A stretch of DNA of 64,000 bases from Flammeovirgaceae bacterium 311 (lineage in GTDB: Bacteria; Bacteroidota; Bacteroidia; Cytophagales; Cyclobacteriaceae): the NCBI GenBank assembly GCA_000597885.1, contig CP004371.1, forward strand, positions 3,612,501-3,676,500, written 5' to 3'. The translations under genes were made by a program, and so were the position numbers. This document shows, in pieces, positions 1 to 64,000 of this stretch. The stretch's first letter is position 1, and every line of letters starts with the position of its first letter. Under the pieces are notes generated by a model that saw nothing but the letters and a program-made list of their open reading frames with translations, was not told the DNA's origin and did not search any database.

Positions 1-71
1 AAAGTATATATGAACTGCGCAATCTTTTATAGCACCAAACTGCTATCTTCAGCAGGCAGTTGTTAAATCTG

Positions 72-102
72 TTGCACAATAATACCAAAAGCCCAATCTT
101 TG
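72..102 (+). promoter_or_regulatory. Possible Bacteroidota-type promoter, nearly leaderless
   Basis: TTG at 72-74 is followed after exactly 20 bases by AATCTTTG (95-102), one mismatch from the Bacteroidota -7 consensus TAnnTTTG. If real, transcription would begin only a few bases before the ATG at 112, giving an almost leaderless message. The match could be chance. Confidence 0.25.
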
Positions 103-111
103 TTGCTAAGA

Positions 112-762
112 ATGAAGCACTTTGTTGTTACACTAGTATGTTGCTGCTGCCTGTTTGCAGGCTCGGCGTTTGGGCAGATGTCGGTTGGCGTTCGCGGAGG
201 TTATGGGTTATACCGTATTCAGTTTAACGAAATTCTTAATTTAGCCGTACCCGCACAGGAGTGGACTCCTGGTTTGGGGGGAGGTATCGTGTTTCGTTCC
301 CTAAATTCACCTCACCTGGGCTTGCAGCTGGAGTTGTTAATGGAACAAAGAGGCTGGCACCTGTTTTCCGGCACTTCTGAGGCCTATCATGTACAGGAAC
401 AGCACCTAAGCCTGCCCATTCAGAGCCTTGTTATTGTAGGAAGCGGCCGTTTGCAGCTACTGATTACCGGCGGAGCCTTTGCCTCCTACATATTCAGCGA
501 TGAAATACTGGAAAATGGGGTTGACGTAAGATACCCTATTAACTACAGGCGACAGCCTATGCAGGACTGGCAATATGGCTTGCTGGGCGGACTGGGGCCT
601 GCTGTTCGGTTGGGAAATAACCTGCTGCAGCTCGAAGGGCGGTTTGCCTATACCCTAAGCAACAGGCTGGAACCAAACCTGGCACGCAACGATGCCTTTA
701 ACGGAAGCCAGCAAATGGCCGTAACTGTTTCGCTGGTGTGGACAACACAACTTAAGCCATAG
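112..762 (+). CDS. Outer-membrane beta-barrel protein (PorT-like)
   Basis: A 216-residue exported protein. Residues 1-21 form a signal peptide with an unusual run of four cysteines (10-13) in its hydrophobic core and cleavage probably before Gln22. The mature part opens with SVGVRGGYG and ends in alternating hydrophobic strands (AVTVSLVWTTQLKP), as in the outer-membrane beta-barrel family common in Bacteroidota. ATG at 112 is preferred over an in-frame TTG at 100 because it places the signal peptide correctly. No enzymatic motif is seen; the role is probably structural or transport in the outer membrane. MoxR follows 69 bp downstream on the same strand. Fold assignment is by pattern only. Confidence 0.7.
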   Translation: MKHFVVTLVCCCCLFAGSAFGQMSVGVRGGYGLYRIQFNEILNLAVPAQEWTPGLGGGIVFRSLNSPHLGLQLELLMEQRGWHLFSGTSEAYHVQEQHLSLPIQSLVIVGSGRLQLLITGGAFASYIFSDEILENGVDVRYPINYRRQPMQDWQYGLLGGLGPAVRLGNNLLQLEGRFAYTLSNRLEPNLARNDAFNGSQQMAVTVSLVWTTQLKP

Positions 763-831
763 GCATAAATACCAAGCAGGGCGCCAGTGCGTTCCTATGT
801 TCAGTAAATAAAAGATACACCTTATATATAG

Positions 832-1842
832 ATGGAAGACTTTTTTTCAGGCACCAGTAGCCGCGGGAATGACCGCCGCCAGGAGCATCAGCGAAAAATC
901 AAAGATGTGTTTCAAGAGATAAGCAAAATGGTCGTGGGGCAGCAACACATGATTAACCGCCTGCTGATTGGCCTGTTCACCAACGGCCATATCCTGCTGG
1001 AAGGGGTGCCTGGCCTCGCCAAAACCCTTACGGTAAATACACTGGCCCAGGCGCTGCACCTCGATTTTAAACGCCTGCAGTTTACGCCAGATCTGCTGCC
1101 TGCCGACCTGATCGGCACCATGATCTATAATCAGCAAACCAGTAATTTTGAGGTTAAAAAAGGTCCTATATTTGCCAACATCATCCTGGCCGATGAGGTG
1201 AACCGCTCACCCGCCAAGGTGCAAAGCGCTCTGCTGGAGGCCATGCAGGAAAAGCAAATTACCATTGGCGATACCACCTACCAGCTCGACAGGCCTTTTT
1301 TGGTACTGGCAACCCAGAACCCGGTAGACCAGGAGGGAACTTACCCCTTACCCGAAGCACAGGTAGACCGTTTTATGATGCGGGTTTTTGTAGATTACCC
1401 TACTAAAGACGAGGAACTGGAGATTATGCGCCGCATGGCTAATACCTCCTTTAAGCCACAGATTGGCACCATTCTTACCAAAGAAGACATCTTTGAGATA
1501 AGAGATGAGATCAATGCAGTAAATATTAACGACTCACTGGAGCGCTACATTATTGAGCTGGTATGGGCTACCCGGCAGCCTGCCAACTATGGCCTGAAAG
1601 ACGAAGCTGCCTATATTCAGTTTGGAGCATCGCCCAGGGCCAGTATTAACATCAATATGGCAGCCAAAGCAGTAGCCTATTTCGACGGGCGCGATTATGT
1701 GCTCCCGGAAGATGTAAAAGAAGTAGCAGAAGATGTGCTCAACCACCGCATTCTGCTCAATTACGAGGCCGAAGCCGAAGCCGTAACGGGTAAAGACCTG
1801 GTTAGGTCAATACTGCAAAAAATACCGATCAGCAGCTTGTAA
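832..1842 (+). CDS. MoxR family AAA ATPase
   Basis: A 336-residue cytoplasmic AAA+ ATPase of the MoxR family, chaperone-like proteins thought to help assemble or activate partner proteins, often with von Willebrand A domains. Walker A GVPGLAKT lies at about residues 58-65, Walker B ILADE at about 118-122, and the conserved QNPVDQEGTYPLPEAQVDRF segment near 160-180 is sensor 1 and the arginine-finger region. The C-terminal lid (about 240-336) is complete and the length is normal. In many Bacteroidota moxR is next to DUF58 and bat genes; here those neighbours are absent, although a BatD homologue sits about 13 kb away. It ends before a hairpin and a long non-coding gap. Confidence 0.92.
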   Translation: MEDFFSGTSSRGNDRRQEHQRKIKDVFQEISKMVVGQQHMINRLLIGLFTNGHILLEGVPGLAKTLTVNTLAQALHLDFKRLQFTPDLLPADLIGTMIYNQQTSNFEVKKGPIFANIILADEVNRSPAKVQSALLEAMQEKQITIGDTTYQLDRPFLVLATQNPVDQEGTYPLPEAQVDRFMMRVFVDYPTKDEELEIMRRMANTSFKPQIGTILTKEDIFEIRDEINAVNINDSLERYIIELVWATRQPANYGLKDEAAYIQFGASPRASININMAAKAVAYFDGRDYVLPEDVKEVAEDVLNHRILLNYEAEAEAVTGKDLVRSILQKIPISSL

Positions 1843-1878
1843 GGAGGCAGTTAGCTGGTTAGCTAATAAAGCATCAGC

Positions 1879-1920
1879 AACTTTGGTAACGCCACAGCAG
1901 GAGGCACTACCAAAGTTTTA
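1879..1920 (+). terminator. Hairpin after moxR, possible terminator
   Basis: A perfect 10-bp stem (AACTTTGGTA at 1879-1888 with TACCAAAGTT at 1908-1917) closes a 19-base loop and is followed by a short TTTTA. The large loop and weak U tract make it only a moderate intrinsic terminator. Confidence 0.45.
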
Positions 1921-2400
1921 AATGATTGCCAGATGCTGCCAATGGGCAGGCACTTTGGGTGCAGGAGGAAGCAGGGTAACCATACTTTAATGCTGGCCTG
2001 AGCTGATTAGCAAGTGTTTATGTATATAGTGGCAGACCCGTATTATTCTCAAAGAAATAAACAGTACAATTATGAAAAACACAGCTGGCAAACCAGCGTT
2101 TGTAGCAAACAGCGGGCTTTAATTGTTCTTATTTCAGGTATTATAGCACACCCCGAACCCTGGATTAATTTCTAACGTACTCTATACTAGTTAGAGAACT
2201 AATGTAAGAAAATCTGTGTATAAGCAGAAGATTTACAAGAAAAGTAAGAAAGCGTTAATTGCAACTTTCTAATAAAAATTTGATTTTATTAGTTAAATTA
2301 ACAAGTTCTTAGTAAGATTGCATGTCGAATGTATTTTCTGCATCTGGTCTTAATTAAAATTTTAGATGTAAGGAAAACCGTTAAGAAGGCTATTGTTTCA
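1921..2400. other. Intergenic gap before the thioredoxin-like gene
   Basis: Nothing coding is convincing here. The gap is AT-rich from 2190 on, which is where the promoter of the next gene is expected, but no full TTG-N20-TAnnTTTG match was found. A small stem at 2083-2099 (GCTGG/CCAGC) is the only other structure seen. Confidence 0.5.
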
Positions 2401-3819
2401 ATGCATAAGAAAATAATACTATTTATTGGATTGTTGCTAATGCCGCTCCTGCTTATGGCAGAAGCGAACAATATATCTATATCCGGCCAGGTTTTAAATG
2501 CGGACGACAAGCAGGTACGTATAGTGTTGCATTCCTTTGTGCCCGGCGAAGAAGACCATGCCTCTACCACCAGCCTGGACGATAAAAATAATTTTCAATT
2601 TGTTGCCTATATTCGTGAAGCCATGTTTGGCCGTATTTACTACGGCAAACACTCTGCTGTAATTTTTGTTGAACCCGGCGCACAGCTGCAAATTGTGTTT
2701 GATGCCAGCAATTTTGCTACAAGCATTCGCTTCAGCGGAGATGGTGCCAAAGACAATAACTACCTCTCAAAATTTTATCTTACTCATGAGATCAGCGCAA
2801 ATGATCTCAGGGAAAAATTCAAAAAGAACACTGTAGAAGAGTTTGTAGCCTGGACCAGAAAACGGAAAGAAAACCAGCTTATTGAACTCACCAGCAGCAG
2901 GCCTTCTCTAAGTCCGGCGCTGTACACCTATCAGCAGGCAAACATTGATTATCTATGGGCAAACGATCTTTTTGCCTATGCCGGCCAGCTACAAAATGCA
3001 AAAGGCAAAAAAACCAAATTGCCTGAAAACTACTACAGCTTTATTGATGAGGTAAAGCTGCACAACTACGATGTGATTTATCTGGACAGCTACCGCAGCT
3101 TCCTGACCAACTACATGCAGTACCTGTATGCCAATGCATACAAAATGAAACCCGAAGAAGACAAGCAGTACTATAACCATATATATGAGCTGGCCGCCGA
3201 AAACCTTCGTGCATTGCCAAAGTACCATGTGCAGGCGGTGTACCTGGTAGAAGCCATCTCTTATATCGGGCTGGATGTTGTAAAAGACGAATACATTGAA
3301 TTTGCAAATGAATGCCCGGTGCAGCCTTATAAAAACGAGCTGCATGAGCTCATTAAAATGCAGAATGTATTTGAAGTGAAGAAGCCAAAGGTGGTATTCA
3401 TGGATAAGAATGGCCGTGAGGTTCCCTTAAGTGTACTCAAGGGCCACATCGTGCTGGTTCGTTTCGACAATAACATACAGGATACCGACCCTGCCGAGCT
3501 TAAAAAACGTGATGAAATGCTGCAGCAGCAGCTGGCGGCTTTCAAAGATGTTAAGTTCCTGCAGCTTTCCATGATCGACAACCGGGATGCTTACGAGCGC
3601 ATGGTATATGCCGATGCAAATGATTACCTCAAGAGTATTATAAACCGGCCTAAGCCAGGCCAGCAGGTTAAACTGCCGGATTGGTCTTATGTGGTACTAA
3701 ACCGTGAAGGCCTGGTGGTAAGCAACAGCCTTGATGATCCCAATAATGAGCTGGCGATTGAAAAATTAAAAGTAATTCTGCAGCAGGATGATCAGATTGC
3801 CGCAGAACAGGCACCATAA
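2401..3819 (+). CDS. Secreted thioredoxin-fold-like protein lacking CxxC
   Basis: A 472-residue exported protein with a signal peptide at about residues 1-22 (MHKKIILFIGLLLMPLLLMA). ATG at 2401 is chosen because the longer reading from 2329 would bury this signal. The N-terminal part (about 25-120) resembles the DUF4369-type beta domain found before TlpA-like thioredoxins in Bacteroidota. The C-terminal part (about 330-470) has a thioredoxin-like layout: a segment introducing the message VFMDKNGREVPLS, a hydrophobic strand GHIVLVRFD, then helices and a final strand YVVLNREGLVV. Where TlpA would have WCxxC this protein has FDNNIQDTDP, and the whole protein appears to contain just one cysteine (NECPV). 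It therefore cannot act as a dithiol oxidoreductase by the normal route. Function unknown. Confidence 0.65.
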   Translation: MHKKIILFIGLLLMPLLLMAEANNISISGQVLNADDKQVRIVLHSFVPGEEDHASTTSLDDKNNFQFVAYIREAMFGRIYYGKHSAVIFVEPGAQLQIVFDASNFATSIRFSGDGAKDNNYLSKFYLTHEISANDLREKFKKNTVEEFVAWTRKRKENQLIELTSSRPSLSPALYTYQQANIDYLWANDLFAYAGQLQNAKGKKTKLPENYYSFIDEVKLHNYDVIYLDSYRSFLTNYMQYLYANAYKMKPEEDKQYYNHIYELAAENLRALPKYHVQAVYLVEAISYIGLDVVKDEYIEFANECPVQPYKNELHELIKMQNVFEVKKPKVVFMDKNGREVPLSVLKGHIVLVRFDNNIQDTDPAELKKRDEMLQQQLAAFKDVKFLQLSMIDNRDAYERMVYADANDYLKSIINRPKPGQQVKLPDWSYVVLNREGLVVSNSLDDPNNELAIEKLKVILQQDDQIAAEQAP

Positions 3820-3856
3820 GCTGTCTCATTTTTATTCAGCTAAAGTTTTTTGCTAA

Positions 3857-3882
3857 AGCCACCCTTAAGGGGTGGCTCTTTT
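3857..3882 (+). terminator. Rho-independent terminator
   Basis: AGCCACCC (3857-3864) pairs with GGGTGGCT (3870-3877) around loop TTAAG and is followed by CTTTTATT. It lies between the convergent thioredoxin-like gene and the antiporter gene and probably serves the former. Confidence 0.75.
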
Positions 3883-3902
3883 ATTACCCCACCTCTTCTC
3901 TT

Positions 3903-5903
3903 CTACATCTCCAGATAGCCATTAAGTGCAGAGATGTTATCGGTGGTGCCAAACACATAGAGCACATCATCCTGTTCAATGGTTTGCTCCGGCCGTATGT
4001 TGGTTTCAAAATGATTGCCCCGTTTAATGGCCAGTATGGTAACGCCAAAGTTTTTCCGCAGGTCCGAATCTGATACGCTTTTACCCACAATCTTATTATT
4101 ACCCTGGTAAACCGGCAGGGTGCTGATGGTTACATCGGGTATGGTGAGCTGTAAATGATCGGGCACAACGCGTGAGAGGCTGCTTTGGCTGCGCAGCATT
4201 TCATAGTTCTGGGATCTTATGTAGTTGATAAATGATTCTACCTGATCCTGTGGCACCAGGTACTTCTTTAAAACACGGGTAAAAATTTCTATCGAGGTTT
4301 CAAACTCTTCGGGTATGATCTCATCGGCTCCCAGGCGAATATTTTCTTCAATTTCGCTTACATAGCGGGTACGCACGATGATATAAACTGTTTTGCTGAA
4401 TTCCCTGATCTGTGCCACAATCTTCTTGGTGGCATTGGGATCAGAAATAGCCACCACTACTACACGGGCCTCCTGTACATGCACATGCTGTAAAATAATA
4501 TCCTGCGAAGCATCTCCATAGATGATAGGTTCTCCCTCGGCTTTTACACTTTTTACGGTATCAGGATTTAACTCTACGATCACATATGGAATTTGGGCAC
4601 TTTTAGCAGCACGCGCCACATTTTTGCCATTAATACCATAACCAATAATCACCACATGATCATGCATACTATCTGAATCAACAGGAGCACTTGCTGCCTT
4701 GCTGATTTTTTCCAGCCGCCTGCGCACCTGTAGCGGTAGCGTTCTCCTAAGCAGAAAATCTGTTATAGGAACGGCCTTGGCAAAGATGAATGGCGTGGCG
4801 GCCATCGTAAGAATGGAAATTGCTAGAAAATACTGGTAAATCTCATCCTCCAGCAGCTCATACTGCAGGCCTACGGTAGAAAGCAAAAAGGCAAACTCCC
4901 CCACCTGAAACAGGCTGAAAGCCGTGAGCAGAATAGTTCTGGGCGGATAGCGCAGCGCTACCACCGCTCCGGATATTACCAGGGCTTTCAGCAGTACAAC
5001 TCCTATTGTGAGCAGCAGCACAACTGGTAAATGGAGGATAAAAAAGCTCATGTCCAGCAGCATACCAATCGACACAAAAAAGAAGCTGATGAATATTTCA
5101 CGGAACGGCAGAATGTTAGCAGTGGCCTGATGGCTGTAATCAGATTCTGAAATAACCAGGCCGGCAAAGAAAGCACCCAGCGCCAGCGACAGCCCTACAG
5201 AAGAAGTAAGCCAGGCCGTGGCAAAGCAGAGAACAATAATGGTAAGGATAAAGAGCTCCTTGCTGCGGGTTTTTACCACCAGAGTAAGAATGGTAGGCAC
5301 TACATACCGGGCCATCAGGATGATCACCCCTACTACCCCTATTACCTTTGCTGTAAGTATTAGTAAAGTAGTAACGATGTTATCAGCCTGCCCGGATATA
5401 ATGGGGGTGAGCAACATCATGGGCACCACTATGATATCCTGAAAAATAAGAATACCCACTGCAATACGTCCATGTGGTGCCGTAATTTCTGCTTTTGCCT
5501 GCAGCAGCTTCAGCACAATAGCCGTGCTGCTCAGGGATAATAAAAAGCCCATGAATACGGCCTGGCTCCAGGGCATGCCCAGTAGTTTGGTGATCAAAGC
5601 TGTTGCCAGAATGGTACCGAATACCTGCAGGCTCCCCCCCACGATCACCGTATTTTTGATGGAGGCCAGCCCCTTCAGCGAAAACTCTATACCAATTACA
5701 AAGAGCAGAAAAATAACGCCTATCTCTGCCAGCATCTCCACTTCATGGCGGGCATGGATCAGGCTCAAACCATGTGGCCCGGCAATGATACCCGTGATTA
5801 GAAAGCCCAGAATAGAAGGCATCTTCAGCTTCTGAAAAAGCAGAATGATGAGGACGGCAAGCCCCAGAATGATAACAATATCTCGTAAGAGCGGAAATTC
5901 CAT
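3903..5903 (-). CDS. KefB/KefC-type cation:proton antiporter (CPA2) with TrkA domains
   Basis: A 666-residue inner-membrane protein of the monovalent cation:proton antiporter-2 family. Residues about 1-390 hold a dozen hydrophobic segments of the Na+/H+ exchanger fold, starting with a re-entrant-type SILGFLITGIIAGPHGL stretch. A TrkA-N/RCK Rossmann domain starts near residue 412 (VVIIGYGINGKNVA, then acidic VELNPD, typical of NAD binding), and a TrkA-C domain occupies about 580-666. This layout fits ligand-gated K+ or Na+ efflux coupled to proton entry, used in pH or electrophile stress. No KefF/KefG-type quinone reductase partner is adjacent, so regulation by glutathione adducts is not supported. 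The gene is monocistronic, with AT-rich DNA upstream. Confidence 0.9.
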   Translation of the reverse strand: MEFPLLRDIVIILGLAVLIILLFQKLKMPSILGFLITGIIAGPHGLSLIHARHEVEMLAEIGVIFLLFVIGIEFSLKGLASIKNTVIVGGSLQVFGTILATALITKLLGMPWSQAVFMGFLLSLSSTAIVLKLLQAKAEITAPHGRIAVGILIFQDIIVVPMMLLTPIISGQADNIVTTLLILTAKVIGVVGVIILMARYVVPTILTLVVKTRSKELFILTIIVLCFATAWLTSSVGLSLALGAFFAGLVISESDYSHQATANILPFREIFISFFFVSIGMLLDMSFFILHLPVVLLLTIGVVLLKALVISGAVVALRYPPRTILLTAFSLFQVGEFAFLLSTVGLQYELLEDEIYQYFLAISILTMAATPFIFAKAVPITDFLLRRTLPLQVRRRLEKISKAASAPVDSDSMHDHVVIIGYGINGKNVARAAKSAQIPYVIVELNPDTVKSVKAEGEPIIYGDASQDIILQHVHVQEARVVVVAISDPNATKKIVAQIREFSKTVYIIVRTRYVSEIEENIRLGADEIIPEEFETSIEIFTRVLKKYLVPQDQVESFINYIRSQNYEMLRSQSSLSRVVPDHLQLTIPDVTISTLPVYQGNNKIVGKSVSDSDLRKNFGVTILAIKRGNHFETNIRPEQTIEQDDVLYVFGTTDNISALNGYLEM

Positions 5904-6138
5904 TATTTAAAAATATAACAACTTTAACTTAAAAATATTCAAATATAAAAATTGATTCTTGAGCCAGGCTCAAATTTTAGCTTCCATTTTACTGATCCTT
6001 CAATCTACAATCACAAAATGGTTTCTTCATAAAAAGCAGATTTATATCTCCAAAGCTAATACATCGCTGATAAGTGTAAACCAAAACTAATACCTGAATA
6101 TAAACCTATCTGTGAAGTAAGGTTTGATGTAGTTTATG

Positions 6139-6171
6139 TTGTTAATAAAAATTTAGTATTTCATTACTTTG
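6139..6171 (+). promoter_or_regulatory. Candidate promoter of the small membrane-protein gene
   Basis: TTG at 6139-6141, a 22-base spacer, then TTACTTTG at 6164-6171, one mismatch from the TAnnTTTG -7 element of Bacteroidota. It lies 30 bp before the ATG at 6202 in an AT-rich stretch. Support is by consensus only. Confidence 0.35.
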
Positions 6172-6201
6172 TAGGGCTACCAGAAAATAAAAATTACTTT
6201 G

Positions 6202-6717
6202 ATGAACACTTACCATATTGCCCATAAAATAGCCAACGCTATTTCTGTAATATGTTTTCTGCTGCTGTTCGTCACAGGCCTAGACCTTGTACTGCCAAGG
6301 GTAACGGTACAGGAAACTATTCAGGGAAAGTGGCAGGAAGTGTATAGCGTCAAGGGTAAACATTCAGTTCGGAAAGAAATAAAAAATGATGATAGAGAAT
6401 TTCTGGTAACTGAAAATCATGAATTCACAGTTGACTATATCCAGAATTTTTCCTGTAAACCAGGCGACCTAGTACAGATATCCACTACTCCACTTTTTGG
6501 CTTTGTACGGGAGGTGCACAAAGCTAAGCATGGGGAGATGAAACTATTTAAACGCAGAAGCTCCCTGCTAGGGAATTACATTTTCTTACCTTATGCACTT
6601 CTGTTCACCTCTGTTATTGGACTCATCAATTACAAAGATTCTCAACAGGCTATTAATTTCGGATCAGGAAGTCTTGTTCTTTTGGTGCTGATTCTCTGGA
6701 TGATGAAGGTATTTTAA
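6202..6717 (+). CDS. Small membrane protein of unknown function
   Basis: A 171-residue protein not recognised as a known family. A hydrophobic segment at about residues 13-32 (ISVICFLLLFVTGLDLVLP), a hydrophilic, probably extracytoplasmic domain of about 90 residues, then two hydrophobic segments at about 127-142 and 153-170. The layout resembles proteins with an immunoglobulin-like or SH3-like soluble loop held by membrane anchors, but that is a guess. ATG at 6202 is preferred to the TTG at 6199. It appears to be a single-gene unit with its own candidate promoter. Confidence 0.55.
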   Translation: MNTYHIAHKIANAISVICFLLLFVTGLDLVLPRVTVQETIQGKWQEVYSVKGKHSVRKEIKNDDREFLVTENHEFTVDYIQNFSCKPGDLVQISTTPLFGFVREVHKAKHGEMKLFKRRSSLLGNYIFLPYALLFTSVIGLINYKDSQQAINFGSGSLVLLVLILWMMKVF

Positions 6718-7017
6718 TACCACAATGTTGTATTAGCGTGCAAAATAGAATTATCAAGAGAAGATTTTACCTCCGGAACATTTCTGATACAGCAAAAGCC
6801 CATCTGCAACAGGTCAGCTTTGTAATCTTAGCAGAATAAGATCATGTCCTCATGCCCGTCATGAGCTACTAATGACAAGTTAGAAGAATCTTACCAGAGT
6901 TTCGACACCAGATCACCACGCTACGCTCGTGAAGACATGGCCAGTGGGCTTCAGACCCTTTTCATAGCAATTTCAAGGTTTTGAAAAAAATGTTACCAAT
7001 CGCAATGACAGTTAGTG
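6718..7017. other. Intergenic gap with possible degraded extragenic repeat
   Basis: No gene is visible. The stretch from about 6845 to 7010 holds fragments such as GTCATGAGCTACTAATGAC, GAAGAATCTT, CACGCTACGCTCGTGAAGAC and ATCGCAATGACAG. These resemble pieces of the extragenic palindromic repeats with CGCTACGCTC and NNAATGACA cores that are scattered in many Bacteroidota genomes. I cannot confirm copies elsewhere from this window alone. Confidence 0.3.
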
Positions 7018-9900
7018 TTAATGTGCCTCCAGCCAGTTGGGGCCGGTGCCCAGGCCAACCTCCAGCGGTACGGGCAGGTCTACAGCGGTGCTCATAAAGA
7101 GAGGAATGTGCTCCTTCATCAGCTCCAGCTCATCCAGGTGCACATCAAACACCAATTCGTCATGCACCTGCAGCACCATACGGCTCTTGAGCTGCTGTTT
7201 TTTCATCCAGTGGTGTATGTTAACCATGGCAACCTTAATGATATCGGCGGCAGAGCCCTGTATGGGGGCGTTAATAGCGTTACGCTCTGCAAAGCCCCGT
7301 ACCGTCTGGTTACGGCTATTGATGTCGCGCAGGTAGCGGCGGCGCCCCATAATGGTTTCTACGTACTCCTGCTCGCGGGCCTTATGGATGCTCTCGTCCA
7401 TGTATTTCTTTACGCCCGGAAATTCCTTGAAATAGGCCTCGATCAAATCAGAGGCCTCTTTGCGGGGAATATTGAGGCGCTGGGCCAGGCCAAAAGCTGA
7501 AATCCCATAGATAATACCGAAGTTGGCTGTTTTGGCTTTTCGGCGCATATCGCTGTCAACTGTTTCAATATCTATTTTATAGATTTTGGCAGCCGTGGCA
7601 GCATGAATGTCTTTTCCTTCACGGAAGGCCTCAATCATGGCTTCATCCTGAGCGAAACCAGCCATCAGGCGCAGCTCCACCTGGCTGTAATCAGCGGAGA
7701 GCAGGGTAAATTCTTCGTTGCGGGGTACAAATGCCTTACGTATCTCCCGCCCGCGTTCGGTGCGGATGGGAATATTCTGCAGGTTAGGGTTGGTAGAAGA
7801 CAGGCGGCCTGTAGCTGTTACTGCCTGGTTAAAGGAGGTGTGCACCCGCCCATCACGCGGACTGATCAGCTTGGGCAGGGCATCGATGTAGGTGCTGCAC
7901 AGCTTGGTAAGCTGGCGGTATTCCAGTATATGCTTTACAATTTCATGCTGGTCAGCCAGTTTGATCAGAATCTCTTCGCCGGTAGCATACTGGCCGGTTT
8001 TAGTGGTTTTAGGCTTCTCGATCAGCTTAAGCTTATCGAAGAGGATTTCGCCCAGCTGCTTTGGCGAGCCAATGTTGAACTCTTCCCCTGCCTCCTGGTA
8101 TACCTGCTTCTCCAGCTCCCGTGCCTCCAGGTCCATCTGTACCGAAAGTTCTTTCAGTGCATCGGTATCTATACTAATGCCATTGTATTCAATATCGGCC
8201 AGCACATGTACCAGCGGTGCTTCCACATCCGCGTACAGCTTTAAGAGCTTCTCCTGTTTCAGCAGGGGCATTAGCTTGCGCTCCAGCTGCAGCGTAATAT
8301 CGGCATCTTCGGCGGCATATTCCTTAATGGCCTCCAGCGGCACCTCCCGCATGGTCTTCTGGTCTTTTCCCCTGCTGCCAATCAGCTCTGTGATGCTTAC
8401 CGGTTTATAGTTCAGGTAGGTCTCGGCCAGCAGATCCATGCCATGGCGCATATCGGGCTCCAGCAGGTAATGAGCAATCATGGTATCGGTAATTGGGCCC
8501 CGTACCTCTACATCATACTTGCGCAGCGCCAGTATATCATATTTAAGGTTTTGGCCGATTTTGCGTACCTTATCATCTTCCAATACTGCTTTAAAGCGGC
8601 CAATTAACTGCCTGGCCTCCTCTTCGTTTTCAGGTACAGGCACATAGTAGGCCTCGCCAGGATACCAGCAAAAGCTCATGCCCACCAGGTTGGCCTCTAC
8701 CGGATCCAGTGCATCTGTTTCCGTATCGAAGCAAAAAGCTTTTTGCTGTTTCAGGTGCTTTACCAGCTCCTCCTGCTGCTTTTCTGTCTGCATCAGGTGG
8801 TAGTGGTGGGTGGAATTGTAGATGGTACGGGGGCTGGCAAGCGTTCTGTGATCTTCTGCTGCCAGATCTGCAACTGCCTCCATTACTTCAGTGCCATCCT
8901 GCAATGCTGCCTTATCTTCGGCGGCGGGGGCGGCAAATAAATCGCCCTGCAGGGATGCGCCCTGCTTTTGAGCTTTTTTTGCAACCGCTGCAGTAGCGGC
9001 CGCTACAGCACTGGTGCCTTCTTCGCCATAGAGGCGGCGCATGGTGCTCCTGAACTCCAGCTCCTGCAGCAGTGGTTTTAGTTTGGCATCATCCGGGCCG
9101 GTATACAACAAGGCATCAGGATCAAAATCAATGGGCACCTCCTGGTTAATGGTGGCCAGGCGCTTGGAAAGAATACCCTGCTCGCCAAACTCTTTGATGC
9201 GTTCGCCATTCTTTCCTTTTATTTCATCGGCATGGGCCACAATATTTTCTACGGTACCATACTCCTTTAGCAGCTTGGAGGCGGTTTTAGGGCCTATGCC
9301 CGGTATGCCCGGAATATTGTCTACGGCATCGCCCTGCAGGCCCAGCATGTCTATCACCTGATCGATACGTTCTACATCCCACTTATCCAGTACCTCCTGT
9401 ACACCCAGAATATCTACAGCATTGCCCATATAGGCAGGCTTGTAGTGGTAAATATGCTCCTCTACCAGCTGGCCAAAGTCCTTATCAGGCGTCATCATGA
9501 AAACCTCAAACCCGGCCCGGCAGGCTTTTTTGGCCAGGGTACCAATCACATCATCGGCCTCAAAACCATCTACCTCCAGGATGGGGATGTTGAAAGCCTC
9601 GATCAGCTGGCGGATATAAGGCTTGGCTATCTTGATGTCTTCAGGCTGCTTTTCGCGCTGTGCCTTGTAGGCTTCAAACTCCACATGCCGGAAGGTGGGT
9701 ACATCGGTATCAAAGGCTACGCCAATATGGGTTGGTTTTTCTTTTTGAATGATCTCCAGCAGTGAGTTGGTAAAACCATATACAGCCCCTGTGTTGAGGC
9801 CTGTACTGGTGATGCGCGGATTTTTGCTAAAGGCAAAATGGGCCCGGTATATGAGGGCCAGGGCATCGAGCAGAAAAAGTTTTTTATCGGGTTTGGCCAT
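7018..9900 (-). CDS. polA: DNA polymerase I
   Basis: A 960-residue family A DNA polymerase for Okazaki-fragment processing and repair synthesis. The 5'-3' nuclease domain covers about 1-290 (FLLDALALIYRAHFA; EVDGFEADDVIGTLA; GLQGDAVDNIPGIPGIGPKT). The 3'-5' proofreading domain covers about 365-570 and keeps its catalytic carboxylates: FDTETD, GQNLKYD and YAAEDAD, so proofreading is probably intact. The polymerase domain (about 600-960) shows motif A DYSQVELRLMAGF, motif B RRKAKTANFGIIYG and motif C QVHDELVF. The linker near 295-350 is Ala/Gln rich. Start and length match family norms. It is transcribed alone; no terminator was found after the stop. Confidence 0.97.
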   Translation of the reverse strand: MAKPDKKLFLLDALALIYRAHFAFSKNPRITSTGLNTGAVYGFTNSLLEIIQKEKPTHIGVAFDTDVPTFRHVEFEAYKAQREKQPEDIKIAKPYIRQLIEAFNIPILEVDGFEADDVIGTLAKKACRAGFEVFMMTPDKDFGQLVEEHIYHYKPAYMGNAVDILGVQEVLDKWDVERIDQVIDMLGLQGDAVDNIPGIPGIGPKTASKLLKEYGTVENIVAHADEIKGKNGERIKEFGEQGILSKRLATINQEVPIDFDPDALLYTGPDDAKLKPLLQELEFRSTMRRLYGEEGTSAVAAATAAVAKKAQKQGASLQGDLFAAPAAEDKAALQDGTEVMEAVADLAAEDHRTLASPRTIYNSTHHYHLMQTEKQQEELVKHLKQQKAFCFDTETDALDPVEANLVGMSFCWYPGEAYYVPVPENEEEARQLIGRFKAVLEDDKVRKIGQNLKYDILALRKYDVEVRGPITDTMIAHYLLEPDMRHGMDLLAETYLNYKPVSITELIGSRGKDQKTMREVPLEAIKEYAAEDADITLQLERKLMPLLKQEKLLKLYADVEAPLVHVLADIEYNGISIDTDALKELSVQMDLEARELEKQVYQEAGEEFNIGSPKQLGEILFDKLKLIEKPKTTKTGQYATGEEILIKLADQHEIVKHILEYRQLTKLCSTYIDALPKLISPRDGRVHTSFNQAVTATGRLSSTNPNLQNIPIRTERGREIRKAFVPRNEEFTLLSADYSQVELRLMAGFAQDEAMIEAFREGKDIHAATAAKIYKIDIETVDSDMRRKAKTANFGIIYGISAFGLAQRLNIPRKEASDLIEAYFKEFPGVKKYMDESIHKAREQEYVETIMGRRRYLRDINSRNQTVRGFAERNAINAPIQGSAADIIKVAMVNIHHWMKKQQLKSRMVLQVHDELVFDVHLDELELMKEHIPLFMSTAVDLPVPLEVGLGTGPNWLEAH

Positions 9901-9995
9901 AGGGTAAAGGTACGAAAAAAGGCGAAAGTGGGATGTGAGAAGTAGAATTCATGAGCATGTAATTAATGCTGTTCTGTTCGCTCCTCTTCAGCGCT

Positions 9996-10003
9996 TAACT
10001 TTG
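9996..10003 (+). promoter_or_regulatory. TAnnTTTG -7 element upstream of the 10094 gene
   Basis: TAACTTTG matches the Bacteroidota -7 consensus exactly and lies 91 bp before the ATG at 10094. There is no clear TTG at the expected -33 spacing, so the assignment is weak. Confidence 0.3.
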
Positions 10004-10093
10004 TAGAGCACCAATTGCAGGTAAGGTGGCTATGCGTAAACACAATAAAGCAAAAAATGTATCTTTAGCGGCAAACAATCGTGAAATACTGGC

Positions 10094-10519
10094 ATGGGCT
10101 TCGAACGGCGTGATTTTCTGAAAAAGCAAATAGACCAGCTGGGGCGGGTTTTAGGTAAAATGCTGGCCGATATGCTGGGGCTTAAACAGCAGGGGCAGGT
10201 AAGTGAAGCGCTGCAGATGGTAGATGAAACCATGCAAAGAGTACTCTCCCTGAACCTGATCAGTATGATTGCGGTAAGCCCGAAAGAGCTGGTGGCCTGG
10301 CTGCAGCAGGAACACCTGTTCCGGCCCGAACACCTGGAGCCCATGGCCGATATTCTGTACGAATCTGCCGAAGGTTTTTTGCTGCAGAAAGATACTGCTA
10401 CTGCCACAGCACTTTGGGAGCGTGCCCTGGCTATTTACGAACACCTGGAAGCTACCGAAACCACCTTTTCGCTGGAACGCCACTTTCGTATTGAGCAGAC
10501 TAAAAAACTGCTTGCCTAA
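10094..10519 (+). CDS. Small helical protein of unknown function (TPR-like)
   Basis: A 141-residue soluble protein predicted to be almost wholly alpha-helical. It starts GFERRDFLKKQIDQLGRVLGKMLADMLGL and has a TPR-like tail (ATALWERALAIYEHLEAT, about residues 104-121). Similar short proteins with this opening are widespread in Bacteroidota, and the opening recalls the DUF6483 group, though I am not certain of that link. No catalytic motif is seen. An FMN reductase-like gene follows 17 bp later, so the two are probably co-transcribed. The role may be as a protein-protein adaptor; this is inference only. Confidence 0.65.
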   Translation: MGFERRDFLKKQIDQLGRVLGKMLADMLGLKQQGQVSEALQMVDETMQRVLSLNLISMIAVSPKELVAWLQQEHLFRPEHLEPMADILYESAEGFLLQKDTATATALWERALAIYEHLEATETTFSLERHFRIEQTKKLLA

Positions 10520-10536
10520 AAAAGCCTGTAGCTGCA

Positions 10537-11070
10537 ATGGAAATAAATGGCCGCCACCAGCCCCTGGTTCTACTCGGAAGTGCCCGCAAAGGAAGTGATA
10601 CCTCCAAACTGGTAGAGCGGCTGTTTGCCGGAGAAAAGGCCAGGGTGCTGGACCTGCTCGATTACAAGATATGCCACTACAACTACTCCGGCAGTTACCC
10701 GCCCGATGACAGCTTTCAGGCGCTGGTGCAGGAGCTTCTGGCACACCCTGTGCTGGTGTTTGCCACGCCCATCTATTGGTACAGCATGAGCGGGCATATG
10801 AAGGTGTTTTTTGACCGCTTAACCGATCTGGTCTCTATTGCAAAAAAGCAGGGGCGGCAGTTAAAAGGCAAAAAAGTATTTCTTATGGCTGTTGGAACTG
10901 ATGATGCTTTGCCTGAAGGCTTCGAGGTACCTTTTCGGCGTACAGCCAGGTATCTGGATATGGAATTCATTGCCAGCTGTTATTTTGCATCGGCTGCGCT
11001 GGAAGCTCCTTTACCGGCAGAGGTCCATGCGTTCCTCAAAAAAATTCTGGCGCTAACAGGAGAGAATTAA
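10537..11070 (+). CDS. Flavodoxin-fold NAD(P)H-dependent oxidoreductase
   Basis: A 177-residue flavodoxin-like protein. LLGSARKGSDTSKLVERL (about residues 10-27) is the phosphate-binding loop for FMN in the NADPH-dependent FMN reductase family. VLVFATPIYWYSMSGHMKVFFDRL (about 71-94) is the second conserved block that contacts the isoalloxazine ring. It probably transfers electrons from NAD(P)H through FMN to a quinone or other acceptor; the substrate is not evident. It lies 17 bp after the helical protein gene, in the same direction. Confidence 0.85.
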   Translation: MEINGRHQPLVLLGSARKGSDTSKLVERLFAGEKARVLDLLDYKICHYNYSGSYPPDDSFQALVQELLAHPVLVFATPIYWYSMSGHMKVFFDRLTDLVSIAKKQGRQLKGKKVFLMAVGTDDALPEGFEVPFRRTARYLDMEFIASCYFASAALEAPLPAEVHAFLKKILALTGEN

Positions 11071-11176
11071 ATCTTCTCCTATAATTTGTACTTTATTTGT
11101 AAATAATTTTCATCATCTGCTTTATAAGTAGCTGCAGCAGTTGTAAATTATTGCATATGCAATCCCCTCCTGTCTT

Positions 11177-12091
11177 ATGATACCAAAGGAAAAAGCGAAG
11201 AAGATATGTTTTCTTTCGTTATTACTAGTACTCTGTGCCTTTGTACAGCCCCTTCAGGCCCAAACGGAGTTCGATACAACTGCCATGTACCGTGTGCAGA
11301 CCAACGACGGCAACGAATACATAGGGCAGATCATCCACCAGGATGAGGAGTATATATTATTGAAGACCCGCACCATTGGTGAAATAACCATTGCCAGAGT
11401 TAACATTCTCAGAATCGCCCGTATTACACCCGAACAGATCGTGAATGGCCAGATCTGGGCAGATAACCCTCAGTCTACCCGTTATTTTTGGGCACCAAAC
11501 GGCTATGGACTCCGTAAAGGCGAAGGCTACTATCAAAACATCTGGATATTGTTTAACCAGGCCAGCATAGGCATAACAGACAATATATCTATTGGCGTAG
11601 GCACGGTACCTCTTTTTCTATTTGCCGGAATCGCCTCGCCAGTCTGGGTAACGCCTAAGATTTCAGTACCTATTGTAGAAAACAGATTCAACCTGGGGGC
11701 CGGTGCTCTTGTGGGCTCTGTTATTGGAGAAGCAGAAACAGGCTTTGCTCTTGCCTATGGCGTAGGTACAATTGGCTCCCGTAACCACAATGCTACCCTG
11801 GGTGTGGGTTATGGTTACGCCGGCGGCGACTGGTCTACCACCCCTCTTATTACCCTTAGCGGCATGTCCAGGGTAGGTAAAAACTGGTACCTGCTTACCG
11901 AAAACTACATTATCAGCATTGAGGATGAAACCATTGCTTTACTTATGTTCGGCGGCAGGGTCATCATCAGAAGGGTTGGCCTGGATTTTGGTCTGATTTT
12001 CCCCCAACTCTCTGACATGGACGGCGAATTTCTGGCTCTTCCCTGGCTGGGCTTTTCCATTCCCTTCAACATAGGAGGCTCACAGCGATAA
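11177..12091 (+). CDS. Secreted beta-rich protein of unknown function
   Basis: A 304-residue exported protein with a signal peptide up to about residue 30 (LLLVLCAFVQPLQAQ). Residues about 35-80 form a small beta domain (YRVQTNDGNEYIGQII ... IGEITIARVNILRI), which resembles an SH3/Sm-like barrel. The rest is Gly and aromatic rich with alternating strands (ISIGVGTVPLFLF, VGLDFGLIFPQL, LPWLGFSIPF), suggesting a beta-barrel in the outer membrane. A family of this design is common in Bacteroidota, without assigned function. It ends 9 bp from the convergent tag gene. Confidence 0.65.
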   Translation: MIPKEKAKKICFLSLLLVLCAFVQPLQAQTEFDTTAMYRVQTNDGNEYIGQIIHQDEEYILLKTRTIGEITIARVNILRIARITPEQIVNGQIWADNPQSTRYFWAPNGYGLRKGEGYYQNIWILFNQASIGITDNISIGVGTVPLFLFAGIASPVWVTPKISVPIVENRFNLGAGALVGSVIGEAETGFALAYGVGTIGSRNHNATLGVGYGYAGGDWSTTPLITLSGMSRVGKNWYLLTENYIISIEDETIALLMFGGRVIIRRVGLDFGLIFPQLSDMDGEFLALPWLGFSIPFNIGGSQR

Positions 12092-12100
12092 ACCGGCAAA

Positions 12101-12679
12101 CTATAAACCAGCCAGTTCACGATAGCGGAAACAATCTGTTGTATGGTCCATTACCAGGCCACAGGCCTGCAGGTGGGCGTACATCACCGTGCTGCCCAAA
12201 AATTTAAAGCCCCGCTTTTTCATATCTTTCGCAACTGCATCGGATAAAGGTGTTGTTGCGGGCACTTCTTTTGAGTGCTGCCAATGGTTGATCTGGGGCT
12301 TACCCCCCACAAAATTCCAGAGGTAGGCACTAAAGCTGCCCCACTCCTGCTGTACCTCCAGAAAACGCTCTGCATTATTAATGGCAGCCTGTATTTTAGC
12401 CCTGTTGCGAATGATACCCTCGTTCTGCAGCAGGCTGCTTACTTCTGCCTCCCCAAACAGGGCTACCTGCCGGGGATCGAACTGCGCAAAAGCCGCCCGA
12501 TAGGCTTCACGTTTTTTCAGCACCGTAGACCAACTAAGCCCTGCCTGCGCACTTTCCAGCACTAAAAATTCAAACTGTACCCCATCATCATGTACCGGTA
12601 CACCCCATTCTTCATCGTGGTAGCGCACATATTCAGGGAATTTACCCTCGGCCCAGCCACATCGTAAAAAATACTCCAT
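12101..12679 (-). CDS. tag: DNA-3-methyladenine glycosylase I
   Basis: A 192-residue base-excision repair enzyme that removes 3-methyladenine from alkylated DNA. The family signature RCGWAEG at the start, YHDEEWGVPVHDD near 19-31, the FEFLVLESAQAGLSW helix near 36-50 (helix-hairpin-helix region) and the C-terminal MDHTTDCFRY are all present. The Cys near the N-terminus plus the HTTDC histidine and cysteine are the zinc ligands known for Tag. Length is normal. It is convergent with the preceding beta-rich protein gene and divergent from the GNAT gene. Confidence 0.95.
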   Translation of the reverse strand: MEYFLRCGWAEGKFPEYVRYHDEEWGVPVHDDGVQFEFLVLESAQAGLSWSTVLKKREAYRAAFAQFDPRQVALFGEAEVSSLLQNEGIIRNRAKIQAAINNAERFLEVQQEWGSFSAYLWNFVGGKPQINHWQHSKEVPATTPLSDAVAKDMKKRGFKFLGSTVMYAHLQACGLVMDHTTDCFRYRELAGL

Positions 12680-12760
12680 GGTTGATTTTACTTTCCGGAA
12701 TTTGTGAAACTTACAGCAACTATACCAGCAGCGTAGCTAATTTTACATAAAAGAGCTTAA

Positions 12761-13198
12761 ATGAATTTCAGCGTAAAAAAAGGAACGGCAGAAGAAGCCG
12801 CCTTATTCCTTAGCACCATTCCGGAATTTGCCTCAGATCCTTATCCGCCTGAGAAATACAAGGTCCGTTTACACCAAAAGCCCCACCTGGTACTACTGGC
12901 TGTAGCCAATGGAGAAACAGCAGGCTGCAAAGTAGGCTTTGCGCTGGATGAACATTGCTTCTACTCCTGGATGGGTGGCGTGCACCCCAAATGGCGCCGG
13001 CAGGGCATTGCAGAATTAATGGCAGAGCAACAGGAGGCCTGGGCACGGAACCAAGGCTATACCACTGTGCGTTTCAAGACCAGAAACAGCTGCCGGGCCA
13101 TGCTACAGTTTGCCCTGATGAGGGGATTCAACATCACAGCAGTAGAGCCCAGACCACTTGTATCTGAAAACCGCATCTGGCTGGAGAAAGCCCTCTAA
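12761..13198 (+). CDS. GNAT family N-acetyltransferase
   Basis: A 145-residue acyltransferase. The acetyl-CoA pyrophosphate loop is visible as GVHPKWRRQGIAELM (about 74-88; Arg/Gln-x-x-Gly-x-Ala pattern), preceded by strand CFYSWMGG and followed by the helix WARNQGY and strand TTVRFKTRNSC. The final FALMRGFNITAVEPR segment matches the usual motif B. The substrate cannot be inferred. It is alone, 81 bp divergent from tag. Confidence 0.85.
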   Translation: MNFSVKKGTAEEAALFLSTIPEFASDPYPPEKYKVRLHQKPHLVLLAVANGETAGCKVGFALDEHCFYSWMGGVHPKWRRQGIAELMAEQQEAWARNQGYTTVRFKTRNSCRAMLQFALMRGFNITAVEPRPLVSENRIWLEKAL

Positions 13199-13334
13199 GC
13201 TAATGCATGCAACGGGATGATTGAAGGAGTATATGGTATATTGAGTTATGCCTCTGTGACAGACCTAAGACAGAAAACTGATAGTAAATAGCAGTTAGGT
13301 AAAAACCAGCATACTCCCCCAGCGGATTGAGAGA

Positions 13335-13366
13335 TTAGAAAATTAGCACATTAGAAAATTAGCACA
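13335..13366. repeat. Perfect 16-bp tandem repeat just before queG
   Basis: TTAGAAAATTAGCACA occurs twice head to tail, at 13335-13350 and 13351-13366. The unit is AT-rich and carries TAG stops in the queG reading frame. Its core resembles the AGCACAT tandem repeat near 62132, which suggests a dispersed extragenic repeat family. Confidence 0.85.
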
Positions 13367-13387
13367 TTTAACAAACATAGCGGCTTA

Positions 13388-14287
13388 ATTAAGCAGAAAG
13401 CAGCAGCGCTGGGCTTTTCCTTTTGTGGCATTGCCAAAGCGGCCTACCTGGAAGAAGAAGCGCCCCGGCTGGAGGCCTGGCTGAAGGCAGGTATGCACGG
13501 GCAAATGGGCTATATGGCCAATCATTTCGATTTGCGGCTCGACCCCCGCAAGCTGGTGCCGGGCGCCAAATCGGTAGTGGTGCTGGGCTACAACTATTTC
13601 CCTAAGCAGGACCTTGGTGGCAGCAGCGATTACAAGATAGCGAAGTATGCCTACGGCCAGGACTATCACCATGTGGTGAAGGCTAAGCTGCGGGAACTTA
13701 TGCAGCAGCTGGAGGAGGAAATAGGTGCAATTGAAGGCAGGGCTTTTGTTGACTCTGCTCCTTTACTGGAACGCCAGTGGGCGCAGCGGGCCGGTTTAGG
13801 TTGGCTCGGTAAAAACAGCCTGCTGCTAAACAAACAAATGGGCAGTTTCTTTTTTCTGGCAGAGCTGGTGCTGGACCTGGAGCTGGAGCCCGATGTACCA
13901 ATGGCGAAAGACTATTGTGGTAGCTGCACGCGTTGTATAGATGCCTGCCCCACAGATGCCATTGTGCAGCCTGGCGTGGTAGATGGCAGCCGCTGCATCA
14001 GCTACTTTACCATTGAGCTAAAGGAAGAAATTCCGCAGGAGCTAAAAGGAAAGTTTAAGGACTGGATCTTTGGCTGTGATATTTGCCAGGACGTTTGTCC
14101 CTGGAACCGTTTTTCGCAGGCGCACCAGGAGCCTCTGTTCGAACCTCAGCCGGAGCTGGGGCAGATGCGTAAGCAGGACTGGGAAGAAATTACAGAAGAA
14201 GTATTTGCAAAACTGTTTAAGAAATCGGCTGTTAAGCGCACTAAACTGGAGGGGTTGAAAAGGAATATTCGTTTTATCAAAGAATAA
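13388..14287 (+). CDS. queG: Epoxyqueuosine reductase, start codon unclear
   Basis: The cobalamin-dependent iron-sulfur enzyme that reduces epoxyqueuosine to queuosine in tRNA. The conserved N-terminus [19 protein letters not shown] is readable from 13385 on, followed by [23 protein letters not shown]. Two [4Fe-4S] motifs are intact: [12 protein letters not shown] (about residues 177-188) and [10 protein letters not shown] (about 229-238). No ATG, GTG or TTG lies in frame between the upstream TAG at 13352 and ATG 13493; starting at 13493 would delete about 35 conserved residues, including the FCGIAKA block. ATT at 13388 or 13358 are the only near-canonical choices; 13388 is given here as a placeholder. 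It may use a rare start, or be disrupted at its 5' end. A hairpin follows the stop. Confidence 0.8.
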
Positions 14288-14320
14288 GCCCTTCTACGGG
14301 GGGAAGGGCTTGAATTTCTT
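14286..14320. terminator. Terminator hairpin between convergent genes
   Basis: AAGCCCTTC (14286-14294) pairs with GAAGGGCTT (14303-14311) around an 8-base loop and is followed by GAATTTCTT. It overlaps the last bases of the queG stop codon and separates queG from the convergent small gene at 14336. Confidence 0.65.
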
Positions 14321-14335
14321 ATACTACCAAATCAC

Positions 14336-14530
14336 TTACACAGCAGACCCGATTACGAAGCAGCGGTCCAGGACCTCTTCGTACAGGTGACGAAACTTAG
14401 CATAGCACCAATCCCGAAGTTGATCAACTTCTTTTGGTACGAGCGAGGTAATTGCTTTCCTCAATTCCCTCTCAAACAACTCCTTGCTAAAGCTTACCTT
14501 GCTGAGAATTGTTTTAAAGTACTCCAGCAT
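14336..14530 (-). CDS. Conserved small protein of Bacteroidota, function unknown
   Basis: A 64-residue protein beginning MLEYFKTILSKVSFSKELFE and containing the segment VDQLRDWCYAKFRHLY. From memory, this is a small protein found widely in Cytophagia and related Bacteroidota, usually annotated hypothetical; I cannot run a search to confirm. It is amphipathic and helical, with no signal peptide, so probably cytoplasmic. AT-rich DNA upstream of the start (14531-14640) is a plausible promoter region. It is divergent from batD and convergent with queG. Confidence 0.6.
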   Translation of the reverse strand: MLEYFKTILSKVSFSKELFERELRKAITSLVPKEVDQLRDWCYAKFRHLYEEVLDRCFVIGSAV

Positions 14531-14679
14531 GTTACTTTACAGTTTAGGTTAAAAAATTGTAATATCCGGCATGATTTTGAGTTTTTTAAAATACAAAATA
14601 AATTGCCGAAAGTCAAGTTAAATATTAGGTTAATTGGCATTGCAAACGTATGCAAAGCGCTGCAAAGATAACAACGCAA

Positions 14680-16128
14680 ATGTTTAGAAGGTCATATATA
14701 CTGCTAAGTTTTTTTTTACTGATTTGCACTTTTGCTGTAGGTCAGGAGGTACGTATAGAGCTTGGAGAAAATCAGATCTCCCAGAACGAACCCTTCATCA
14801 TCACCCTAAGCATTCAAAACGGTGAAATTGAATCGTATAGTGCTTTTCCCGATATAGATGGGTTTGACAGAGCCGGCACCTCTACCTCCAGTGCTACCCA
14901 AATTGTAAATGGCCGCCGCAGCCAGCAAATCAGCATTATTCAGTCTTATATGCCCAGGCAACAGGGCAACTTCAGGCTTAAGCCATTCAGAATAAAAGTA
15001 AATGGAGAGTATGTGGAGTCTGAAGGTACCACCATCAGTGTAGGTCCACCCCGCCAGCAGCAAAGCCGCAATCAGCAAAAACGCCCCCGCAGCCTTTTCG
15101 ACGACCTCTTTGGCATGAACGAGGAGGATGAAGATGTTGAGTATGTAGAAAGGCCCGACCGCGCCTTTTTAGGCCTTACTGTAGATAAGCAGCAGGTGTA
15201 TGTTGGCGAAGGCTTTACCCTTACCCTGGCCTTTTATATTCCTGAAACCGATCCGCAGGTCTTTGAATTTTATGACCTCAACAACCAGCTTACCAATATT
15301 ATTCAGCAGCTGAAACCGCAGGACTCCTGGGAGGAAAACTTCCAGATCTATGAAATAAAACGAAACAGCGTAGAGATTAAAGGGGAGCGATACGGACAGT
15401 ACAAGCTTTACCAGGCACGATACTACCCGCTTAACAACAAACCGGTAGAATTTCCGGCAGTAGACCTGCAAATGATCAAATATAAGCTGGCTAAACGGCG
15501 CACTTATTTTGGGCCCGACCGGCAGGAGGGCTTTAAAGTTTTTTACTCCGATCCGCTAAAGGTAGAGGTAAAGGATTTACCTGAGCATCCGCTCAAGGAA
15601 GAAGTAGCCGTTGGCGATTTCCAGCTCAAGGAAACCATCAGCAACCGCACAGTAGAAACCGGCGAAAGCTTCAGCTACAGCTTTAGCGTAGTGGGGCAGG
15701 GAAATATTGCGGCCATCAGTGCTCCGCGGGTAAAGCAGGACCGTAATTTAACCATCTACGAACCAAACGAAAGCGTGAATACCCGCAAAACAGGCAATAC
15801 GGTTATTGGCGTAAAGCAGTTTAACTACTATGCCGTTCCAAATGAGCCGGGAAATTATAACCTGGGCAAACGCTTTCACTGGATCTTTTTTAACCCCCGC
15901 ACCGCCCGCTACGATACCCTAAGATCCGGCATTACCATAGAAGCAGTGGGGCAGAGCCGAAAAAATGAATCGATTATGGCAGCAGACCCAGGGTCGTTTT
16001 ACGATAAAACAAGTGGCGTAAGCAATAATTTAGCATCTTTCGAGGAAGACAGCTCACTCCGCTGGTTGGTGAATGCTCTAATTTTCCTTATGTTCGCTGC
16101 AGTAGTAGTACTGCTTATCCGCAAATAG
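14680..16128 (+). CDS. batD: BatD family membrane-anchored protein
   Basis: A 482-residue protein of the BatD family, whose members work with MoxR, DUF58 and von Willebrand A proteins in envelope stress or aerotolerance in Bacteroidota. A signal peptide covers about 1-22 ([16 protein letters not shown]). The body is made of repeated immunoglobulin-like beta domains with the diagnostic opening [21 protein letters not shown] and later [22 protein letters not shown] single membrane helix sits at the extreme C-terminus ([21 protein letters not shown]). ATG at 14680 is chosen over 14650 because it fits the signal peptide. batA, batB and DUF58 genes are not adjacent. Chorismate synthase starts 2 bp after the stop, so the two are co-transcribed. 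Confidence 0.85.
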
Positions 16129-16130
16129 AG

Positions 16131-17210
16131 ATGTCGAACACATTTGGAAGGTTATTCCGCATTACAACTTTTGGTGAGTCGCACGGCCCTGCCATTGGTG
16201 CTGTTATAGATGGCTGCCCTGCAGGCCTGCTACTTGACGAAGGAGCCCTGCAGCACGAGCTGGACCGCCGCCGGCCCGGCCAGAGCCGCCTTACTACCCA
16301 ACGGCAGGAAGCCGATCAGGTAGAGGTACTCTCAGGCGTTTTTGAAGGTAAAACCACAGGTCAGCCCATTGGCCTGCTTATTCGTAACCAGGACCAGCGC
16401 AGCAAAGACTACAGCCATATTGCCGGGAGCTTCAGGCCCTCGCATGCCGATTATACCTACCAGACCAAATGGGGGCACCGCGATTACCGTGGCGGCGGCC
16501 GCAGCAGCGCCCGCGAAACCGCTGCCCGTGTAGCAGCCGGTGCCGTAGCCAAGCAGCTACTCCAGCAGTGGGGCATTACTGTACAGGCCTGGGTAAGTGC
16601 TGTAGGCGAACTGGAGCTCCAGAAATCTTACCAGGAGCTGGACCTTAGCCTTACTGATACCAACCCGGTGCGCTGCCCCGATCCGGAAATGGCAGAACGT
16701 ATGGCCGATTACATTGATGGCGTTCGCAAAGACCGCGATACCGTAGGTGGCATTGTAAGTGCCGTTATACAAGGTGCACCCGCTGGCCTGGGCGAACCGG
16801 TATTTGGCAAGCTGCATGCCGAACTGGGCGCAGCCATGCTGGGTATAAATGCAGCCAAAGGCTTTGAATATGGCAGCGGCTTTGCCGGCATTACACTGCG
16901 TGGCAGCCAGCATAATGATCAGTTCTATACTGATGAGCAGGGCCAGATCCATACACGCACCAACCAGAGTGGCGGCGTACAGGGTGGCATCAGCAATGGT
17001 GAATCCATTTATTTCAGGGTAGCTTTCAAACCCGTAGCTACTATCATGCAGGACCAGGAGAGTGTTAACCAGCAGGGAGAAACTGTAACCGTAAGCGGCA
17101 AAGGCCGCCACGATCCCTGTGTAGTACCCCGCGCTGTTCCCATTGTAGAAGCAATGGCTGCGCTGGTAATGGCAGATGCTTATTTATTAAGCCGGGCCAA
17201 TAAAATATAG
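16131..17210 (+). CDS. aroC: Chorismate synthase
   Basis: A 359-residue FMN-dependent enzyme making chorismate from 5-enolpyruvylshikimate-3-phosphate, the last step of the shikimate pathway. The signature [20 protein letters not shown] opens the protein, RPSHADYTY and [20 protein letters not shown] (about 121-140) are the second family signature, and [21 protein letters not shown] closes it. Length is normal for the family. The start lies 2 bp after batD, an unusual partner for this gene, suggesting translational coupling. Confidence 0.97.
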
Positions 17211-17257
17211 GTTCAGGCTTATTCTCCTTCTTCCATCATTTTTTTAAGCACCAGGCT

Positions 17258-18061
17258 ATGAGAAAGCTTTTGCCAGTACTGCTGCTGTTTAGCATGCCTC
17301 TTTGGGGGCAGGAGTCACTTCAGTCACTTATAAATGCCGAAAAGGCTTTTGCCAGCCATGCCGATAGTTTGGGCATAAAAGCTGCATTTGTAACCTACCT
17401 GGGCGATAGTGGCATGATCTTTACACCCAGACCAACCTTGGGAAAAGCGCATTACCAGGCTTTACCGGAACCTAATGGCAAGCTGTACTGGCACCCCACT
17501 TATGCCGTTGTTTCCGCCGGTGGCGACATAGGATTTACCACCGGCCCCTTTGTGTTTAAGCCCGATGAGGCCGACAGCAGCAGCTGGCGGTGGGGACATT
17601 TTACATCGGTATGGCAAAAGCAGGCCGATGGTAGCTGGAAGAACATAGCCGACTTCGGCTCTCCCCATGCAGCTCCCTCTGCAAAAACGCCCATTGCCTA
17701 CCCTGCCAGTTATGCGCTGGCACCTTCTAAGAAAAAAGCTGGTAAAGGCAGCAGGGCGAGCCTGCTGGAAACCGATACGTCTCCTGCTGATTATAACACC
17801 TATTTTACCCCGGGCACAGCATTATACAGAGAAGGGCAGTGTCCGCGTTTTGAAAAAGCTCATGAGCAGGCAGTTCAGGAGAATCAGCGCTATACGCTTT
17901 GGCAACCCCTACATGCTGCTATAGGCGAGGCTGGTGACTTTGGCTATACCTACGGCCAATACTGTACTAACAAGGGTACAAAAGGGTATTACCTGCGCAT
18001 CTGGCAGATGCAGCGCCGGGGCTGGACGGTTTTACTGGAATCTCTGAACCAGGAAAAGTAG
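17258..18061 (+). CDS. Secreted protein with two NTF2-like (DUF4440-type) halves
   Basis: A 267-residue exported protein with a signal peptide of about 18 residues (LLPVLLLFSMPLWGQ). The mature part appears to be two NTF2/SnoaL-like domains in tandem: SLINAEKAFASHADSLG and GDIGFTTGPFVF in the first, YFTPGTALYREGQ and GDFGYTYGQYCT in the second. Each ends with a Trp-rich strand (HFTSVWQKQADGSWKNIADFG; LRIWQMQRRGWTVLLESLN). The function is unknown; members of the fold bind small ligands or act as isomerases. It lies 47 bp after aroC and is followed by a terminator. Confidence 0.7.
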   Translation: MRKLLPVLLLFSMPLWGQESLQSLINAEKAFASHADSLGIKAAFVTYLGDSGMIFTPRPTLGKAHYQALPEPNGKLYWHPTYAVVSAGGDIGFTTGPFVFKPDEADSSSWRWGHFTSVWQKQADGSWKNIADFGSPHAAPSAKTPIAYPASYALAPSKKKAGKGSRASLLETDTSPADYNTYFTPGTALYREGQCPRFEKAHEQAVQENQRYTLWQPLHAAIGEAGDFGYTYGQYCTNKGTKGYYLRIWQMQRRGWTVLLESLNQEK

Positions 18062-18077
18062 GAGTACCGGACATAAC

Positions 18078-18108
18078 AGCCGCAACAGAAGGGTTGTGGC
18101 TTTTTTTC
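18078..18108 (+). terminator. Rho-independent terminator
   Basis: AGCCGCAAC (18078-18086) pairs with GTTGTGGCT (18093-18101; one G-U pair) around AGAAGG, followed by seven Ts. It closes the batD-aroC-NTF2 gene group, just before the symporter gene. Confidence 0.8.
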
Positions 18109-18136
18109 TTATATTCGCTGCAAAGCATAATTATCA

Positions 18137-19462
18137 ATGAAGAGGATTCCGCTGCACATTCAGATTGTTTTAGGCCTTGTGCTGGGTTTGGTGTTTGGTT
18201 GGCTTAGCATACAATTTGGCTGGCCCACTTCTTTTACTGTTAACTGGATAAAGCCCATTGGTACTATCTTCATTAATGCACTGAAGATGATTGCCGTACC
18301 CCTGGTACTGGCCTCGCTGATTGTTGGGGTCGCCAATCTGGGCGATATTTCAAAGCTTTCCCGCATTGGCGGAAAAACCATTCTTATCTACCTCTGCACC
18401 ACTGTAATAGCTGTTACGCTTGGTCTGCTCATTGCTAATATATTTGAACCGGGTAAAGTGCTTCCTACAGCAACCCGCGATGAGCTGATGACGCTTTACC
18501 AATCTGATGCCGGAAGCAAGGGCGAAACGGCAGAGCAGCTCCGCAACCAGAGCCCGCTGCAGCCGGTGGTAGATATTGTGCCTGATAACATCTTTTCTGC
18601 AACGGCAGATAACAGCCGCATGCTGCAGGTTGTATTTTTTGCGCTTATCCTGGGCATAGCCCTCCTGAAAATCCCAAAAGAAAAGGGAGAGCCGGTGGTG
18701 CGTTTTTTTGATGGACTCAATGACATTATTATCAAAATTGTTGAGTTCATCATGCTGCTTGCTCCCTATGGTGTGTTTGCCCTGATGGCTTCGCTGATGG
18801 TAGAGCTGGCGGGCGATAATCCGGAACGAGCTTACCAGCTGCTAAAAGCACTAGGTGCCTATACAGCCTGTGTAATGGGAGGCCTGGCCCTGATGATACT
18901 TGTGGTTTACCCTGCTCTGTTCAAACTGTTTACCCGCATGAAATACGCAAGGTTTTTTCAGGGTATCCGGCCCGCCCAGCTACTGGCTTTTACTACCTCC
19001 AGCAGTTCGGCTACCCTACCGGTTACCATGCGCCAGGTAGAGGAAGAGTTAGGGGTAAGCGAAGAGATCAGTTCTTTTGTACTGCCGCTGGGTGCTACCA
19101 TTAACATGGATGGCACCAGTCTGTACCAGAGCGTTGCGGCTGTGTTTATTGCTCAGGCACTGGGGCTGGGCTTAACTATTTCTGATCAGCTTATGATTGT
19201 GCTTACTGCCACACTGGCCTCTATTGGCTCTGCCGGTGTGCCCGGAGCCGGGCTCGTAATGCTTATCATTGTACTGGAGTCTATTGGCGTACCTGCCGCG
19301 GGCATTGCCCTTATCATTGCTCCCGATCGTATACTCGACATGTGCCGCACTATTGTAAATGTTACCGGCGATGCCTCTGTGGCCATGGTAGTAGCCAGCA
19401 CTGAAGGAGAAACCCCTGGTGCACCGAGGCCTAAAGCGCCTGGCGAGCAAGTAGTGATATAG
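18137..19462 (+). CDS. Dicarboxylate/amino acid:cation symporter (DAACS family)
   Basis: A 441-residue inner-membrane transporter of the glutamate/dicarboxylate:Na+ or H+ symporter family. It opens with a first helix ending LGLVFGWLSIQFG and contains the two re-entrant loop signatures: the serine-rich TTSSSSATLPVTM (about 290-302) and the NMDGTSLYQSVAAVFIAQ block (about 322-339), where the NMDGT motif binds cation. The C-terminal helix carries PDRILDMCRTIVNVTGD, with the Asp and Asn residues that contact substrate. The substrate is not certain: glutamate, aspartate, succinate or fumarate are all possible. It is preceded by a terminator and probably monocistronic. Confidence 0.93.
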   Translation: MKRIPLHIQIVLGLVLGLVFGWLSIQFGWPTSFTVNWIKPIGTIFINALKMIAVPLVLASLIVGVANLGDISKLSRIGGKTILIYLCTTVIAVTLGLLIANIFEPGKVLPTATRDELMTLYQSDAGSKGETAEQLRNQSPLQPVVDIVPDNIFSATADNSRMLQVVFFALILGIALLKIPKEKGEPVVRFFDGLNDIIIKIVEFIMLLAPYGVFALMASLMVELAGDNPERAYQLLKALGAYTACVMGGLALMILVVYPALFKLFTRMKYARFFQGIRPAQLLAFTTSSSSATLPVTMRQVEEELGVSEEISSFVLPLGATINMDGTSLYQSVAAVFIAQALGLGLTISDQLMIVLTATLASIGSAGVPGAGLVMLIIVLESIGVPAAGIALIIAPDRILDMCRTIVNVTGDASVAMVVASTEGETPGAPRPKAPGEQVVI

Positions 19463-19797
19463 ACACACTGTTTAACATTTTAGGATTGTACCATGCCTCG
19501 GCATATTTAAAACTTTTGATTTTTCCAGAAGCCTTGCTGCTCCAGGCAGGAGCCGGCACAGCGCCCTTGCCTGTAAAGCCAAAAGGGCTGCCCAAACCTG
19601 GCAGCTGTGGTTGTTAATGCAACTTAGAGCAACAGAGAAATGCTCCACTTTATACATTTTTGATGCTACAAGCAGAGGCAGGCTTCTTCTTACCTGCTGT
19701 CATAAGCATTAAATTTTTGCTTTTACCTGCACCTGGCATCCTGTTTTTAAACATATAATGTCTTTTTTTATTTTGTTATTATAGGATCTCATAAAAC
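19463..19797. other. Intergenic gap before the AI-2E type permease gene
   Basis: No gene or RNA structure is convincing. From 19761 to 19790 the DNA is T-rich (CTTTTTTTATTTTGTTATTATAGG) and contains TTATTTTG, one mismatch from a TAnnTTTG -7 element, 50 bp upstream of the next start. Confidence 0.4.
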
Positions 19798-20895
19798 ATG
19801 AACAGGCGTTACGTACTAGCAAAAAAATTAACGGTCTATCTACTCTTCATTATTATTCTTATTTATGCCTTAATTGAAGCACAACAATTTTTAGCACCGC
19901 TTGCATTAGCCGTACTTTTATCTTACCTGCTGTACCCGGTTGCAAATTTTTTAGAGAAAGGAGGGCTGGCAAGAATCCTTGCCAACCTTATCAGTATCAT
20001 TTTAGCTATTGTACTTCTGGTGGCAGCTATCGACTTTTTTTCAAGACAGTTTTCGGTTTTCGTAGATGATTTTCCCCAAATGCGTGAACAGGCGATTATT
20101 AATCTGCGTGAGGCTCAGGATTGGGTTTCTGATGTTTTCGGTGTGTCAAATAGCGCTATCCGGGATTGGGTTGAAGAAAGAATAGCCAACTTAACCGATT
20201 TAGACAATACCATAAAAACACTTTTCAAAGCCACCACCAGAACACTGGTAATCGTTGGCCTGATGCCGGTCTATATCTTTTTTATGCTTTACTACCGCAC
20301 CAAGTTTTATACATTCATTTTAAGAATGGCTCCAGACAAGGAAGAGTACCGTACAGAAAAAATTCTGAATGAAATGAATAAGGTTATTACCAAGTACATG
20401 ACTGGGGTGTTTACTGTTGTGATTATCCTGGCTGTTGTACATTCAATTGCCTTTACCATTATTGGGTTAAAATACCCTGTTCTTTTAGGTATTACAGCGG
20501 CCCTTTTTAATTTCATTCCTTATTTCGGCACCCTGATCGGGGCAATCATTCCTATTGTTTTTTCCATGGTCGCCATGGATTCCTTAGATTATACCCTCTG
20601 GGTACTCATTTATTTTTTGATTATCCAATTCATTGAAAACAATATTTTAACTCCCAATATAACTGGTGGACATGTTAGCCTGAACCCCCTGTTTACCATA
20701 CTAAGCCTTATTATTGGCAGCATGATCTGGGGCGTAACAGGTATGTTTATTGTGGTGCCCTTTGTAGCCATGTTCAGAATATTTTGCGAACACTTTCCTT
20801 ATTTAAAACCACTGGCTTTTCTGCTCAGCGACAGAGGTACAGAAGAACATGCCCTTTCTATCAAAAAACTAAAAAAGATTTTTAAAAAGGACTAA
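19798..20895 (+). CDS. AI-2E family transporter (PerM/UPF0118 type)
   Basis: A 365-residue polytopic inner-membrane protein of the AI-2 exporter-like superfamily. Hydrophobic segments occur at about 10-27, 32-48, 60-78, 143-165, 202-226, 229-258, 265-288 and 296-330. The conserved signatures are LAPLALAVLLSYLLYPV near 30-46, AALFNFIPYFGTLIGAIIPI near 233-252 and the C-terminal NPLFTILSLIIGSMIWGVTG. Substrates of family members vary (AI-2 export in YdgG/TqsA, Na+(Li+)/H+ exchange in others), so the role here is open. Monocistronic. Confidence 0.88.
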   Translation: MNRRYVLAKKLTVYLLFIIILIYALIEAQQFLAPLALAVLLSYLLYPVANFLEKGGLARILANLISIILAIVLLVAAIDFFSRQFSVFVDDFPQMREQAIINLREAQDWVSDVFGVSNSAIRDWVEERIANLTDLDNTIKTLFKATTRTLVIVGLMPVYIFFMLYYRTKFYTFILRMAPDKEEYRTEKILNEMNKVITKYMTGVFTVVIILAVVHSIAFTIIGLKYPVLLGITAALFNFIPYFGTLIGAIIPIVFSMVAMDSLDYTLWVLIYFLIIQFIENNILTPNITGGHVSLNPLFTILSLIIGSMIWGVTGMFIVVPFVAMFRIFCEHFPYLKPLAFLLSDRGTEEHALSIKKLKKIFKKD

Positions 20896-20949
20896 GCCAG
20901 CAGTCCTGCTTTTTAAAAGACTGGAGGTTTTACTTTTTATGCTTTACGT

Positions 20950-21129
20950 TTGCTTCTGAGCTTGGAAGAGGTTTGTTTGGGCGCAGTACTCTGCGGCTGG
21001 GTATATGGTAATAAGGTAGAGAATGTATCTGCAGCTGCAGCTATTGGAGCCGGCGCAATGCTGGCTGCGGGTGTCTGGCTGTACCTGCACTGGCTGCAGG
21101 GCAAACACTGTGTACAGTCTGTACAATAA
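20950..21129 (+). CDS. Possible small membrane protein with TTG start
   Basis: An open frame of 59 residues from TTG 20950: LLSLEEVCLGAVLCGWVYG, then a hydrophobic AAAAIGAGAMLAAGVWLYLHWL segment and a Cys-containing tail. It reads like one or two membrane segments. GGAGG at 20923-20927 is too far from the TTG for a normal ribosome site, and an ATG at 20939 is out of frame, so the start is uncertain. A strong hairpin directly after the stop (21133-21157) supports a real gene end. Confidence 0.3.
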   Translation: MLLSLEEVCLGAVLCGWVYGNKVENVSAAAAIGAGAMLAAGVWLYLHWLQGKHCVQSVQ

Positions 21130-21132
21130 ATA

Positions 21133-21157
21133 AGCCTGCACCTTAGGGGTGCAGGCT
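21133..21157. terminator. Hairpin between convergent genes
   Basis: AGCCTGCACC (21133-21142) pairs with GGTGCAGGCT (21148-21157), loop TTAGG. There is a weak T tract on the minus-strand side (TTATTTATTG), so it may serve the beta-barrel gene at 21184 as well as the small plus-strand frame. Confidence 0.65.
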
Positions 21158-21183
21158 CTGTATACTTAAATTCTCGCTATAAA

Positions 21184-21816
21184 TTATCTTACTGATGGGA
21201 AAAGGAAGATAACCGAAGTGCTGATCAGCTGATGTTTGAAATCATAATCACCGGTCAAATCTCTGTAAAAGGTATTTGTAAAACCGCGGCTGTAACGCAG
21301 ATCGAGCAGAAAGCTTCCGGCTCCTGTATCCAATTTCACACCACCGCCTATTGCACCACCAATTTCCCAGCGTTTTTCTTCATCAATTTCACTGAAGTTT
21401 ATATCCTCGGTATCAGTTCTTCCGCCAAGCCAGTAGCTAAGTGTTGGACCTGCATTTATATAACCTCCGAGTACATCTCCAAACGAAAGGCGGAAGAGCA
21501 CGGGAATCTCCAGATAGTTATAGCGGTTTTCGCTATCGAATGTCTCTCCATTGGCATCAAGGAGATTTTCTGTTCTGTTACCACGCTGGCTAAAATTTAA
21601 TTCCGGGGCAATGGCAAAAACCTGACCAATATTAAAGCTGGAAGCCACGCCTAATGTAAAACCTGGCCGCCATGGTCTTTCAACCCCGGAAGGCATGTCT
21701 ACATCATCAGAAATTGTTGCCCAGCTGGCACCAGCACGCAAACCAATTTGTGCCTGAGCAAATACACTTGCAGTTGTTAGCAACATCAAAAAGAGGGTAA
21801 AAAAAATTTTTCTCAT
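21184..21816 (-). CDS. Outer-membrane beta-barrel protein (PorT-like)
   Basis: A 210-residue exported protein with a signal peptide (MRKIFFTLFLMLLTTASVFAQ). The mature protein opens with AQIGLRAGASWATISDD and continues with alternating strands (FTLGVASSFNIG; FAIAPELNFSQRG; YNYLEIPVLFRLSFG; GYINAGPTLSYWLGG), ending in strand STSVIFLFPSVR. This is the outer-membrane beta-barrel family with the EIPVLFR signature. It is a clear paralogue of the next gene (22048), in the same order of motifs. Specific role unknown. Confidence 0.85.
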   Translation of the reverse strand: MRKIFFTLFLMLLTTASVFAQAQIGLRAGASWATISDDVDMPSGVERPWRPGFTLGVASSFNIGQVFAIAPELNFSQRGNRTENLLDANGETFDSENRYNYLEIPVLFRLSFGDVLGGYINAGPTLSYWLGGRTDTEDINFSEIDEEKRWEIGGAIGGGVKLDTGAGSFLLDLRYSRGFTNTFYRDLTGDYDFKHQLISTSVIFLFPSVR

Positions 21817-21993
21817 AACTGTACTTTTTTGTTCTACATTGAATACTCCTAAAAACGTCTCTTTTTGATTAAGGTTTTATTTATTTTTCTCTACAAAATA
21901 AACAAAACCTGCTTCAACTGCAGAGAATGGGTTTTTTTCTGTATTACAATCAGCAGATCATCATATGTAAATAGCACTAATGAGCCATGAGGC

Positions 21994-22026
21994 ACAAAAA
22001 AACCTGCTCCGGAGAGAAGCAGGTTT
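21994..22026 (-). terminator. Rho-independent terminator of the 22048 gene
   Basis: On the minus strand AAACCTGCT pairs with AGCAGGTTT (plus positions 22018-22026 and 22000-22008), followed by a run of seven Ts. It separates the two beta-barrel genes, so they are transcribed separately. Confidence 0.8.
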
Positions 22027-22047
22027 AAACACAGAATATGATTATTC

Positions 22048-22746
22048 CTATTCCCTGTGAGGTGTTAAAAATATCAGCGAAAGGCTCACATACTGGGTTC
22101 TGTACTTTTCAGGATCTTCACCCAAAGACACATAAGCAGGAAGTGTAAAGCCTTCTTTCTGAATATTGGTAAAGCCTGTATGGTAGCGCACGTCTACTAA
22201 AAAGCTGCCAACACCGGTATTAAAGTGTATACCTCCCCCTGCAGCACCGCCTACCTCAAAAAGGTTGTACCTGGTATCTTCTGTATCAATCTTTTCCTCG
22301 CTGGTAACTCCCCCTCTTTCAATTATCTCCTTACCACCTACCATATAACTAACGGTAGGGCCCAGGTTAACATATCCTCTTACCAGCTGGCGACCAAAGG
22401 TTGCCCGGAACAGCAGGGGCACTTCGGCAAAATCGTAGTTATAAGTGTAGGTATAATCACCTAATATATCACTCCCTGTAGCTCTAAAGCCACGCTGGCT
22501 GTAGTTAATTTCAGGAGCAAAGGCAAAAAAATCACTCATCCAGAAGCTGGTAGCCAGCCCAAAAGTAAGCCTGGGCCTCCAGGGCTCTTCATCGATGCCC
22601 TCCAGCTGGTCAATGCCATCCTGAATAGTGGCAAAGTTAGCACCTGCCTTCAACCCAATTTGTGACTGTTGCTCATGCCGTAACTGGGCAAAAACCGTAA
22701 CCGACGCAAGCAGCATCAACATGAGTGTACACCATCCTTTTTTCAT
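22048..22746 (-). CDS. Outer-membrane beta-barrel protein, paralogue of the 21184 gene
   Basis: A 232-residue exported beta-barrel with signal peptide MKKGWCTLMLMLLASVTVFAQ. It matches its neighbour motif for motif: SQIGLKAGANFATIQDG, PWRPRLTFGLATSFWM, FAFAPEINYSQRGF, YDFAEVPLLFRATFG, GYVNLGPTVSYMVGG, FLVDVRYHTGFTNI and the final strand VSLSLIFLTP. Tandem duplication is the simplest explanation. The terminator between them indicates separate expression. Role unknown. Confidence 0.85.
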   Translation of the reverse strand: MKKGWCTLMLMLLASVTVFAQLRHEQQSQIGLKAGANFATIQDGIDQLEGIDEEPWRPRLTFGLATSFWMSDFFAFAPEINYSQRGFRATGSDILGDYTYTYNYDFAEVPLLFRATFGRQLVRGYVNLGPTVSYMVGGKEIIERGGVTSEEKIDTEDTRYNLFEVGGAAGGGIHFNTGVGSFLVDVRYHTGFTNIQKEGFTLPAYVSLGEDPEKYRTQYVSLSLIFLTPHRE

Positions 22747-23040
22747 ATAAAACTTGTTCAGTTGTTCAGGTAAAGTTTTGAAAATAAGTATTTATCTATC
22801 TAATAATCTCTTTAGCAGAATAACCTCTTTTTTAAAGCCTGGTTTTTAATTTTTAAATCTATTGGCCTCACTTATATAACCAGTACTTAATAAAACCAGC
22901 ATCTCAGAGTACTTCATCACTTCTCCCGAAAGTATGAATACCCTAAGGGATCGGCTTTCCAGGCAGATGCTTTCATGAGAAAGAAGAGACAACCCAACAG
23001 CTTCTGTACGTATACTAAGGTAAAACTAGATTCTTGAGAT

Positions 23041-23334
23041 ATGGAAAACAACACAAATAATCCTAAAAAAGGCACGGAGCATAAAGGTACAGTAGAAAAA
23101 GTAGCTGAAGGCCGCAGGGCAAGTCTAGCAGACGAACCATTAACGCCGCAAAAAAAAATGCAGGCAGAAGAGGCCCGTATGAAAAATAAAACAGAAAAAT
23201 CTGAAGAACGCAGCGAATCGGATCACCAAAAGGCCAATTTAGGTAGTGCGGTGCTAACACCTCAGAAAAAAATGGAGAATGCCCGGCAGGAAGCCCAGTC
23301 AGGCAAAGGCACCTCTACCATTACCCACGGCTAA
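23041..23334 (+). CDS. Small hydrophilic, probably disordered protein
   Basis: A 97-residue, highly charged protein (rich in Lys, Glu, Asn, Ser, Thr) with no hydrophobic core and no signal peptide. The phrase LTPQKKM occurs twice, at about residues 38-44 and 76-82, each preceded by a short acidic or small-residue stretch and followed by Glu-rich helix-forming sequence. The composition resembles LEA-like or other stress-protective disordered proteins, but I do not recognise the family. A similar small hydrophilic protein is encoded at 52022. Confidence 0.6.
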   Translation: MENNTNNPKKGTEHKGTVEKVAEGRRASLADEPLTPQKKMQAEEARMKNKTEKSEERSESDHQKANLGSAVLTPQKKMENARQEAQSGKGTSTITHG

Positions 23335-23503
23335 AGTATGCAGCTGATTTAGTATAGCTTCTGCGTATTTTTCAAAAAGTCTGCAGCTGTATTAACAGCG
23401 CCAAAAGCTTATTTCATAATCTGATAAAAAGGGCCGGAACTACGGGTATTGAAACATTTCAATACAACAAAACGATATACTATTCTGAAAAACACGATTT
23501 TTT

Positions 23504-23710
23504 ATGGATTTAAAGCAAGTTTTTGGCACCATCCTTACCGTTTTGGGCATCATTATACTGATCGTTGCTGTGATAGGCATCATCAGTAATGGTACTACCA
23601 TAATGGGACTTACTATGGGTGTATGGCAAGCTACTATTGTATCAGTATTGGGCTTAATATTCTTTTTAACTGGCATCAGCCTAATTAAGAATACCAGCAG
23701 CCCCAGATAA
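23504..23710 (+). CDS. Small two-helix membrane protein
   Basis: A 68-residue integral membrane protein. Two hydrophobic helices (FGTILTVLGIIILIVAVIGII, about 7-27, and TIVSVLGLIFFLTGISLI, about 43-60) flank a short loop with repeated Gly/Thr. The family is not recognised, although small proteins of this design are common in Bacteroidota; compare the 69-residue membrane protein at 31459, which has the same opening style. A strong terminator follows. Confidence 0.6.
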   Translation: MDLKQVFGTILTVLGIIILIVAVIGIISNGTTIMGLTMGVWQATIVSVLGLIFFLTGISLIKNTSSPR

Positions 23711-23738
23711 AAATATTTTCAATACAGCTCTTATATTG

Positions 23739-23762
23739 AAACCCGGTTCAGCCGGGTTTTTC
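23739..23762 (+). terminator. Rho-independent terminator
   Basis: AAACCCGG (23739-23746) pairs with CCGGGTTT (23752-23759) around TTCAG, followed by TTC. It follows the small membrane protein gene by about 30 bp. Confidence 0.8.
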
Positions 23763-24024
23763 TTGTTATATACCTGCTGTTGTGACTTTCCACATTTCTC
23801 CTGAATGCTAGTTGCCCGCACCTGAAAGGCAACAAACACTACCACACAGCCAATCCTTTGAAGTACCATCAACCCACCTTCCCTCTTTCCCCATATACGC
23901 CCTTCTTTTCACTGGTATTCATGATCAGCATTTTACAGCTATACAGGAAGAATGCCTTAGCGGGCATATTCTGCAATAAATTTTAACAAAAAGCCAACGA
24001 TTCTTCTGATGCAATGTTAAGAAA

Positions 24025-24045
24025 ATGTTAACTTGGTGTTAACAT
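24025..24045. promoter_or_regulatory. Perfect inverted repeat, operator candidate
   Basis: ATGTTAAC-TTGGT-GTTAACAT forms a perfect 8-bp dyad with a 5-base centre, 30 bp before the start at 24075. A third ATGTTAA half-site lies just upstream (24014-24020). This looks like a dimer-binding operator, though no regulator is known from this window. Confidence 0.45.
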
Positions 24046-24074
24046 ACTGTAAATAGCAATGAAAAGGAGGGCGT

Positions 24075-24860
24075 ATGGCACGTTTTATAATAATGTTTAC
24101 TTTGCTGGTGATAGAGCTTGGGGTTAACACCAACCAGGCATCAGCAGCTAATAAACGTGGAACACCACAACCCCTTCACCAAAACTTCGATTCTTTTGTT
24201 CTCCTTAGCGCCCGCTCTTCTGATCTAAAACTGTTTCTTCCTGCCCTTGCAAATAGTAAACCCGGTAAACTTGTAACATGGGAGAATATGCTTACTGCAT
24301 ACAGTCAGGAATGGCTTACTAAAAAAGGTGCGCTTTCCGACAGACAACTCCTCCATCAGCTGTTTTATGATGTACATCGCCTTTACTTAAAGAAATTCAC
24401 CCAGTATACCGGCCTGCATGCACTTCTGAAATCAGGTGAATACAACTGCCTGAGTGCAACGGCCTTTTATGCACTCCTACTGGAACGACTGGACTACAAG
24501 TATGAGATTATAGAATCTGTAAACCATGTTGTATTACTGGTTAAGCTGCAAGACGGACAATTAATATTATTGGAAAGTACTGATCCTGCCAATGGCTTTT
24601 TAGCAGACAAGCATGCGGTTAAACAACGACTGCAGGCAATCAGAGACAGCGAGCAGGCAGCAGGTTATTATAATTTAAACCTCAGGATCTTCAGGGCCAT
24701 AGACCTTCGGGAATTAGCCGGGCTGCAATATTATAACTATGCCGCCTGGTATTATAATCAGCGCAATATGGCTCTCGCTGCCGATTATCTGCGTAAAGGG
24801 CAGCTCCTGTATCAATCCGAGCGTTTTGAAAAAATAGCTCATTTAATGGCCAATCCTTAA
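24075..24860 (+). CDS. Secreted transglutaminase-like protein
   Basis: A 261-residue protein with a signal peptide up to about residue 24 (FIIMFTLLVIELGVNTNQASA). The segment GEYNCLSATAFYALLLERL (about 119-137), then NHVVLLVKL and LLESTDPANGF, has the order Cys ... His ... Asp expected of the transglutaminase/cysteine-protease fold, as in SirB1-like and related periplasmic proteins. The C-terminal part (about 205-255) is helical, possibly a TPR pair (YNYAAWYYNQRNMALAADYLRKGQLLYQ). Enzymatic activity is an inference from this layout. The dyad at 24025 lies in its upstream region. Confidence 0.65.
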   Translation: MARFIIMFTLLVIELGVNTNQASAANKRGTPQPLHQNFDSFVLLSARSSDLKLFLPALANSKPGKLVTWENMLTAYSQEWLTKKGALSDRQLLHQLFYDVHRLYLKKFTQYTGLHALLKSGEYNCLSATAFYALLLERLDYKYEIIESVNHVVLLVKLQDGQLILLESTDPANGFLADKHAVKQRLQAIRDSEQAAGYYNLNLRIFRAIDLRELAGLQYYNYAAWYYNQRNMALAADYLRKGQLLYQSERFEKIAHLMANP

Positions 24861-25305
24861 GTAATAATGAAACGGGCAGCTGTTCATTTACCCTCACCCT
24901 CCCTTTCCAGACAATTAAATCAGCCAGTTTTTATCATTGTTCATTTCTCCTGATCTTGTAGAACCTTTTTTTCCAGAACCTGAAAATTACCGGAGGCTGT
25001 TGGCTGTACCTACCTGTTCAATCAGTAACGGTGCAGTAATAACTACGCCTTATTAGCTTATCAAGCATCAGCGTACCATTAGCGCCATACCTGGTTTAGA
25101 AACCCATATTCTTACGTATGTATACTAATAGGTAGGCAGGGTTTACAACTGGTCACAGAGCTCTTAGTTGAGCTTATCAGGTCTTATCCCCTGTTTCACT
25201 GATACGGACGGACAGCGTTATTTTTGAAGGCAATACCACCCCGCTTCAAACAGCCTTCGAAGGCAAAGAGGATTCATCAATATTGGAGGTGAATTGCCAG
25301 GATCC
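24861..25305. other. Intergenic gap between convergent genes
   Basis: About 445 bp with no convincing gene. The motif CGTATGTATACTAATAGG at 25114-25132 partly repeats ACGTATACTAAGG at 23008-23021. Otherwise nothing stands out apart from the terminator that follows. Confidence 0.5.
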
Positions 25306-25343
25306 ATAAAAACAAAAGGGCCACTGTAGCAGTGGCCCTTTTG
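25306..25343 (-). terminator. Strong terminator of the 25366 OmpA gene
   Basis: A perfect 14-bp stem (CAAAAGGGCCACTG at 25313-25326 with CAGTGGCCCTTTTG at 25330-25343), loop TAG; on the minus strand it is followed by TTTTTATGG, with GTTTTTA. Confidence 0.9.
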
Positions 25344-25365
25344 AGTAATTCACTTATTAAAATTA

Positions 25366-27393
25366 TTACTGTCCGGTAATTTCAAACTCAACCCTACGGT
25401 TCAGCTGACGTCCCTCTTCGGTTTCGTTGGTAGCAACAGGGGTTGTTTCACCTTTACCTTCTACAACCAAACGATCTGTGTTGATACCATTAACGCGCAG
25501 GAAGCGTGCAACAGCATCAGCTCTTCGCTGAGAGAGACGTTCGTTATATTCATTTGAACCCATGGAGTCGGTGTGACCCTCAATCCTGATCTTCATTTCA
25601 GGATATTCGTTCAATAACTCCAGCAAACGGTTCAGCTCCGGATAACTCTCAGGACGCAGAGTTGCTTTGTCGAAGTCGAAGAAGATGTTGTTAATGGTAA
25701 CACGGGCACCCACTTCGATCGGCATCAGGTACAGGTCCTGGGTAATTTCTTTAAACTCCTGCTCTTCCACCAGGTTGATATTTGCACTGATAGAAACATA
25801 ATTTGGTGCTTCGGCAAGGTAGCCATAACGCTCACCATAAGGGAGAATAATCTGGTAGCTGCCATCAGACTCACTGCGGGCAATACCTACTTCCACACCA
25901 TCAGATAAACGCTCATAGAATATTCTGGCAGCACCAATTGGCTCGTTGGTTTTTGCATTATATACCTTGCCCTTGATCACCACAACCGGCGAAGGCTTAT
26001 AGAATACCGGCAGATCCAGAGAGAAGATATCCACATCGGCATCGGTTGAGCCCCGGGAATAATAGGCCTGCTCGCCGCTAAGCGGAATGTTAAAGAACAG
26101 GTCATCGCCGGCAGAGTTAATGCTTGGCCCAAGGTTTTCTGGTTCCGACCAGTTTGTCCAGGTATCGTCCAGGCGGCGGGTTACATAAATATCAGATCCG
26201 CCATAGCCGCTAAAGCCATTGGAAGAAAAATACATGGTGCGGTCGTCGGCTGCCAGGAAGGGGCTGCCTTCAATACCAGCCGTATTGATAACATCGCCCA
26301 GGTTTAAAGGCTCTGTCCAGTTACCGTTGTTTTTCAAGAAGCTTACATAAAGGTCGCGGTCGCCGCGGGTATCTTCACGTTGCACCGACATAAGCAGCGT
26401 TTTGCGGTTTTGAGCCAGGTAAAAGTCTGCCTGGTCTGAGAAGTTGTACTCATTATCAATATCCAGGGCTACCGGGTCGGTCCAGCGGTCGCCGTCTTTT
26501 GAGCTGATAGATACACCTGCCCTCATTTTGCCGCGCTTATCGTAGCGGTTACCCAGCAGCAGCAGCATGGTGTTGCCATCAGGGGTAATGGAGCTGATAA
26601 AGTTAGGGCCTTCGTTGTTCAGCGGAGCACCAATGTTCTTTGCCTGTGTCCACTCGCCGGTTTGTACGTTCTTTTCAGAGAACCAGATATCTTCCTGGTC
26701 GTTTACACCACCAATATTTTCAGGGTGGTTTCTGCGGCTAAAGAAGAGTGTGTTGCCATCTGGTGATAGCAGTGGCTTATATTCCCTGAAATCGCTGTTT
26801 ACTTCCGGTCCCAGCTTCTGAGCCTGAATATCAGGGTTAACATCCGAAGCCACATTTACATCAATAACAATGGGAGCCCTGGATTTAGAGATACCGATTG
26901 CATCAATGCTGTGGTAACCTGGCAGAGCAGTACCATCTATTACCACTCTTACTGCTGCCACATCGTATTCTGTACGGTCAACAAAAATGTTCAGCAAACG
27001 GCCTTCGGCATTACGAACTGCCTGTGGCTGAAAAGTTTCGATGAGGTACTCTTTACCCTGTGTATCGTAGGCGTAAACCTCAGAAACTGCTGTAGGATTA
27101 TAAGATTCGGCAATCACTATCTGGCGAATACGCATTGGCTCATCAAAACCAACTTTGATGTGTTCCTTGCGGTTTGGCCTGTCGGGTGTCCAGGCATTTG
27201 GGTTTTCTCCACCTGCCGGTAATACGTTGGGTGCCCGCAGCGCCTGTGATCCTGAAAATTGTGTATCAGAAATTTCACTGGTAACTTCTAAAACCTTTGA
27301 TGCCCACTGAACGTTTTGAGCATAAGTGGGAGCTGCGGCTAATAGCAACAAACACAAAAATAATAGCTTATAACTGTAAAAGTGTATTCTCAT
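25366..27393 (-). CDS. OmpA-family protein with discoidin-like, PD40 and CRD modules
   Basis: A 675-residue envelope protein. Signal peptide about 1-25 (LLFLCLLLLAAAPTYAQ). Residues about 30-170 look like a discoidin/F5-8 type beta-sandwich (IKVGFDEPMRIRQIVIAES; VAAVRVVIDGTALPGYHSID). Residues about 190-460 contain PD40/WD40-like propeller repeats (PLLSPDGNTLFFSRRN; SSITPDGNTMLLLL; PFLAADDRTMYFSSNGFSGYGGSD). A carboxypeptidase-regulatory-like domain follows (about 470-550; VIKGKVYNAKTNEPIGAARI), then an OmpA peptidoglycan-binding domain (about 560-675; IFFDFDKATLRPES; IEGHTDSMGSNEYNERLSQR; LNRRVEFEI). The order resembles PorE-like T9SS-associated proteins. It may link an outer-membrane system to peptidoglycan. 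Confidence 0.88.
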   Translation of the reverse strand: MRIHFYSYKLLFLCLLLLAAAPTYAQNVQWASKVLEVTSEISDTQFSGSQALRAPNVLPAGGENPNAWTPDRPNRKEHIKVGFDEPMRIRQIVIAESYNPTAVSEVYAYDTQGKEYLIETFQPQAVRNAEGRLLNIFVDRTEYDVAAVRVVIDGTALPGYHSIDAIGISKSRAPIVIDVNVASDVNPDIQAQKLGPEVNSDFREYKPLLSPDGNTLFFSRRNHPENIGGVNDQEDIWFSEKNVQTGEWTQAKNIGAPLNNEGPNFISSITPDGNTMLLLLGNRYDKRGKMRAGVSISSKDGDRWTDPVALDIDNEYNFSDQADFYLAQNRKTLLMSVQREDTRGDRDLYVSFLKNNGNWTEPLNLGDVINTAGIEGSPFLAADDRTMYFSSNGFSGYGGSDIYVTRRLDDTWTNWSEPENLGPSINSAGDDLFFNIPLSGEQAYYSRGSTDADVDIFSLDLPVFYKPSPVVVIKGKVYNAKTNEPIGAARIFYERLSDGVEVGIARSESDGSYQIILPYGERYGYLAEAPNYVSISANINLVEEQEFKEITQDLYLMPIEVGARVTINNIFFDFDKATLRPESYPELNRLLELLNEYPEMKIRIEGHTDSMGSNEYNERLSQRRADAVARFLRVNGINTDRLVVEGKGETTPVATNETEEGRQLNRRVEFEITGQ

Positions 27394-27540
27394 ATCTCTA
27401 TATGCGTTTTCTTTGGCTGTAAGGTAATCTCTAAAAGTTCAACTTTTTATATTATTCAACAAGTATACTTCCGGTAAGTTACAAACTTTACCATTTTTTG
27501 GGATTCTCTCTAGTACTTTAACGGGGCTTAAGCTGCTAAA

Positions 27541-28269
27541 TTATTCCTGCAGAATGCGAATTTCAACCCTTCTGTTGAGCTGACGCGCTTCGGCAGTATC
27601 TTCTTTCGATAAAGGCATTGAGCCTCCAAACGCTTTCGTTTTTACGCGGTCTTTCTGAATTCCTTTGTTCACAAGGTAATTGCGTATTACTTCTACCCGC
27701 TCTGCAGACAACACCCTGTTTGCTCTTACCGGACCCCGGAAATCTGTGTGCCCTTCCAGCTGTATTACCAGTGTAGGGTTATCCATCATTAAATCTACCA
27801 GCTTGTCGAGGGTAGGGTAAGATTCCGCTAACAATATAGCCTGGCTCTGATCAAATAAAAAGTTATCGAATGCCATAATCTGCCCAACACGCACCGGTTC
27901 CATAAGGAAATCTTTCTGCACCAGCTGGTCTCTGTTAAAATCGTAGATATCTACCTGCTGCCTAAGCGGTATGTATCCCTCTGCTATCACCTCAAATCCA
28001 TAGCTGCGTTCATTCAGCACGGGCATCTGGTAAGTACCTGTTTTATTGCTCACCGATACCCCAACATCATCGCCATGCGGTAACTTTCTAAACCTTATTT
28101 TTGCCACAACCGGTGTGCTGTCTTTAGCACTTATAATCCTGCCACTGATAAATACCAGTGAATCAGGACCTCCCTGAGCAAAAACCTCTTCTGCAAACAG
28201 GCCTCCCGGCAGCAGTCCAAAAAATAGTACTGACAGCAGCAATATCCGTGTAATTTTCTTCATCTCCAT
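27541..28269 (-). CDS. OmpA-family protein with CRD module
   Basis: A 242-residue envelope protein, upstream of and in the same direction as the larger OmpA gene. ATG at 28269 (or 28263) is chosen because MEMKKITRILLLSVLFFGLL is a signal peptide; the longer frame to 28323 is unlikely. A carboxypeptidase-regulatory-like module (FISGRIISAKDSTPVVAKIRF ... YGFEVIAEGYIPLRQ) comes first, then an OmpA domain with FDNFLFDQSQAILLAES, QLEGHTDFRGPVRANR and LNRRVEIRI. It repeats the last two modules of the 25366 protein, so the two genes probably share ancestry by duplication. Confidence 0.88.
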   Translation of the reverse strand: MEMKKITRILLLSVLFFGLLPGGLFAEEVFAQGGPDSLVFISGRIISAKDSTPVVAKIRFRKLPHGDDVGVSVSNKTGTYQMPVLNERSYGFEVIAEGYIPLRQQVDIYDFNRDQLVQKDFLMEPVRVGQIMAFDNFLFDQSQAILLAESYPTLDKLVDLMMDNPTLVIQLEGHTDFRGPVRANRVLSAERVEVIRNYLVNKGIQKDRVKTKAFGGSMPLSKEDTAEARQLNRRVEIRILQE

Positions 28270-28404
28270 ATGCTGGTTACTAACGCAGGGGTTCAAAAAA
28301 AGGTTAAATTTTGCATTACTCAAAACACGTCCGAAAGAACACTACTTTTTGTTATTTTTAAAACTAAAATAACACAAAAGTCCTGAACTTGTAAGAAATT
28401 ACCC

Positions 28405-28412
28405 TACTTTTG
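28405..28412 (+). promoter_or_regulatory. TAnnTTTG -7 element before the PAS kinase gene
   Basis: TACTTTTG is a perfect -7 consensus match 78 bp before the ATG at 28490. No TTG occurs at -33 spacing, so the call is tentative. Confidence 0.3.
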
Positions 28413-28489
28413 TTTAGCTTAGAATAAAATATAGAACTATAGAAGCCTATATTGATTGTCCACCCAGACCTGTCTCTTAGCTCCAGGTT

Positions 28490-29968
28490 ATGTATTCTGC
28501 CGGTAAAAAAGAAAAAATTACAAACTCTGCTGGCTTCCCTGCAGACTTTTCTTCCAGCAATGCTCCATTGCCGGCAGAGGTAATATCTGTGCTTAATTTA
28601 ATTGAAGATCCTGCTGGTATACTGCTGCCCGACGGACGTATTCTGGCCGCAAACACAGCACTGGTTACTTTTCTGAATCTCACAGGGCAACAGGCACGGC
28701 AGCGCTCACTTCTAGACTGGGTGCACCCCGAAGAAAAAACACTGCTGCACCGTAAACTTTTGCTGGCTAAAACCAAAGCACGGCCCTACCAGAGCAACCT
28801 GCGGCTGCGTGCAGCAGAGGGAGTTTATAATTCATGCCTGCTGCATATGCAATGGAGCAACGGCAATGTATTGCTGCTGTTAAAAGGCTGCTTAGAGCCT
28901 CAGTCCGAAGATCAGCAGTTTGAACGCCTGGCAACCGCCTCGCTGATATATGATACCCAACTTAACCTTATACGCTACAACGAGCAGTTTTGCCAGCTCT
29001 TGGGATATCCTGACAGTGAGTTACAGCAGATAAATCTGAACACCCTGCTGCATCCGGGCCAGGCTGCTACATTCACAAGCCAGATGCTAAACCTGGCGGA
29101 AGGCAGAAAAAAAAGCTTATCTACCGAATTACAGTTCAGACATAAACATCAGCACTACCTCTGGGTGCAGTATACAGCCGCCTTATTAGAGCGCCCTGGC
29201 GAAGAGCCCTATATTACTGCCACTGTACTTGACATAAGCCAGCTAAAACAAAAAGAACAGCAACTGGTGCAGGAGCAGCAGGACATGAGCTTGTTTATAG
29301 ACCGGGTTACCCATGATATGAAAGGCCCACTCCGCTCCCTGATGGCGCTGCACCGGATTGTAGAGCTGGAGTATGGCCATGATCCTAAGGTAATGGAATA
29401 CTTTAACCATTATCACGCAACCGTACAGCGGCTTAATACTACAGTTTCGGATCTGCTCACCCTCTCAAAGGTAAAAAAGGGAGCAGCCCGTATGGCTATG
29501 GTCAATCTGAGAAGCATGGTGCAGGACTGCCTGCAGTCTTTATGCCACCTGCCGGATTTTTACAAAATCAGCTTTACCATACGCATTGAAATAAAAGACA
29601 GCGTTTATATTGAGGAAAATCTGATACAGACAATTATCCAGAACCTGCTGGAAAATGCTATTAAGTACTGTTCCGAAACAGCGCCTAAAGTTTTAATATG
29701 CATCAAACTGAAAGACGATCAGCTCGTATTAGAGGTAAGTGATAACGGCATTGGCATTGAAGAAGAGGCTCAGTCTCATATTTTTGATATGTTCTACAGG
29801 GCAACAACCCGCTCTACCGGAACCGGTTTGGGCCTTTATATTTTAAGAAATGCTGTAGAAAAACTAAAGGGCACTGTAAAACTGCGCAGTATGCCTCTCA
29901 AGGGAAGCCACTTTATTGTTACTATTCCTTACCTGCAACAGGCAGTTGTCGCTAAGGAAAATGCATAA
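28490..29968 (+). CDS. PAS-domain sensor histidine kinase (orphan)
   Basis: A 492-residue cytoplasmic sensor kinase without membrane segments. Two PAS-like regions (about 38-125 and 140-250; the second is clear: RYNEQFCQLLGYPDSELQQINL, then a PAC-type WVQYTAALLE) precede a short coiled linker. The HisKA phosphoacceptor site is RVTHDMKGPLRSL (about 269-281), the N box QNLLENAIKYCSE, the G1 box EVSDNGIGIEEE and the G2 box STGTGLGLYIL are all intact. No response regulator is adjacent, so its partner must lie elsewhere. A terminator-like hairpin follows; rfbA is next in the same direction. Confidence 0.9.
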   Translation: MYSAGKKEKITNSAGFPADFSSSNAPLPAEVISVLNLIEDPAGILLPDGRILAANTALVTFLNLTGQQARQRSLLDWVHPEEKTLLHRKLLLAKTKARPYQSNLRLRAAEGVYNSCLLHMQWSNGNVLLLLKGCLEPQSEDQQFERLATASLIYDTQLNLIRYNEQFCQLLGYPDSELQQINLNTLLHPGQAATFTSQMLNLAEGRKKSLSTELQFRHKHQHYLWVQYTAALLERPGEEPYITATVLDISQLKQKEQQLVQEQQDMSLFIDRVTHDMKGPLRSLMALHRIVELEYGHDPKVMEYFNHYHATVQRLNTTVSDLLTLSKVKKGAARMAMVNLRSMVQDCLQSLCHLPDFYKISFTIRIEIKDSVYIEENLIQTIIQNLLENAIKYCSETAPKVLICIKLKDDQLVLEVSDNGIGIEEEAQSHIFDMFYRATTRSTGTGLGLYILRNAVEKLKGTVKLRSMPLKGSHFIVTIPYLQQAVVAKENA

Positions 29969-29971
29969 TAC

Positions 29972-29996
29972 TTGGCAGCTGTGCCAAACCTTTTTA
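29972..29996 (+). terminator. Small terminator hairpin
   Basis: TTGGCA (72-77 of the 29900 block) pairs with TGCCAA around GCTG, followed by ACCTTTTTAATTT. It separates the PAS kinase gene from rfbA. Confidence 0.5.
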
Positions 29997-30024
29997 ATTT
30001 AGCGTTGCAATAAATTATTTTTTG

Positions 30025-30897
30025 ATGAAAGGAATTATTCTGGCAGGCGGTTCTGGTACCCGCTTACACCCGCTTACTCTGGCCGTTAGCAAACAACTAA
30101 TGCCTGTCTATGACAAGCCAATGATCTATTACCCGCTTTCTATCCTGATGATGGCTGGCATACGGGAAATCCTGATTATTTCTACTCCCCACGACCTTCC
30201 TAATTTTGAGCAGCTGCTCGGCAATGGTGAAAGACTTGGATGCCGCTTCTCCTATGCTGTACAGCCAGAACCCAAAGGACTTGCCCAGGCTTTTACCATA
30301 GGCGCCGATTTTATTGGCAGGGACAAAGTAGCCTTGATTCTGGGAGACAACATCTTCTATGGCAGTGGCCTGGCCAAAATGCTGCAGGGCAACAACGATC
30401 CGGATGGCGGGGTAGTTTTTGCTTACCATGTGCACGACCCCGAACGTTATGGCGTGGTTGAGTTCGATCATGAGCAACGGGCACTTTCTATCGAAGAAAA
30501 ACCGCAAAAACCAAAATCGAACTATGCTGTTCCCGGTCTGTACTTCTACGATAACCAGGTAATAGAAATAGCGCGCAGCCTGGAACCCAGCCCACGCGGA
30601 GAACTTGAAATAACGGATATAAACCAGCATTACCTGCGTAAAGGCAAGTTGAAAGTTGGTATTTTGAGCCGTGGCACTGCCTGGCTCGATACCGGCACCT
30701 TTGCTTCTCTGATGCAGGCCGGCCAGTTTGTGCAGGTAATTGAAGAGCGCCAGGGGCTAAAAGTAGGATGTATTGAAGAGGTAGCTTATAGAATGGGCTT
30801 TATTAATGAGGATCAGTTAATTGCCTTAGCCAAGCCGCTGATGAAGAGCGGATATGGGCAATACCTGATGCACCAGGTGCCCCGTCAATTAGGGTAA
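30025..30897 (+). CDS. rfbA: Glucose-1-phosphate thymidylyltransferase
   Basis: A 290-residue nucleotidyltransferase that makes dTDP-glucose from dTTP and glucose-1-phosphate, the first step towards dTDP-L-rhamnose and other dTDP sugars of the cell surface. Motifs: [16 protein letters not shown] (nucleotide-binding loop, about 3-18), [27 protein letters not shown] (catalytic Asp), and [19 protein letters not shown]. The start ATG at 30025 is chosen over a TTG three bases upstream. Other rfb or rml genes are not present, so it is a stand-alone copy. Confidence 0.95.
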
Positions 30898-30960
30898 CAT
30901 TAACCATTATGGCCTGTTCCCGTTAAATTATTCGGTAATAATCAAATTTTTTGGCCAACT

Positions 30961-31431
30961 ATGAAACATTTATTTACACACTTTTGGAAAGTACTAGGGG
31001 CAGCAGCAATGGTCTCCGCTTTAATTGGTACCAGCGCCTGCACCAACAGCCGGGGCCTGGCAGAAGCCGATGATCCGGTTGTTTATGAAGATCTGGCTAA
31101 CATACCTGGCGCCTATAATTTAAAGGCATCTGATGAGGTAAGAGCCGACAAAGAAAAGCTGAATGAAGAGCTTAATCAGAAGCTTGCCCAGGTAGACCAG
31201 CGCATCGAAGCCCTGGAGGACAAAGCCAAGACTGTACCAGATGCTGAAAAGCTAAGATATGCCCAGGTAATTGAGCAGCTGGACGAAGAGCGCGAAAAGC
31301 TGGTTGCCGAATATAACACCATTCAAGCAGCCACAGACGATGAGTGGGATGATGTAAAGAGTGAAGTGCGCGAAGTAATGAACAATGTAGACCAATCTGT
31401 AACGAATCTTGCCGCCCGTTTAGAACGTTAA
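30961..31431 (+). CDS. Coiled-coil lipoprotein
   Basis: A 156-residue protein with a lipoprotein signal ending in SALIGTSAC (lipobox Cys about residue 27). The mature part, from about residue 55 on, is a long amphipathic helix (DKEKLNEELNQKLAQVDQRI, IEQLDEEREKLVAEYNTI), very probably coiled-coil. It is likely anchored to the inner or outer membrane. Unknown function. It lies 27 bp before the next small gene, forming a run with the two following genes. Confidence 0.7.
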   Translation: MKHLFTHFWKVLGAAAMVSALIGTSACTNSRGLAEADDPVVYEDLANIPGAYNLKASDEVRADKEKLNEELNQKLAQVDQRIEALEDKAKTVPDAEKLRYAQVIEQLDEEREKLVAEYNTIQAATDDEWDDVKSEVREVMNNVDQSVTNLAARLER

Positions 31432-31458
31432 ACGGAAGGCAAACTATAAAATAACTTT

Positions 31459-31668
31459 ATGAGAACTGCCGGTTTTGTAATGACCATCATGGGGCTGATT
31501 GCCCTTGTATTTGTAATAATTGGAGTTTTTACCTCTAATAAAGGCGGAACTGTTTTATTCTTCGATAATTCCTGGTTCCCCATTATGTTCATCTTCTGGT
31601 TTGGAGCCGGCATTAGTGTGCTGCTTACCTTCCCGGCCGAAGAAAAAAAACGTCATAACAGGCGGTAA
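31459..31668 (+). CDS. Small two-helix membrane protein
   Basis: A 69-residue membrane protein: helix GFVMTIMGLIALVFVIIGVF (about 4-23), a short loop, and a second helix FPIMFIFWFGAGISVLLTF (about 41-59), ending in a basic EEKKRHNRR tail. The layout echoes the 68-residue protein at 23504. It sits between the lipoprotein and the DUF4142 gene, 27 bp and 5 bp away, and is probably in one transcript with them. Unknown function. Confidence 0.6.
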   Translation: MRTAGFVMTIMGLIALVFVIIGVFTSNKGGTVLFFDNSWFPIMFIFWFGAGISVLLTFPAEEKKRHNRR

Positions 31669-31673
31669 CATCC

Positions 31674-32258
31674 ATGCAGCGCCTCTATTACCTCCGGACA
31701 GGCCTGCTCTGCACAGCTCTGGCTGCGGCTGTGTTGCTTGCCTCATGCGATAGCGGCAGCAGCAATGAACAAACAAAGGAAACAGCCCTTCGGCTGAGCG
31801 AGGCCTCTGCCGAAAGCTGGGATGCCCGGCAGGATGCTGCTTTTCTGATAGAAGCCTATAGCTATGGTCTGATGATTGTTCGCTACAGCGAACTGGCACT
31901 CGAGAAAGCGCAAAGCCCGACTGCCAAAAGTTTTGCCGAACAATCTGCCACCTGGCATAAAAAGCTAAATAACGAAATTGAACAAATGGCCCTGCACAAG
32001 GAGGTGGCGTTGCCCGATGCAGAAGGAGCCAATGTGCAGCGTTACCTGGAAAAGCTGAACAAGTTCTCATCCCCCAGGTTTGAGCAGGAATACCTGCTGG
32101 TGCTTAGCGATATACAGAGCAATATGATGCACCAGTACGAAATAGCCTCCGATGAAGCCATGGACATGAACATGCGTAACTGGGCCTCGCAAACCCTGCC
32201 CTACATGCAGGCGCATGCACAGGCCGTAAACGAACTACAGGACCAGCTTGGGGATTGA
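31674..32258 (+). CDS. DUF4142 domain lipoprotein
   Basis: A 194-residue lipoprotein with lipobox LLASC (Cys about residue 25). The mature part shows the DUF4142 pattern (about 45-190): AFLIEAYSYGLMIVRYSELALEKAQ, SFAEQSATWHKKLNNEIEQMA and QTLPYMQAHAQAVNEL, a helical, ferritin-like bundle. DUF4142 proteins are found in envelope stress settings, but no enzyme role is known. It begins 5 bp after the small membrane protein. Confidence 0.85.
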   Translation: MQRLYYLRTGLLCTALAAAVLLASCDSGSSNEQTKETALRLSEASAESWDARQDAAFLIEAYSYGLMIVRYSELALEKAQSPTAKSFAEQSATWHKKLNNEIEQMALHKEVALPDAEGANVQRYLEKLNKFSSPRFEQEYLLVLSDIQSNMMHQYEIASDEAMDMNMRNWASQTLPYMQAHAQAVNELQDQLGD

Positions 32259-32292
32259 AAACAAAAAAGCATTAATTATTTTTATTGTCAGC

Positions 32293-32676
32293 TCAGTGTA
32301 AGCCTGCAGCAGCTGGAATAAGCTCCAGTGTTTTTGCCATGTGTTCCGGCTGTACGATACCATTGGCATAAGGCCGGTTGTGCTCCGAAGTATACTTCTG
32401 CAGGTATGCCTGGTTAATCATCGGCCCCAGGATCTCTATATCCGCAGGAATAATTCCCCTAACGGGTACTTCAGTTTCACCGCATTTTATTGCACCAGTC
32501 TTTTCTTCCAGAAAGGCGGTATACCAGCTTCTTTCACTCATGCCCCACGAGCGTACAAATATCCTGTCTGCCACCACCACCATCCAGATATTCAGGAACC
32601 CTCTTGGTTTACTTCCCCCTCGGATTCCTATTAAATTGTTACTATTAATGTAGCTGATGATATCAGGCGTATTCAT
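32293..32676 (-). CDS. DUF2255 family protein
   Basis: A 127-residue soluble protein matching the DUF2255 pattern: IRGGSKPRGFLNIWMVVV near 19-36, VADRIFVRSWGMSERSWYTA, and DIEILGPMINQAYLQKYTSE. The family has an antiparallel-beta pyridoxamine-oxidase-like fold in some predictions; I cannot confirm it here. The role is unknown. It is convergent with the DUF4142 gene. Confidence 0.75.
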   Translation of the reverse strand: MNTPDIISYINSNNLIGIRGGSKPRGFLNIWMVVVADRIFVRSWGMSERSWYTAFLEEKTGAIKCGETEVPVRGIIPADIEILGPMINQAYLQKYTSEHNRPYANGIVQPEHMAKTLELIPAAAGLH

Positions 32677-32745
32677 TCTTGATTAAGAAAAATGTATTAA
32701 CTGCTCTTTTGGTAACAGCCAATGCTGGCTTTCTCTATCCTAAAA

Positions 32746-33795
32746 CTAATTTGCCACAGCGGGAGCAGGCTCATGATACACCACATGCATTACCGTTTCG
32801 CCAACGGCTTTCAGCGTTTCGCGGCTGATAATTTCCATGTTATCGTTCATGGTGTGGTGGTATTTACCAAAATAAAAATCAGAAGCAGGATCATACTCGA
32901 TGATATCGATAGAGGGTACTCCGCCGGCATTCATAAAATAATGATCATCGATAATAGGATCGCTGTTTTCGTAGCGAAAATAGCGGCCATGGCCCAGCTC
33001 GTTGCCCCAGCCCCATACCCGCCTTACTACGCTCGGTGCATAGGTGCGTGAGTACTCCTCGCGGTAAAACATAGCGTTTTCAGCCCCCACCATATCTAAA
33101 AGAATACCAAAATAGGCATTGTAGCCTGCCTTATGTTTGTTTCGAGCCCAGTACTGCGAACCCAGGCACCAGTAGGTTTCCCCCTGCCGGGGTTTTACAT
33201 CTTTAGACTGATGGGGCTCGCCATAATCCTCCCCATCATATAAAATAATATCTACGCCTACCTGCGGTTGTGGCCCCCGCCCCAGCTGACGGGCAATTTC
33301 GAGCAACACACCAACACCACTGCCGCCATCATTAGCACCTTCAATGGGTTGGTTTCTATTTGCTTCATCAGCATCTTTATCGGCAAAGGGGCGGGTATCC
33401 CAATGGGCGGCAAGCAAAATACGCTTGGAGGCATTAGGGTTATAGCTGGCTACAATATTGCGCAGCTGCAGCGGAGTACCATCAAATGCTTCTGCTGAAA
33501 ATTCCTGTACCTGCACCTCGGCACCATATTCCTCAAACTTACTGATCAAAAAATCGCCTGCCTGCCGGTGCTGCTCAGTATTGGGTACCCTGGGCCCGAA
33601 AGCCACCTGCGCAGCCACAAACTGATAAGCAGAATCTGCATTAAAAGCAGGCACTGTTACCCCTTCCAGTCTTTCAACCGCAGATACTGTTGCCTGCCCT
33701 TCGCCCTCTTCTCTTCTACCCTCATCGCCATTGCAAGCTCCCAGCAGCAGCACCAGACAAAGCCCGGATAAAAATATATTTTTCAGTTTCATCAA
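32746..33795 (-). CDS. M28 family peptidase-like lipoprotein (glutaminyl cyclotransferase-like)
   Basis: A 349-residue lipoprotein with lipobox LLGAC (Cys about residue 21). The metal-binding scaffold of the M28 family is visible: LLAAHWDTRP (His and Asp), IEGANDGGSGVGVLLEIARQL (Asp), ILYDGEDYGEP (Glu) and the HYFMNAGGVPSIDIIEYD segment near the C-terminus. The order and spacing resemble bacterial glutaminyl-peptide cyclotransferase-like M28 proteins, which modify N-terminal Gln, as well as aminopeptidases; the sequence does not settle which. It is probably exposed on the cell envelope. Monocistronic, 112 bp before cysS in the same direction. Confidence 0.88.
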   Translation of the reverse strand: MMKLKNIFLSGLCLVLLLGACNGDEGRREEGEGQATVSAVERLEGVTVPAFNADSAYQFVAAQVAFGPRVPNTEQHRQAGDFLISKFEEYGAEVQVQEFSAEAFDGTPLQLRNIVASYNPNASKRILLAAHWDTRPFADKDADEANRNQPIEGANDGGSGVGVLLEIARQLGRGPQPQVGVDIILYDGEDYGEPHQSKDVKPRQGETYWCLGSQYWARNKHKAGYNAYFGILLDMVGAENAMFYREEYSRTYAPSVVRRVWGWGNELGHGRYFRYENSDPIIDDHYFMNAGGVPSIDIIEYDPASDFYFGKYHHTMNDNMEIISRETLKAVGETVMHVVYHEPAPAVAN

Positions 33796-33882
33796 GTATT
33801 AATTGTTCGTTCGTAGTGGTTGTTAGTGGGTAGTGGGCAAAAACCTTGTGCACCACTAAAACTTCAGACGGCACAAAGGTTA

Positions 33883-33902
33883 TTCACTCATTCACTCATT
33901 CA
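33883..33902. repeat. 8-bp tandem repeat between cysS and the M28 gene
   Basis: TTCACTCA is repeated twice and half (33883-33902) directly after the cysS stop codon region. It is similar in style to the tandem repeats near 13335 and 62132. Confidence 0.7.
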
Positions 33903-33907
33903 AAATT

Positions 33908-35398
33908 CTACTCCTCATAGGCCCAGTCAATGCCCTGCTTCATGTCTTTTACCACAACGCCGCTTTTACGCAAATTGGCCCTTATCTGGTCTACCCGCTC
34001 ATAGTCTTTCTGCTCTTTTGCCTGGCGGTACACCTCCAGGAGCGCCTCCAGCAGGTTCTCCGGGCGCAGGTCAAGCTCTTCACGCAATCCCAGCACTTCT
34101 TCGGTAAAGCTGATAAAGGTCTCCTTCATTTGCTCAAACACGGCCTTACCCAGCTCTGCGGTGCTAAGCTGCCCGGTTTGCAGCGCATTTATTCTTTTGA
34201 CGATGTTGAACAGGTGGCCAATGGTTTGGGCGGTGTTAAAATCGTCGTTCATGGAGCGGTAGCAGTTATCACATAAGCCTTTTACCTGCTCAGCGCCTTT
34301 TTCATTAACCTCAACTCCTTCCAGCTCGCTATACTCCAGGCTACGGAGCACGCGCAGGCCGTTCATCAGCTTCAGGTATCCCTTTTTGGCTGCCTGCAAA
34401 GCCTCCATGCTAATGTCCAGGGTGCTGGCGTAGTGCGACTGCAGCATAAAAAAGCGCAGTACCATAGGGCTGTAGGGCTGATCGAGCAGCGGGTGGTTAC
34501 CTGTTATAAACTGCGAAGGCAGAATACTATTGCCCAGGCTCTTGCTCATTTTCTGGCCATTGATAGTCACCATATTGGTGTGTATCCAGTATTTGGCCGG
34601 GTCTACCCCGCAGCTGCCAACCGATTGGGCTATTTCACACTCGTGGTGCGGAAATTTAAGGTCCATGCCGCCACCGTGTATATCGAACTGTTCGCCCAGG
34701 TATTTGGTGCTCATCACCGTGCACTCCAGGTGCCAGCCCGGAAAGCCCTCACCCCAGGGAGAAGGCCAGCGCATGATGTGCTCAGGCTGTGCTTTTTTCC
34801 AGAGGGCAAAATCAGCGGGGTTACGCTTAATACTCTGCCCCTCCAGCTCCCGGGTATTGGCAATCAGCTCTTCCACATTACGGCCGCTTAGTTTGCCATA
34901 ATTGTGCTGCTCGTTATACTTGCTTACATCAAAATAGACAGAACCTTCAACCTCATAAGCCAGCCCCTCCTCCAGCAAGCGCTGGGTGAGACCAATCTGC
35001 TCCACAATATGGCCGGTAGCGGTGGGTTCAATGCTGGGAGGCAAAATATTAAACTGCTGCATGGCCTCATGAAAACCGTTCGAGTAGCGCTGTACCACCT
35101 CCATCGGCTCCAGGTTCTCCAGCCGGGCTTTTTGCGAAATACGGTCTTCGCCCTCGTTGGTATCGCCCAGCAGGTGGCCTACATCAGTGATATTACGCAC
35201 GTAGCGTACTTTATAGCCCTGCTGTTTCAGGTAGCGGTACATAATATCGAAGCTCAGGAAAGTTCGCACATTGCCCAGGTGCACATCGCTGTAAACCGTT
35301 GGCCCGCACACATACATGCCTACATGCGGAGGCGCCAGGGGTTCAAACAATTCTTTTTGTCGGCTTAAGGTATTGTAAACGCGAAGCGGTGGTATCAT
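33908..35398 (-). CDS. cysS: Cysteinyl-tRNA synthetase
   Basis: A 496-residue class I aminoacyl-tRNA synthetase. The HIGH-type motif is in GPTVYSDVHLGNVRTFL (about 32-48), KMSKS in TINGQKMSKSLGN (about 273-285). Zinc ligands appear as CGPTV, LECTVMS and HHECEI. The C-terminal DALR-like anticodon domain (about 370-496) is present. Start and length are normal. It is transcribed away from the rimP operon, with a 358-bp promoter-containing gap in between. Confidence 0.97.
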   Translation of the reverse strand: MIPPLRVYNTLSRQKELFEPLAPPHVGMYVCGPTVYSDVHLGNVRTFLSFDIMYRYLKQQGYKVRYVRNITDVGHLLGDTNEGEDRISQKARLENLEPMEVVQRYSNGFHEAMQQFNILPPSIEPTATGHIVEQIGLTQRLLEEGLAYEVEGSVYFDVSKYNEQHNYGKLSGRNVEELIANTRELEGQSIKRNPADFALWKKAQPEHIMRWPSPWGEGFPGWHLECTVMSTKYLGEQFDIHGGGMDLKFPHHECEIAQSVGSCGVDPAKYWIHTNMVTINGQKMSKSLGNSILPSQFITGNHPLLDQPYSPMVLRFFMLQSHYASTLDISMEALQAAKKGYLKLMNGLRVLRSLEYSELEGVEVNEKGAEQVKGLCDNCYRSMNDDFNTAQTIGHLFNIVKRINALQTGQLSTAELGKAVFEQMKETFISFTEEVLGLREELDLRPENLLEALLEVYRQAKEQKDYERVDQIRANLRKSGVVVKDMKQGIDWAYEE

Positions 35399-35652
35399 GA
35401 CGCAAAGTTATGGAAGCTGACCAGCCTTTAGGTACAAACCCTAAAAGTAATCAGCATACAACAGATAGAATTTTTGCAAAAATACAGGACTAAAGGAGAA
35501 AACTGCGCCACAAGTGAACCAACTTTTTAGTAAAAGCTGTTATAAAACTTGTAATCGTTCTGTTAGGGAAAAGAAATGAAAGGCTTTTGGTATCACAAGT
35601 CTTTGCAAAAACTGCGGCTGAACGCTGAAAATAGCTTATTCTTATGAAAAAG
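35399..35652. other. Divergent intergenic gap between cysS and rimP
   Basis: Together with the promoter and leader below, this gap is 358 bp. The first 250 bases carry no gene or clear structure; they must hold the cysS promoter on the minus strand. Confidence 0.5.
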
Positions 35653-35683
35653 TTGTTTTAGTATCCAAAAAATATTAATTTTG
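35653..35683 (+). promoter_or_regulatory. Strong Bacteroidota promoter of the rimP-nusA-infB operon
   Basis: TTG at 35653-35655, a 20-base spacer and TAATTTTG at 35676-35683 match the primary sigma-factor consensus of Bacteroidota (TTG-N19-23-TAnnTTTG) exactly. Transcription should begin near 35690, which leaves the hairpin at 35708 in the leader. Confidence 0.75.
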
Positions 35684-35707
35684 CCGCTAAATAAGCGTTT
35701 CTCGAGC

Positions 35708-35735
35708 AGAGGGGACAATGAAGTCCCCTCTTTTC
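35708..35735 (+). promoter_or_regulatory. Leader hairpin of the rimP operon, possible attenuator
   Basis: AGAGGGGAC (35708-35716) pairs perfectly with GTCCCCTCT (35723-35731) around AATGAA, followed by TTTCTTT. It lies about 20 bases after the predicted start site and 25 before rimP, inside the leader. It looks like an intrinsic terminator, and because it precedes nusA it could be an attenuator responding to NusA levels; this is inference. Confidence 0.6.
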
Positions 35736-35756
35736 TTTACGCAATGAATTCGACGC

Positions 35757-36227
35757 ATGGAGGTAAAACAATACATTGCTAATCTGGCTCAGGAGTACCT
35801 GCAGGAGCATCCTCACCTGTTTTTAGTAGAAATAGTGGTAACAGGAGCTGCCCGGCGTCAGAAAGTAATGGTATTGATAGATGGCGACGAAGGCGTAACC
35901 ATTGATGAGTGTGCCAGGCTAAGCCGTAAAATATCGGCTGCCCTGGAAGAAAAAGATTTTTTTGAAGGAGCCTGGTCTCTGGAAGTTTCTTCGCCAGGCG
36001 TAGACTTTCCGCTGAAATACCAGCGGCAGTACCCTAAGCATGTAGGCAGACGCGTAAAAGTTACAAAACCCGACGGCACTACCGTAATAGGCCCTTTGCT
36101 GGGCATCACGGAAGAGGGTCTTCGGGTAAATGAAGAAACAAAAGTTAAAAAGCAAACCCAGCACAACGAAGTGTTTATCAGCCACGATAACATAAAGAGT
36201 GTGAGTGTATTAGTGTCATTTTCATAA
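35757..36227 (+). CDS. rimP: Ribosome maturation factor RimP
   Basis: A 156-residue protein needed for 30S subunit maturation. The family pattern is present: HLFLVEIVVTGAARRQKVMVLIDGDEGVTIDECARLSRKI (N-terminal alpha/beta domain, Gly-Asp turn), WSLEVSSPGVDFPLK, the KVTKPDG strand and the HDNIKSVSVLVSF tail with the SH3-like C-terminal domain. It heads the conserved rimP-nusA-infB operon, with nusA starting 4 bp after its stop. ATG 35757 is near GGAGGT within its own coding region; the SD upstream is weak. Confidence 0.95.
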   Translation: MEVKQYIANLAQEYLQEHPHLFLVEIVVTGAARRQKVMVLIDGDEGVTIDECARLSRKISAALEEKDFFEGAWSLEVSSPGVDFPLKYQRQYPKHVGRRVKVTKPDGTTVIGPLLGITEEGLRVNEETKVKKQTQHNEVFISHDNIKSVSVLVSFS

Positions 36228-36231
36228 AAAG

Positions 36232-37473
36232 ATGAGCAGCGGAACGTTAATAGAAAACTTTGCCGAGTTTGCAAAGCGTAAAAATATAGACCGGCCAACC
36301 ATGATCCGGATTCTGGAAGATGTTTTCCGGACCATGATCCGCAAAAGATATGGCACCGACGATAACTTTGACATTATCATCAACGCCGAAAAGGGTGACC
36401 TGGAGATCTGGCGTTTCCGTGAGATTGTGGATGATAACTCTGAAGATATCTGGGATCATGACAAGATCAGCTTAACCGAGGCCCAAAAAATTGAGCCCGA
36501 TTTTGAGATTGGTGAGGAAGTAGCTGAAGAGGTAAAACTGGAGGACTTTGGCCGCCGTGCAGTTCTTACTGCCCGCCAGACGCTCATTCAGAAAGTAAAA
36601 GATCTGGAAAAAGAAATTCTTTTCCAGAAGTATAAAGACATGGTAGGCGATATGATCACTGCCGAGATCTATCAGGTACTGGGCCGCGAGGTGCTGCTGC
36701 TTGATGGAGAAGGAAACGAGCTGATTCTGCCCAAGGGCGAGCAGATCCCGAAAGACCGTTTCCGCAAAGGCGATACCGCCAAGGCGATCATACACCGGGT
36801 AGAGATGGTAAACGGCACGCCGCGCATCATCCTTAGCCGTACCTCGCCGGTATTCCTGGAGCGTTTGTTTGAAGCAGAGGTTCCTGAAATTTACGACGAG
36901 CAGATTGTTGTTCGCAGAATTGTACGTGAGCCAGGCGAGCGGGCCAAAGTAGCTGTAGAAAGCTTCGACGACAGGATAGACCCTGTTGGTGCCTGTGTTG
37001 GCATGAAGGGTTCTCGCATACACAGCATTGTGCGCGAACTGCAAAATGAAAACATTGACGTTATCAATTTTACTGAAAATAAGGAGCTGTTCATTACCCG
37101 TGCACTAAGTCCGGCTAAGATCAGCAACATGAAAGTAGATGAAGAAAACGGGCGCGTTGCCGTATACCTTAAGCCCGACCAGGTTTCGCTGGCTATTGGC
37201 CGCGGCGGACAGAATATTAAGCTGGCAAGCCGCCTGGTAGAACTGGAAATAGACGTGTTCCGCGATGTGGATACCATTGATGACGAAGATGTGGCACTGG
37301 AGGAATTCAACGACGAAATCGAACAGTGGATCATTGACGAATTTCATCGGGTAGGGCTCGATACTGCAAAAAGTGTACTTGCCCTTTCCAAAGATGATCT
37401 TTTAAGACGCACCGACCTGGAAGAGGAAACTATTGAGAGTGTTCACGCGGTGCTGCGTCAGGAATTTGAGTAA
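36232..37473 (+). CDS. nusA: Transcription termination/antitermination factor NusA
   Basis: A 413-residue RNA polymerase-associated elongation factor controlling pausing, termination and antitermination. It has the N-terminal RNAP-binding domain (about 1-130), an S1 domain (about 135-200; TAEIYQVLGREVLLLDGEGNE), and two KH domains (about 205-345) including VGACVGMKGSRIHSIVREL and SLAIGRGGQNIKLASRL. The C-terminal extension (about 350-413) is short, as usual in this phylum. The gene is 4 bp from rimP and 51 bp before infB, fitting translational coupling in the operon. Confidence 0.97.
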   Translation: MSSGTLIENFAEFAKRKNIDRPTMIRILEDVFRTMIRKRYGTDDNFDIIINAEKGDLEIWRFREIVDDNSEDIWDHDKISLTEAQKIEPDFEIGEEVAEEVKLEDFGRRAVLTARQTLIQKVKDLEKEILFQKYKDMVGDMITAEIYQVLGREVLLLDGEGNELILPKGEQIPKDRFRKGDTAKAIIHRVEMVNGTPRIILSRTSPVFLERLFEAEVPEIYDEQIVVRRIVREPGERAKVAVESFDDRIDPVGACVGMKGSRIHSIVRELQNENIDVINFTENKELFITRALSPAKISNMKVDEENGRVAVYLKPDQVSLAIGRGGQNIKLASRLVELEIDVFRDVDTIDDEDVALEEFNDEIEQWIIDEFHRVGLDTAKSVLALSKDDLLRRTDLEEETIESVHAVLRQEFE

Positions 37474-37524
37474 AAAAATCGCCCGAACCTTAACCAAAAA
37501 AACAAGAGAAAGAAGGCAGCGGAT

Positions 37525-40500
37525 ATGGCAGAAGCAAAAATGATGAGGCTTGGTCAAGTGGCCCGAAAACTCAATATTGGTAAAGATACCATTATTGACT
37601 ATCTGGGCAGAAAAGGCCATGAAGTAGAAAATAACCCCAACGCCAAAATCTCTGAAGATCAATACAGAGTTTTGGAACGGGAATTTGCGTCCTCTGCTAT
37701 GGATAAAGAGGAGGCACACAGCCTCACCATTGGCAGAAAAGGCAACCAAAACGTTGTGATCGATGCAGACAGCGATGAGCCTGCTAATCAATCCGGCGAC
37801 GATGATGATGAAATATTTATAAAAGGCAACTTCCGAAAAACTGAGCAGACGCGGTCTGCAGAGACCCGGTCTGCAGAAGCGCGGCCTGCCGAGGCAGCGC
37901 GCACTCCGGAAGTTACGCCACAGGAGCCGGCCAAGCCTGCTGCAGCACAGCCTGCTGCGGCACAACCTAAGCCCGAAGCGCCTAAGGCAGAGGAAACTCC
38001 TGCTCCACAAGCTCCGCAAACACAGCAGGCACCCAAAGCAGAAGATGCCGAAGGCAATAACAGCCTTGACCGCCCAAAACTGGGTGGTCTAAAAGTACTG
38101 GGCAAAATAGACCTGAATAAGCCTGCACGTACCAAAGAAGAAGAAAAGCCTGCAATACCAGCACAGCCGGCAGCAGAAGCAAAACCCGCTGCCGAGAAAG
38201 CACCGGAACAGCACATTACGCCTTCTAAACCGGTAACGCCACAGGCACAGGAAACAGCTACTCCAGCTAAGGAACAGTATGTGAAGCCGGAGCAGCAAGC
38301 AGCAGAATCGCAAGCGAAAGCTCCTGCTGCACCAGAAAAGCAGATGCCTCAACAACCAATAGCTGCAGCTCCTGCAAGAACAGAGCAGCCAAGTACGGCC
38401 CAGCCGGGTGCGGCCCATCCGGGTGCGGCCCAGCCTACACAGCCTCGTGCTGACAAAGCAGCACCCGCTACGCCACCGACTCCCCCTGCCCAGAGCGGCG
38501 CACGCCCCTCCGGACAGCAACAGTCACAGCCAGACCAGAATCGGCCTGATCAAAGCAGTGCTACACCAGCAACTCCTAAAAAAGAAGAAACTGCACCTGC
38601 AGCTGCTTCTGCCAACAAGGAACAAGCAGGTGCGGCCCAGCCGGGTGCGGCCCCTCAGGGTGCCGACCAACCAGACGCAACTCCTGCCGCTCAGCCTGAA
38701 AAGGTAATACAGGCAAAAGCAGATGCACTCAAAGGCCTTACCGTATTAGGCAAAATTGAACTGCCCGCCGATAGAGGCCGTGGTAGTAAAAAAGACAAAC
38801 CTGTTGCTTCTTCTGACGACCGGAAGAAGAAAAAGCGTTTGCGTAAGCGCATTACCCAGCCAGGCCAGCAGCCAACTGCACAGGCCGGGGGTACCGCAGA
38901 AACTAAAACTGATAAGCTTTTAAGGGGCGGACAAGGTACCGCTGCCGGACAGCGCGGACCTGCTGGTCCGGGCAGAGGACCGGGCGGACCTGGTGGTCAG
39001 CGTGGACCTGGTGGTCCGGGCAGAGGACCAGGCGGACCTGGTGGTGCCGGCAGAGGACCGGGCGGCCCGCAAAGAGGTGGCAGAGCAGGTGCTCCGGCAC
39101 CAAGAGCCCCTAAAGAAGAGCTTACCGATAAGCAAATTCAGGAGCAGATTAAAGAAACTCTTGCCCGCCTCAGCAGTGGTGGCGGTAAAGGTGGCGGACG
39201 CTCCAGCAACCGTGCAAAATATCGCCGCGACAAACGCTCAGCTGCCGCTGATGCCGAGCAGGAGCGTATGATGCAGGAGCAGGAAGATGCAAAAACACTC
39301 AGGGTAACCGAATTTGTTTCGGCCAACGACCTTGCTTCGCTCATGAGCGTAACCGTGAATGAGATCATCTCTACCTGTATGAGCCTGGGTATGTTCGTTT
39401 CCATCAACCAGCGCCTGGATGCAGAAGCCATTACCGTTATTGCCGATGAGTTTGGCTATAATGTAGAGTTTACTACCAGCGATGATGAGGCCGAAGTAAC
39501 CGAGGAGGCAGATGCACCGGAAGATCTGCAGGATCGTGCGCCAATCGTTACCATCATGGGTCACGTTGACCACGGTAAAACATCGCTGCTTGACTACATC
39601 CGTAATGCCAAGGTAGCCGCCGGTGAGGCCGGTGGTATTACCCAGCACATCGGTGCTTACGATGTAACCACTGATAGCGGCAAGCGCATTGCTTTCCTGG
39701 ATACACCTGGTCACGAGGCCTTTACCGCTATGCGTGCCCGTGGTGCCAAAGTAACAGATATTGTAATTATAGTAGTAGCGGCCGACGACGCCGTAATGCC
39801 TCAGACCAAAGAGGCCATTAACCACGCTCAGGTAGCTGGTGCACCTATTATCATTGCCATCAACAAAGTGGATAAGCCAAATGCTAACCCCGAAAAGATC
39901 AGGGAAGAGCTGGCAAATATTAATATACTAGTAGAAGACTGGGGTGGTAAATACCAGTGCCAGGAGATTTCTGCTAAAACCGGTATGGGTGTAGACGACC
40001 TGCTGGAAAAAGTACTGCTGGAGGCCGAGCTGCTTGAGCTTAAGGCCAATCCTGAACGTGCCGCTTCCGGTACTGTTATTGAAGCCACCCTGGATAAAGG
40101 CCGTGGTTACGTAACTACCCTGCTGGTGCAAACCGGTACCCTGAATGTAGGCGATATTGTACTGGCCGGCCAGCATTATGGCAAGGTAAAAGCAATGTTC
40201 AATCACCTGGGTCAGCGTATCAAAAAAGTTGGACCCTCTACCCCGGTACAGATGCTGGGCTTAAGTGGTGCCCCACAGGCCGGTGATAAGTTTAACGTAA
40301 TGGAAACTGACCGCGAAGCACGCGAAATCGCTACCAAGCGTGAGCAGCTGATGCGCGAGCAGAGCATGCGTACCAAGAAACATATTACACTGGATGAGAT
40401 TGGCCGCCGCTTAGCGATTGGTACCTTCAAGGAGCTTAATGTAATTGTAAAAGGCGACGTGGATGGTTCTATCGAAGCACTTTCAGACTCCTTACTGAAG

Positions 40501-41040
40501 CTCTCTACCGAAGAGGTACAGGTAAACATCATTCACAAAGCCGTTGGTCAGATTTCAGAATCAGATATTCTGTTAGCTTCTGCCTCCGATGCAATTGTGA
40601 TTGGTTTCCAGGTACGTCCATCGGCAGGTGCACGCAGAATAGCCGAGCAGGAAGAAATCGAGGTACGCCTATACTCGATCATCTACGATGCTATCAACGA
40701 AGTGAAAGATGCCATGGAAGGTATGCTTGCACCTAAGGTAGAAGAGGTGATTACCGGTAATGCCGAAGTACGTGAGGTCTTCAGGATTTCCAAAATTGGT
40801 ACGGTTGCCGGCTGTATGGTTACCGAAGGCTTCCTGAAGCGTAACAATAAGGTACGCCTGGTGCGCGATGGTATAGTAGTCTATACCGGCGACATTGACG
40901 CCCTGAAACGCTTTAAGGATGATGTAGCTGAAGTAAAACAAGGCTACGAGTGCGGTATCAGTATTAAAAACTTCAATGATATCAGAGAAGGCGATAACAT
41001 CGAAGGCTTTACTACCAAAGAAGTTAAGCGTACGCTGTAA
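37525..41040 (+). CDS. infB: Translation initiation factor IF-2
   Basis: A 1171-residue GTPase that places initiator tRNA on the 30S subunit. The start [16 protein letters not shown]-like segment ([22 protein letters not shown]) is the usual Bacteroidota N-domain. Residues about 110-540 are low complexity: Ala/Pro/Gln/Glu-rich repeats (e.g. [10 protein letters not shown] units) then Gly/Pro/Arg-rich repeats. The G domain (about 670-840) has [23 protein letters not shown] and NKVD. Domains II to IV follow to residue 1171. The long linker is larger than in many IF-2s, with repeats at the nucleotide level (38400-38435, 38630-38660, 38960-39065). A terminator follows the stop. Confidence 0.97.
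38393..38436 (+). repeat. 15-bp tandem repeat inside the IF-2 linker
   Basis: A 15-bp unit (CGGCCCAGCCGGGTG with one G/T change) is repeated at 38398-38434 and encodes [11 protein letters not shown] related pair is at 38630-38660. In-frame units like this change copy number easily without breaking the protein. Confidence 0.7.
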
Positions 41041-41066
41041 TAGATTTAATTTTATTCATATAATAA

Positions 41067-41097
41067 AAGCGCTGCCGAACAGGCAGTGCTTTTTTTG
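41067..41097 (+). terminator. Terminator of the rimP-nusA-infB operon
   Basis: AAGCGCTGCC (41067-41076) pairs with GGCAGTGCTT (41082-41091; one G-U) around GAACA and runs into seven Ts. The next gene starts 10 bp later, so it probably needs its own promoter or relies on readthrough. Confidence 0.9.
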
Positions 41098-41100
41098 CTT

Positions 41101-41295
41101 ATGGAGGCCCTGGAACTGCTTTTGAAAATATTACTGCTGCTGGATTCCCTGCTGCTGCTGGCCGGTCTGTGGCGTCCGGTACTTGTACTCTGGTGGCTCG
41201 ATTACCAGAACCGCCTGCGGGTGCTGCAGTATTATGGCACCATATGGCTGGTGCTGGCGGTATGCTGGCTCCTGCTCAACATCTTAAACAGCTGA
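41101..41295 (+). CDS. Small membrane protein
   Basis: A 64-residue protein with two hydrophobic segments: ALELLLKILLLLDSLLLLAGLW (about 3-24) and YYGTIWLVLAVCWLLLNIL (about 44-62), separated by the loop WWLDYQNRLRVLQ. ATG at 41101 is preferred to 41086 because the latter would start inside the terminator stem. No family is recognised. Confidence 0.5.
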   Translation: MEALELLLKILLLLDSLLLLAGLWRPVLVLWWLDYQNRLRVLQYYGTIWLVLAVCWLLLNILNS

Positions 41296-41456
41296 TCTGT
41301 ATATAAACCAGGATATCAGGCTTTTGCAAAACCCATAAAAATTGATGGCCCCGCAAATCTTGGAAAAGAGCAATAACCATTGCCGCGCTGAAGGGTTATT
41401 ATGTGAAGGGCACCTGCGAATGTATTGCAGCAATATTAGATTTCCTTAAACAAAAC

Positions 41457-43001
41457 ATGAGCCGACCTCCCTACAACGCGGTTATTCTGGATATGGACGG
41501 AGTACTTACCAATACATCCCGTCTGCATCTTAACGCCAGCAAAAAAATTTTCGATGCACTTTTACTAAAACATAACGGCCCCGGGTTTATTCCTTTTGAG
41601 GAAGAAGACTATAAACGATATCTTGCCGGTATGCCTCGCTACAAGGGCGTGCGCAAATTTTTGGAGAGCCGTAAACTTTCTGTTCCGGAGGGGAGCGCCA
41701 GCGATACGCAGGAGCAGGAAACCGTTTATGGTTTAGCCCTGCTCAAAAATGAGTATTTTCATGAATTGCTGGCCGAAGAAGGAGTAGAAGTGTTTGGTGA
41801 TACCCTGCAGATGATGGTAAGGTGGCGTGAGCAGGGCATTCCTATAGCATTGGTATCTTCGAGCCGAAATGCAGAAGAAATACTGGAGGCCGGAGGCATT
41901 TCAGACTTTTTCAGCATCCGGATCGATGGCCGCAATACTGCAGAAAGAGGCCTTGAAGGTAAACCCGATCCCGATGCTTTTCTAGAAGCAAGCCGGGAAC
42001 TAGGCATATCGCCTCAAGAAACCATTGTATTTGAAGATGCCAGAGCAGGGATTGTTGCCGGAAAAAAAGGAGGCTTTGGCTGGGTAGTAGGAGTAGCCCG
42101 CAATGGCGAAGACCGGGAACTGGCAGAAGCCGGAGCCGATATTATTGTACATAAGCTAACTGAACTAGATAATTACATGCAGAACCAATCAACTGCCCGA
42201 GAGGCCAACGAGCTGCCGCATGCCCTGCAAAGCAGGCATGAAATAGAGCAAAAACTTCAGGCGCAAACCCCTATTATTTTTCTGGATTATGATGGCACCT
42301 TAAGCCCTATTGTGAAAGACCCCGAAAAAGCCCTTTTAACAGATGAGATGAGAGGAATTCTCTCAAGCCTGGCAGAAAAAATAACTGTTGCCGTGGTAAG
42401 CGGCCGCGATCGTGCCGATGTGCAGAAAAAAGTTGGTCTGGATGGGGTGGTATATGCCGGCAGCCATGGCTTTGATATAGAAGGCCCTAATGGGCTGGCG
42501 TTGCAGTACGAAGGAGGCCAGGCAGCACAACCTGCGCTGGATGAGGCCACCCGGAACTTAAACAGCAAAATCGGCAGCATAGCAGGTGTGCGCATTGAGC
42601 GCAAAAAATACGCCATTGCCGTGCATTACCGCAACGTAGCCGAAGATCAGGTGCCTACAGTGATACAGGCTGTAGAAGACGAGCTTAGCCGCCAGGAAAA
42701 GCTGAAAGGAGGCGGTGGTAAAATGATTAAGGAACTGAAGCCTAAAATTGACTGGCACAAAGGCCGGGCTACAGAGTGGCTGATGGAAAAGCTAAACCTG
42801 AAAGGCGAAAAACTGCTGCCTGTTTTTATAGGCGATGATCTTACTGACGAAGATGGCCTGAAGGCTGTACATGAGCGCGGCATTGGCATACTTGCGGGTG
42901 AGCATGGTGAAAAAACGTGGGCCCACTATCGCCTGGAAGATGTTGCCGAAGTACAGGAATTTCTGCAGCTGCTGGATAATATGCTGGCCGGCAGAAAGTA
43001 A
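41457..43001 (+). CDS. HAD phosphatase/trehalose-6-phosphate phosphatase fusion
   Basis: A 514-residue two-domain protein. Residues about 1-240 are a HAD hydrolase like beta-phosphoglucomutase: VILDMDGVLTNTSRLH (catalytic Asp pair), a helical cap, LVSSSRNAEEILEAGG, GKPDPDAFLEASRELGI and FEDARAGIVAGKKGGF. Residues about 255-514 match trehalose-6-phosphate phosphatase OtsB: IIFLDYDGTLSPIVKDPEKA, VVSGRDRADVQKKV, YAGSHGFDIEGP and FIGDDLTDEDGLKAV. Both active sites look intact. The fusion could process trehalose-6-phosphate and glucose phosphates in one chain. No trehalose-6-phosphate synthase (OtsA) is nearby. Start ATG 41457 is preferred to GTG 41403; the upstream 18 residues are not conserved. 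Related HAD-OtsB fusions occur in mycobacterial OtsB1. Confidence 0.85.
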   Translation: MSRPPYNAVILDMDGVLTNTSRLHLNASKKIFDALLLKHNGPGFIPFEEEDYKRYLAGMPRYKGVRKFLESRKLSVPEGSASDTQEQETVYGLALLKNEYFHELLAEEGVEVFGDTLQMMVRWREQGIPIALVSSSRNAEEILEAGGISDFFSIRIDGRNTAERGLEGKPDPDAFLEASRELGISPQETIVFEDARAGIVAGKKGGFGWVVGVARNGEDRELAEAGADIIVHKLTELDNYMQNQSTAREANELPHALQSRHEIEQKLQAQTPIIFLDYDGTLSPIVKDPEKALLTDEMRGILSSLAEKITVAVVSGRDRADVQKKVGLDGVVYAGSHGFDIEGPNGLALQYEGGQAAQPALDEATRNLNSKIGSIAGVRIERKKYAIAVHYRNVAEDQVPTVIQAVEDELSRQEKLKGGGGKMIKELKPKIDWHKGRATEWLMEKLNLKGEKLLPVFIGDDLTDEDGLKAVHERGIGILAGEHGEKTWAHYRLEDVAEVQEFLQLLDNMLAGRK

Positions 43002-43501
43002 CTCCTGGCAGAGCCAGTAACTGCCTGGGGCTGTGCCAAAGCCTGAAAGCTGCCGCCGGAAAAGGAACAAAGAACCAGAGAGGTGCTACAGCTGCTTTTG
43101 TATCCCAACTGTGGTGTAACTACAACTTAATGGGCTGCGTTATTCTTTTGAAGGTATCGAAAGTCCTTTGTCAAAAAATTTTTCAAACTAAACAACCGAT
43201 GGCTAAAGCTTCAAAAGATCAAAATGCGGCAGGCAGGCTTCTCCCGTAGAAAAGCTAATTTTATAGAAAATGCAGAGGTGGACGCACTGCTTATTTTTGA
43301 TGGCCTGGTACGCAGCACAGCCAGCCTGTTAAGGCAGAGTAGCCACAGGGCCGCCATTTTACCTGTTATCATCATACAATTGATAAAAACAGTGCATAAA
43401 GATTTTTAATTTATTTAAGTCATAGATCTGTGATCAGGAATAAATCTTATGCCGCTGCAGAAGTATTTATGATTCCCGATGTATGACTCCATTACAACCT
43501 T
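43002..43501. other. Intergenic gap before the PfkB gene
   Basis: 500 bp with no convincing gene. One open frame (43224-43409) starts with ATG but has no ribosome-binding site and an unremarkable sequence. AT-rich stretches at 43150-43200 and 43405-43440 are the likely promoter area. A short ATG frame at 43199 (17 codons, AKASKDQNAAGRLLP) could be a relic. Confidence 0.4.
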
Positions 43502-44449
43502 ATGACAAAGATAGTAACCCTTACACTTAATCCTGCTCTGGATAAAAGCACCGAAACTGATCGCTTATTACCCGATGAAAAGCTTCGCTGTGATCCCCCC
43601 CGCTGGGAACCTGGCGGTGGAGGCATCAATGTAAGCCGGGCAATTAAATTCCTGGGCGGAGATTCTCTCTGCATTTACCTGGCCGGAGGCCCCGCCGGAG
43701 ACAAGATGGAAGCCTTATTAGCAGCAGAGGGTATCAGGCAACAGCGTATTCCAGGCAAGGAAGAGACCCGCGAAAATATTGTGGTTTTCGAAAAGATGAC
43801 CCAAAAGCAGTATCGTTTCGGTATGCCTGGTGCCAAGGTGAGCGAAGAAGAGCTGCAAGCCTGTCTGGATGCCGTCAGGAACCTGCCCGAGGAGGTAGAG
43901 TACCTGGTAGCCAGCGGTAGCTTGCCCACCGGTGCACCCGATGATTTTTATGGCAGAATAACTCAGCTGGCACAGGGGCGAGGCATTAAGTGTGTAGTAG
44001 ATACCTCTGGTAAAGCTCTGCTGAAAGCTGCCGATAATGGTGTATGCCTCCTGAAGCCCAACCTAAGCGAGTTAAGCCAGCTGGCAGGCAAAGGAGACAT
44101 TAATGCACTGGAGCAGGAAGAAATAGCCAAAGAAGTAATCAATAGCGGTAAAGCCACCATGCTTGCTGTTTCACTGGGGCCCAGGGGGGCTATGCTGGCC
44201 ACAAAAGATCATATTGAATATGTAGTGCCGCCTACGGTAAAACAGCTAAGTACGGTAGGGGCTGGCGATAGTATGGTAGCAGGCATGGTACTAGCCCTTA
44301 GCCTAGGCAAATCTCACCACGATATGATCCGATGGGGTGTAGCCGCCGGTACTGCTGCTACCATGAGTCCTGGTTCCGAACTCTGCCGCCGCGAAGATGT
44401 AGAGCATATCTATGAGTGGTTAAGAGAGCGGAGCAATACTCCTGCCTAA
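43502..44449 (+). CDS. PfkB-family hexose kinase (1-phosphofructokinase or PfkB-type)
   Basis: A 315-residue ribokinase-fold sugar kinase. The opening TLTLNPALDKSTETDRL, PGGGGINVSRAIKFLGGD, and the C-terminal signature TVGAGDSMVAGMVLALS (catalytic Asp in GAGDS) place it in the 1-phosphofructokinase/tagatose-6-phosphate kinase/PfkB group. The exact substrate, fructose-1-phosphate or fructose-6-phosphate, is not certain. It follows the HAD-OtsB fusion in the same direction, which may link it to sugar-phosphate metabolism. ATG at 43502. Confidence 0.9.
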   Translation: MTKIVTLTLNPALDKSTETDRLLPDEKLRCDPPRWEPGGGGINVSRAIKFLGGDSLCIYLAGGPAGDKMEALLAAEGIRQQRIPGKEETRENIVVFEKMTQKQYRFGMPGAKVSEEELQACLDAVRNLPEEVEYLVASGSLPTGAPDDFYGRITQLAQGRGIKCVVDTSGKALLKAADNGVCLLKPNLSELSQLAGKGDINALEQEEIAKEVINSGKATMLAVSLGPRGAMLATKDHIEYVVPPTVKQLSTVGAGDSMVAGMVLALSLGKSHHDMIRWGVAAGTAATMSPGSELCRREDVEHIYEWLRERSNTPA

Positions 44450-44851
44450 GATCCTGTGGTAAATAAGACAAGGCAGATATAAAAGCTTTGTTTGCCAAAC
44501 GTATTTTACTGAAGCAAGGGGTAATGCTGAAGCGACTGCTACCCCTATACTTCAAAGGCTGCCACCATCCAGGTATTATAGGCCCGCAAATACCCCCCTG
44601 CTATAATATGCTCTGCAACACTCTTCCATTTCCGAAACCTCCCTTAATAATACTGGCACCAGAAAGGCTATAGCTGATTGCCGGGGCGGGAATAAAAACA
44701 GCAGCAGCGTGTGCAGGCCTATAAGCTTTCTCTTAGTTTTACAAACAATTTCAATCTTCGCACTTACAGCAGCACAATTCTGTTAGGGTAAAAGGGACAT
44801 GAAAAATGTCCTTCTATTTTTTTATACCGACTGCTCCCGTGGAAGGATATT
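44450..44851. other. Intergenic gap with hairpin before the efflux gene
   Basis: 402 bp without a convincing gene. At 44793-44822 GGACAT pairs with ATGTCC around GAAAA and is followed by TTCTATTTTTTTA, an intrinsic-terminator-like structure about 30 bp before the GTG at 44852. It could end an upstream transcript or work as an attenuator of the efflux gene. Confidence 0.4.
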
Positions 44852-46084
44852 GTGACTAAACATTTTCGTGTCGTGAATCAAAAACAAAGAACTAAGATAA
44901 TATTAGTGCTTGGCGCTTTGGCAGCGCTTGGGCCCTTTTCTATAGATATGTACCTGCCGGGCTTTCCGGCTATTGCCAAAGACCTGCAGACAGATATTGC
45001 CCATGTTGGCTTTTCGCTTACCAGCTATTTTATTGGTATTTCAGTGGGGCAGCTTTTCTATGGACCCATCATTGATCGCTATGGGCGTAAAAAGCCCCTG
45101 CTGATCGGCCTGTTCCTGTACCTGCTGGCAGCCATTGGCTGTGCTTTTGCGCCTGATGTTTTCTGGCTTATTGGTTTGCGCCTGCTGCTGGCCCTGGGTG
45201 GCTGTGTGGGCATGGTGGCAGGCCGGGCTATAGTACGCGACCTTTTTCCGGCCAGCGAAACCGCTAAGGTTTTTTCTACTCTGATTCTGGTAATGGGCGT
45301 AGCACCCATTGTTGCACCTACTATAGGTGGTTTTGTAACAGCAAGCCTGGGCTGGCGCTTTATCTTTGTTACGCTCACCTTTATTGCTGCTGCACTGCTG
45401 TTTCTGGTATTCCGCTTTTTGCCCGAGAGCAAGCAGCCTGATGCCAGCGTATCCCTACAGCCAAAAAAAGTACTGAAGGACTATTTGATGGTGCTGAAAG
45501 ACCCTGAGTTCATCACCTATGCCATAGCCGGTAGCATTGCCTTTGCTGGTTTGTTCGCTTATATATCAGGTTCTCCCTTTGTGTTCATGGAGTTTTTTGG
45601 GCTGTCGGAAACACATTATGGCTGGCTGTTTGGCTTAAATGCTTTTGGCTTTATTTTGGGCAGCCAGATAAACCGGCTGTGGCTTAAGCGTAAAACAGCA
45701 GAACAAATAACCCGCCGTGCCAGTATCTTTCAGTGGGTACTGGGTTTGCTGCTGGCAGTAGGATCGGTGTGGGGTGTTTTAAACATTACCGGCACGCTGG
45801 TACTTATTTTCGGCTTCTTGTTTTGCTCGGGTTTTATTGCACCCAATGCTACGGCTGTGGCTTTACAACCCTTTACCCGCTATGCCGGCAGTGCCTCGGC
45901 CCTGCTGGGGAGTATACAGATGGTGGCCGGTGCCCTGGCTTCGGTAGCAGTAAGCTTTTTTCATAATGGCACTCCGCTGCCCATGGCACTTACCATGGCA
46001 GGCTGTGCTACCTTTGCCCTTGCAGTATTGCTCGTTTATAGACAAATAGCAAAAAGAAGCAAGCTGGCCGCTGCCTCCCACTAA
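44852..46084 (+). CDS. Bcr/CflA family drug-resistance efflux MFS transporter
   Basis: A 410-residue, twelve-helix major facilitator pump of the Bcr/CflA group, which exports drugs such as bicyclomycin or chloramphenicol, or sulfonamides. The first helix carries GPFSIDMYLPGFPAIAKDL, and motif A between helices 2 and 3 is FYGPIIDRYGRKKPLLIG. The helix 4 and 5 signatures LRLLLALGGCVGMVAGRAIVRD and APIVAPTIGGF are also present. The GTG start at 44852 is chosen because GGAAGGATATT just before it is a good ribosome-binding site. Actual substrate unknown. Confidence 0.92.
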   Translation: MTKHFRVVNQKQRTKIILVLGALAALGPFSIDMYLPGFPAIAKDLQTDIAHVGFSLTSYFIGISVGQLFYGPIIDRYGRKKPLLIGLFLYLLAAIGCAFAPDVFWLIGLRLLLALGGCVGMVAGRAIVRDLFPASETAKVFSTLILVMGVAPIVAPTIGGFVTASLGWRFIFVTLTFIAAALLFLVFRFLPESKQPDASVSLQPKKVLKDYLMVLKDPEFITYAIAGSIAFAGLFAYISGSPFVFMEFFGLSETHYGWLFGLNAFGFILGSQINRLWLKRKTAEQITRRASIFQWVLGLLLAVGSVWGVLNITGTLVLIFGFLFCSGFIAPNATAVALQPFTRYAGSASALLGSIQMVAGALASVAVSFFHNGTPLPMALTMAGCATFALAVLLVYRQIAKRSKLAAASH

Positions 46085-46298
46085 AGGGATTACTGCTATT
46101 TTACTCTACTAAGCTTGTGGTATCACTACTACAGGCTTTTGCATTTCAAAGGTTTATATTCTTCAAAGTTCTGATCAACCAGATCTTTAACATAAAAAAC
46201 AGGCTTCTATTTATATTCCATACCAGCTGTTTTCAGTGGATTTTCTTAGACTTATTTCTGCAACCTCTGGACGTTACACCCGTTGAAATCCATACATT

Positions 46299-47408
46299 AT
46301 GAGTAATAGTAGCAGTAATCAACGCAAAAAGGTCGCCTTTATATTAGGCGCAGGTTTTTCTAAATGTGCCGATTTACCGGTACAGGCCGATTTAACCCCT
46401 TTGCTTGTTTCTGATGAGTTCAATAGTCCGCTGGACAAAACGATTACCCATATCATCAGCGATTTTATCAAGTATGCCTTTGGCTGGCAGGAAGGCAAGG
46501 AAATCCCTTCCCTGGAAGATGTATTTACTTCTATAGATATTTCTGTTACCAACGGCACGCATCTGGGCAACATTTATCCCCCCGATAAACTAAGGGCACT
46601 ACGCAGGTTGCTCATTTACCGCACCTTCCAGATCCTTGATCAGCGCTTTAGCCTGTGCGAGGATATAGACAGCCTGCTGCGCCACTACCAGGACCATGAC
46701 TGCTCTTATATTGTGATGAACTGGGATATTGTGCTGGAGAAGCACCTGGAGGAAATTAATCCGGATGTTAAGATCAACTACATTACACCCTCTTATGACT
46801 GGCAAAGCAAAAGCCGGAGCAACTATAACGATGGTATAAAAGTCTGCAAAATGCATGGCTCCAGCAACTGGGCCTACTGCAAGAACTGTAAAACACTTTT
46901 TTACCAGCTCGATAAAAAGCTGTCCCTTCATAAAAAAGTGGGTCTCTATCTAGCTGACTTCAGGCTTTTTGATCCCTCTTTTTCCAATACGCATTTTGAT
47001 GCCAGTGCACAAATAGACGAGCAGGACGATAAATGCAAGATCTGCGATAACAACCTCACAACGCATATTGCTACCTTTAGCTACCGGAAATCATTTCGCA
47101 CGGCAGCCTACTCTGCCATCTGGCACGAAGCGGAAAACCTCCTGTCGGAGGCCCATAAATGGGTGTTTATAGGTTATTCTCTTCCCGAGGCCGACTTTGA
47201 GCTGAAGCACCTCATTAAAAGCGCTGAAATAAGGCTTAAACACAAGGAAGATCCAAAAGAGATAGAGGCAGTACTTTACCAGGACAAGCATGCCAAGAGA
47301 AAAGTAAAGCGTTTTTTTGGCCCTAAAAATGTAAGGGTGTTCGAGAATGGTCTCACAGAATATGTTCAGCACCTGGCCGAACAAGTGCCTTCTGAAAAGC
47401 AGGCATAG
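46299..47408 (+). CDS. SIR2-like domain protein with two CxxC pairs
   Basis: A 369-residue soluble protein of the SIR2-like group. VAFILGAGFSKCADLPVQADL (about 11-31) is the NAD-binding loop of this superfamily. IVMNWDIVLEKHLEE (about 139-153) stands in for the usual TTNYDxLLE, KMHGSSNWAYC (about 184-195) has the catalytic-type HGS, and VFIGYSLPEADFELKHLI (about 288-305) is the usual SIR2_2 C-terminal block. The pairs CKNC (about 195-198) and CKIC (about 246-249) probably bind one zinc ion. Such proteins act as NAD+ hydrolases in several anti-phage systems, but also in other roles; no defence gene is adjacent. It is flanked by a Bcr pump and a small lipoprotein. Confidence 0.75.
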   Translation: MSNSSSNQRKKVAFILGAGFSKCADLPVQADLTPLLVSDEFNSPLDKTITHIISDFIKYAFGWQEGKEIPSLEDVFTSIDISVTNGTHLGNIYPPDKLRALRRLLIYRTFQILDQRFSLCEDIDSLLRHYQDHDCSYIVMNWDIVLEKHLEEINPDVKINYITPSYDWQSKSRSNYNDGIKVCKMHGSSNWAYCKNCKTLFYQLDKKLSLHKKVGLYLADFRLFDPSFSNTHFDASAQIDEQDDKCKICDNNLTTHIATFSYRKSFRTAAYSAIWHEAENLLSEAHKWVFIGYSLPEADFELKHLIKSAEIRLKHKEDPKEIEAVLYQDKHAKRKVKRFFGPKNVRVFENGLTEYVQHLAEQVPSEKQA

Positions 47409-47454
47409 AACAGCTGCCCGGCCATCTTAAACCTTAGCCTCTACCTCACATAAA

Positions 47455-47703
47455 TCATAAATTGTTTCCGGTGCCATAAGGCCTGGTGGTAATGGTATCT
47501 GCAGGCGATCCCGGAATATTGTTCAGGCGTCTTGCCGTATCCTGCTGATTTTGCTGCAGCGTGTCTCTTTCTTCAGACGGTGTATATTCTATAGGGGCCA
47601 TATCATCTCTTCTCATCTGGGTAGTATCATCCCCCTCCCGGCTTTCAGAACAAGCTGCTAGAACACCCATCAGCAAAAGTCCTGCACAAATAGTTTTTTT
47701 CAT
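47455..47703 (-). CDS. Small lipoprotein
   Basis: An 82-residue protein with a lipoprotein signal ending in MGVLAAC (Cys about residue 18), then a short Ser/Arg/Asp/Gln-rich, likely disordered mature part with ETITTRPYG-like tail. Function unknown. It is convergent with the SIR2 gene, 46 bp away. Confidence 0.6.
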   Translation of the reverse strand: MKKTICAGLLLMGVLAACSESREGDDTTQMRRDDMAPIEYTPSEERDTLQQNQQDTARRLNNIPGSPADTITTRPYGTGNNL

Positions 47704-47920
47704 GATCTTATACTTTATAAAATCATAACTATCTGTAGCCTCCGTAGTTTAACTGACCTACTCTTTTGTTACCGCCGCAGCTCCCTCTCTTTGCTGCAGT
47801 TAAATGTAATATTTAATCTATTATCAGAAGAATTAATATTACCATAACCCTTTAGTTGCTCTGCATTTAAATCATTTTAATACATTGGGAATCGATTTAT
47901 CATTTTTAATGAGGTAACTT

Positions 47921-50900
47921 ATGAGAAGAAATTTACTGATTAAAACATTTTTTCTGTTAGTATTTGCCCTATGCAGCATGCAGGCAGCTACAGGACAGGC
48001 AGTATTCATCAATGAAATTCATTATGACAATGATGGAACAGACAGTGGTGAAGCCATTGAAATAGCCGGACCGGCCGGAACAGACGTAAGTGGCTGGAGT
48101 GTGGTACTCTATAACGGAAACAATGGCGCAGCATATGATACCAAAACGCTTTCTGGTACTATTTCCGATCAAAGCAGTGGTTTTGGTTTTATTGTAATAA
48201 ACTATCCTTCTAACGGCATCCAGAACGGTGCTCCCGATGGTGTGGCCCTGGTAGACAACAACGGTAATGTACTGCAGTTTTTAAGCTATGAAGGCACTTT
48301 TACCGCAGTAGGTGGTCCGGCAGATGGCATGCTTAGCACCGATATAGGGGTGAGCGAGGCTGGCGGTACTGCTTCCGGCTCTTCTCTGCAGCTTTCCGGT
48401 AACGGCACCACCTATACAGATTTTAGCTGGGCTCCAGAAGCCACCGCTACTTTTGGATCCCTTAACAGCGCACAGAGCTTTGGCGAGGGTGGCGGCGGCA
48501 CTGATCCCGATCCCGACCCAGATCCTGACCCTACTCCCGGTGCTTCTACCATTGTTTTCATCAACGAAATCCATTACGATAATGCGGGTACTGACGAAAA
48601 TGAGGGTGTTGAACTGGCAGGCCTGGCTGGCACAAGCTTAAATGGCTGGCAGCTGATTCCTTATAATGGCAACAACGGAGCCAGCTATTCCCCCCTTACA
48701 CTATCAGGGGTTATTCCTGATCAGCAGGCTGGCTTTGGTACTGTTTTCTTTCCCATCAGCGGTTTGCAAAATGGTGCTCCCGATGGCATAGCGCTGGTAG
48801 ATGCAGAAGCTAATGTTATTCAGTTCCTAAGCTATGAAGGTACTTTTGCCGCCACCGATGGTCCTGCTGCAGGCTTAACCAGCACCGACATTGGTGTGGA
48901 AGAAGGCAGTGGCACTCCAGCAGACTTCTCCCTGCAACTAACAGGTACCGGCTCTGCTTACAAAGACTTTACATGGGCTGCCGAAGCAGCATCAACTTAT
49001 AATGCTGTAAACAACGAACAGCAGTTTCTGCCCCTGCAGGACATTGTATTTATCAACGAAATACACTACGACAACAATGGTGCTGATACAGGCGAGGGTG
49101 TTGAAGTAGCAGGAAATGCAGGCGCCGACCTGGAAGGCTGGCAGCTGGTTGCCTACAACGGCAGCAATGGAGCTGCCTATGCTACCACAAACCTCAGTGG
49201 TGTTATACCCAACCTGCAAAATGGCTACGGCACTGTATTTTTTGCTATTTCCGGTCTTCAGAACGGTGCGCCTGATGGCATTGCTCTGATAGATCCTGAA
49301 GGTGCTGTAGTACAATTTTTAAGCTACGAAGGTACATTTACCGCAGCAGGTGGCCCGGCAGATGGCATGCTTAGCACCGATATAGGCGTGGAAGAAACTA
49401 GCACAACCCCCGAAGGCCATTCGTTGCAGTTAACAGGCACAGGCTTTAACTATGCAGATTTTACCTGGAGCGGTCCTGTTGCGGGCACTTACAACGAAAT
49501 TAACACCGGCCAGAGCTTTAGTGCCGGAGGAGGCACAGATCCCGATCCGGAACCACAGGAAGTTAGCATTGCAGAAGCACGCAACTTACCTCTGGGTACC
49601 CAGGTTATCATAAATGGTACTTTAACAGCCGTAAACGAGCTGGGCGGCCCTGCTTATCTGCAGGACGAAACAGGCGGTATTCCTGTTTTCGATTATCAGG
49701 TGCATGGCCCCGACGGCTTTAGCATTGGTGATTCCATACAGGTAACAGCTTCTATTGGAGCCTTTAACCAGATGCTGCAATTAGTTGATGTTACCAATGT
49801 GGAAAGCTATGGCCCCGCCAATAGCCCAATAGCGCCTTTAGTGGTAAGTATTGCTGAAATTACCCCTGCACTGGAGGGCCAGCTTGTTACCATAACAGGG
49901 GCTTCTTTTACAGATACCAGAGGCTTGCTGTTCCCGGAAAGCAACTACAACATTACAGATGGCACCGGCACCATAGCACTAAGAATAGATGGTGATGTAG
50001 AGAGTTTGGTAGGGCGCGAAATTCCCGATGAGGCTGTAACCATAACAGGTGTGTTGAGCAGCTTCAGAGGCACCCTGCAGCTCCTTCCCCGCTTTATTGA
50101 GGATCTGCCCGGCACCACTCCTTACGAGCCGGAGGGCACCGATATTCCGTTTGCCACTACCCTGGATGTAATGAGCTGGAACATGGAGTTCTTCGGTTCT
50201 ACCCTGCCTAACTTTGGTCCTGAAAATGTGCAGCTGCAGCTGCAAAATGCCAAAGAAGTAATTGAGCGTGCAAATGCCGATGTTATTGCCGTACAGGAGA
50301 TTTCCGACGAGGGGCTGCTGCAGGAGCTGGCAGATATGCTGGGTTATATAAAAGTATGCTCCGACCGCTTCTCCTATTCTTTCGGTGAGCCAGACCCCAC
50401 TTTCCCGGATCAGAAGCTCTGCTTCCTCTATAATCCTGCCACCATTACGCTGGTAGATGAAAGAGTAATCTTTGAAGAAATGTACGATGCTGCCCGCTCC
50501 GGAGCCAGCACTCCCCTGGACCCTTACCCCACCGGTAACCCTTCTTCCTTCTGGTCTAGCGGCAGGCTGCCTTACATGATCACGGTAGATGCTACCATAG
50601 AGGGTAATACAGAGCGTATACAGCTTATCAACATCCATGCAAAATCGGGTTCTTCTGCCGCCGATCTCAGACGCCGATTCTTTGATGTGCAGGCCCTGAA
50701 CGATACCCTGGATCACTATTATCCCGATGCAAACCTTATATTGCTTGGAGATTATAATGATGATGTAGATGAATCGATAGGAGGCGGCCCTTCTACCTAT
50801 ATTGAATTTATAGAGGCTGAAAATTTCCAGGTAGTAACTTCAACCCTTAGCGAGGCGGGGCTGCGCTCTTTTATTACACAGGATAATGTCATTGACCATA

Positions 50901-51751
50901 TTGCGATCAGCGATGAGCTGTACGACAATTACCTGGCCGGTACCGAATCCCTGCTGATACCATTCTCTTACATATCAAACTACGGAAATACTACCTCAGA
51001 CCACCTGCCTGTATTTACGCGCTTTGAGCTGTACCAGCCCCTGGTTGCCTCCATTAGTGGCGATGATGTAGTATATTATGGATATGCTCCTGAAGAATGT
51101 ACTACTTTAACTGCTTCAGTAAGCGGCGGAAAAGGTGAGTATACCTATATATGGAGCACCGGAGAATCTACTGCCTCCATAGAAACCTGCCCTGAAACCA
51201 GCACTACCTATACCCTTACTGTTTTGGATGGCGCTGGCAACAGTACTACAGAAACCTTTAGTGTTTGCGCCATCGATGCGACCTGTGGTAATGACAAACT
51301 GCAGCTTTGCTGGCAGCCCAATAGCAACGTCAATATGCAGCTTTGTCTGCCTGCACAACTGGCAGATTTCTTCATCCGCCGCGGGGCTTCTATTGGCGCC
51401 TGTTTTGCAGAACAGGCCTGTGCGCCCGATAATAAAGATGTTAACGCAAGGATATCGCAAAGTACGGATGTACAGTACCTGGAAATTAACAGTGCGTTTT
51501 CTGTTACACCTAACCTTATATCTGGCAAAGCAACTGTAGATTTTATAGTACTGGAAGAGGGCAGAACCACCGTTAAGTTGTATACCGTAGATGGCCGGGA
51601 GCTGGCAACGCTGTACGATGCTAAAGATAGCTTTGGCACTGCCCGTTCTGCAGAGTTTAATGTGGACAGCTATAAATCAGGCCTTTACGTGGTAAGAATG
51701 ACAACCGCCAGTGGCGAGGCCTTTACCTCTAAAATTATAGTGAAGCCTTAA
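47921..51751 (+). CDS. T9SS cargo with three lamin-tail-like domains and an EEP phosphodiesterase
   Basis: A 1276-residue secreted protein. Signal peptide about 1-26 (FLLVFALCSMQAATGQ). Three LTD-like (lamin-tail) modules follow at about 27-165, 208-352 and 372-520, each with VFINEIHYDN and a DGIALVD/FLSYEGTF segment; a linker of Asp/Pro repeats separates the first two. An OB-fold-like region is at about 545-740 (LPLGTQVIINGTLTAVN; LEGQLVTITGASF). An endonuclease/exonuclease/phosphatase domain (about 748-1035) retains all key residues: MSWNMEFFG, VIAVQEIS, NIHAKSG, LLGDYNDD and TSDHLPVFTRF. A SprB/PKD-like repeat (about 1055-1120; SGGKGEYTYIWSTGEST) and a T9SS type A sorting domain (about 1195-1276) end the protein. 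It is probably an extracellular nuclease or phosphodiesterase. Confidence 0.88.
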   Translation: MRRNLLIKTFFLLVFALCSMQAATGQAVFINEIHYDNDGTDSGEAIEIAGPAGTDVSGWSVVLYNGNNGAAYDTKTLSGTISDQSSGFGFIVINYPSNGIQNGAPDGVALVDNNGNVLQFLSYEGTFTAVGGPADGMLSTDIGVSEAGGTASGSSLQLSGNGTTYTDFSWAPEATATFGSLNSAQSFGEGGGGTDPDPDPDPDPTPGASTIVFINEIHYDNAGTDENEGVELAGLAGTSLNGWQLIPYNGNNGASYSPLTLSGVIPDQQAGFGTVFFPISGLQNGAPDGIALVDAEANVIQFLSYEGTFAATDGPAAGLTSTDIGVEEGSGTPADFSLQLTGTGSAYKDFTWAAEAASTYNAVNNEQQFLPLQDIVFINEIHYDNNGADTGEGVEVAGNAGADLEGWQLVAYNGSNGAAYATTNLSGVIPNLQNGYGTVFFAISGLQNGAPDGIALIDPEGAVVQFLSYEGTFTAAGGPADGMLSTDIGVEETSTTPEGHSLQLTGTGFNYADFTWSGPVAGTYNEINTGQSFSAGGGTDPDPEPQEVSIAEARNLPLGTQVIINGTLTAVNELGGPAYLQDETGGIPVFDYQVHGPDGFSIGDSIQVTASIGAFNQMLQLVDVTNVESYGPANSPIAPLVVSIAEITPALEGQLVTITGASFTDTRGLLFPESNYNITDGTGTIALRIDGDVESLVGREIPDEAVTITGVLSSFRGTLQLLPRFIEDLPGTTPYEPEGTDIPFATTLDVMSWNMEFFGSTLPNFGPENVQLQLQNAKEVIERANADVIAVQEISDEGLLQELADMLGYIKVCSDRFSYSFGEPDPTFPDQKLCFLYNPATITLVDERVIFEEMYDAARSGASTPLDPYPTGNPSSFWSSGRLPYMITVDATIEGNTERIQLINIHAKSGSSAADLRRRFFDVQALNDTLDHYYPDANLILLGDYNDDVDESIGGGPSTYIEFIEAENFQVVTSTLSEAGLRSFITQDNVIDHIAISDELYDNYLAGTESLLIPFSYISNYGNTTSDHLPVFTRFELYQPLVASISGDDVVYYGYAPEECTTLTASVSGGKGEYTYIWSTGESTASIETCPETSTTYTLTVLDGAGNSTTETFSVCAIDATCGNDKLQLCWQPNSNVNMQLCLPAQLADFFIRRGASIGACFAEQACAPDNKDVNARISQSTDVQYLEINSAFSVTPNLISGKATVDFIVLEEGRTTVKLYTVDGRELATLYDAKDSFGTARSAEFNVDSYKSGLYVVRMTTASGEAFTSKIIVKP
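48317..48348 (+). repeat. 32-bp repeat shared by LTD modules 1 and 3
   Basis: Positions 48317-48348 are identical, base for base, to 49355-49386 in the third LTD module of the same gene, although flanking codons differ. The middle module does not share it. It suggests recent gene conversion or unequal exchange between modules. Confidence 0.8.
49355..49386 (+). repeat. Second copy of the 32-bp repeat
   Basis: Second copy of the identical 32-bp segment (see 48317-48348), within the third lamin-tail-like module. Confidence 0.8.
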
Positions 51752-51834
51752 GGTCTGTATGCTGCCGCTTAGCGGCGGTGCATCTTTTAACCCCTGCATT
51801 ACTCCTGATTTTAGAGAAGGGGTAACCAGACAAG

Positions 51835-51895
51835 CAGCCGGTGGTACCTGGCCTGGATTTGATTTCCGGCTTTGGCACCACCGGCTGTTTTTTTT
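51835..51895 (+). terminator. Long terminator after the LTD-EEP gene
   Basis: CAGCCGGTGGTACC (51835-51848) pairs with GGCACCACCGGCTG (51874-51887, one mismatch) around a 25-base loop, followed by nine Ts. A smaller stem GCCGC/GCGGC at 51763-51775 lies just before it, with CTTTTAAC after. Confidence 0.8.
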
Positions 51896-52021
51896 CTGTG
51901 CAGCCAGATGTTAAGTAAATGCAGGGCTACTAAAGAGAAGCCAAAAGCTACCATCAAGGCCAGAAAGTGATATCCATTTGAGGCCTGCCTCGTATACTCA
52001 ATTAGAATAAAATATTTGATT

Positions 52022-52321
52022 ATGGCAGATTTAGATAAGAAAACACCACGTGATGAACAGAACCACCAGCCTGATAACGCCGGGCTGCAAAATAAGCTTA
52101 CCGAAAAGCAAAGCCCTGCAGACACAGATAAGGGTGGCCTAAGTGGCAAAACCAGCCACAGCGACGATGGTGGTTCACAACGTGCAAACGTAAGTACCAA
52201 TGGTGGTGTTGACCGCCCAAGCATAGGCGAAATAGGTACAGATAAACAACGGGAGAAAAACCGGATTCTTAATGAGCAGGTGAGAGATCCTGAAGATAAG
52301 AATAACGGACCTAAAAAATAA
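52022..52321 (+). CDS. Small hydrophilic disordered-like protein
   Basis: A 99-residue protein, rich in Asp, Lys, Gln, Asn, Gly and Ser, with no hydrophobic segment (MADLDKKTPRDEQNHQPDN ... EQVRDPEDKNNGPKK). ATG at 52022 is preferred to the TTG and ATT codons just before it. The composition recalls LEA-like or stress-protective disordered proteins; no family is recognised. A 22-bp perfect hairpin follows it. Confidence 0.6.
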   Translation: MADLDKKTPRDEQNHQPDNAGLQNKLTEKQSPADTDKGGLSGKTSHSDDGGSQRANVSTNGGVDRPSIGEIGTDKQREKNRILNEQVRDPEDKNNGPKK

Positions 52322-52711
52322 AATTTATAATCCTCCCTTTGCCTGAAGGGCACCGGATTAAAATGATAAGTCTCCTGCTTTAAGATTAAAGTTATTTTAA
52401 TCTTAAAGCAGGAGACTTTTTAGCTTTTACAATGCGGGTAAAGGTTCCACCAGCAGTTGTAGGTGTGGTTTCTTTAGTCTGATGAATTATCTGGTGATAA
52501 TGCTCTTTTCTATTGCTTTTCAGATCTGTCAAATTGTTCGGAAGTCTGATTGCTTTAATTTTTTAAACCTTTTCTGCCTTTTTTCTTTTTATCAGTCATA
52601 GCCAGACATTAATATTCCCTCCAACAAGTCCTCTTGTTAAAAATATCACTAACAGATATTGATATTTCCTTAACCAGACGGGTCTCTGTTACTCTGAATT
52701 CTTAATTACAA
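52322..52711. other. Intergenic gap before the GAF kinase gene
   Basis: A 390-bp gap. Apart from the hairpin at 52368-52425 (listed separately), the rest is AT-rich with no ORF or promoter match that I could confirm. Confidence 0.5.
52368..52425. terminator. Very long perfect hairpin, bidirectional terminator
   Basis: A 22-bp perfect stem: 52368-52389 pairs with 52397-52418 around a 7-base loop (AGTTATT), followed by TTTTAGCTTTT. It is much longer than needed for an ordinary terminator. Confidence 0.85.
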
Positions 52712-53995
52712 ATGGAAAAAGCGCCACTGCCGCCCAATGAAGATTTACGATTACTGGCACTCCAGCGGTATCAGCTATTAGACACTGGCTCAGAAGAGCA
52801 GTTTGATGACATTGTTAAGCTTGCTTCACAGATATGCAATACACCTGTATCGCTTATTTCTCTTGTAGATTCTAAAAGGCAGTGGTTTAAAGCCCGCAAG
52901 AATTTTTCCATTCCGGAAATCTCTCGCGAATATGCATTCTGTGCCCATACTATTTTAAGCGACGAGCTGTTGGTAATCGAAGATGCTACAGCAGATGACC
53001 GCTTCAAAAATAACCCGCTGGTAACAGGCGATCCGGATATCAGGTTTTATGCAGGCGCACCACTGATTACGCATGATCAATACAGGCTGGGTGCACTCTG
53101 TGTGATAGACCGTATACCGCGTAATCTCAGTGATCATCAGAAATTTGCCCTCAAGGTACTGGCAGGGCAGGTGGTTAAATTACTGGAACTTCGTTACCAG
53201 AATCTAAAACTGGCCAAAAGTCTCCAAACTGTTAGTCTTCAGAAAAAACGTATTCAGTCACTTCTGCAGGAGCGCGTAAAACTTACTGAAGAACTTGCTA
53301 AAACAAGCCACACCAAAGATCAGATGCTGTCTATCGTTGCGCATGATTTGCGGAGCCCACTACATACTTTACAGAACCTGCTCATGCTCATGTCTGCTAA
53401 AAAAGCCCCTCTGCAGGATGCTGAAAAGTATACGACTGCATTGGGTAAATCTGTAAAAAACGCCATTAACCTGCTGGAGAATTTGCTGGAGTGGGGCAGG
53501 ATACAGCTGGAAGGCCAGGAGCCGGAGAAGCAGCAGGTGAACCTGCATGCCATTGTAGAACAACAGCTCTCAGTGTTACAGAATGCTGCAGAAGAGAAAG
53601 GAAATGTGCTCCGGAACCTGATACCTCAGGATACAGAGTCATATGGCAATACCACATCCCTGAACATAGTGCTGCGCAACCTGCTCATCAATGCTAATAA
53701 ATTCACAGCTGGGGGTGTTATCAGCATATTTTTAGAACAGAAGCCGGATGCAAAGTGGCTGGTGATCCAGGATACAGGTGTTGGCATGGAACCTGCAGTA
53801 TTGGCTCATTTATTCGATTTAAATAAAAAACAAAACCGCTCCGGCACCAACAATGAAAAAGGAAGTGGACTGGGCCTGCACATGAGCCGCGAAGTGCTGC
53901 AACAAATGGGAGGCAGCCTACTGATTGAAAGCAGCGAAGGTAAAGGCACCATTGTTACAGTTATTTTACCTGAAGCAAAAAAAACCGGATCTTGA
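52712..53995 (+). CDS. GAF-domain sensor histidine kinase (orphan)
   Basis: A 427-residue cytoplasmic kinase. The GAF domain (about 20-165) shows FDDIVKLASQICNTPVSLISLVD and FYAGAPLITHDQYRLGALCVID. A coiled linker (about 170-205) leads to HisKA with IVAHDLRSPLHTL (phosphoacceptor His about 209) and the HATPase domain with NLLINANKFTAGG (N box), IQDTGVGMEPA (G1 box) and NEKGSGLGLHMSREV (G2 box). The small-ligand or redox input to GAF is unknown. No response regulator is adjacent. A terminator overlaps its stop. Confidence 0.9.
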   Translation: MEKAPLPPNEDLRLLALQRYQLLDTGSEEQFDDIVKLASQICNTPVSLISLVDSKRQWFKARKNFSIPEISREYAFCAHTILSDELLVIEDATADDRFKNNPLVTGDPDIRFYAGAPLITHDQYRLGALCVIDRIPRNLSDHQKFALKVLAGQVVKLLELRYQNLKLAKSLQTVSLQKKRIQSLLQERVKLTEELAKTSHTKDQMLSIVAHDLRSPLHTLQNLLMLMSAKKAPLQDAEKYTTALGKSVKNAINLLENLLEWGRIQLEGQEPEKQQVNLHAIVEQQLSVLQNAAEEKGNVLRNLIPQDTESYGNTTSLNIVLRNLLINANKFTAGGVISIFLEQKPDAKWLVIQDTGVGMEPAVLAHLFDLNKKQNRSGTNNEKGSGLGLHMSREVLQQMGGSLLIESSEGKGTIVTVILPEAKKTGS

Positions 53996-54013
53996 CAAAG
54001 ATCCGGTTTTTCT
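53979..54013 (+). terminator. Terminator of the GAF kinase gene
   Basis: AAAACCGGATCTT (53981-53993) pairs with AAGATCCGGTTTT (53998-54010) around GACA, followed by TCT. It includes the stop codon and separates this gene from the convergent low-complexity gene. Confidence 0.85.
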
Positions 54014-54047
54014 ATTATAGGCCCTTTGGTAGGGCTGTGTCGCTTAA

Positions 54048-55010
54048 TTAGTAGCGATCTGGGTCGTAGCCGCGGTTATAGCCACCAAATTGGGAGCTGC
54101 GGTTTCTATTGTAGCTGTCACTACCCCAGCCGCTTCTGTCATTATCACGGTCGCCCCAGCTGCGGTCATCGCGGCGGTCGTCCATGTCGCGGCGGCGTTC
54201 TGCCCTGTCATCGCCAAACCAGGAACGTACTTCGTCACCTGACTTTTCGAAGAACCCACGGTCATTATCGCGGTCTCTGTTGCGATTCATGTCGCGGTCG
54301 TAGCCAGATGAACCAAAGTGGCTGCCACGGTCGCGGTCATAATCACGTCCATAGCTGCTGCCGCCACCACTGTAATTGGTGCTGCCGCTACCGCCACCAT
54401 ATTCGCTGCCGTAGCTACGGTAATCGCTGGCGCCGCCACCATAGCTGCTCCCTCTGTTTGAAGAACCGGAGCCATAGTTGCTGCTGCCGGAACCATAGCT
54501 GTTATTGCCAAAGCTGCGGTCGCTGCGGTCGCGGTCGTAACCACCGGTCATGCCGCCGCCAAAGTTGCTGGTGCTACCATACATGTTGGCAGATGATCCG
54601 TAATTGCTGCGTCCGGAATCACGATCAAAGTTGCTGCTGGAGCCAAGGTTTCTTCCACCACCATAGGAGCTTCCCATGCTGGAGTTATGGTATCCATCAG
54701 AACCTCTCCTGTTGCGGTCGCTGTCACGGTCGCCCCAGTTACGGTTGCTGTCGCGGTCGCCCCAGTTACGATCACTGTTGCTATAGCCACGGTCGTAGCG
54801 CTGGTTCGAATCCCTGCGGCGATCGTTGTCATCATCACCAAACCAGGAACGTACCTGATCTCCGGCTTTATCAAAAAAGCCCCGATCGTTGTCACGGTCA
54901 CGGTTGTTGTAATCGCGGTCGTAGCCTCGGTTATAGTTAGATCCGTAGGTACGGTCGCGGTCGTAATTATTATTATTATCTCTGTCTGAAAAATCTTGTT
55001 CGTATCGCAT
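54048..55010 (-). CDS. Gly/Asn/Asp/Arg/Tyr-rich low-complexity protein with two SWF motifs
   Basis: A 320-residue protein built of low-complexity sequence rich in Gly, Ser, Asn, Asp, Arg and Tyr (SSNYGSGSSNRGSSYGGGAS; DRDRGSHFGSSGYDRD). It has no signal peptide and very few Leu, Ile or Val, so it is likely cytoplasmic and mostly disordered. Two copies of a conserved motif interrupt it: RGFFDKAGDQVRSWFGDD (about 44-61) and RGFFEKSGDEVRSWFGDD (about 252-269), each followed by an Arg/Asp-rich tail (AERRRDMDDR). The motif recurs near the C-terminus of the neighbour at 55277. The motif resembles SWFGD-type segments that I recall in some BON-domain proteins of this phylum, though not with certainty. 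Function unknown. Confidence 0.75.
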   Translation of the reverse strand: MRYEQDFSDRDNNNNYDRDRTYGSNYNRGYDRDYNNRDRDNDRGFFDKAGDQVRSWFGDDDNDRRRDSNQRYDRGYSNSDRNWGDRDSNRNWGDRDSDRNRRGSDGYHNSSMGSSYGGGRNLGSSSNFDRDSGRSNYGSSANMYGSTSNFGGGMTGGYDRDRSDRSFGNNSYGSGSSNYGSGSSNRGSSYGGGASDYRSYGSEYGGGSGSTNYSGGGSSYGRDYDRDRGSHFGSSGYDRDMNRNRDRDNDRGFFEKSGDEVRSWFGDDRAERRRDMDDRRDDRSWGDRDNDRSGWGSDSYNRNRSSQFGGYNRGYDPDRY

Positions 55011-55218
55011 AATTGTAAAAGTTTAGTTAAAAAATTATTTAAATATTGCCGGCTGGCTGTGAAAGCCATATTGCCAGCAAATCTGCTTTTGCCTCTTTAA
55101 AAAGTACTCTGCATATTCAGGCACCTTCAGCAAAAGCATGTATACAGCTTATTCTTTTAAAAAAGAATTATGCTGTTCCCTTATATAAACTACTGTTTAT
55201 ATCTGAAAAGGTTATGAG

Positions 55219-55251
55219 CAAAGACCGGCTCTGCATGAGCCAGTCTTTGCC
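55219..55251 (-). terminator. Hairpin between the two low-complexity genes
   Basis: On the plus strand GCAAAGACCGGCTC (55219-55232) pairs with GAGCCAGTCTTTGC (55238-55251), one mismatch, around a 5-base loop. On the minus strand it follows the stop of the 55277 gene; no long U tract is seen, so termination strength is uncertain. Confidence 0.5.
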
Positions 55252-55276
55252 TTAACCATTGCTTTGCTATTAATTA

Positions 55277-57856
55277 CTAGTAGCGGTCGCGGCCTTGTGA
55301 GCCATAATTGCGGTCGCGGTCGTCATCATCGCTGCTAAACCATGAACGCACACGCTCACCTGCTTTTTCCAGGAAGCCACGATCTTCGTCGCGATTTCTG
55401 TCACGATCATTATCTCTGTTGCGGTCATAGTTGCTACTGCCACCATAATTCTGGTTGCGGTCGCCGCTGTAGTTGCCATACTCTGTGTGCTGGCTGCGGT
55501 TAGCACCAGACCCGCCTGAACGGTTTTGTCCATAGCCTGCGCCGTAGTTACCGCCGCCACCATAGCTGCTGGCGCCGCCGTAGTTGCTGCCGGAACCAGC
55601 ACCGGAACCATAGCCACCGCCATAGTTGCGGTCTCTGTCGGAGCCAAAGCTTGATCCGCCCTGGCTGCCCTGGTTACCAGAGCCCATACCGCCGCCATAA
55701 GAACCGGAGGTACTGCCATAGCCGCCACTGCTCATACCACCGCTATAGCTGCTGCGGCCCATATTGCGGTCGTTGTCGCGGTCTGAATTGCCGCCACCCC
55801 AGCTGCTGGAGCCACCACCATAGTTGCTGCTGCCGCCAAAGTCGCGGTCACGGTCGGTAGAACCACCGCCATAGCTGCTGTAGCCACCTCTGCCAGATAT
55901 ACCCATATCACGGCCTGAACCGGAAGAAGAGCCACCATAGCCACTCTGGCCGCTGGAGCCAAAGCCTCCGCCATAGTTGCTGGTGCTGGAACCATAGCCG
56001 CTGCTCATGCTGCTTCCATAGCCACCAGAACCTCCCTGGTTGCTTCTGCCCCAGTCGCCACGGTCGGAGCTGCCGCCATAGCCGGAGCCGCCTCTGTTAG
56101 ACATGCCCATATCGCGGTCGCGGCCGGAAGAAGAACCTCCATAGCCACCCTGGCTGCTTGAGCCATAGTTAGAGCTTCCATAGTTTCCTGATCCGTAGCT
56201 TGAGCTACCATAGTTCTGATCGCTATCGGTACCACGGTAAGAGCCACTGCCATAGCTGGAGTCTTGTCTGAAACCTCCACCTGAGCTGCGGTCGCGGTCG
56301 TAGCCTCCACCTCCACTGCTGGAGCCGTAGTTAGAGCTACCGTAATTACCAGAACCGTAGCTTGAGCCGCCTAAGCCTCTGTCGCTGTCGGTGCCACGAT
56401 CAAAGCTGCCGCCATAACTGGAGCCGCCCATGCCGCTTGCGCCGCCAAAATCGCGATTTCTGTCGCTACCGCCGCCACCGCCATAGCTGCCGGTATCGTA
56501 ACCCGAGCCGGAGCTGTAGCCACGGTATCCTTCATTCTGATTATCTCTGCCACGATTTTGATCGTTTTGCATACTGCCAGAATATTGATTTCCACCCTGG
56601 TTTTGGTCGCCATACTGGCTGAACCCAGAGCTACGGCCATATCCGCCGGACATACCATGATTACCCTGGTTACTCATGTTACCCTGGTTACCTTGGTTGT
56701 AAGAGCCGCCCCATCCCTGGGAACCACCCTGTTCGCGTTCCTGGTTTCTCCAGTTAGAGCCATGGCTTTGGTTCCAGTCAGATCCCTGGCCATAATTATG
56801 ACCGCCCTGGCCACTCTGGTTGCTTCCTGAGCTGTTGCCCTGGTTCCATGTATGACTACCCTGGTTTCTGTTGTAGCCGCCCATCTGGTCCTGGTTTCCA
56901 CGGTTTTCACTTCCGCCCGAGCCTTGCCCATACTGGCTGCTGCTACTGCCGTAACTATTGCCCATACCAGATTCTCCGCGGCCATAATTTTCGCTGTTCC
57001 AGTTAGCACCGGAGCCTCCCTGGCCACTGTACTGGCTGGCAGAACTGCCATACCCAAAACCAGAGTTCTGGTTTGATGAACCACCCTGATTGCGCATGTT
57101 ACCTTCATTATAACCACCTTCGCTCTGCCTGTAGCCCTGGCTCCAGTTACCACCCTGGTCTTGAGAGCCCTGGCCGGAACCCATGTTTCCGCCCATGCCA
57201 TAACCATAATCGGCACCAGAGCTGCCACCTAAAGCGTAACTACTGCTCCGGCCTCCCTGGTTTTGATCATCCTGGTTCCTGCTGCCGGACTGGCTGCCGT
57301 AATTCTGGCCCTGGTTGCTTTGGCCGGAACCGGAAGATGATGAATACGGGCTTTGACTGCCGGCACTGCTCCAGCTGCGCTCACGATCGGAATCGTTACC
57401 TCTGTTACTGCTGTTACCAGTATTACCTGATGATTCATTGTTTCTGTCATAATTACTGCCAGAGCCAGTATTACCACCAGAGCTGCTACTGCTTGTATTA
57501 GTGGAAGAACCACTTATATCTCCTGAGCTGCTTTTGGCTTTATCGCCTGTAGAAGAACCGGCGTTGGTGCTTCCGCTAGTGCCAGAGCCTGCGTTGGTAC
57601 TACCACTTGCAGAGCTACCTGAGCTTCTGTTACTGGAAGCAGCAGTAGCTGATTTTGAAGTACCACCTGTTTTACTCTTATCGGTACTGCCGCCCGCATT
57701 GCTCCCTGTGGAGCTGCTGCCAGATGAGGCAGTTACATCTGTTGATGATTTGCCGGTAGCATTTCCTGTTTTCTTGCTGTCGTTAGTCGAATTAGTCTCC
57801 GAATTTTTGTTTCGGTCCTGATCAGACTGCGATTCATTTTTGTCATTCGTAGCCAT
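55277..57856 (-). CDS. Giant Gly/Ser/Tyr-rich low-complexity protein with C-terminal SWF motif
   Basis: An 859-residue protein almost wholly of low complexity. The N-terminal part (about 1-125) is Ser/Thr/Gly/Asn/Lys/Ala rich without Tyr (SSTGSNAGGSTDKSKTGGTS). The middle part (about 130-430) is Gln/Asn/Gly/Ser rich with Tyr (NWSQGYRQSEGGYNEGNMRN). The rest (about 430-820) is Tyr/Gly/Ser/Arg/Asp rich (SSYGSGNYGSSNYGSSSQGG). It ends with RGFLEKAGERVRSWFSSDDDD (about 833-853), related to the motif in the 54048 protein. No signal peptide, no cysteine, hardly any aliphatic residues. The composition is similar to prion-like, phase-separating proteins of eukaryotes, with repeated Tyr and Arg as stickers. 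Bacterial function unknown. Confidence 0.75.
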   Translation of the reverse strand: MATNDKNESQSDQDRNKNSETNSTNDSKKTGNATGKSSTDVTASSGSSSTGSNAGGSTDKSKTGGTSKSATAASSNRSSGSSASGSTNAGSGTSGSTNAGSSTGDKAKSSSGDISGSSTNTSSSSSGGNTGSGSNYDRNNESSGNTGNSSNRGNDSDRERSWSSAGSQSPYSSSSGSGQSNQGQNYGSQSGSRNQDDQNQGGRSSSYALGGSSGADYGYGMGGNMGSGQGSQDQGGNWSQGYRQSEGGYNEGNMRNQGGSSNQNSGFGYGSSASQYSGQGGSGANWNSENYGRGESGMGNSYGSSSSQYGQGSGGSENRGNQDQMGGYNRNQGSHTWNQGNSSGSNQSGQGGHNYGQGSDWNQSHGSNWRNQEREQGGSQGWGGSYNQGNQGNMSNQGNHGMSGGYGRSSGFSQYGDQNQGGNQYSGSMQNDQNRGRDNQNEGYRGYSSGSGYDTGSYGGGGGSDRNRDFGGASGMGGSSYGGSFDRGTDSDRGLGGSSYGSGNYGSSNYGSSSGGGGYDRDRSSGGGFRQDSSYGSGSYRGTDSDQNYGSSSYGSGNYGSSNYGSSSQGGYGGSSSGRDRDMGMSNRGGSGYGGSSDRGDWGRSNQGGSGGYGSSMSSGYGSSTSNYGGGFGSSGQSGYGGSSSGSGRDMGISGRGGYSSYGGGSTDRDRDFGGSSNYGGGSSSWGGGNSDRDNDRNMGRSSYSGGMSSGGYGSTSGSYGGGMGSGNQGSQGGSSFGSDRDRNYGGGYGSGAGSGSNYGGASSYGGGGNYGAGYGQNRSGGSGANRSQHTEYGNYSGDRNQNYGGSSNYDRNRDNDRDRNRDEDRGFLEKAGERVRSWFSSDDDDRDRNYGSQGRDRY

Positions 57857-58104
57857 AAAAATTTCAAGTTTTAATAATAAAAAATTCTATTTGATTGTCG
57901 TTGATCCCGGGTTTACCACATACACCTACCTGCTTTTCTCCCGGGCCGGCACTCCATACAAAAGGAGTTCATAACAGCCTGGATAAACAGGTCATGCAAG
58001 AGATGTAGCATCTCTGCATCATTAATCATAATGGCCGTACATTGTACGCCCCGGTCCGGTTAGCAAAGCATTACATAGCATACTGCTCCAGAAGAAGCAG
58101 TCAG

Positions 58105-58677
58105 TTAAGCAGCCTGCAGCATTTGTGATGGCTTAACACATCCATCTACAATGATACAGAGTGCTTTCGTTTCACTCTTAAGCTTTTGCAAGAGGTTACG
58201 CTGATGCCTTGGCACCACCTGCAGATCATTAGGCAGCTTTGGCCTTGCATGTTGTTTGCAATACCAATGTTTAAACGGAGCTTTTACACTCATACTGCTA
58301 ATAAGTTGCGTTAGCTTGTCCGCCTCCATACCAGTAAAAGCTGGTACCAATGGCGTACCTCCGGGGTTGAGAAAAGAGCGGGAGGGAGAAGAAAAATTAT
58401 TCAGTGAAGAAGAGACAGAACCAGAGTACTTAAAACTGCCAACAGCCTGGGTTATGGTTTGCAGCTGGTCAGAGGAGGGTTTTACAGAGCGTTCAGAAAA
58501 AGGAACTTCAGTAGCCCGGATTTTGGACTCAATATCAAAGCTAAAACTTAAAAGACGGCAACAGGCTGCTTTCGTCCTTTCTTCCTGTTGAAACGCTGTT
58601 TGTCTGGTTGAAAAAAATTTAGTGCCCATACAGCCGTAAAGACAAGCTGCGGGCTTTACAACACTGATCTGATTCAT
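58105..58677 (-). CDS. Hypothetical protein, unknown family
   Basis: A 190-residue protein that I do not recognise. It is Ser/Lys/Arg rich with several Cys (KAACCRLLSFSFDIESKI; FKHWYCKQHARPKLPND; ALCIIVDGCVKPSQM). No signal peptide. A strong ribosome-binding site (GAGGGGATC just before the ATG, plus strand 58678-58686) supports translation. A plus-strand frame at 58256-58591 is its antisense shadow. It lies upstream of the low-complexity pair in the same direction and could be linked to it. Confidence 0.45.
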   Translation of the reverse strand: MNQISVVKPAACLYGCMGTKFFSTRQTAFQQEERTKAACCRLLSFSFDIESKIRATEVPFSERSVKPSSDQLQTITQAVGSFKYSGSVSSSLNNFSSPSRSFLNPGGTPLVPAFTGMEADKLTQLISSMSVKAPFKHWYCKQHARPKLPNDLQVVPRHQRNLLQKLKSETKALCIIVDGCVKPSQMLQAA

Positions 58678-58935
58678 GATCCCCTCTGAAAATATACTTC
58701 CTTAAAAAAATTTCAAACGTTTGAAAAGCTGCTATAGCGGCTATCTTACTTTTGGAAGTACCTGTATAACAGGATCAGTCTTGCATGGTTTTGAAAAGCC
58801 TGATTAATTTTATTTTAACTTTTTGACTTAAAAAAGCGGCTCTACCTATTATATAAATACGGTAAATAATAAAAACTGTTATCTTTTAAACATTCTCGCA
58901 CCAATGCCTTTAAATAGAGACAAGCCTAATTCTAT

Positions 58936-59559
58936 ATGTCTATTTTTAATAAATCTGGTAGTACAGAGCAACACGGCAATGAGCCTCACCCATTCTTTAA
59001 AAGAGTAGTTGACCGACTGCCACCGGGCAGATTACTCTTACTGAGTGAGTCTGTAAACCGGTATGCTGTTTATGCCGCAGAAGCAGGCTGGAGGGTGCAT
59101 GCCATAGGGTTTAGCAAGGATGATCAGGAAAGAACACTAGCCCTGGCCGATCAGGCACATGAAAAAAATATCTCATTCAGCCTCTATCAGCCTAACACTC
59201 CTTTTTGCCAGGGCCTGGAATTTGATGCAGCCGTACTCATGTACGCACAGCTGCCTCCGGATATCAGGCGCAGCTTTCACCAGGCAGTAGTCAATTGCCT
59301 TAAACCAGACGGTGGCAACCTTTACCTGCTGGCATACAGTGAAAACCAGCCCGAAAACACCACGGCTTACCTGCCCGATGTTCGTTACCGGAAAGCTGAT
59401 CTGATGGAAGACTTTACGGGCTTACAAATTGATCTGCTGCAGGAAGAAGAAGAAACACTCCCGGATACGGATCAAAAAGTCTCTTTGATCCACCTGACGG
59501 CGGTTCGCAACAGCGAGTACGATGGCAGCGACTCGGTAAGTTTTTCAGTGAAGGGGTAA
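58936..59559 (+). CDS. SAM-dependent methyltransferase-like protein (degenerate motif I)
   Basis: A 207-residue class I methyltransferase-like protein. After the HPFFKRVVDRLPPGRLLLLSESVNRYAVYAAEAGWRVHAIG stretch (about 22-61), where a TehB-like enzyme has VLxPGEGEGRNAVYAA, the usual glycine-rich motif I is changed to LSESVNR, so SAM binding may be weak or altered. The acidic motif II (HAIGFSKDD) and motif IV (LEFDAAVLMYAQLPPDIRRSF) are visible, as is VVNCLKPDGGNLYLL near 115. It is 6 bp before a DUF3891-like gene, with which it probably forms an operon. Confidence 0.7.
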   Translation: MSIFNKSGSTEQHGNEPHPFFKRVVDRLPPGRLLLLSESVNRYAVYAAEAGWRVHAIGFSKDDQERTLALADQAHEKNISFSLYQPNTPFCQGLEFDAAVLMYAQLPPDIRRSFHQAVVNCLKPDGGNLYLLAYSENQPENTTAYLPDVRYRKADLMEDFTGLQIDLLQEEEETLPDTDQKVSLIHLTAVRNSEYDGSDSVSFSVKG

Positions 59560-59565
59560 TCTTCT

Positions 59566-60294
59566 ATGATTGTAAACAGTACTGAAAAGGGCTGGGAAAT
59601 AATTTTTCAGCGTGCGCATGAATTGCTGGCTGTACAAATTGGCTGGCACTGGCAGCTAAAGCAGCGCCCTCAACGCTGGCTGGAAACCCTCACTGCCATT
59701 GGCGATCATGACAATCAGCAGGATGCATGGCAGCGTGCAGAACATCTTACCAAAGCAGGTGCTCCTATCGATTTTAGTCAGAAGGTGTTTTCACTGCAAC
59801 AGGCTCAAAATGTTGTGAGGGTAGCCCAGTATAAAAGCCGCTACGTAGCCCTGCTCATCAGCATGCATGTAAGCTACCTCTACGAAAGTTTAAGAGGAGA
59901 AAATAAAGGGCTGGATCAGCTGCTGGACGAGCAAAAGAAACACCAGCAGGAGTGGCGAAAAACATTAAAAATAAGTAAACAGGAAGCAGAGGCCGCATAT
60001 CGGTTAATGCACTGGTGCGACCGTTGTTCGTTAATTTTATGCAGGCGCCAGCTGCCTGAAGACGAACGCCGGCTGGAGGTTTTTCAGGGACCTGATGGTG
60101 AAACCTATCATATCTGGCAACGCAGCCAGGACAGAAGCCTGGTGATAGAACCCTGGCCTTTTGAAGAAAAAGAGTTTGATGTTTGGGTAGAAGTCAGGCA
60201 ACTGGAACAGCTTAGCTTTGATAATGATGAAGCCCTTGCCAAAGCGCTTATGTCGGCCAAACCTGTTGAACAGCACTGGATTTTCAAAAAATAG
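59566..60294 (+). CDS. DUF3891-like protein
   Basis: A 242-residue soluble protein of the DUF3891 type. The pattern GWEIIFQRAHELLAVQIGWHW (about 9-29), IGDHDNQQDAWQRAEHL and YKSRYVALLISMHVSYLYES fits the family; several His residues (RAH, GDHDN, SMHVSY) may form a metal-binding or catalytic site, as in HD-like folds. Biochemical role unknown. It is 6 bp after the methyltransferase-like gene, so they are likely coupled. A long hairpin follows. Confidence 0.75.
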   Translation: MIVNSTEKGWEIIFQRAHELLAVQIGWHWQLKQRPQRWLETLTAIGDHDNQQDAWQRAEHLTKAGAPIDFSQKVFSLQQAQNVVRVAQYKSRYVALLISMHVSYLYESLRGENKGLDQLLDEQKKHQQEWRKTLKISKQEAEAAYRLMHWCDRCSLILCRRQLPEDERRLEVFQGPDGETYHIWQRSQDRSLVIEPWPFEEKEFDVWVEVRQLEQLSFDNDEALAKALMSAKPVEQHWIFKK

Positions 60295-60330
60295 CTGCTG
60301 CAGAAATTAACCATAAACAGCTTCACAAAA

Positions 60331-60373
60331 AAATCCCTGCAGAGCACTTAATGAAAGTGCTCTGCAGGGATTT
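60331..60373. terminator. Long perfect bidirectional terminator
   Basis: A perfect 19-bp stem (60331-60349 with 60355-60373) around a 5-base loop, with As before and Ts after. It lies between the converging DUF3891-like gene and the membrane protein gene at 60406 and probably ends both. Confidence 0.9.
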
Positions 60374-60405
60374 ATCTTTGCTAAAGGTTTCAGATAGAAC
60401 AAGGT

Positions 60406-61443
60406 TTATCTTACTACATCTGCTTTGGCATCTGGTGCTACCACAACCTCATGCGGTTTGCCTACACCACCACCAACGCCAGCTACTACGGCGCCTAAAA
60501 GCAGTGCTACAAAGCTCCATATAGCAGCTTTAGATGCCGAATTGGCAACCTGCTGACCTTTTACACGCGCTTCTTCCTCGGTTTCAGCTTTAAACTCTTT
60601 CCAGTTTTCTTTAGCTTCCTGGTGTTTGCGCACTATAACATCAGCAACGTTGTTGGCTTCCTGGCGGCTTAGGTTGGTTCTTTCTACCACCACGTTTACC
60701 ACATCTTCACGGTTTATATTATCTACGATCTTTCCGCCTCTGTACAACACATCCTGAACAATACCGTTGAGATCTTCATCCGATACATAAGATTCGTTTC
60801 GAAGCGTCTGGCGGGCGTTTTGCGCCGAACCAGTTGCAGTTCTTTCAATAGAATCCGGCTGCAGGGCAGGATTTCCGGTATCACGGAGTACCTGGCGTAC
60901 CTCCCGCTGTACCTCGCCAAAGCTGATAGAAGCTGTTTGCTCACCCAGTTGTTCCTGGCCGGCTTTTGCAACTGCACTTACACCCGATGCGGCAGAGGAT
61001 ATTGTACTGGACAACACACTACCAACACCACTGATCAGGCTACCTACTGCGGTTGTTAAAATCCAGAATGATACAAGAGTATACAAGCTCCAGGCCAGAA
61101 TACCATGTAAAGTACTGGTGGTTCTTAAAGGAATACCAGCCAGACGCCCGGCTACATAGCCGCCTGCAAAAATGGCAATCAGGTTACTAACCACCCACCA
61201 GATCAGGGCGCCAGTGCCTAAGCCGCTAAAGGGATTCGATTCCTCTGCCGGATTTACACTAGCCAAACCAATACCAATGCCCAGCAGGTTTAACAGTAAC
61301 ATTACAACAATTGCTACCAGGGCGCCGGCAATAATAGCCCCCCAGGAAATGCGCTTAAAAAAGCCCATCCTTCTATCTCCGTAAGCTACATCTGCAGAAT
61401 AATATGCAGAATCAGTTTCATAACGTGGTCTACGAGTATCCAT
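60406..61443 (-). CDS. Multi-pass membrane protein (YrzE-like)
   Basis: A 345-residue inner-membrane protein. A hydrophilic N-terminus with Arg/Tyr/Asp (RRPRYETDSAYYSADVAYGD) precedes helix ISWGAIIAGALVAIVVMLLLN (about 30-50). Further helices are at about 80-100 (GALIWWVVSNLIAIFAGGYVAG), 112-140 (LHGILAWSLYTLVSFWIL and TTAVGSLISGVG), and a C-terminal helix near 312-335 (AAIWSFVALLLGAVVAGVGG). A soluble region of about 150 residues (160-310) with amphipathic helices lies between. It resembles the YrzE/PhnA-like group of membrane proteins of unknown role. Monocistronic, ended by the long hairpin. Confidence 0.75.
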   Translation of the reverse strand: MDTRRPRYETDSAYYSADVAYGDRRMGFFKRISWGAIIAGALVAIVVMLLLNLLGIGIGLASVNPAEESNPFSGLGTGALIWWVVSNLIAIFAGGYVAGRLAGIPLRTTSTLHGILAWSLYTLVSFWILTTAVGSLISGVGSVLSSTISSAASGVSAVAKAGQEQLGEQTASISFGEVQREVRQVLRDTGNPALQPDSIERTATGSAQNARQTLRNESYVSDEDLNGIVQDVLYRGGKIVDNINREDVVNVVVERTNLSRQEANNVADVIVRKHQEAKENWKEFKAETEEEARVKGQQVANSASKAAIWSFVALLLGAVVAGVGGGVGKPHEVVVAPDAKADVVR

Positions 61444-61630
61444 AAAAAATTATTTAGTAAAAAAATACCATCTTTCATTCTGTACGGAACCGGGGAAAGC
61501 AGGTTTAAAAAAAAGATTATTTTGCTGATTTTCAGGCTTAAATAAAGAAGTATTCTGGAGTTAAACGTGTAAAACAGAGAGGTTAAAGCTAACAGACACC
61601 CTGCTCAAACAAGGAAATATCCAGTTTCAA

Positions 61631-62092
61631 CTATTCAGCAAGCTCAATAAAGCCTTCTCTGAAATCGGCCCAGAAAGCATCGAAGCCGAGCAGGTATTTC
61701 TCAAAGAAGGGAAAAATCTGGTGCCAGTCATCCTGACGGAACAGACTCACCCCTTCCTGTTTCTGGTAAATTCTGCTGATGATGCGTCCGCTGGAGAGGC
61801 TGTATTCGCTTTCCCAGAGCAGGGGGCCGGTGTGGCTTTCCAGTGCGTTGCGGAACTCCAGGAACTGATCAAAAAATAACCTTCTTACCCCCTCATCGCT
61901 TTGCTGCAGGTCTATGGAGGCTATAGCATCTTTGCTGCCAGCCTCTACGCGAAAAAAAATACCTTTTACGCCAGTGCGATAGTTAAGCCACTGCCTGGCC
62001 CCCTCTGCCTGCGGCTCATGCCGGCGCATATAAGTACCGAAAAGCGTATAAAATTTTTCGTTCCAGGCCTTGGCTTCGTCTCGGGTAAACAT
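61631..62092 (-). CDS. DUF4268 family protein
   Basis: A 153-residue soluble protein of the DUF4268 family, seen often in Bacteroidota. The matching blocks are FTRDEAKAWNEKFYTLFGTYM (N-terminal helix), QWLNYRTGVKGIFFRVEAG, ASIDLQQSDEGVRRLFFDQF, and ISRIYQKQEGVSLFRQDDWHQIFPFFEKYLLGFDAFWADFREGF. Some members of the wider family are restriction-endonuclease-like, but no catalytic motif is seen here. Function unknown. Tandem repeats lie 35-55 bp upstream of its start. Confidence 0.8.
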   Translation of the reverse strand: MFTRDEAKAWNEKFYTLFGTYMRRHEPQAEGARQWLNYRTGVKGIFFRVEAGSKDAIASIDLQQSDEGVRRLFFDQFLEFRNALESHTGPLLWESEYSLSSGRIISRIYQKQEGVSLFRQDDWHQIFPFFEKYLLGFDAFWADFREGFIELAE

Positions 62093-62131
62093 GGAGCTAA
62101 TGTGGCGGTTCGCCGCCGCGGTAAATAATTA

Positions 62132-62147
62132 ATGTGCTCATGTGCTA
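62132..62147. repeat. 8-bp tandem repeat upstream of the DUF4268 gene
   Basis: ATGTGCTC followed directly by ATGTGCTA; on the minus strand this reads TAGCACAT-GAGCACAT, close to the TTAGCACA core of the 13335 repeat. The same family may occur at both places. Confidence 0.6.
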
Positions 62148-62287
62148 ATCAGGCGGCAGTCAAACTACCGGGAGCGTATAGAGGCTGCTGTAGTTAGTAT
62201 ATTCAGCCCAATAAGCTTAAAGCTAAAATCAAAAATAACTGCTATCTCTTTGACTTCCGCCTGAAAAGTTTCTATTATTGATCCATG
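62148..62287. other. Intergenic gap before the TPP riboswitch
   Basis: Together with the riboswitch it makes up the 339-bp gap between the DUF4268 gene and thiS. The stretch before 62288 is AT-rich and probably holds the promoter of the thi operon. Confidence 0.5.
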
Positions 62288-62375
62288 CTTTAGGGGTGCC
62301 TCACATTTGTGTGGCTGAGATCATACCCTCATAAACCTGATCCGGTTCGTACCGGTGTAGGGAAAAGTTCGCTTC
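62288..62375 (+). promoter_or_regulatory. TPP riboswitch (THI element)
   Basis: The conserved core of the thiamine-pyrophosphate riboswitch is present in order: GGGGTGCC (62293-62300), a variable arm, GGCTGAGAT (62313-62321), ACCC, AACCTGATCCGGTTCGTACCGG (with the CTGA core at 62336-62339), and GTAGGGAA (62356-62363). It lies 57 bp before the thiS start and in the orientation of the thi genes. It should lower thiSC expression when TPP is plentiful; the expression platform, terminator or SD sequestration, cannot be fixed here. Confidence 0.95.
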
Positions 62376-62431
62376 CATGCTGTGCGCATTCTGCGCCACT
62401 GGTGCCTCCTAAAGTTATAAAACTTATCTAT

Positions 62432-62635
62432 ATGGAGGTACTGGTTAACAATCAAACAATCAACACACCGGCTAGCTGTACCATTAACAAGCTATTGCCG
62501 CTGCTGGGTATTTCCGATACCCGTGGCATTGCTGTTGCCGTTAACGAGCAGGTAATTGCCAAAGCCAGCTGGCCCACCTACGAGCTTCTTCCCGAAGATA
62601 AGGTTATGCTGATCAAAGCTACCCAGGGCGGCTAA
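62432..62635 (+). CDS. thiS: Sulfur carrier protein ThiS
   Basis: A 67-residue ubiquitin-like sulfur carrier for thiamine thiazole synthesis. It opens MEVLVNNQTINTPASCTIN, has IAVAVNEQVIAKASW in the middle and the C-terminal ATQGG; the terminal Gly-Gly is adenylated by ThiF and loaded with sulfur. ATG at 62432 is chosen because upstream codons belong to the riboswitch. It is 38 bp before thiC. Confidence 0.95.
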   Translation: MEVLVNNQTINTPASCTINKLLPLLGISDTRGIAVAVNEQVIAKASWPTYELLPEDKVMLIKATQGG

Positions 62636-62661
62636 TCTCCCCGGGACCCATGTTCCCTTAA

Positions 62662-64000
<1,339 letters not shown>

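Follow-up and report, generated by a model that had tools for sequence, protein, structure and literature searches.

Low-complexity proteins encoded by a neighbouring gene pair

Two neighbouring genes in the window, the 64,000-nucleotide stretch of DNA analysed here, encode proteins of strongly biased composition. Both genes are on the minus strand, with the large gene upstream of the small gene and a gap of 266 bp between them. The genes and the compositional zones of the large protein are as follows.

55277..57856, minus strand: large gene, 859 aa, a three-zone protein predicted to be disordered, with a C-terminal SWFGD-like motif
54048..55010, minus strand: small gene, 320 aa, an RD/SYG-rich protein predicted to be disordered, with two SWFGD motifs
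57467..57856, minus strand: zone 1 of the large protein (about residues 1–130), rich in Ser/Thr/Lys/Gly and starting with MATNDKNESQSD
56537..57466, minus strand: zone 2 of the large protein (about residues 131–440), rich in Gln/Asn/Gly/Ser
55388..56536, minus strand: zone 3 of the large protein (about residues 441–823), rich in Tyr/Gly/Ser/Arg/Asp

The extreme composition described in the initial annotation was borne out. Gly, Ser, Asn, Gln, Tyr, Asp and Arg together make up 85.9% of the small and 85.2% of the large protein, the two highest values among 62 window ORFs of at least 150 aa (mean 37%), and aliphatic residues are nearly absent, as had been claimed (Ile, Leu and Val account for 3 of 320 and 7 of 859 residues). 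The reported SYG/NYG repeats and Arg-Asp clusters also stand out from chance. [SN]YG occurs 7 times in the small and 24 times in the large protein, compared with 1.2 and 5.1 expected from 1000 shuffles of the same residues, none of which reached either count, and DRD occurs 12 and 8 times, compared with 1.4 and 0.26 in same-residue shuffles. We agree that a signal peptide is absent, in that no hydrophobic N-terminus is visible by inspection of either sequence (MRYEQDFSDRD, MATNDKNESQ), and no membrane segment is visible on reading them. The term giant, applied to both proteins, is an overstatement for lengths of 320 and 859 aa. Neither protein matched a Pfam domain, with matches considered up to E 1 and including BON, RNA-binding and curlin-repeat domains, and a sequence search of the PDB with the small protein returned no match. 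We regarded an antisense ORF at 54026–54940 as merely shadowing the small gene.

Structure prediction points to disorder in both proteins. AlphaFold2 assigned pLDDT below 50 to 312 of 320 residues of the small and 826 of 859 residues of the large protein, which is weak evidence for intrinsic disorder because the alignments held two sequences. The sole helix in the model of the large protein, at residues 827–837, falls within its divergent SWFGD motif; an amphipathic helix is not supported in this segment, as its hydrophobic moment was not above that of shuffles (11%–35% of shuffles reach it). The proteins had been described as prion-like; strict likeness to yeast prions is borderline. Yeast-type prions have at least 30 Gln and Asn in 80 residues, and the maximum is 29 in the large and 17 in the small protein, compared with 30 in the large orthologue of Cesiribacter sp. 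SM1 and up to 38 in other relatives.

The three zones of the large protein, noted in the initial annotation, are real and were present in seven out of seven large-type proteins from two genera, paralogues included. Since they recur in this way, we interpret them as architecture rather than as the stages of repeat growth proposed earlier. A tandem repeat finder returned seven rows with 1.9–5.1 copies each.

Conservation and the SWFGD motif

Comparison with relatives shows that the pair has been maintained by selection. Both genes are intact and syntenic in SM1, with dN/dS values of 0.158 and 0.100 between the two genomes (0.067–0.128 for seven neighbour genes), and 22 of 22 and 6 of 6 indels between orthologues are multiples of three. 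Judged by this pattern of divergence, these are real genes under purifying selection. Both genes also occur in a third Cesiribacter genome, the draft G002, where a contig end truncates the large gene and the small gene is spread over two reading frames. A second genus keeps the large gene between the same neighbours; the small gene was not seen there. Absence from relatives with intact flanks, which the initial annotation had named as a sign against function, was thus mostly not observed, SM1 having both genes, but it may apply to the small gene in the second genus. Copy numbers differ between genomes.

Both proteins carry motifs of the SWFGD domain (NCBIfam NF033157, curated cut-off 35 bits), which the initial annotation had overlooked and which are common to a wider family.

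54807..54890, minus strand: SWFGD copy 1 of the small protein, 54.7 bits
54180..54266, minus strand: SWFGD copy 2 of the small protein, 56.0 bits
55310..55387, minus strand: divergent SWFGD motif of the large protein (residues 824–849), 20.0 bits against the cut-off of 35

The small protein as a whole scored 87.8 bits, above the cut-off. The match in the large protein spans positions 1–26 of the 29 in the model, and because this copy is divergent and scores under the cut-off, we did not file the large protein as a formal member. The pair is thus neither wholly undescribed nor without relatives. We found no paper naming the domain among 5.39 million open-access papers.

SWFGD proteins elsewhere have a different domain arrangement. 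A BON domain follows the motif in all 14 SWFGD proteins read from three other genera of the same bacterial family, and a SWFGD-BON relative was also found in Sinorhizobium. Here, in contrast, BON (PF04972) is absent from both proteins and genome-wide at E 0.001, and the small protein has two copies of the motif, while the large one has it near the C-terminus. A PDB comparison matched the BON part of the relatives to chains of OsmY and YraP, and the relatives score far below the cut-off of the NCBIfam OsmY model. Any likeness of the pair to OsmY/BON stress proteins therefore runs solely through these relatives, and the pair differs from such proteins in lacking BON or a visible signal peptide and in being mostly disordered by prediction. 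A plasmid search with the bare SWFGD segment gave no match. SWFGD matches in four genomes of the bacterial family (G461, G520, G612 and G639; E 0.003–0.01) lie in frames with a stop and were attributed to chance, as was a match in G004 at E 0.088.

A shared upstream element and its leader

The large gene is preceded by a promoter-like element and a long leader.

58765..58791, minus strand: 27-bp bipartite promoter-like element AAACCATGC..G......CCTGTTATA, 0 mismatches, reading towards the pair
57857..58764, minus strand: leader, apparently non-coding, 908 bp from the element to the large start codon

With up to one mismatch, the element occurs at exactly three places in the 6.67-Mb genome, where 0.003 are expected. 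All three sites are upstream of SWFGD loci and oriented towards them, and the reversed pattern, used as a control, gave none. In SM1, matches with zero or one mismatch are the three orthologous loci, and a match with two mismatches precedes one further family protein. Additionally, the element led to family members missed by the domain search in two sister genomes. On this distribution, we regard the element as a private upstream signal common to SWFGD loci, new here. Its two blocks are conserved, the spacer joining them is looser, and the flanks on either side are not conserved. The element could be a duplication relic, although the flanks have diverged to background.

Beyond these loci, no such association was seen. 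In the second genus, the element was not detected close to the large gene, and 13 genomes of other genera gave 14 matches (two to three mismatches, in 9 of the 13 genomes), all preceding ordinary ORFs, compared with 17 for the reversed control. The draft G002 gave one match to each pattern. Two further matches in the own genome were set aside, one at 5341925 (two mismatches) inside a long coding frame with no disordered protein downstream, and one at 2916136 (three mismatches, same letters in SM1) before an ABC transporter, with no disordered protein.

From the element to the large start codon, the distance is 908 bp here and 970 bp in SM1, as against 70–125 bp at five other loci and 366 bp at another. 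The leader contains blocks more conserved than synonymous sites, and folding of its 3' 444 nt surpasses that of 99 out of 100 shuffled sequences (z −2.84). An ORF of 190 aa at 58105–58677 was rejected as coding because substitutions relative to SM1 are even over codon positions (58, 65 and 68 of 188–189). An Rfam search at gathering thresholds returned a TPP riboswitch as its sole match.

Genomic neighbourhood and putative role

Several neighbouring genes recur around the large gene in the second genus, and some are predicted to act in carbohydrate metabolism.

58936..59559, plus strand: methyltransferase-like divergent neighbour (weak Pfam match, 17.5 bits, under the cut-off), retained next to the large gene in the second genus
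59566..60294, plus strand: DUF3891 protein, likewise retained next to the large gene in the second genus
41403..43001, plus strand: HAD hydrolase fused to trehalose-phosphatase, in the wider neighbourhood; the second genus, too, has a trehalose-phosphatase close to its large gene
43502..44449, plus strand: PfkB carbohydrate kinase, in the wider neighbourhood, in the second genus too

In the window, 11–14 kb separate the trehalose-phosphatase gene from the pair. The SWFGD relative of S. meliloti lies beside amylase-fold genes of trehalose/glycogen type and adjoins SMb21442-SMb21441, whose promoter is RpoE2/RpoE6-dependent (PMC6180224). We found this published promoter letter for letter in the S. 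meliloti sequence. The documented RpoE2 control concerns the genes adjoining the SWFGD gene and not that gene itself (PMC6180224). Directly before the SWFGD-BON gene itself, we saw only a poor candidate for an EcfG-type promoter, which we rejected.

The pair also resembles hydrophilins and LEA-like protectants in composition and in the trehalose genes of its wider neighbourhood. Hydrophilins have glycine above 6% and a hydrophilicity index above 1, and both proteins lie within these limits (Gly 16.6% and 26.1%; GRAVY −1.96 and −1.48). Its richness in Tyr and its aromatic SWFGD motif set the pair apart from this group. A passage of PMC4190154 characterises hydrophilins by glycine content and mean hydrophilicity that are both high.

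We put at about even the chance that the pair is part of a small dedicated regulon of cytoplasmic disordered SWFGD-motif protectants, linked by neighbourhood to trehalose metabolism. This reading builds on the conserved low-complexity architecture, purifying selection, SWFGD motif and private upstream element, all of which are apparent in the sequences themselves; condensate formation and stress induction of the pair are inferred beyond this. The family to which the pair would belong is small and lineage-expanded, and its members would be cytoplasmic, intrinsically disordered proteins with SWFGD motifs; the BON domain of relatives may have been lost here and the motif doubled in the small protein. 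The element would be the −35/−10 (or operator) through which a dedicated stress regulator turns the loci on jointly, and the proteins would accumulate under water loss, salt or related stress. Their Tyr/Arg/Gly/Asn-rich segments and short SWFGD helix could then self-associate weakly and reversibly as a gel or condensate, shielding macromolecules together with trehalose that nearby genes may help make. If so, a bacterium would combine disordered protectants and trehalose, much as Hsp12 and trehalose are reported to act in synergy in yeast (PMC6054528).

More tentatively, Cesiribacter may possess a regulon with one private promoter and its own sigma factor or activator, containing only low-complexity SWFGD-family proteins that jointly build a multi-component cytoplasmic protective condensate or gel. 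Such a regulon would be a bacterial counterpart of eukaryotic stress condensates and tardigrade-type protectant gels. A near-pure low-complexity family with its own signal offers a tractable bacterial test of selection for a condensate or protectant role, and through the element one could follow directly when SWFGD-family loci are in use.

Other roles have partial support. The proteins could be condensate formers that bind RNA or DNA through Arg/Tyr/Gly-rich tails, in an RGG/FUS-like manner, and organise RNA or the nucleoid under stress. They contain 27 and 58 Tyr and 52 and 56 Arg, both have near-zero net charge, they share SYG/NYG words with FUS/FET low-complexity domains, and their Tyr and Arg residues are possible stickers. 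However, Arg is mostly beside Asp (RD or DR occurs 45 times in the small and 39 times in the large protein, whereas RGG occurs 0 and 2 times), and neither an RNA-binding nor any other Pfam domain was found. The likeness to FUS/FET is one of composition, not homology, and we consider this role unlikely. Similarly improbable is an envelope scaffold in which SWFGD docks to membrane or envelope partners, as such BON proteins may, and the disordered part forms a layer: the OsmY- and YraP-like BON domain that suggests it in relatives is missing from the pair and the genome, and neither a signal peptide nor a membrane segment is visible.

We doubt that the pair encodes extracellular or biofilm matrix proteins exported without a classical signal. 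The Gly/Ser/Tyr/Asn composition fits, richness in Gly, Asn, Gln, Ser and Tyr is shared with curli-type amyloids, and a curlin-repeat protein is encoded directly downstream of the large gene in one of two second-genus genomes. The pair itself has neither a curlin repeat by Pfam nor a visible signal peptide, and in both the other second-genus genome (L049) and the window, the large gene is not followed by any gene of curlin type. Junk or local repeat expansion, which low complexity, short repeat arrays, copy-number differences and the two-frame small gene of G002 might suggest, is hardly credible against purifying selection, in-frame indels, zones kept between genera and a common upstream element.

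Composition, selection and architecture of the pair

Two neighbouring genes in the window encode proteins of extreme composition, with the large gene lying upstream of the small one and 266 bp between them.

54048-55010, minus strand: small gene, 320 codons
55277-57856, minus strand: large gene, 859 codons

Residues G, S, N, Q, Y, D and R make up 85.9% of the small and 85.2% of the large protein, which bears out the initial annotation and ranks the pair first and second by this measure among the 62 window ORFs of at least 150 aa. I, L and V residues number 3 in the small and 7 in the large protein, and both SYG/NYG and DRD words exceed all of 1000 residue shuffles in both. By Q/N content, prion-likeness of the strict yeast type is borderline: the large protein falls one residue short of the criterion, and the small one falls far short of it. 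AlphaFold2 models had pLDDT below 50 for 312 of 320 (small) and 826 of 859 (large) residues, with none reaching 70; their sole helix was at the SWFGD motif of the large protein (residues 827-837), and the SWFGD segment did not exceed its shuffles in hydrophobic moment. Because the models were built on two sequences per alignment, they suggest disorder of the pair only weakly.

Sequence comparison indicates that large and small are selected genes. It had been proposed that absence from close relatives with intact flanks would point to junk or a local expansion; Cesiribacter sp. SM1, the nearest named relative found for this genome (6.67 Mb, one contig), has both genes, intact, with the same flanks. 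Nei-Gojobori dN/dS against SM1 was 0.158 for the large and 0.100 for the small gene, compared with 0.067-0.128 for seven neighbours, and all gaps in the nucleotide alignments (22/22 and 6/6) were divisible by three. The other paralogues evolve faster than the pair (dN/dS 0.216 and 0.348). In G002, a third, draft Cesiribacter genome, a contig edge leaves only the 3' part of the large gene, and the small gene (L022:515-1323) comes next; the two SWFGD copies of the latter are in different frames, through a frameshift that is either genuine or a fault of the draft. Within a draw of 390 genomes from this family, no small gene was seen beyond Cesiribacter. In the SM1 small gene (L018:8382-9380), the SWFGD repeats are identical at 83/87 DNA positions, compared with 60/87 in the window copy, and gene conversion between the SM1 repeats is probable.

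The three compositional zones reported for the large protein recur with the same layout in all seven large-type proteins, selected by the start MA-x-x-D-K/Q-N/K: those of the window and SM1, a 697/700-aa orthologous pair, a 681-aa SM1 protein, and two from a second genus. S/T/A/K residues form 52-72% of the first tenth, Q+N peaks at 27-40% in the fourth to sixth tenths, and Y+R+D is maximal in the second half. The first zone is missing from the small protein, a 456/487-aa pair and a 484-aa G002 protein. The zones of the large protein are alike in dN/dS (0.140-0.171). The accompanying idea, that the zones are stages of repeat growth, was not supported. A tandem repeat finder reported seven rows of 1.9-5.1 copies. 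The 697/700-aa pair is just 47% identical between this genome and SM1, and the shared layout is therefore unlikely to be left over from repeat growth. We interpret the layout as architecture.

The SWFGD family

From domain matches, we assign the pair to the SWFGD family (NCBIfam NF033157, a 29-position model with a cut-off of 35 bits). The small protein matched twice, with 87.8 bits for the whole protein, whereas the large protein had one match near its C-terminus at 20.0 bits, below the cut-off. The genome encodes four matching proteins, with five matches between them: the pair, and proteins of 456 and 697 aa at two distant loci. Among 390 same-family genomes, this one included, 21 matched at E ≤0.01 and 16 exceeded the cut-off; four of the 21, in frames interrupted by a stop, were regarded as chance matches. 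In a drawn set of 395 Bacteroidota genomes, no genome matched except this one.

In three other genera, SWFGD is followed by a conserved HRGKGPKxY linker and a BON domain, which Pfam identified in 14/14 SWFGD proteins read. In most of these proteins a disordered N/Y/G/S/R/D-rich stretch precedes SWFGD, and this part is short in the proteins of two stretches of comparison DNA (L047 and L057). No BON domain was found in this genome at E 0.001, and the BON-less large type occurs in one other genus, in two genomes (G029 and G509). A SWFGD-BON query matched 193 of 72,556 plasmid records, 102 of them over at least 80% of its length; many of the remaining matches were to BON alone. Similar SWFGD-BON proteins are found on plasmids of Sinorhizobium, Azospirillum and others.

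A shared upstream element and the leader of the large gene

Comparison of family upstream regions, during which the start codon of the 697-aa protein was set, found one shared word, AAACCATGC-N2-G-N6-CCTGTTATA.

58765-58791, minus strand: 27-bp bipartite element, reading towards the large gene

With at most one mismatch, the element occurs at exactly three places in this genome, at the window locus and ahead of the genes for the 456-aa and 697-aa proteins, in each case pointing to the gene. Two further places at two to three mismatches have no such gene, and the reversed pattern had no matches; base composition predicts 0.003 places at ≤1 mismatch and 1.5 at ≤3. In SM1, the zero- to one-mismatch matches coincide with the three orthologous loci and no others; a further match, with two mismatches, lies 366 bp before the 681-aa three-zone protein, which has no detectable SWFGD motif and was thus missed by the domain model. 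A relative of this protein in our genome (L099:7695-8423, 242 aa readable) also has no SWFGD match. G002 has one match, with three mismatches, 107 bp before the 484-aa disordered protein, which ends in a degenerate motif (VRHWFGGDEQD) and was also missed by the domain model; the reversed pattern also matched once. Across the three Cesiribacter genomes, 8 of 13 matches at ≤3 mismatches lie within 1 kb before such a protein. In 13 genomes of other genera, none of the 14 matches does; four of these genomes have no match, and the reversed control reached 17 in the set. Near the large gene of the second genus, no copy of the element was found.

Between paralogues, the two element blocks have identities of 0.92 and 0.90 and the spacer 0.52, with flanks mostly at 0.2-0.4 and up to 0.58 just downstream. 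A pair of -35 and -10 boxes or a two-site operator would be expected to leave such a footprint, and we infer that the element is a promoter.

A leader of 908 bp (970 bp in SM1) separates the element from the large start codon, compared with 70-125 bp at five other loci and 366 bp at one. Identity to SM1 is 84-90% in parts of this leader, compared with roughly one half at synonymous sites. Its 3' 444 nt (57857-58300, minus strand) have a folding z-score of -2.84, with 99 of 100 shuffles folding less well. The leader may be a regulatory RNA. The substitution pattern of a long ORF between the element and the start codon marks that ORF as non-coding. A palindrome (TTTCAAACGTTTGAAA, 58711-58726) a short way downstream of the element precedes a T run and is nearly conserved in SM1. 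Immediately ahead of the start codon, several family genes in two genera carry an AT-rich leader similar to TTTTTTAACC-AAAC (for example 55011-55050, minus strand), possibly a translation leader general to the lineage.

Neighbourhood and putative function

Methyltransferase-like and DUF3891 genes lie divergently near the large gene at all four loci where that flank is covered (window, SM1 and both second-genus genomes), with a LuxR-type response regulator in between in the second genus. On the other side, PfkB and trehalose-phosphatase genes are present in the window (11-14 kb), G002 and both second-genus genomes (about 2 and 5 kb); the SM1 stretch stops short of this position.

A SWFGD-BON gene of Sinorhizobium meliloti 1021 (pSymB 1372331-1373074, 54.7 bits) neighbours CBS, topoisomerase IB and two amylase-fold genes of glucan/trehalose type. 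We take it to be SMb21444, since table entries in PMC2780559 place SMb21444 and SMb21445 at this locus. In excerpts of PMC6180224, the adjacent genes SMb21442 and SMb21441 are listed as RpoE2- and RpoE6-activated, and the promoter printed there is present letter for letter in the locus; these excerpts do not name SMb21444 as a target. The assignment of treZ to SMb21447 (PMC4960864, in excerpt) agrees with the gene order. The S. meliloti locus links SWFGD genes to stress by neighbourhood only.

We think that the family proteins may be cytoplasmic protectants induced by stress, which would self-associate weakly through Tyr/Arg/Asn contacts and the SWFGD segment and could act jointly with trehalose. 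The sequence work shows the genes, their family, architecture and selection, and the shared element; induction, promoter function, self-association and protection are inferred. Excerpts of PMC7069898 and PMC10534466 name disordered proteins, along with condensation, among the factors that may help bacteria to tolerate desiccation; the proposed function would therefore belong to a known kind. We found no paper on SWFGD proteins themselves.

Other genes around the pair were also observed. A GAF histidine kinase (52712-53995) adjoins the small gene in both the window and SM1 and is missing from the matching G002 interval, where an 82-aa gene directly follows the small gene. Two genes from the pair, 52016-52321 encodes a conserved 101-aa hydrophilic protein (GRAVY -1.55, dN/dS 0.088) with no Pfam match at E 0.01 and an 82-aa relative in G002. 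A 1276-aa protein (47921-51751) has a signal-like start and, by eye, three INEIHYDN-type modules followed by an endonuclease/exonuclease-like part, with relatives at the same place in SM1 and G002. In one of the two second-genus genomes, a curlin-repeat protein (L024:7741-8778) with a signal-peptide-like start, again by eye, lies directly downstream of the large-type gene. A TPP riboswitch (62282-62380; Rfam RF00059, 62.3 bits) precedes the thiC gene at 62674 by about 300 bp.
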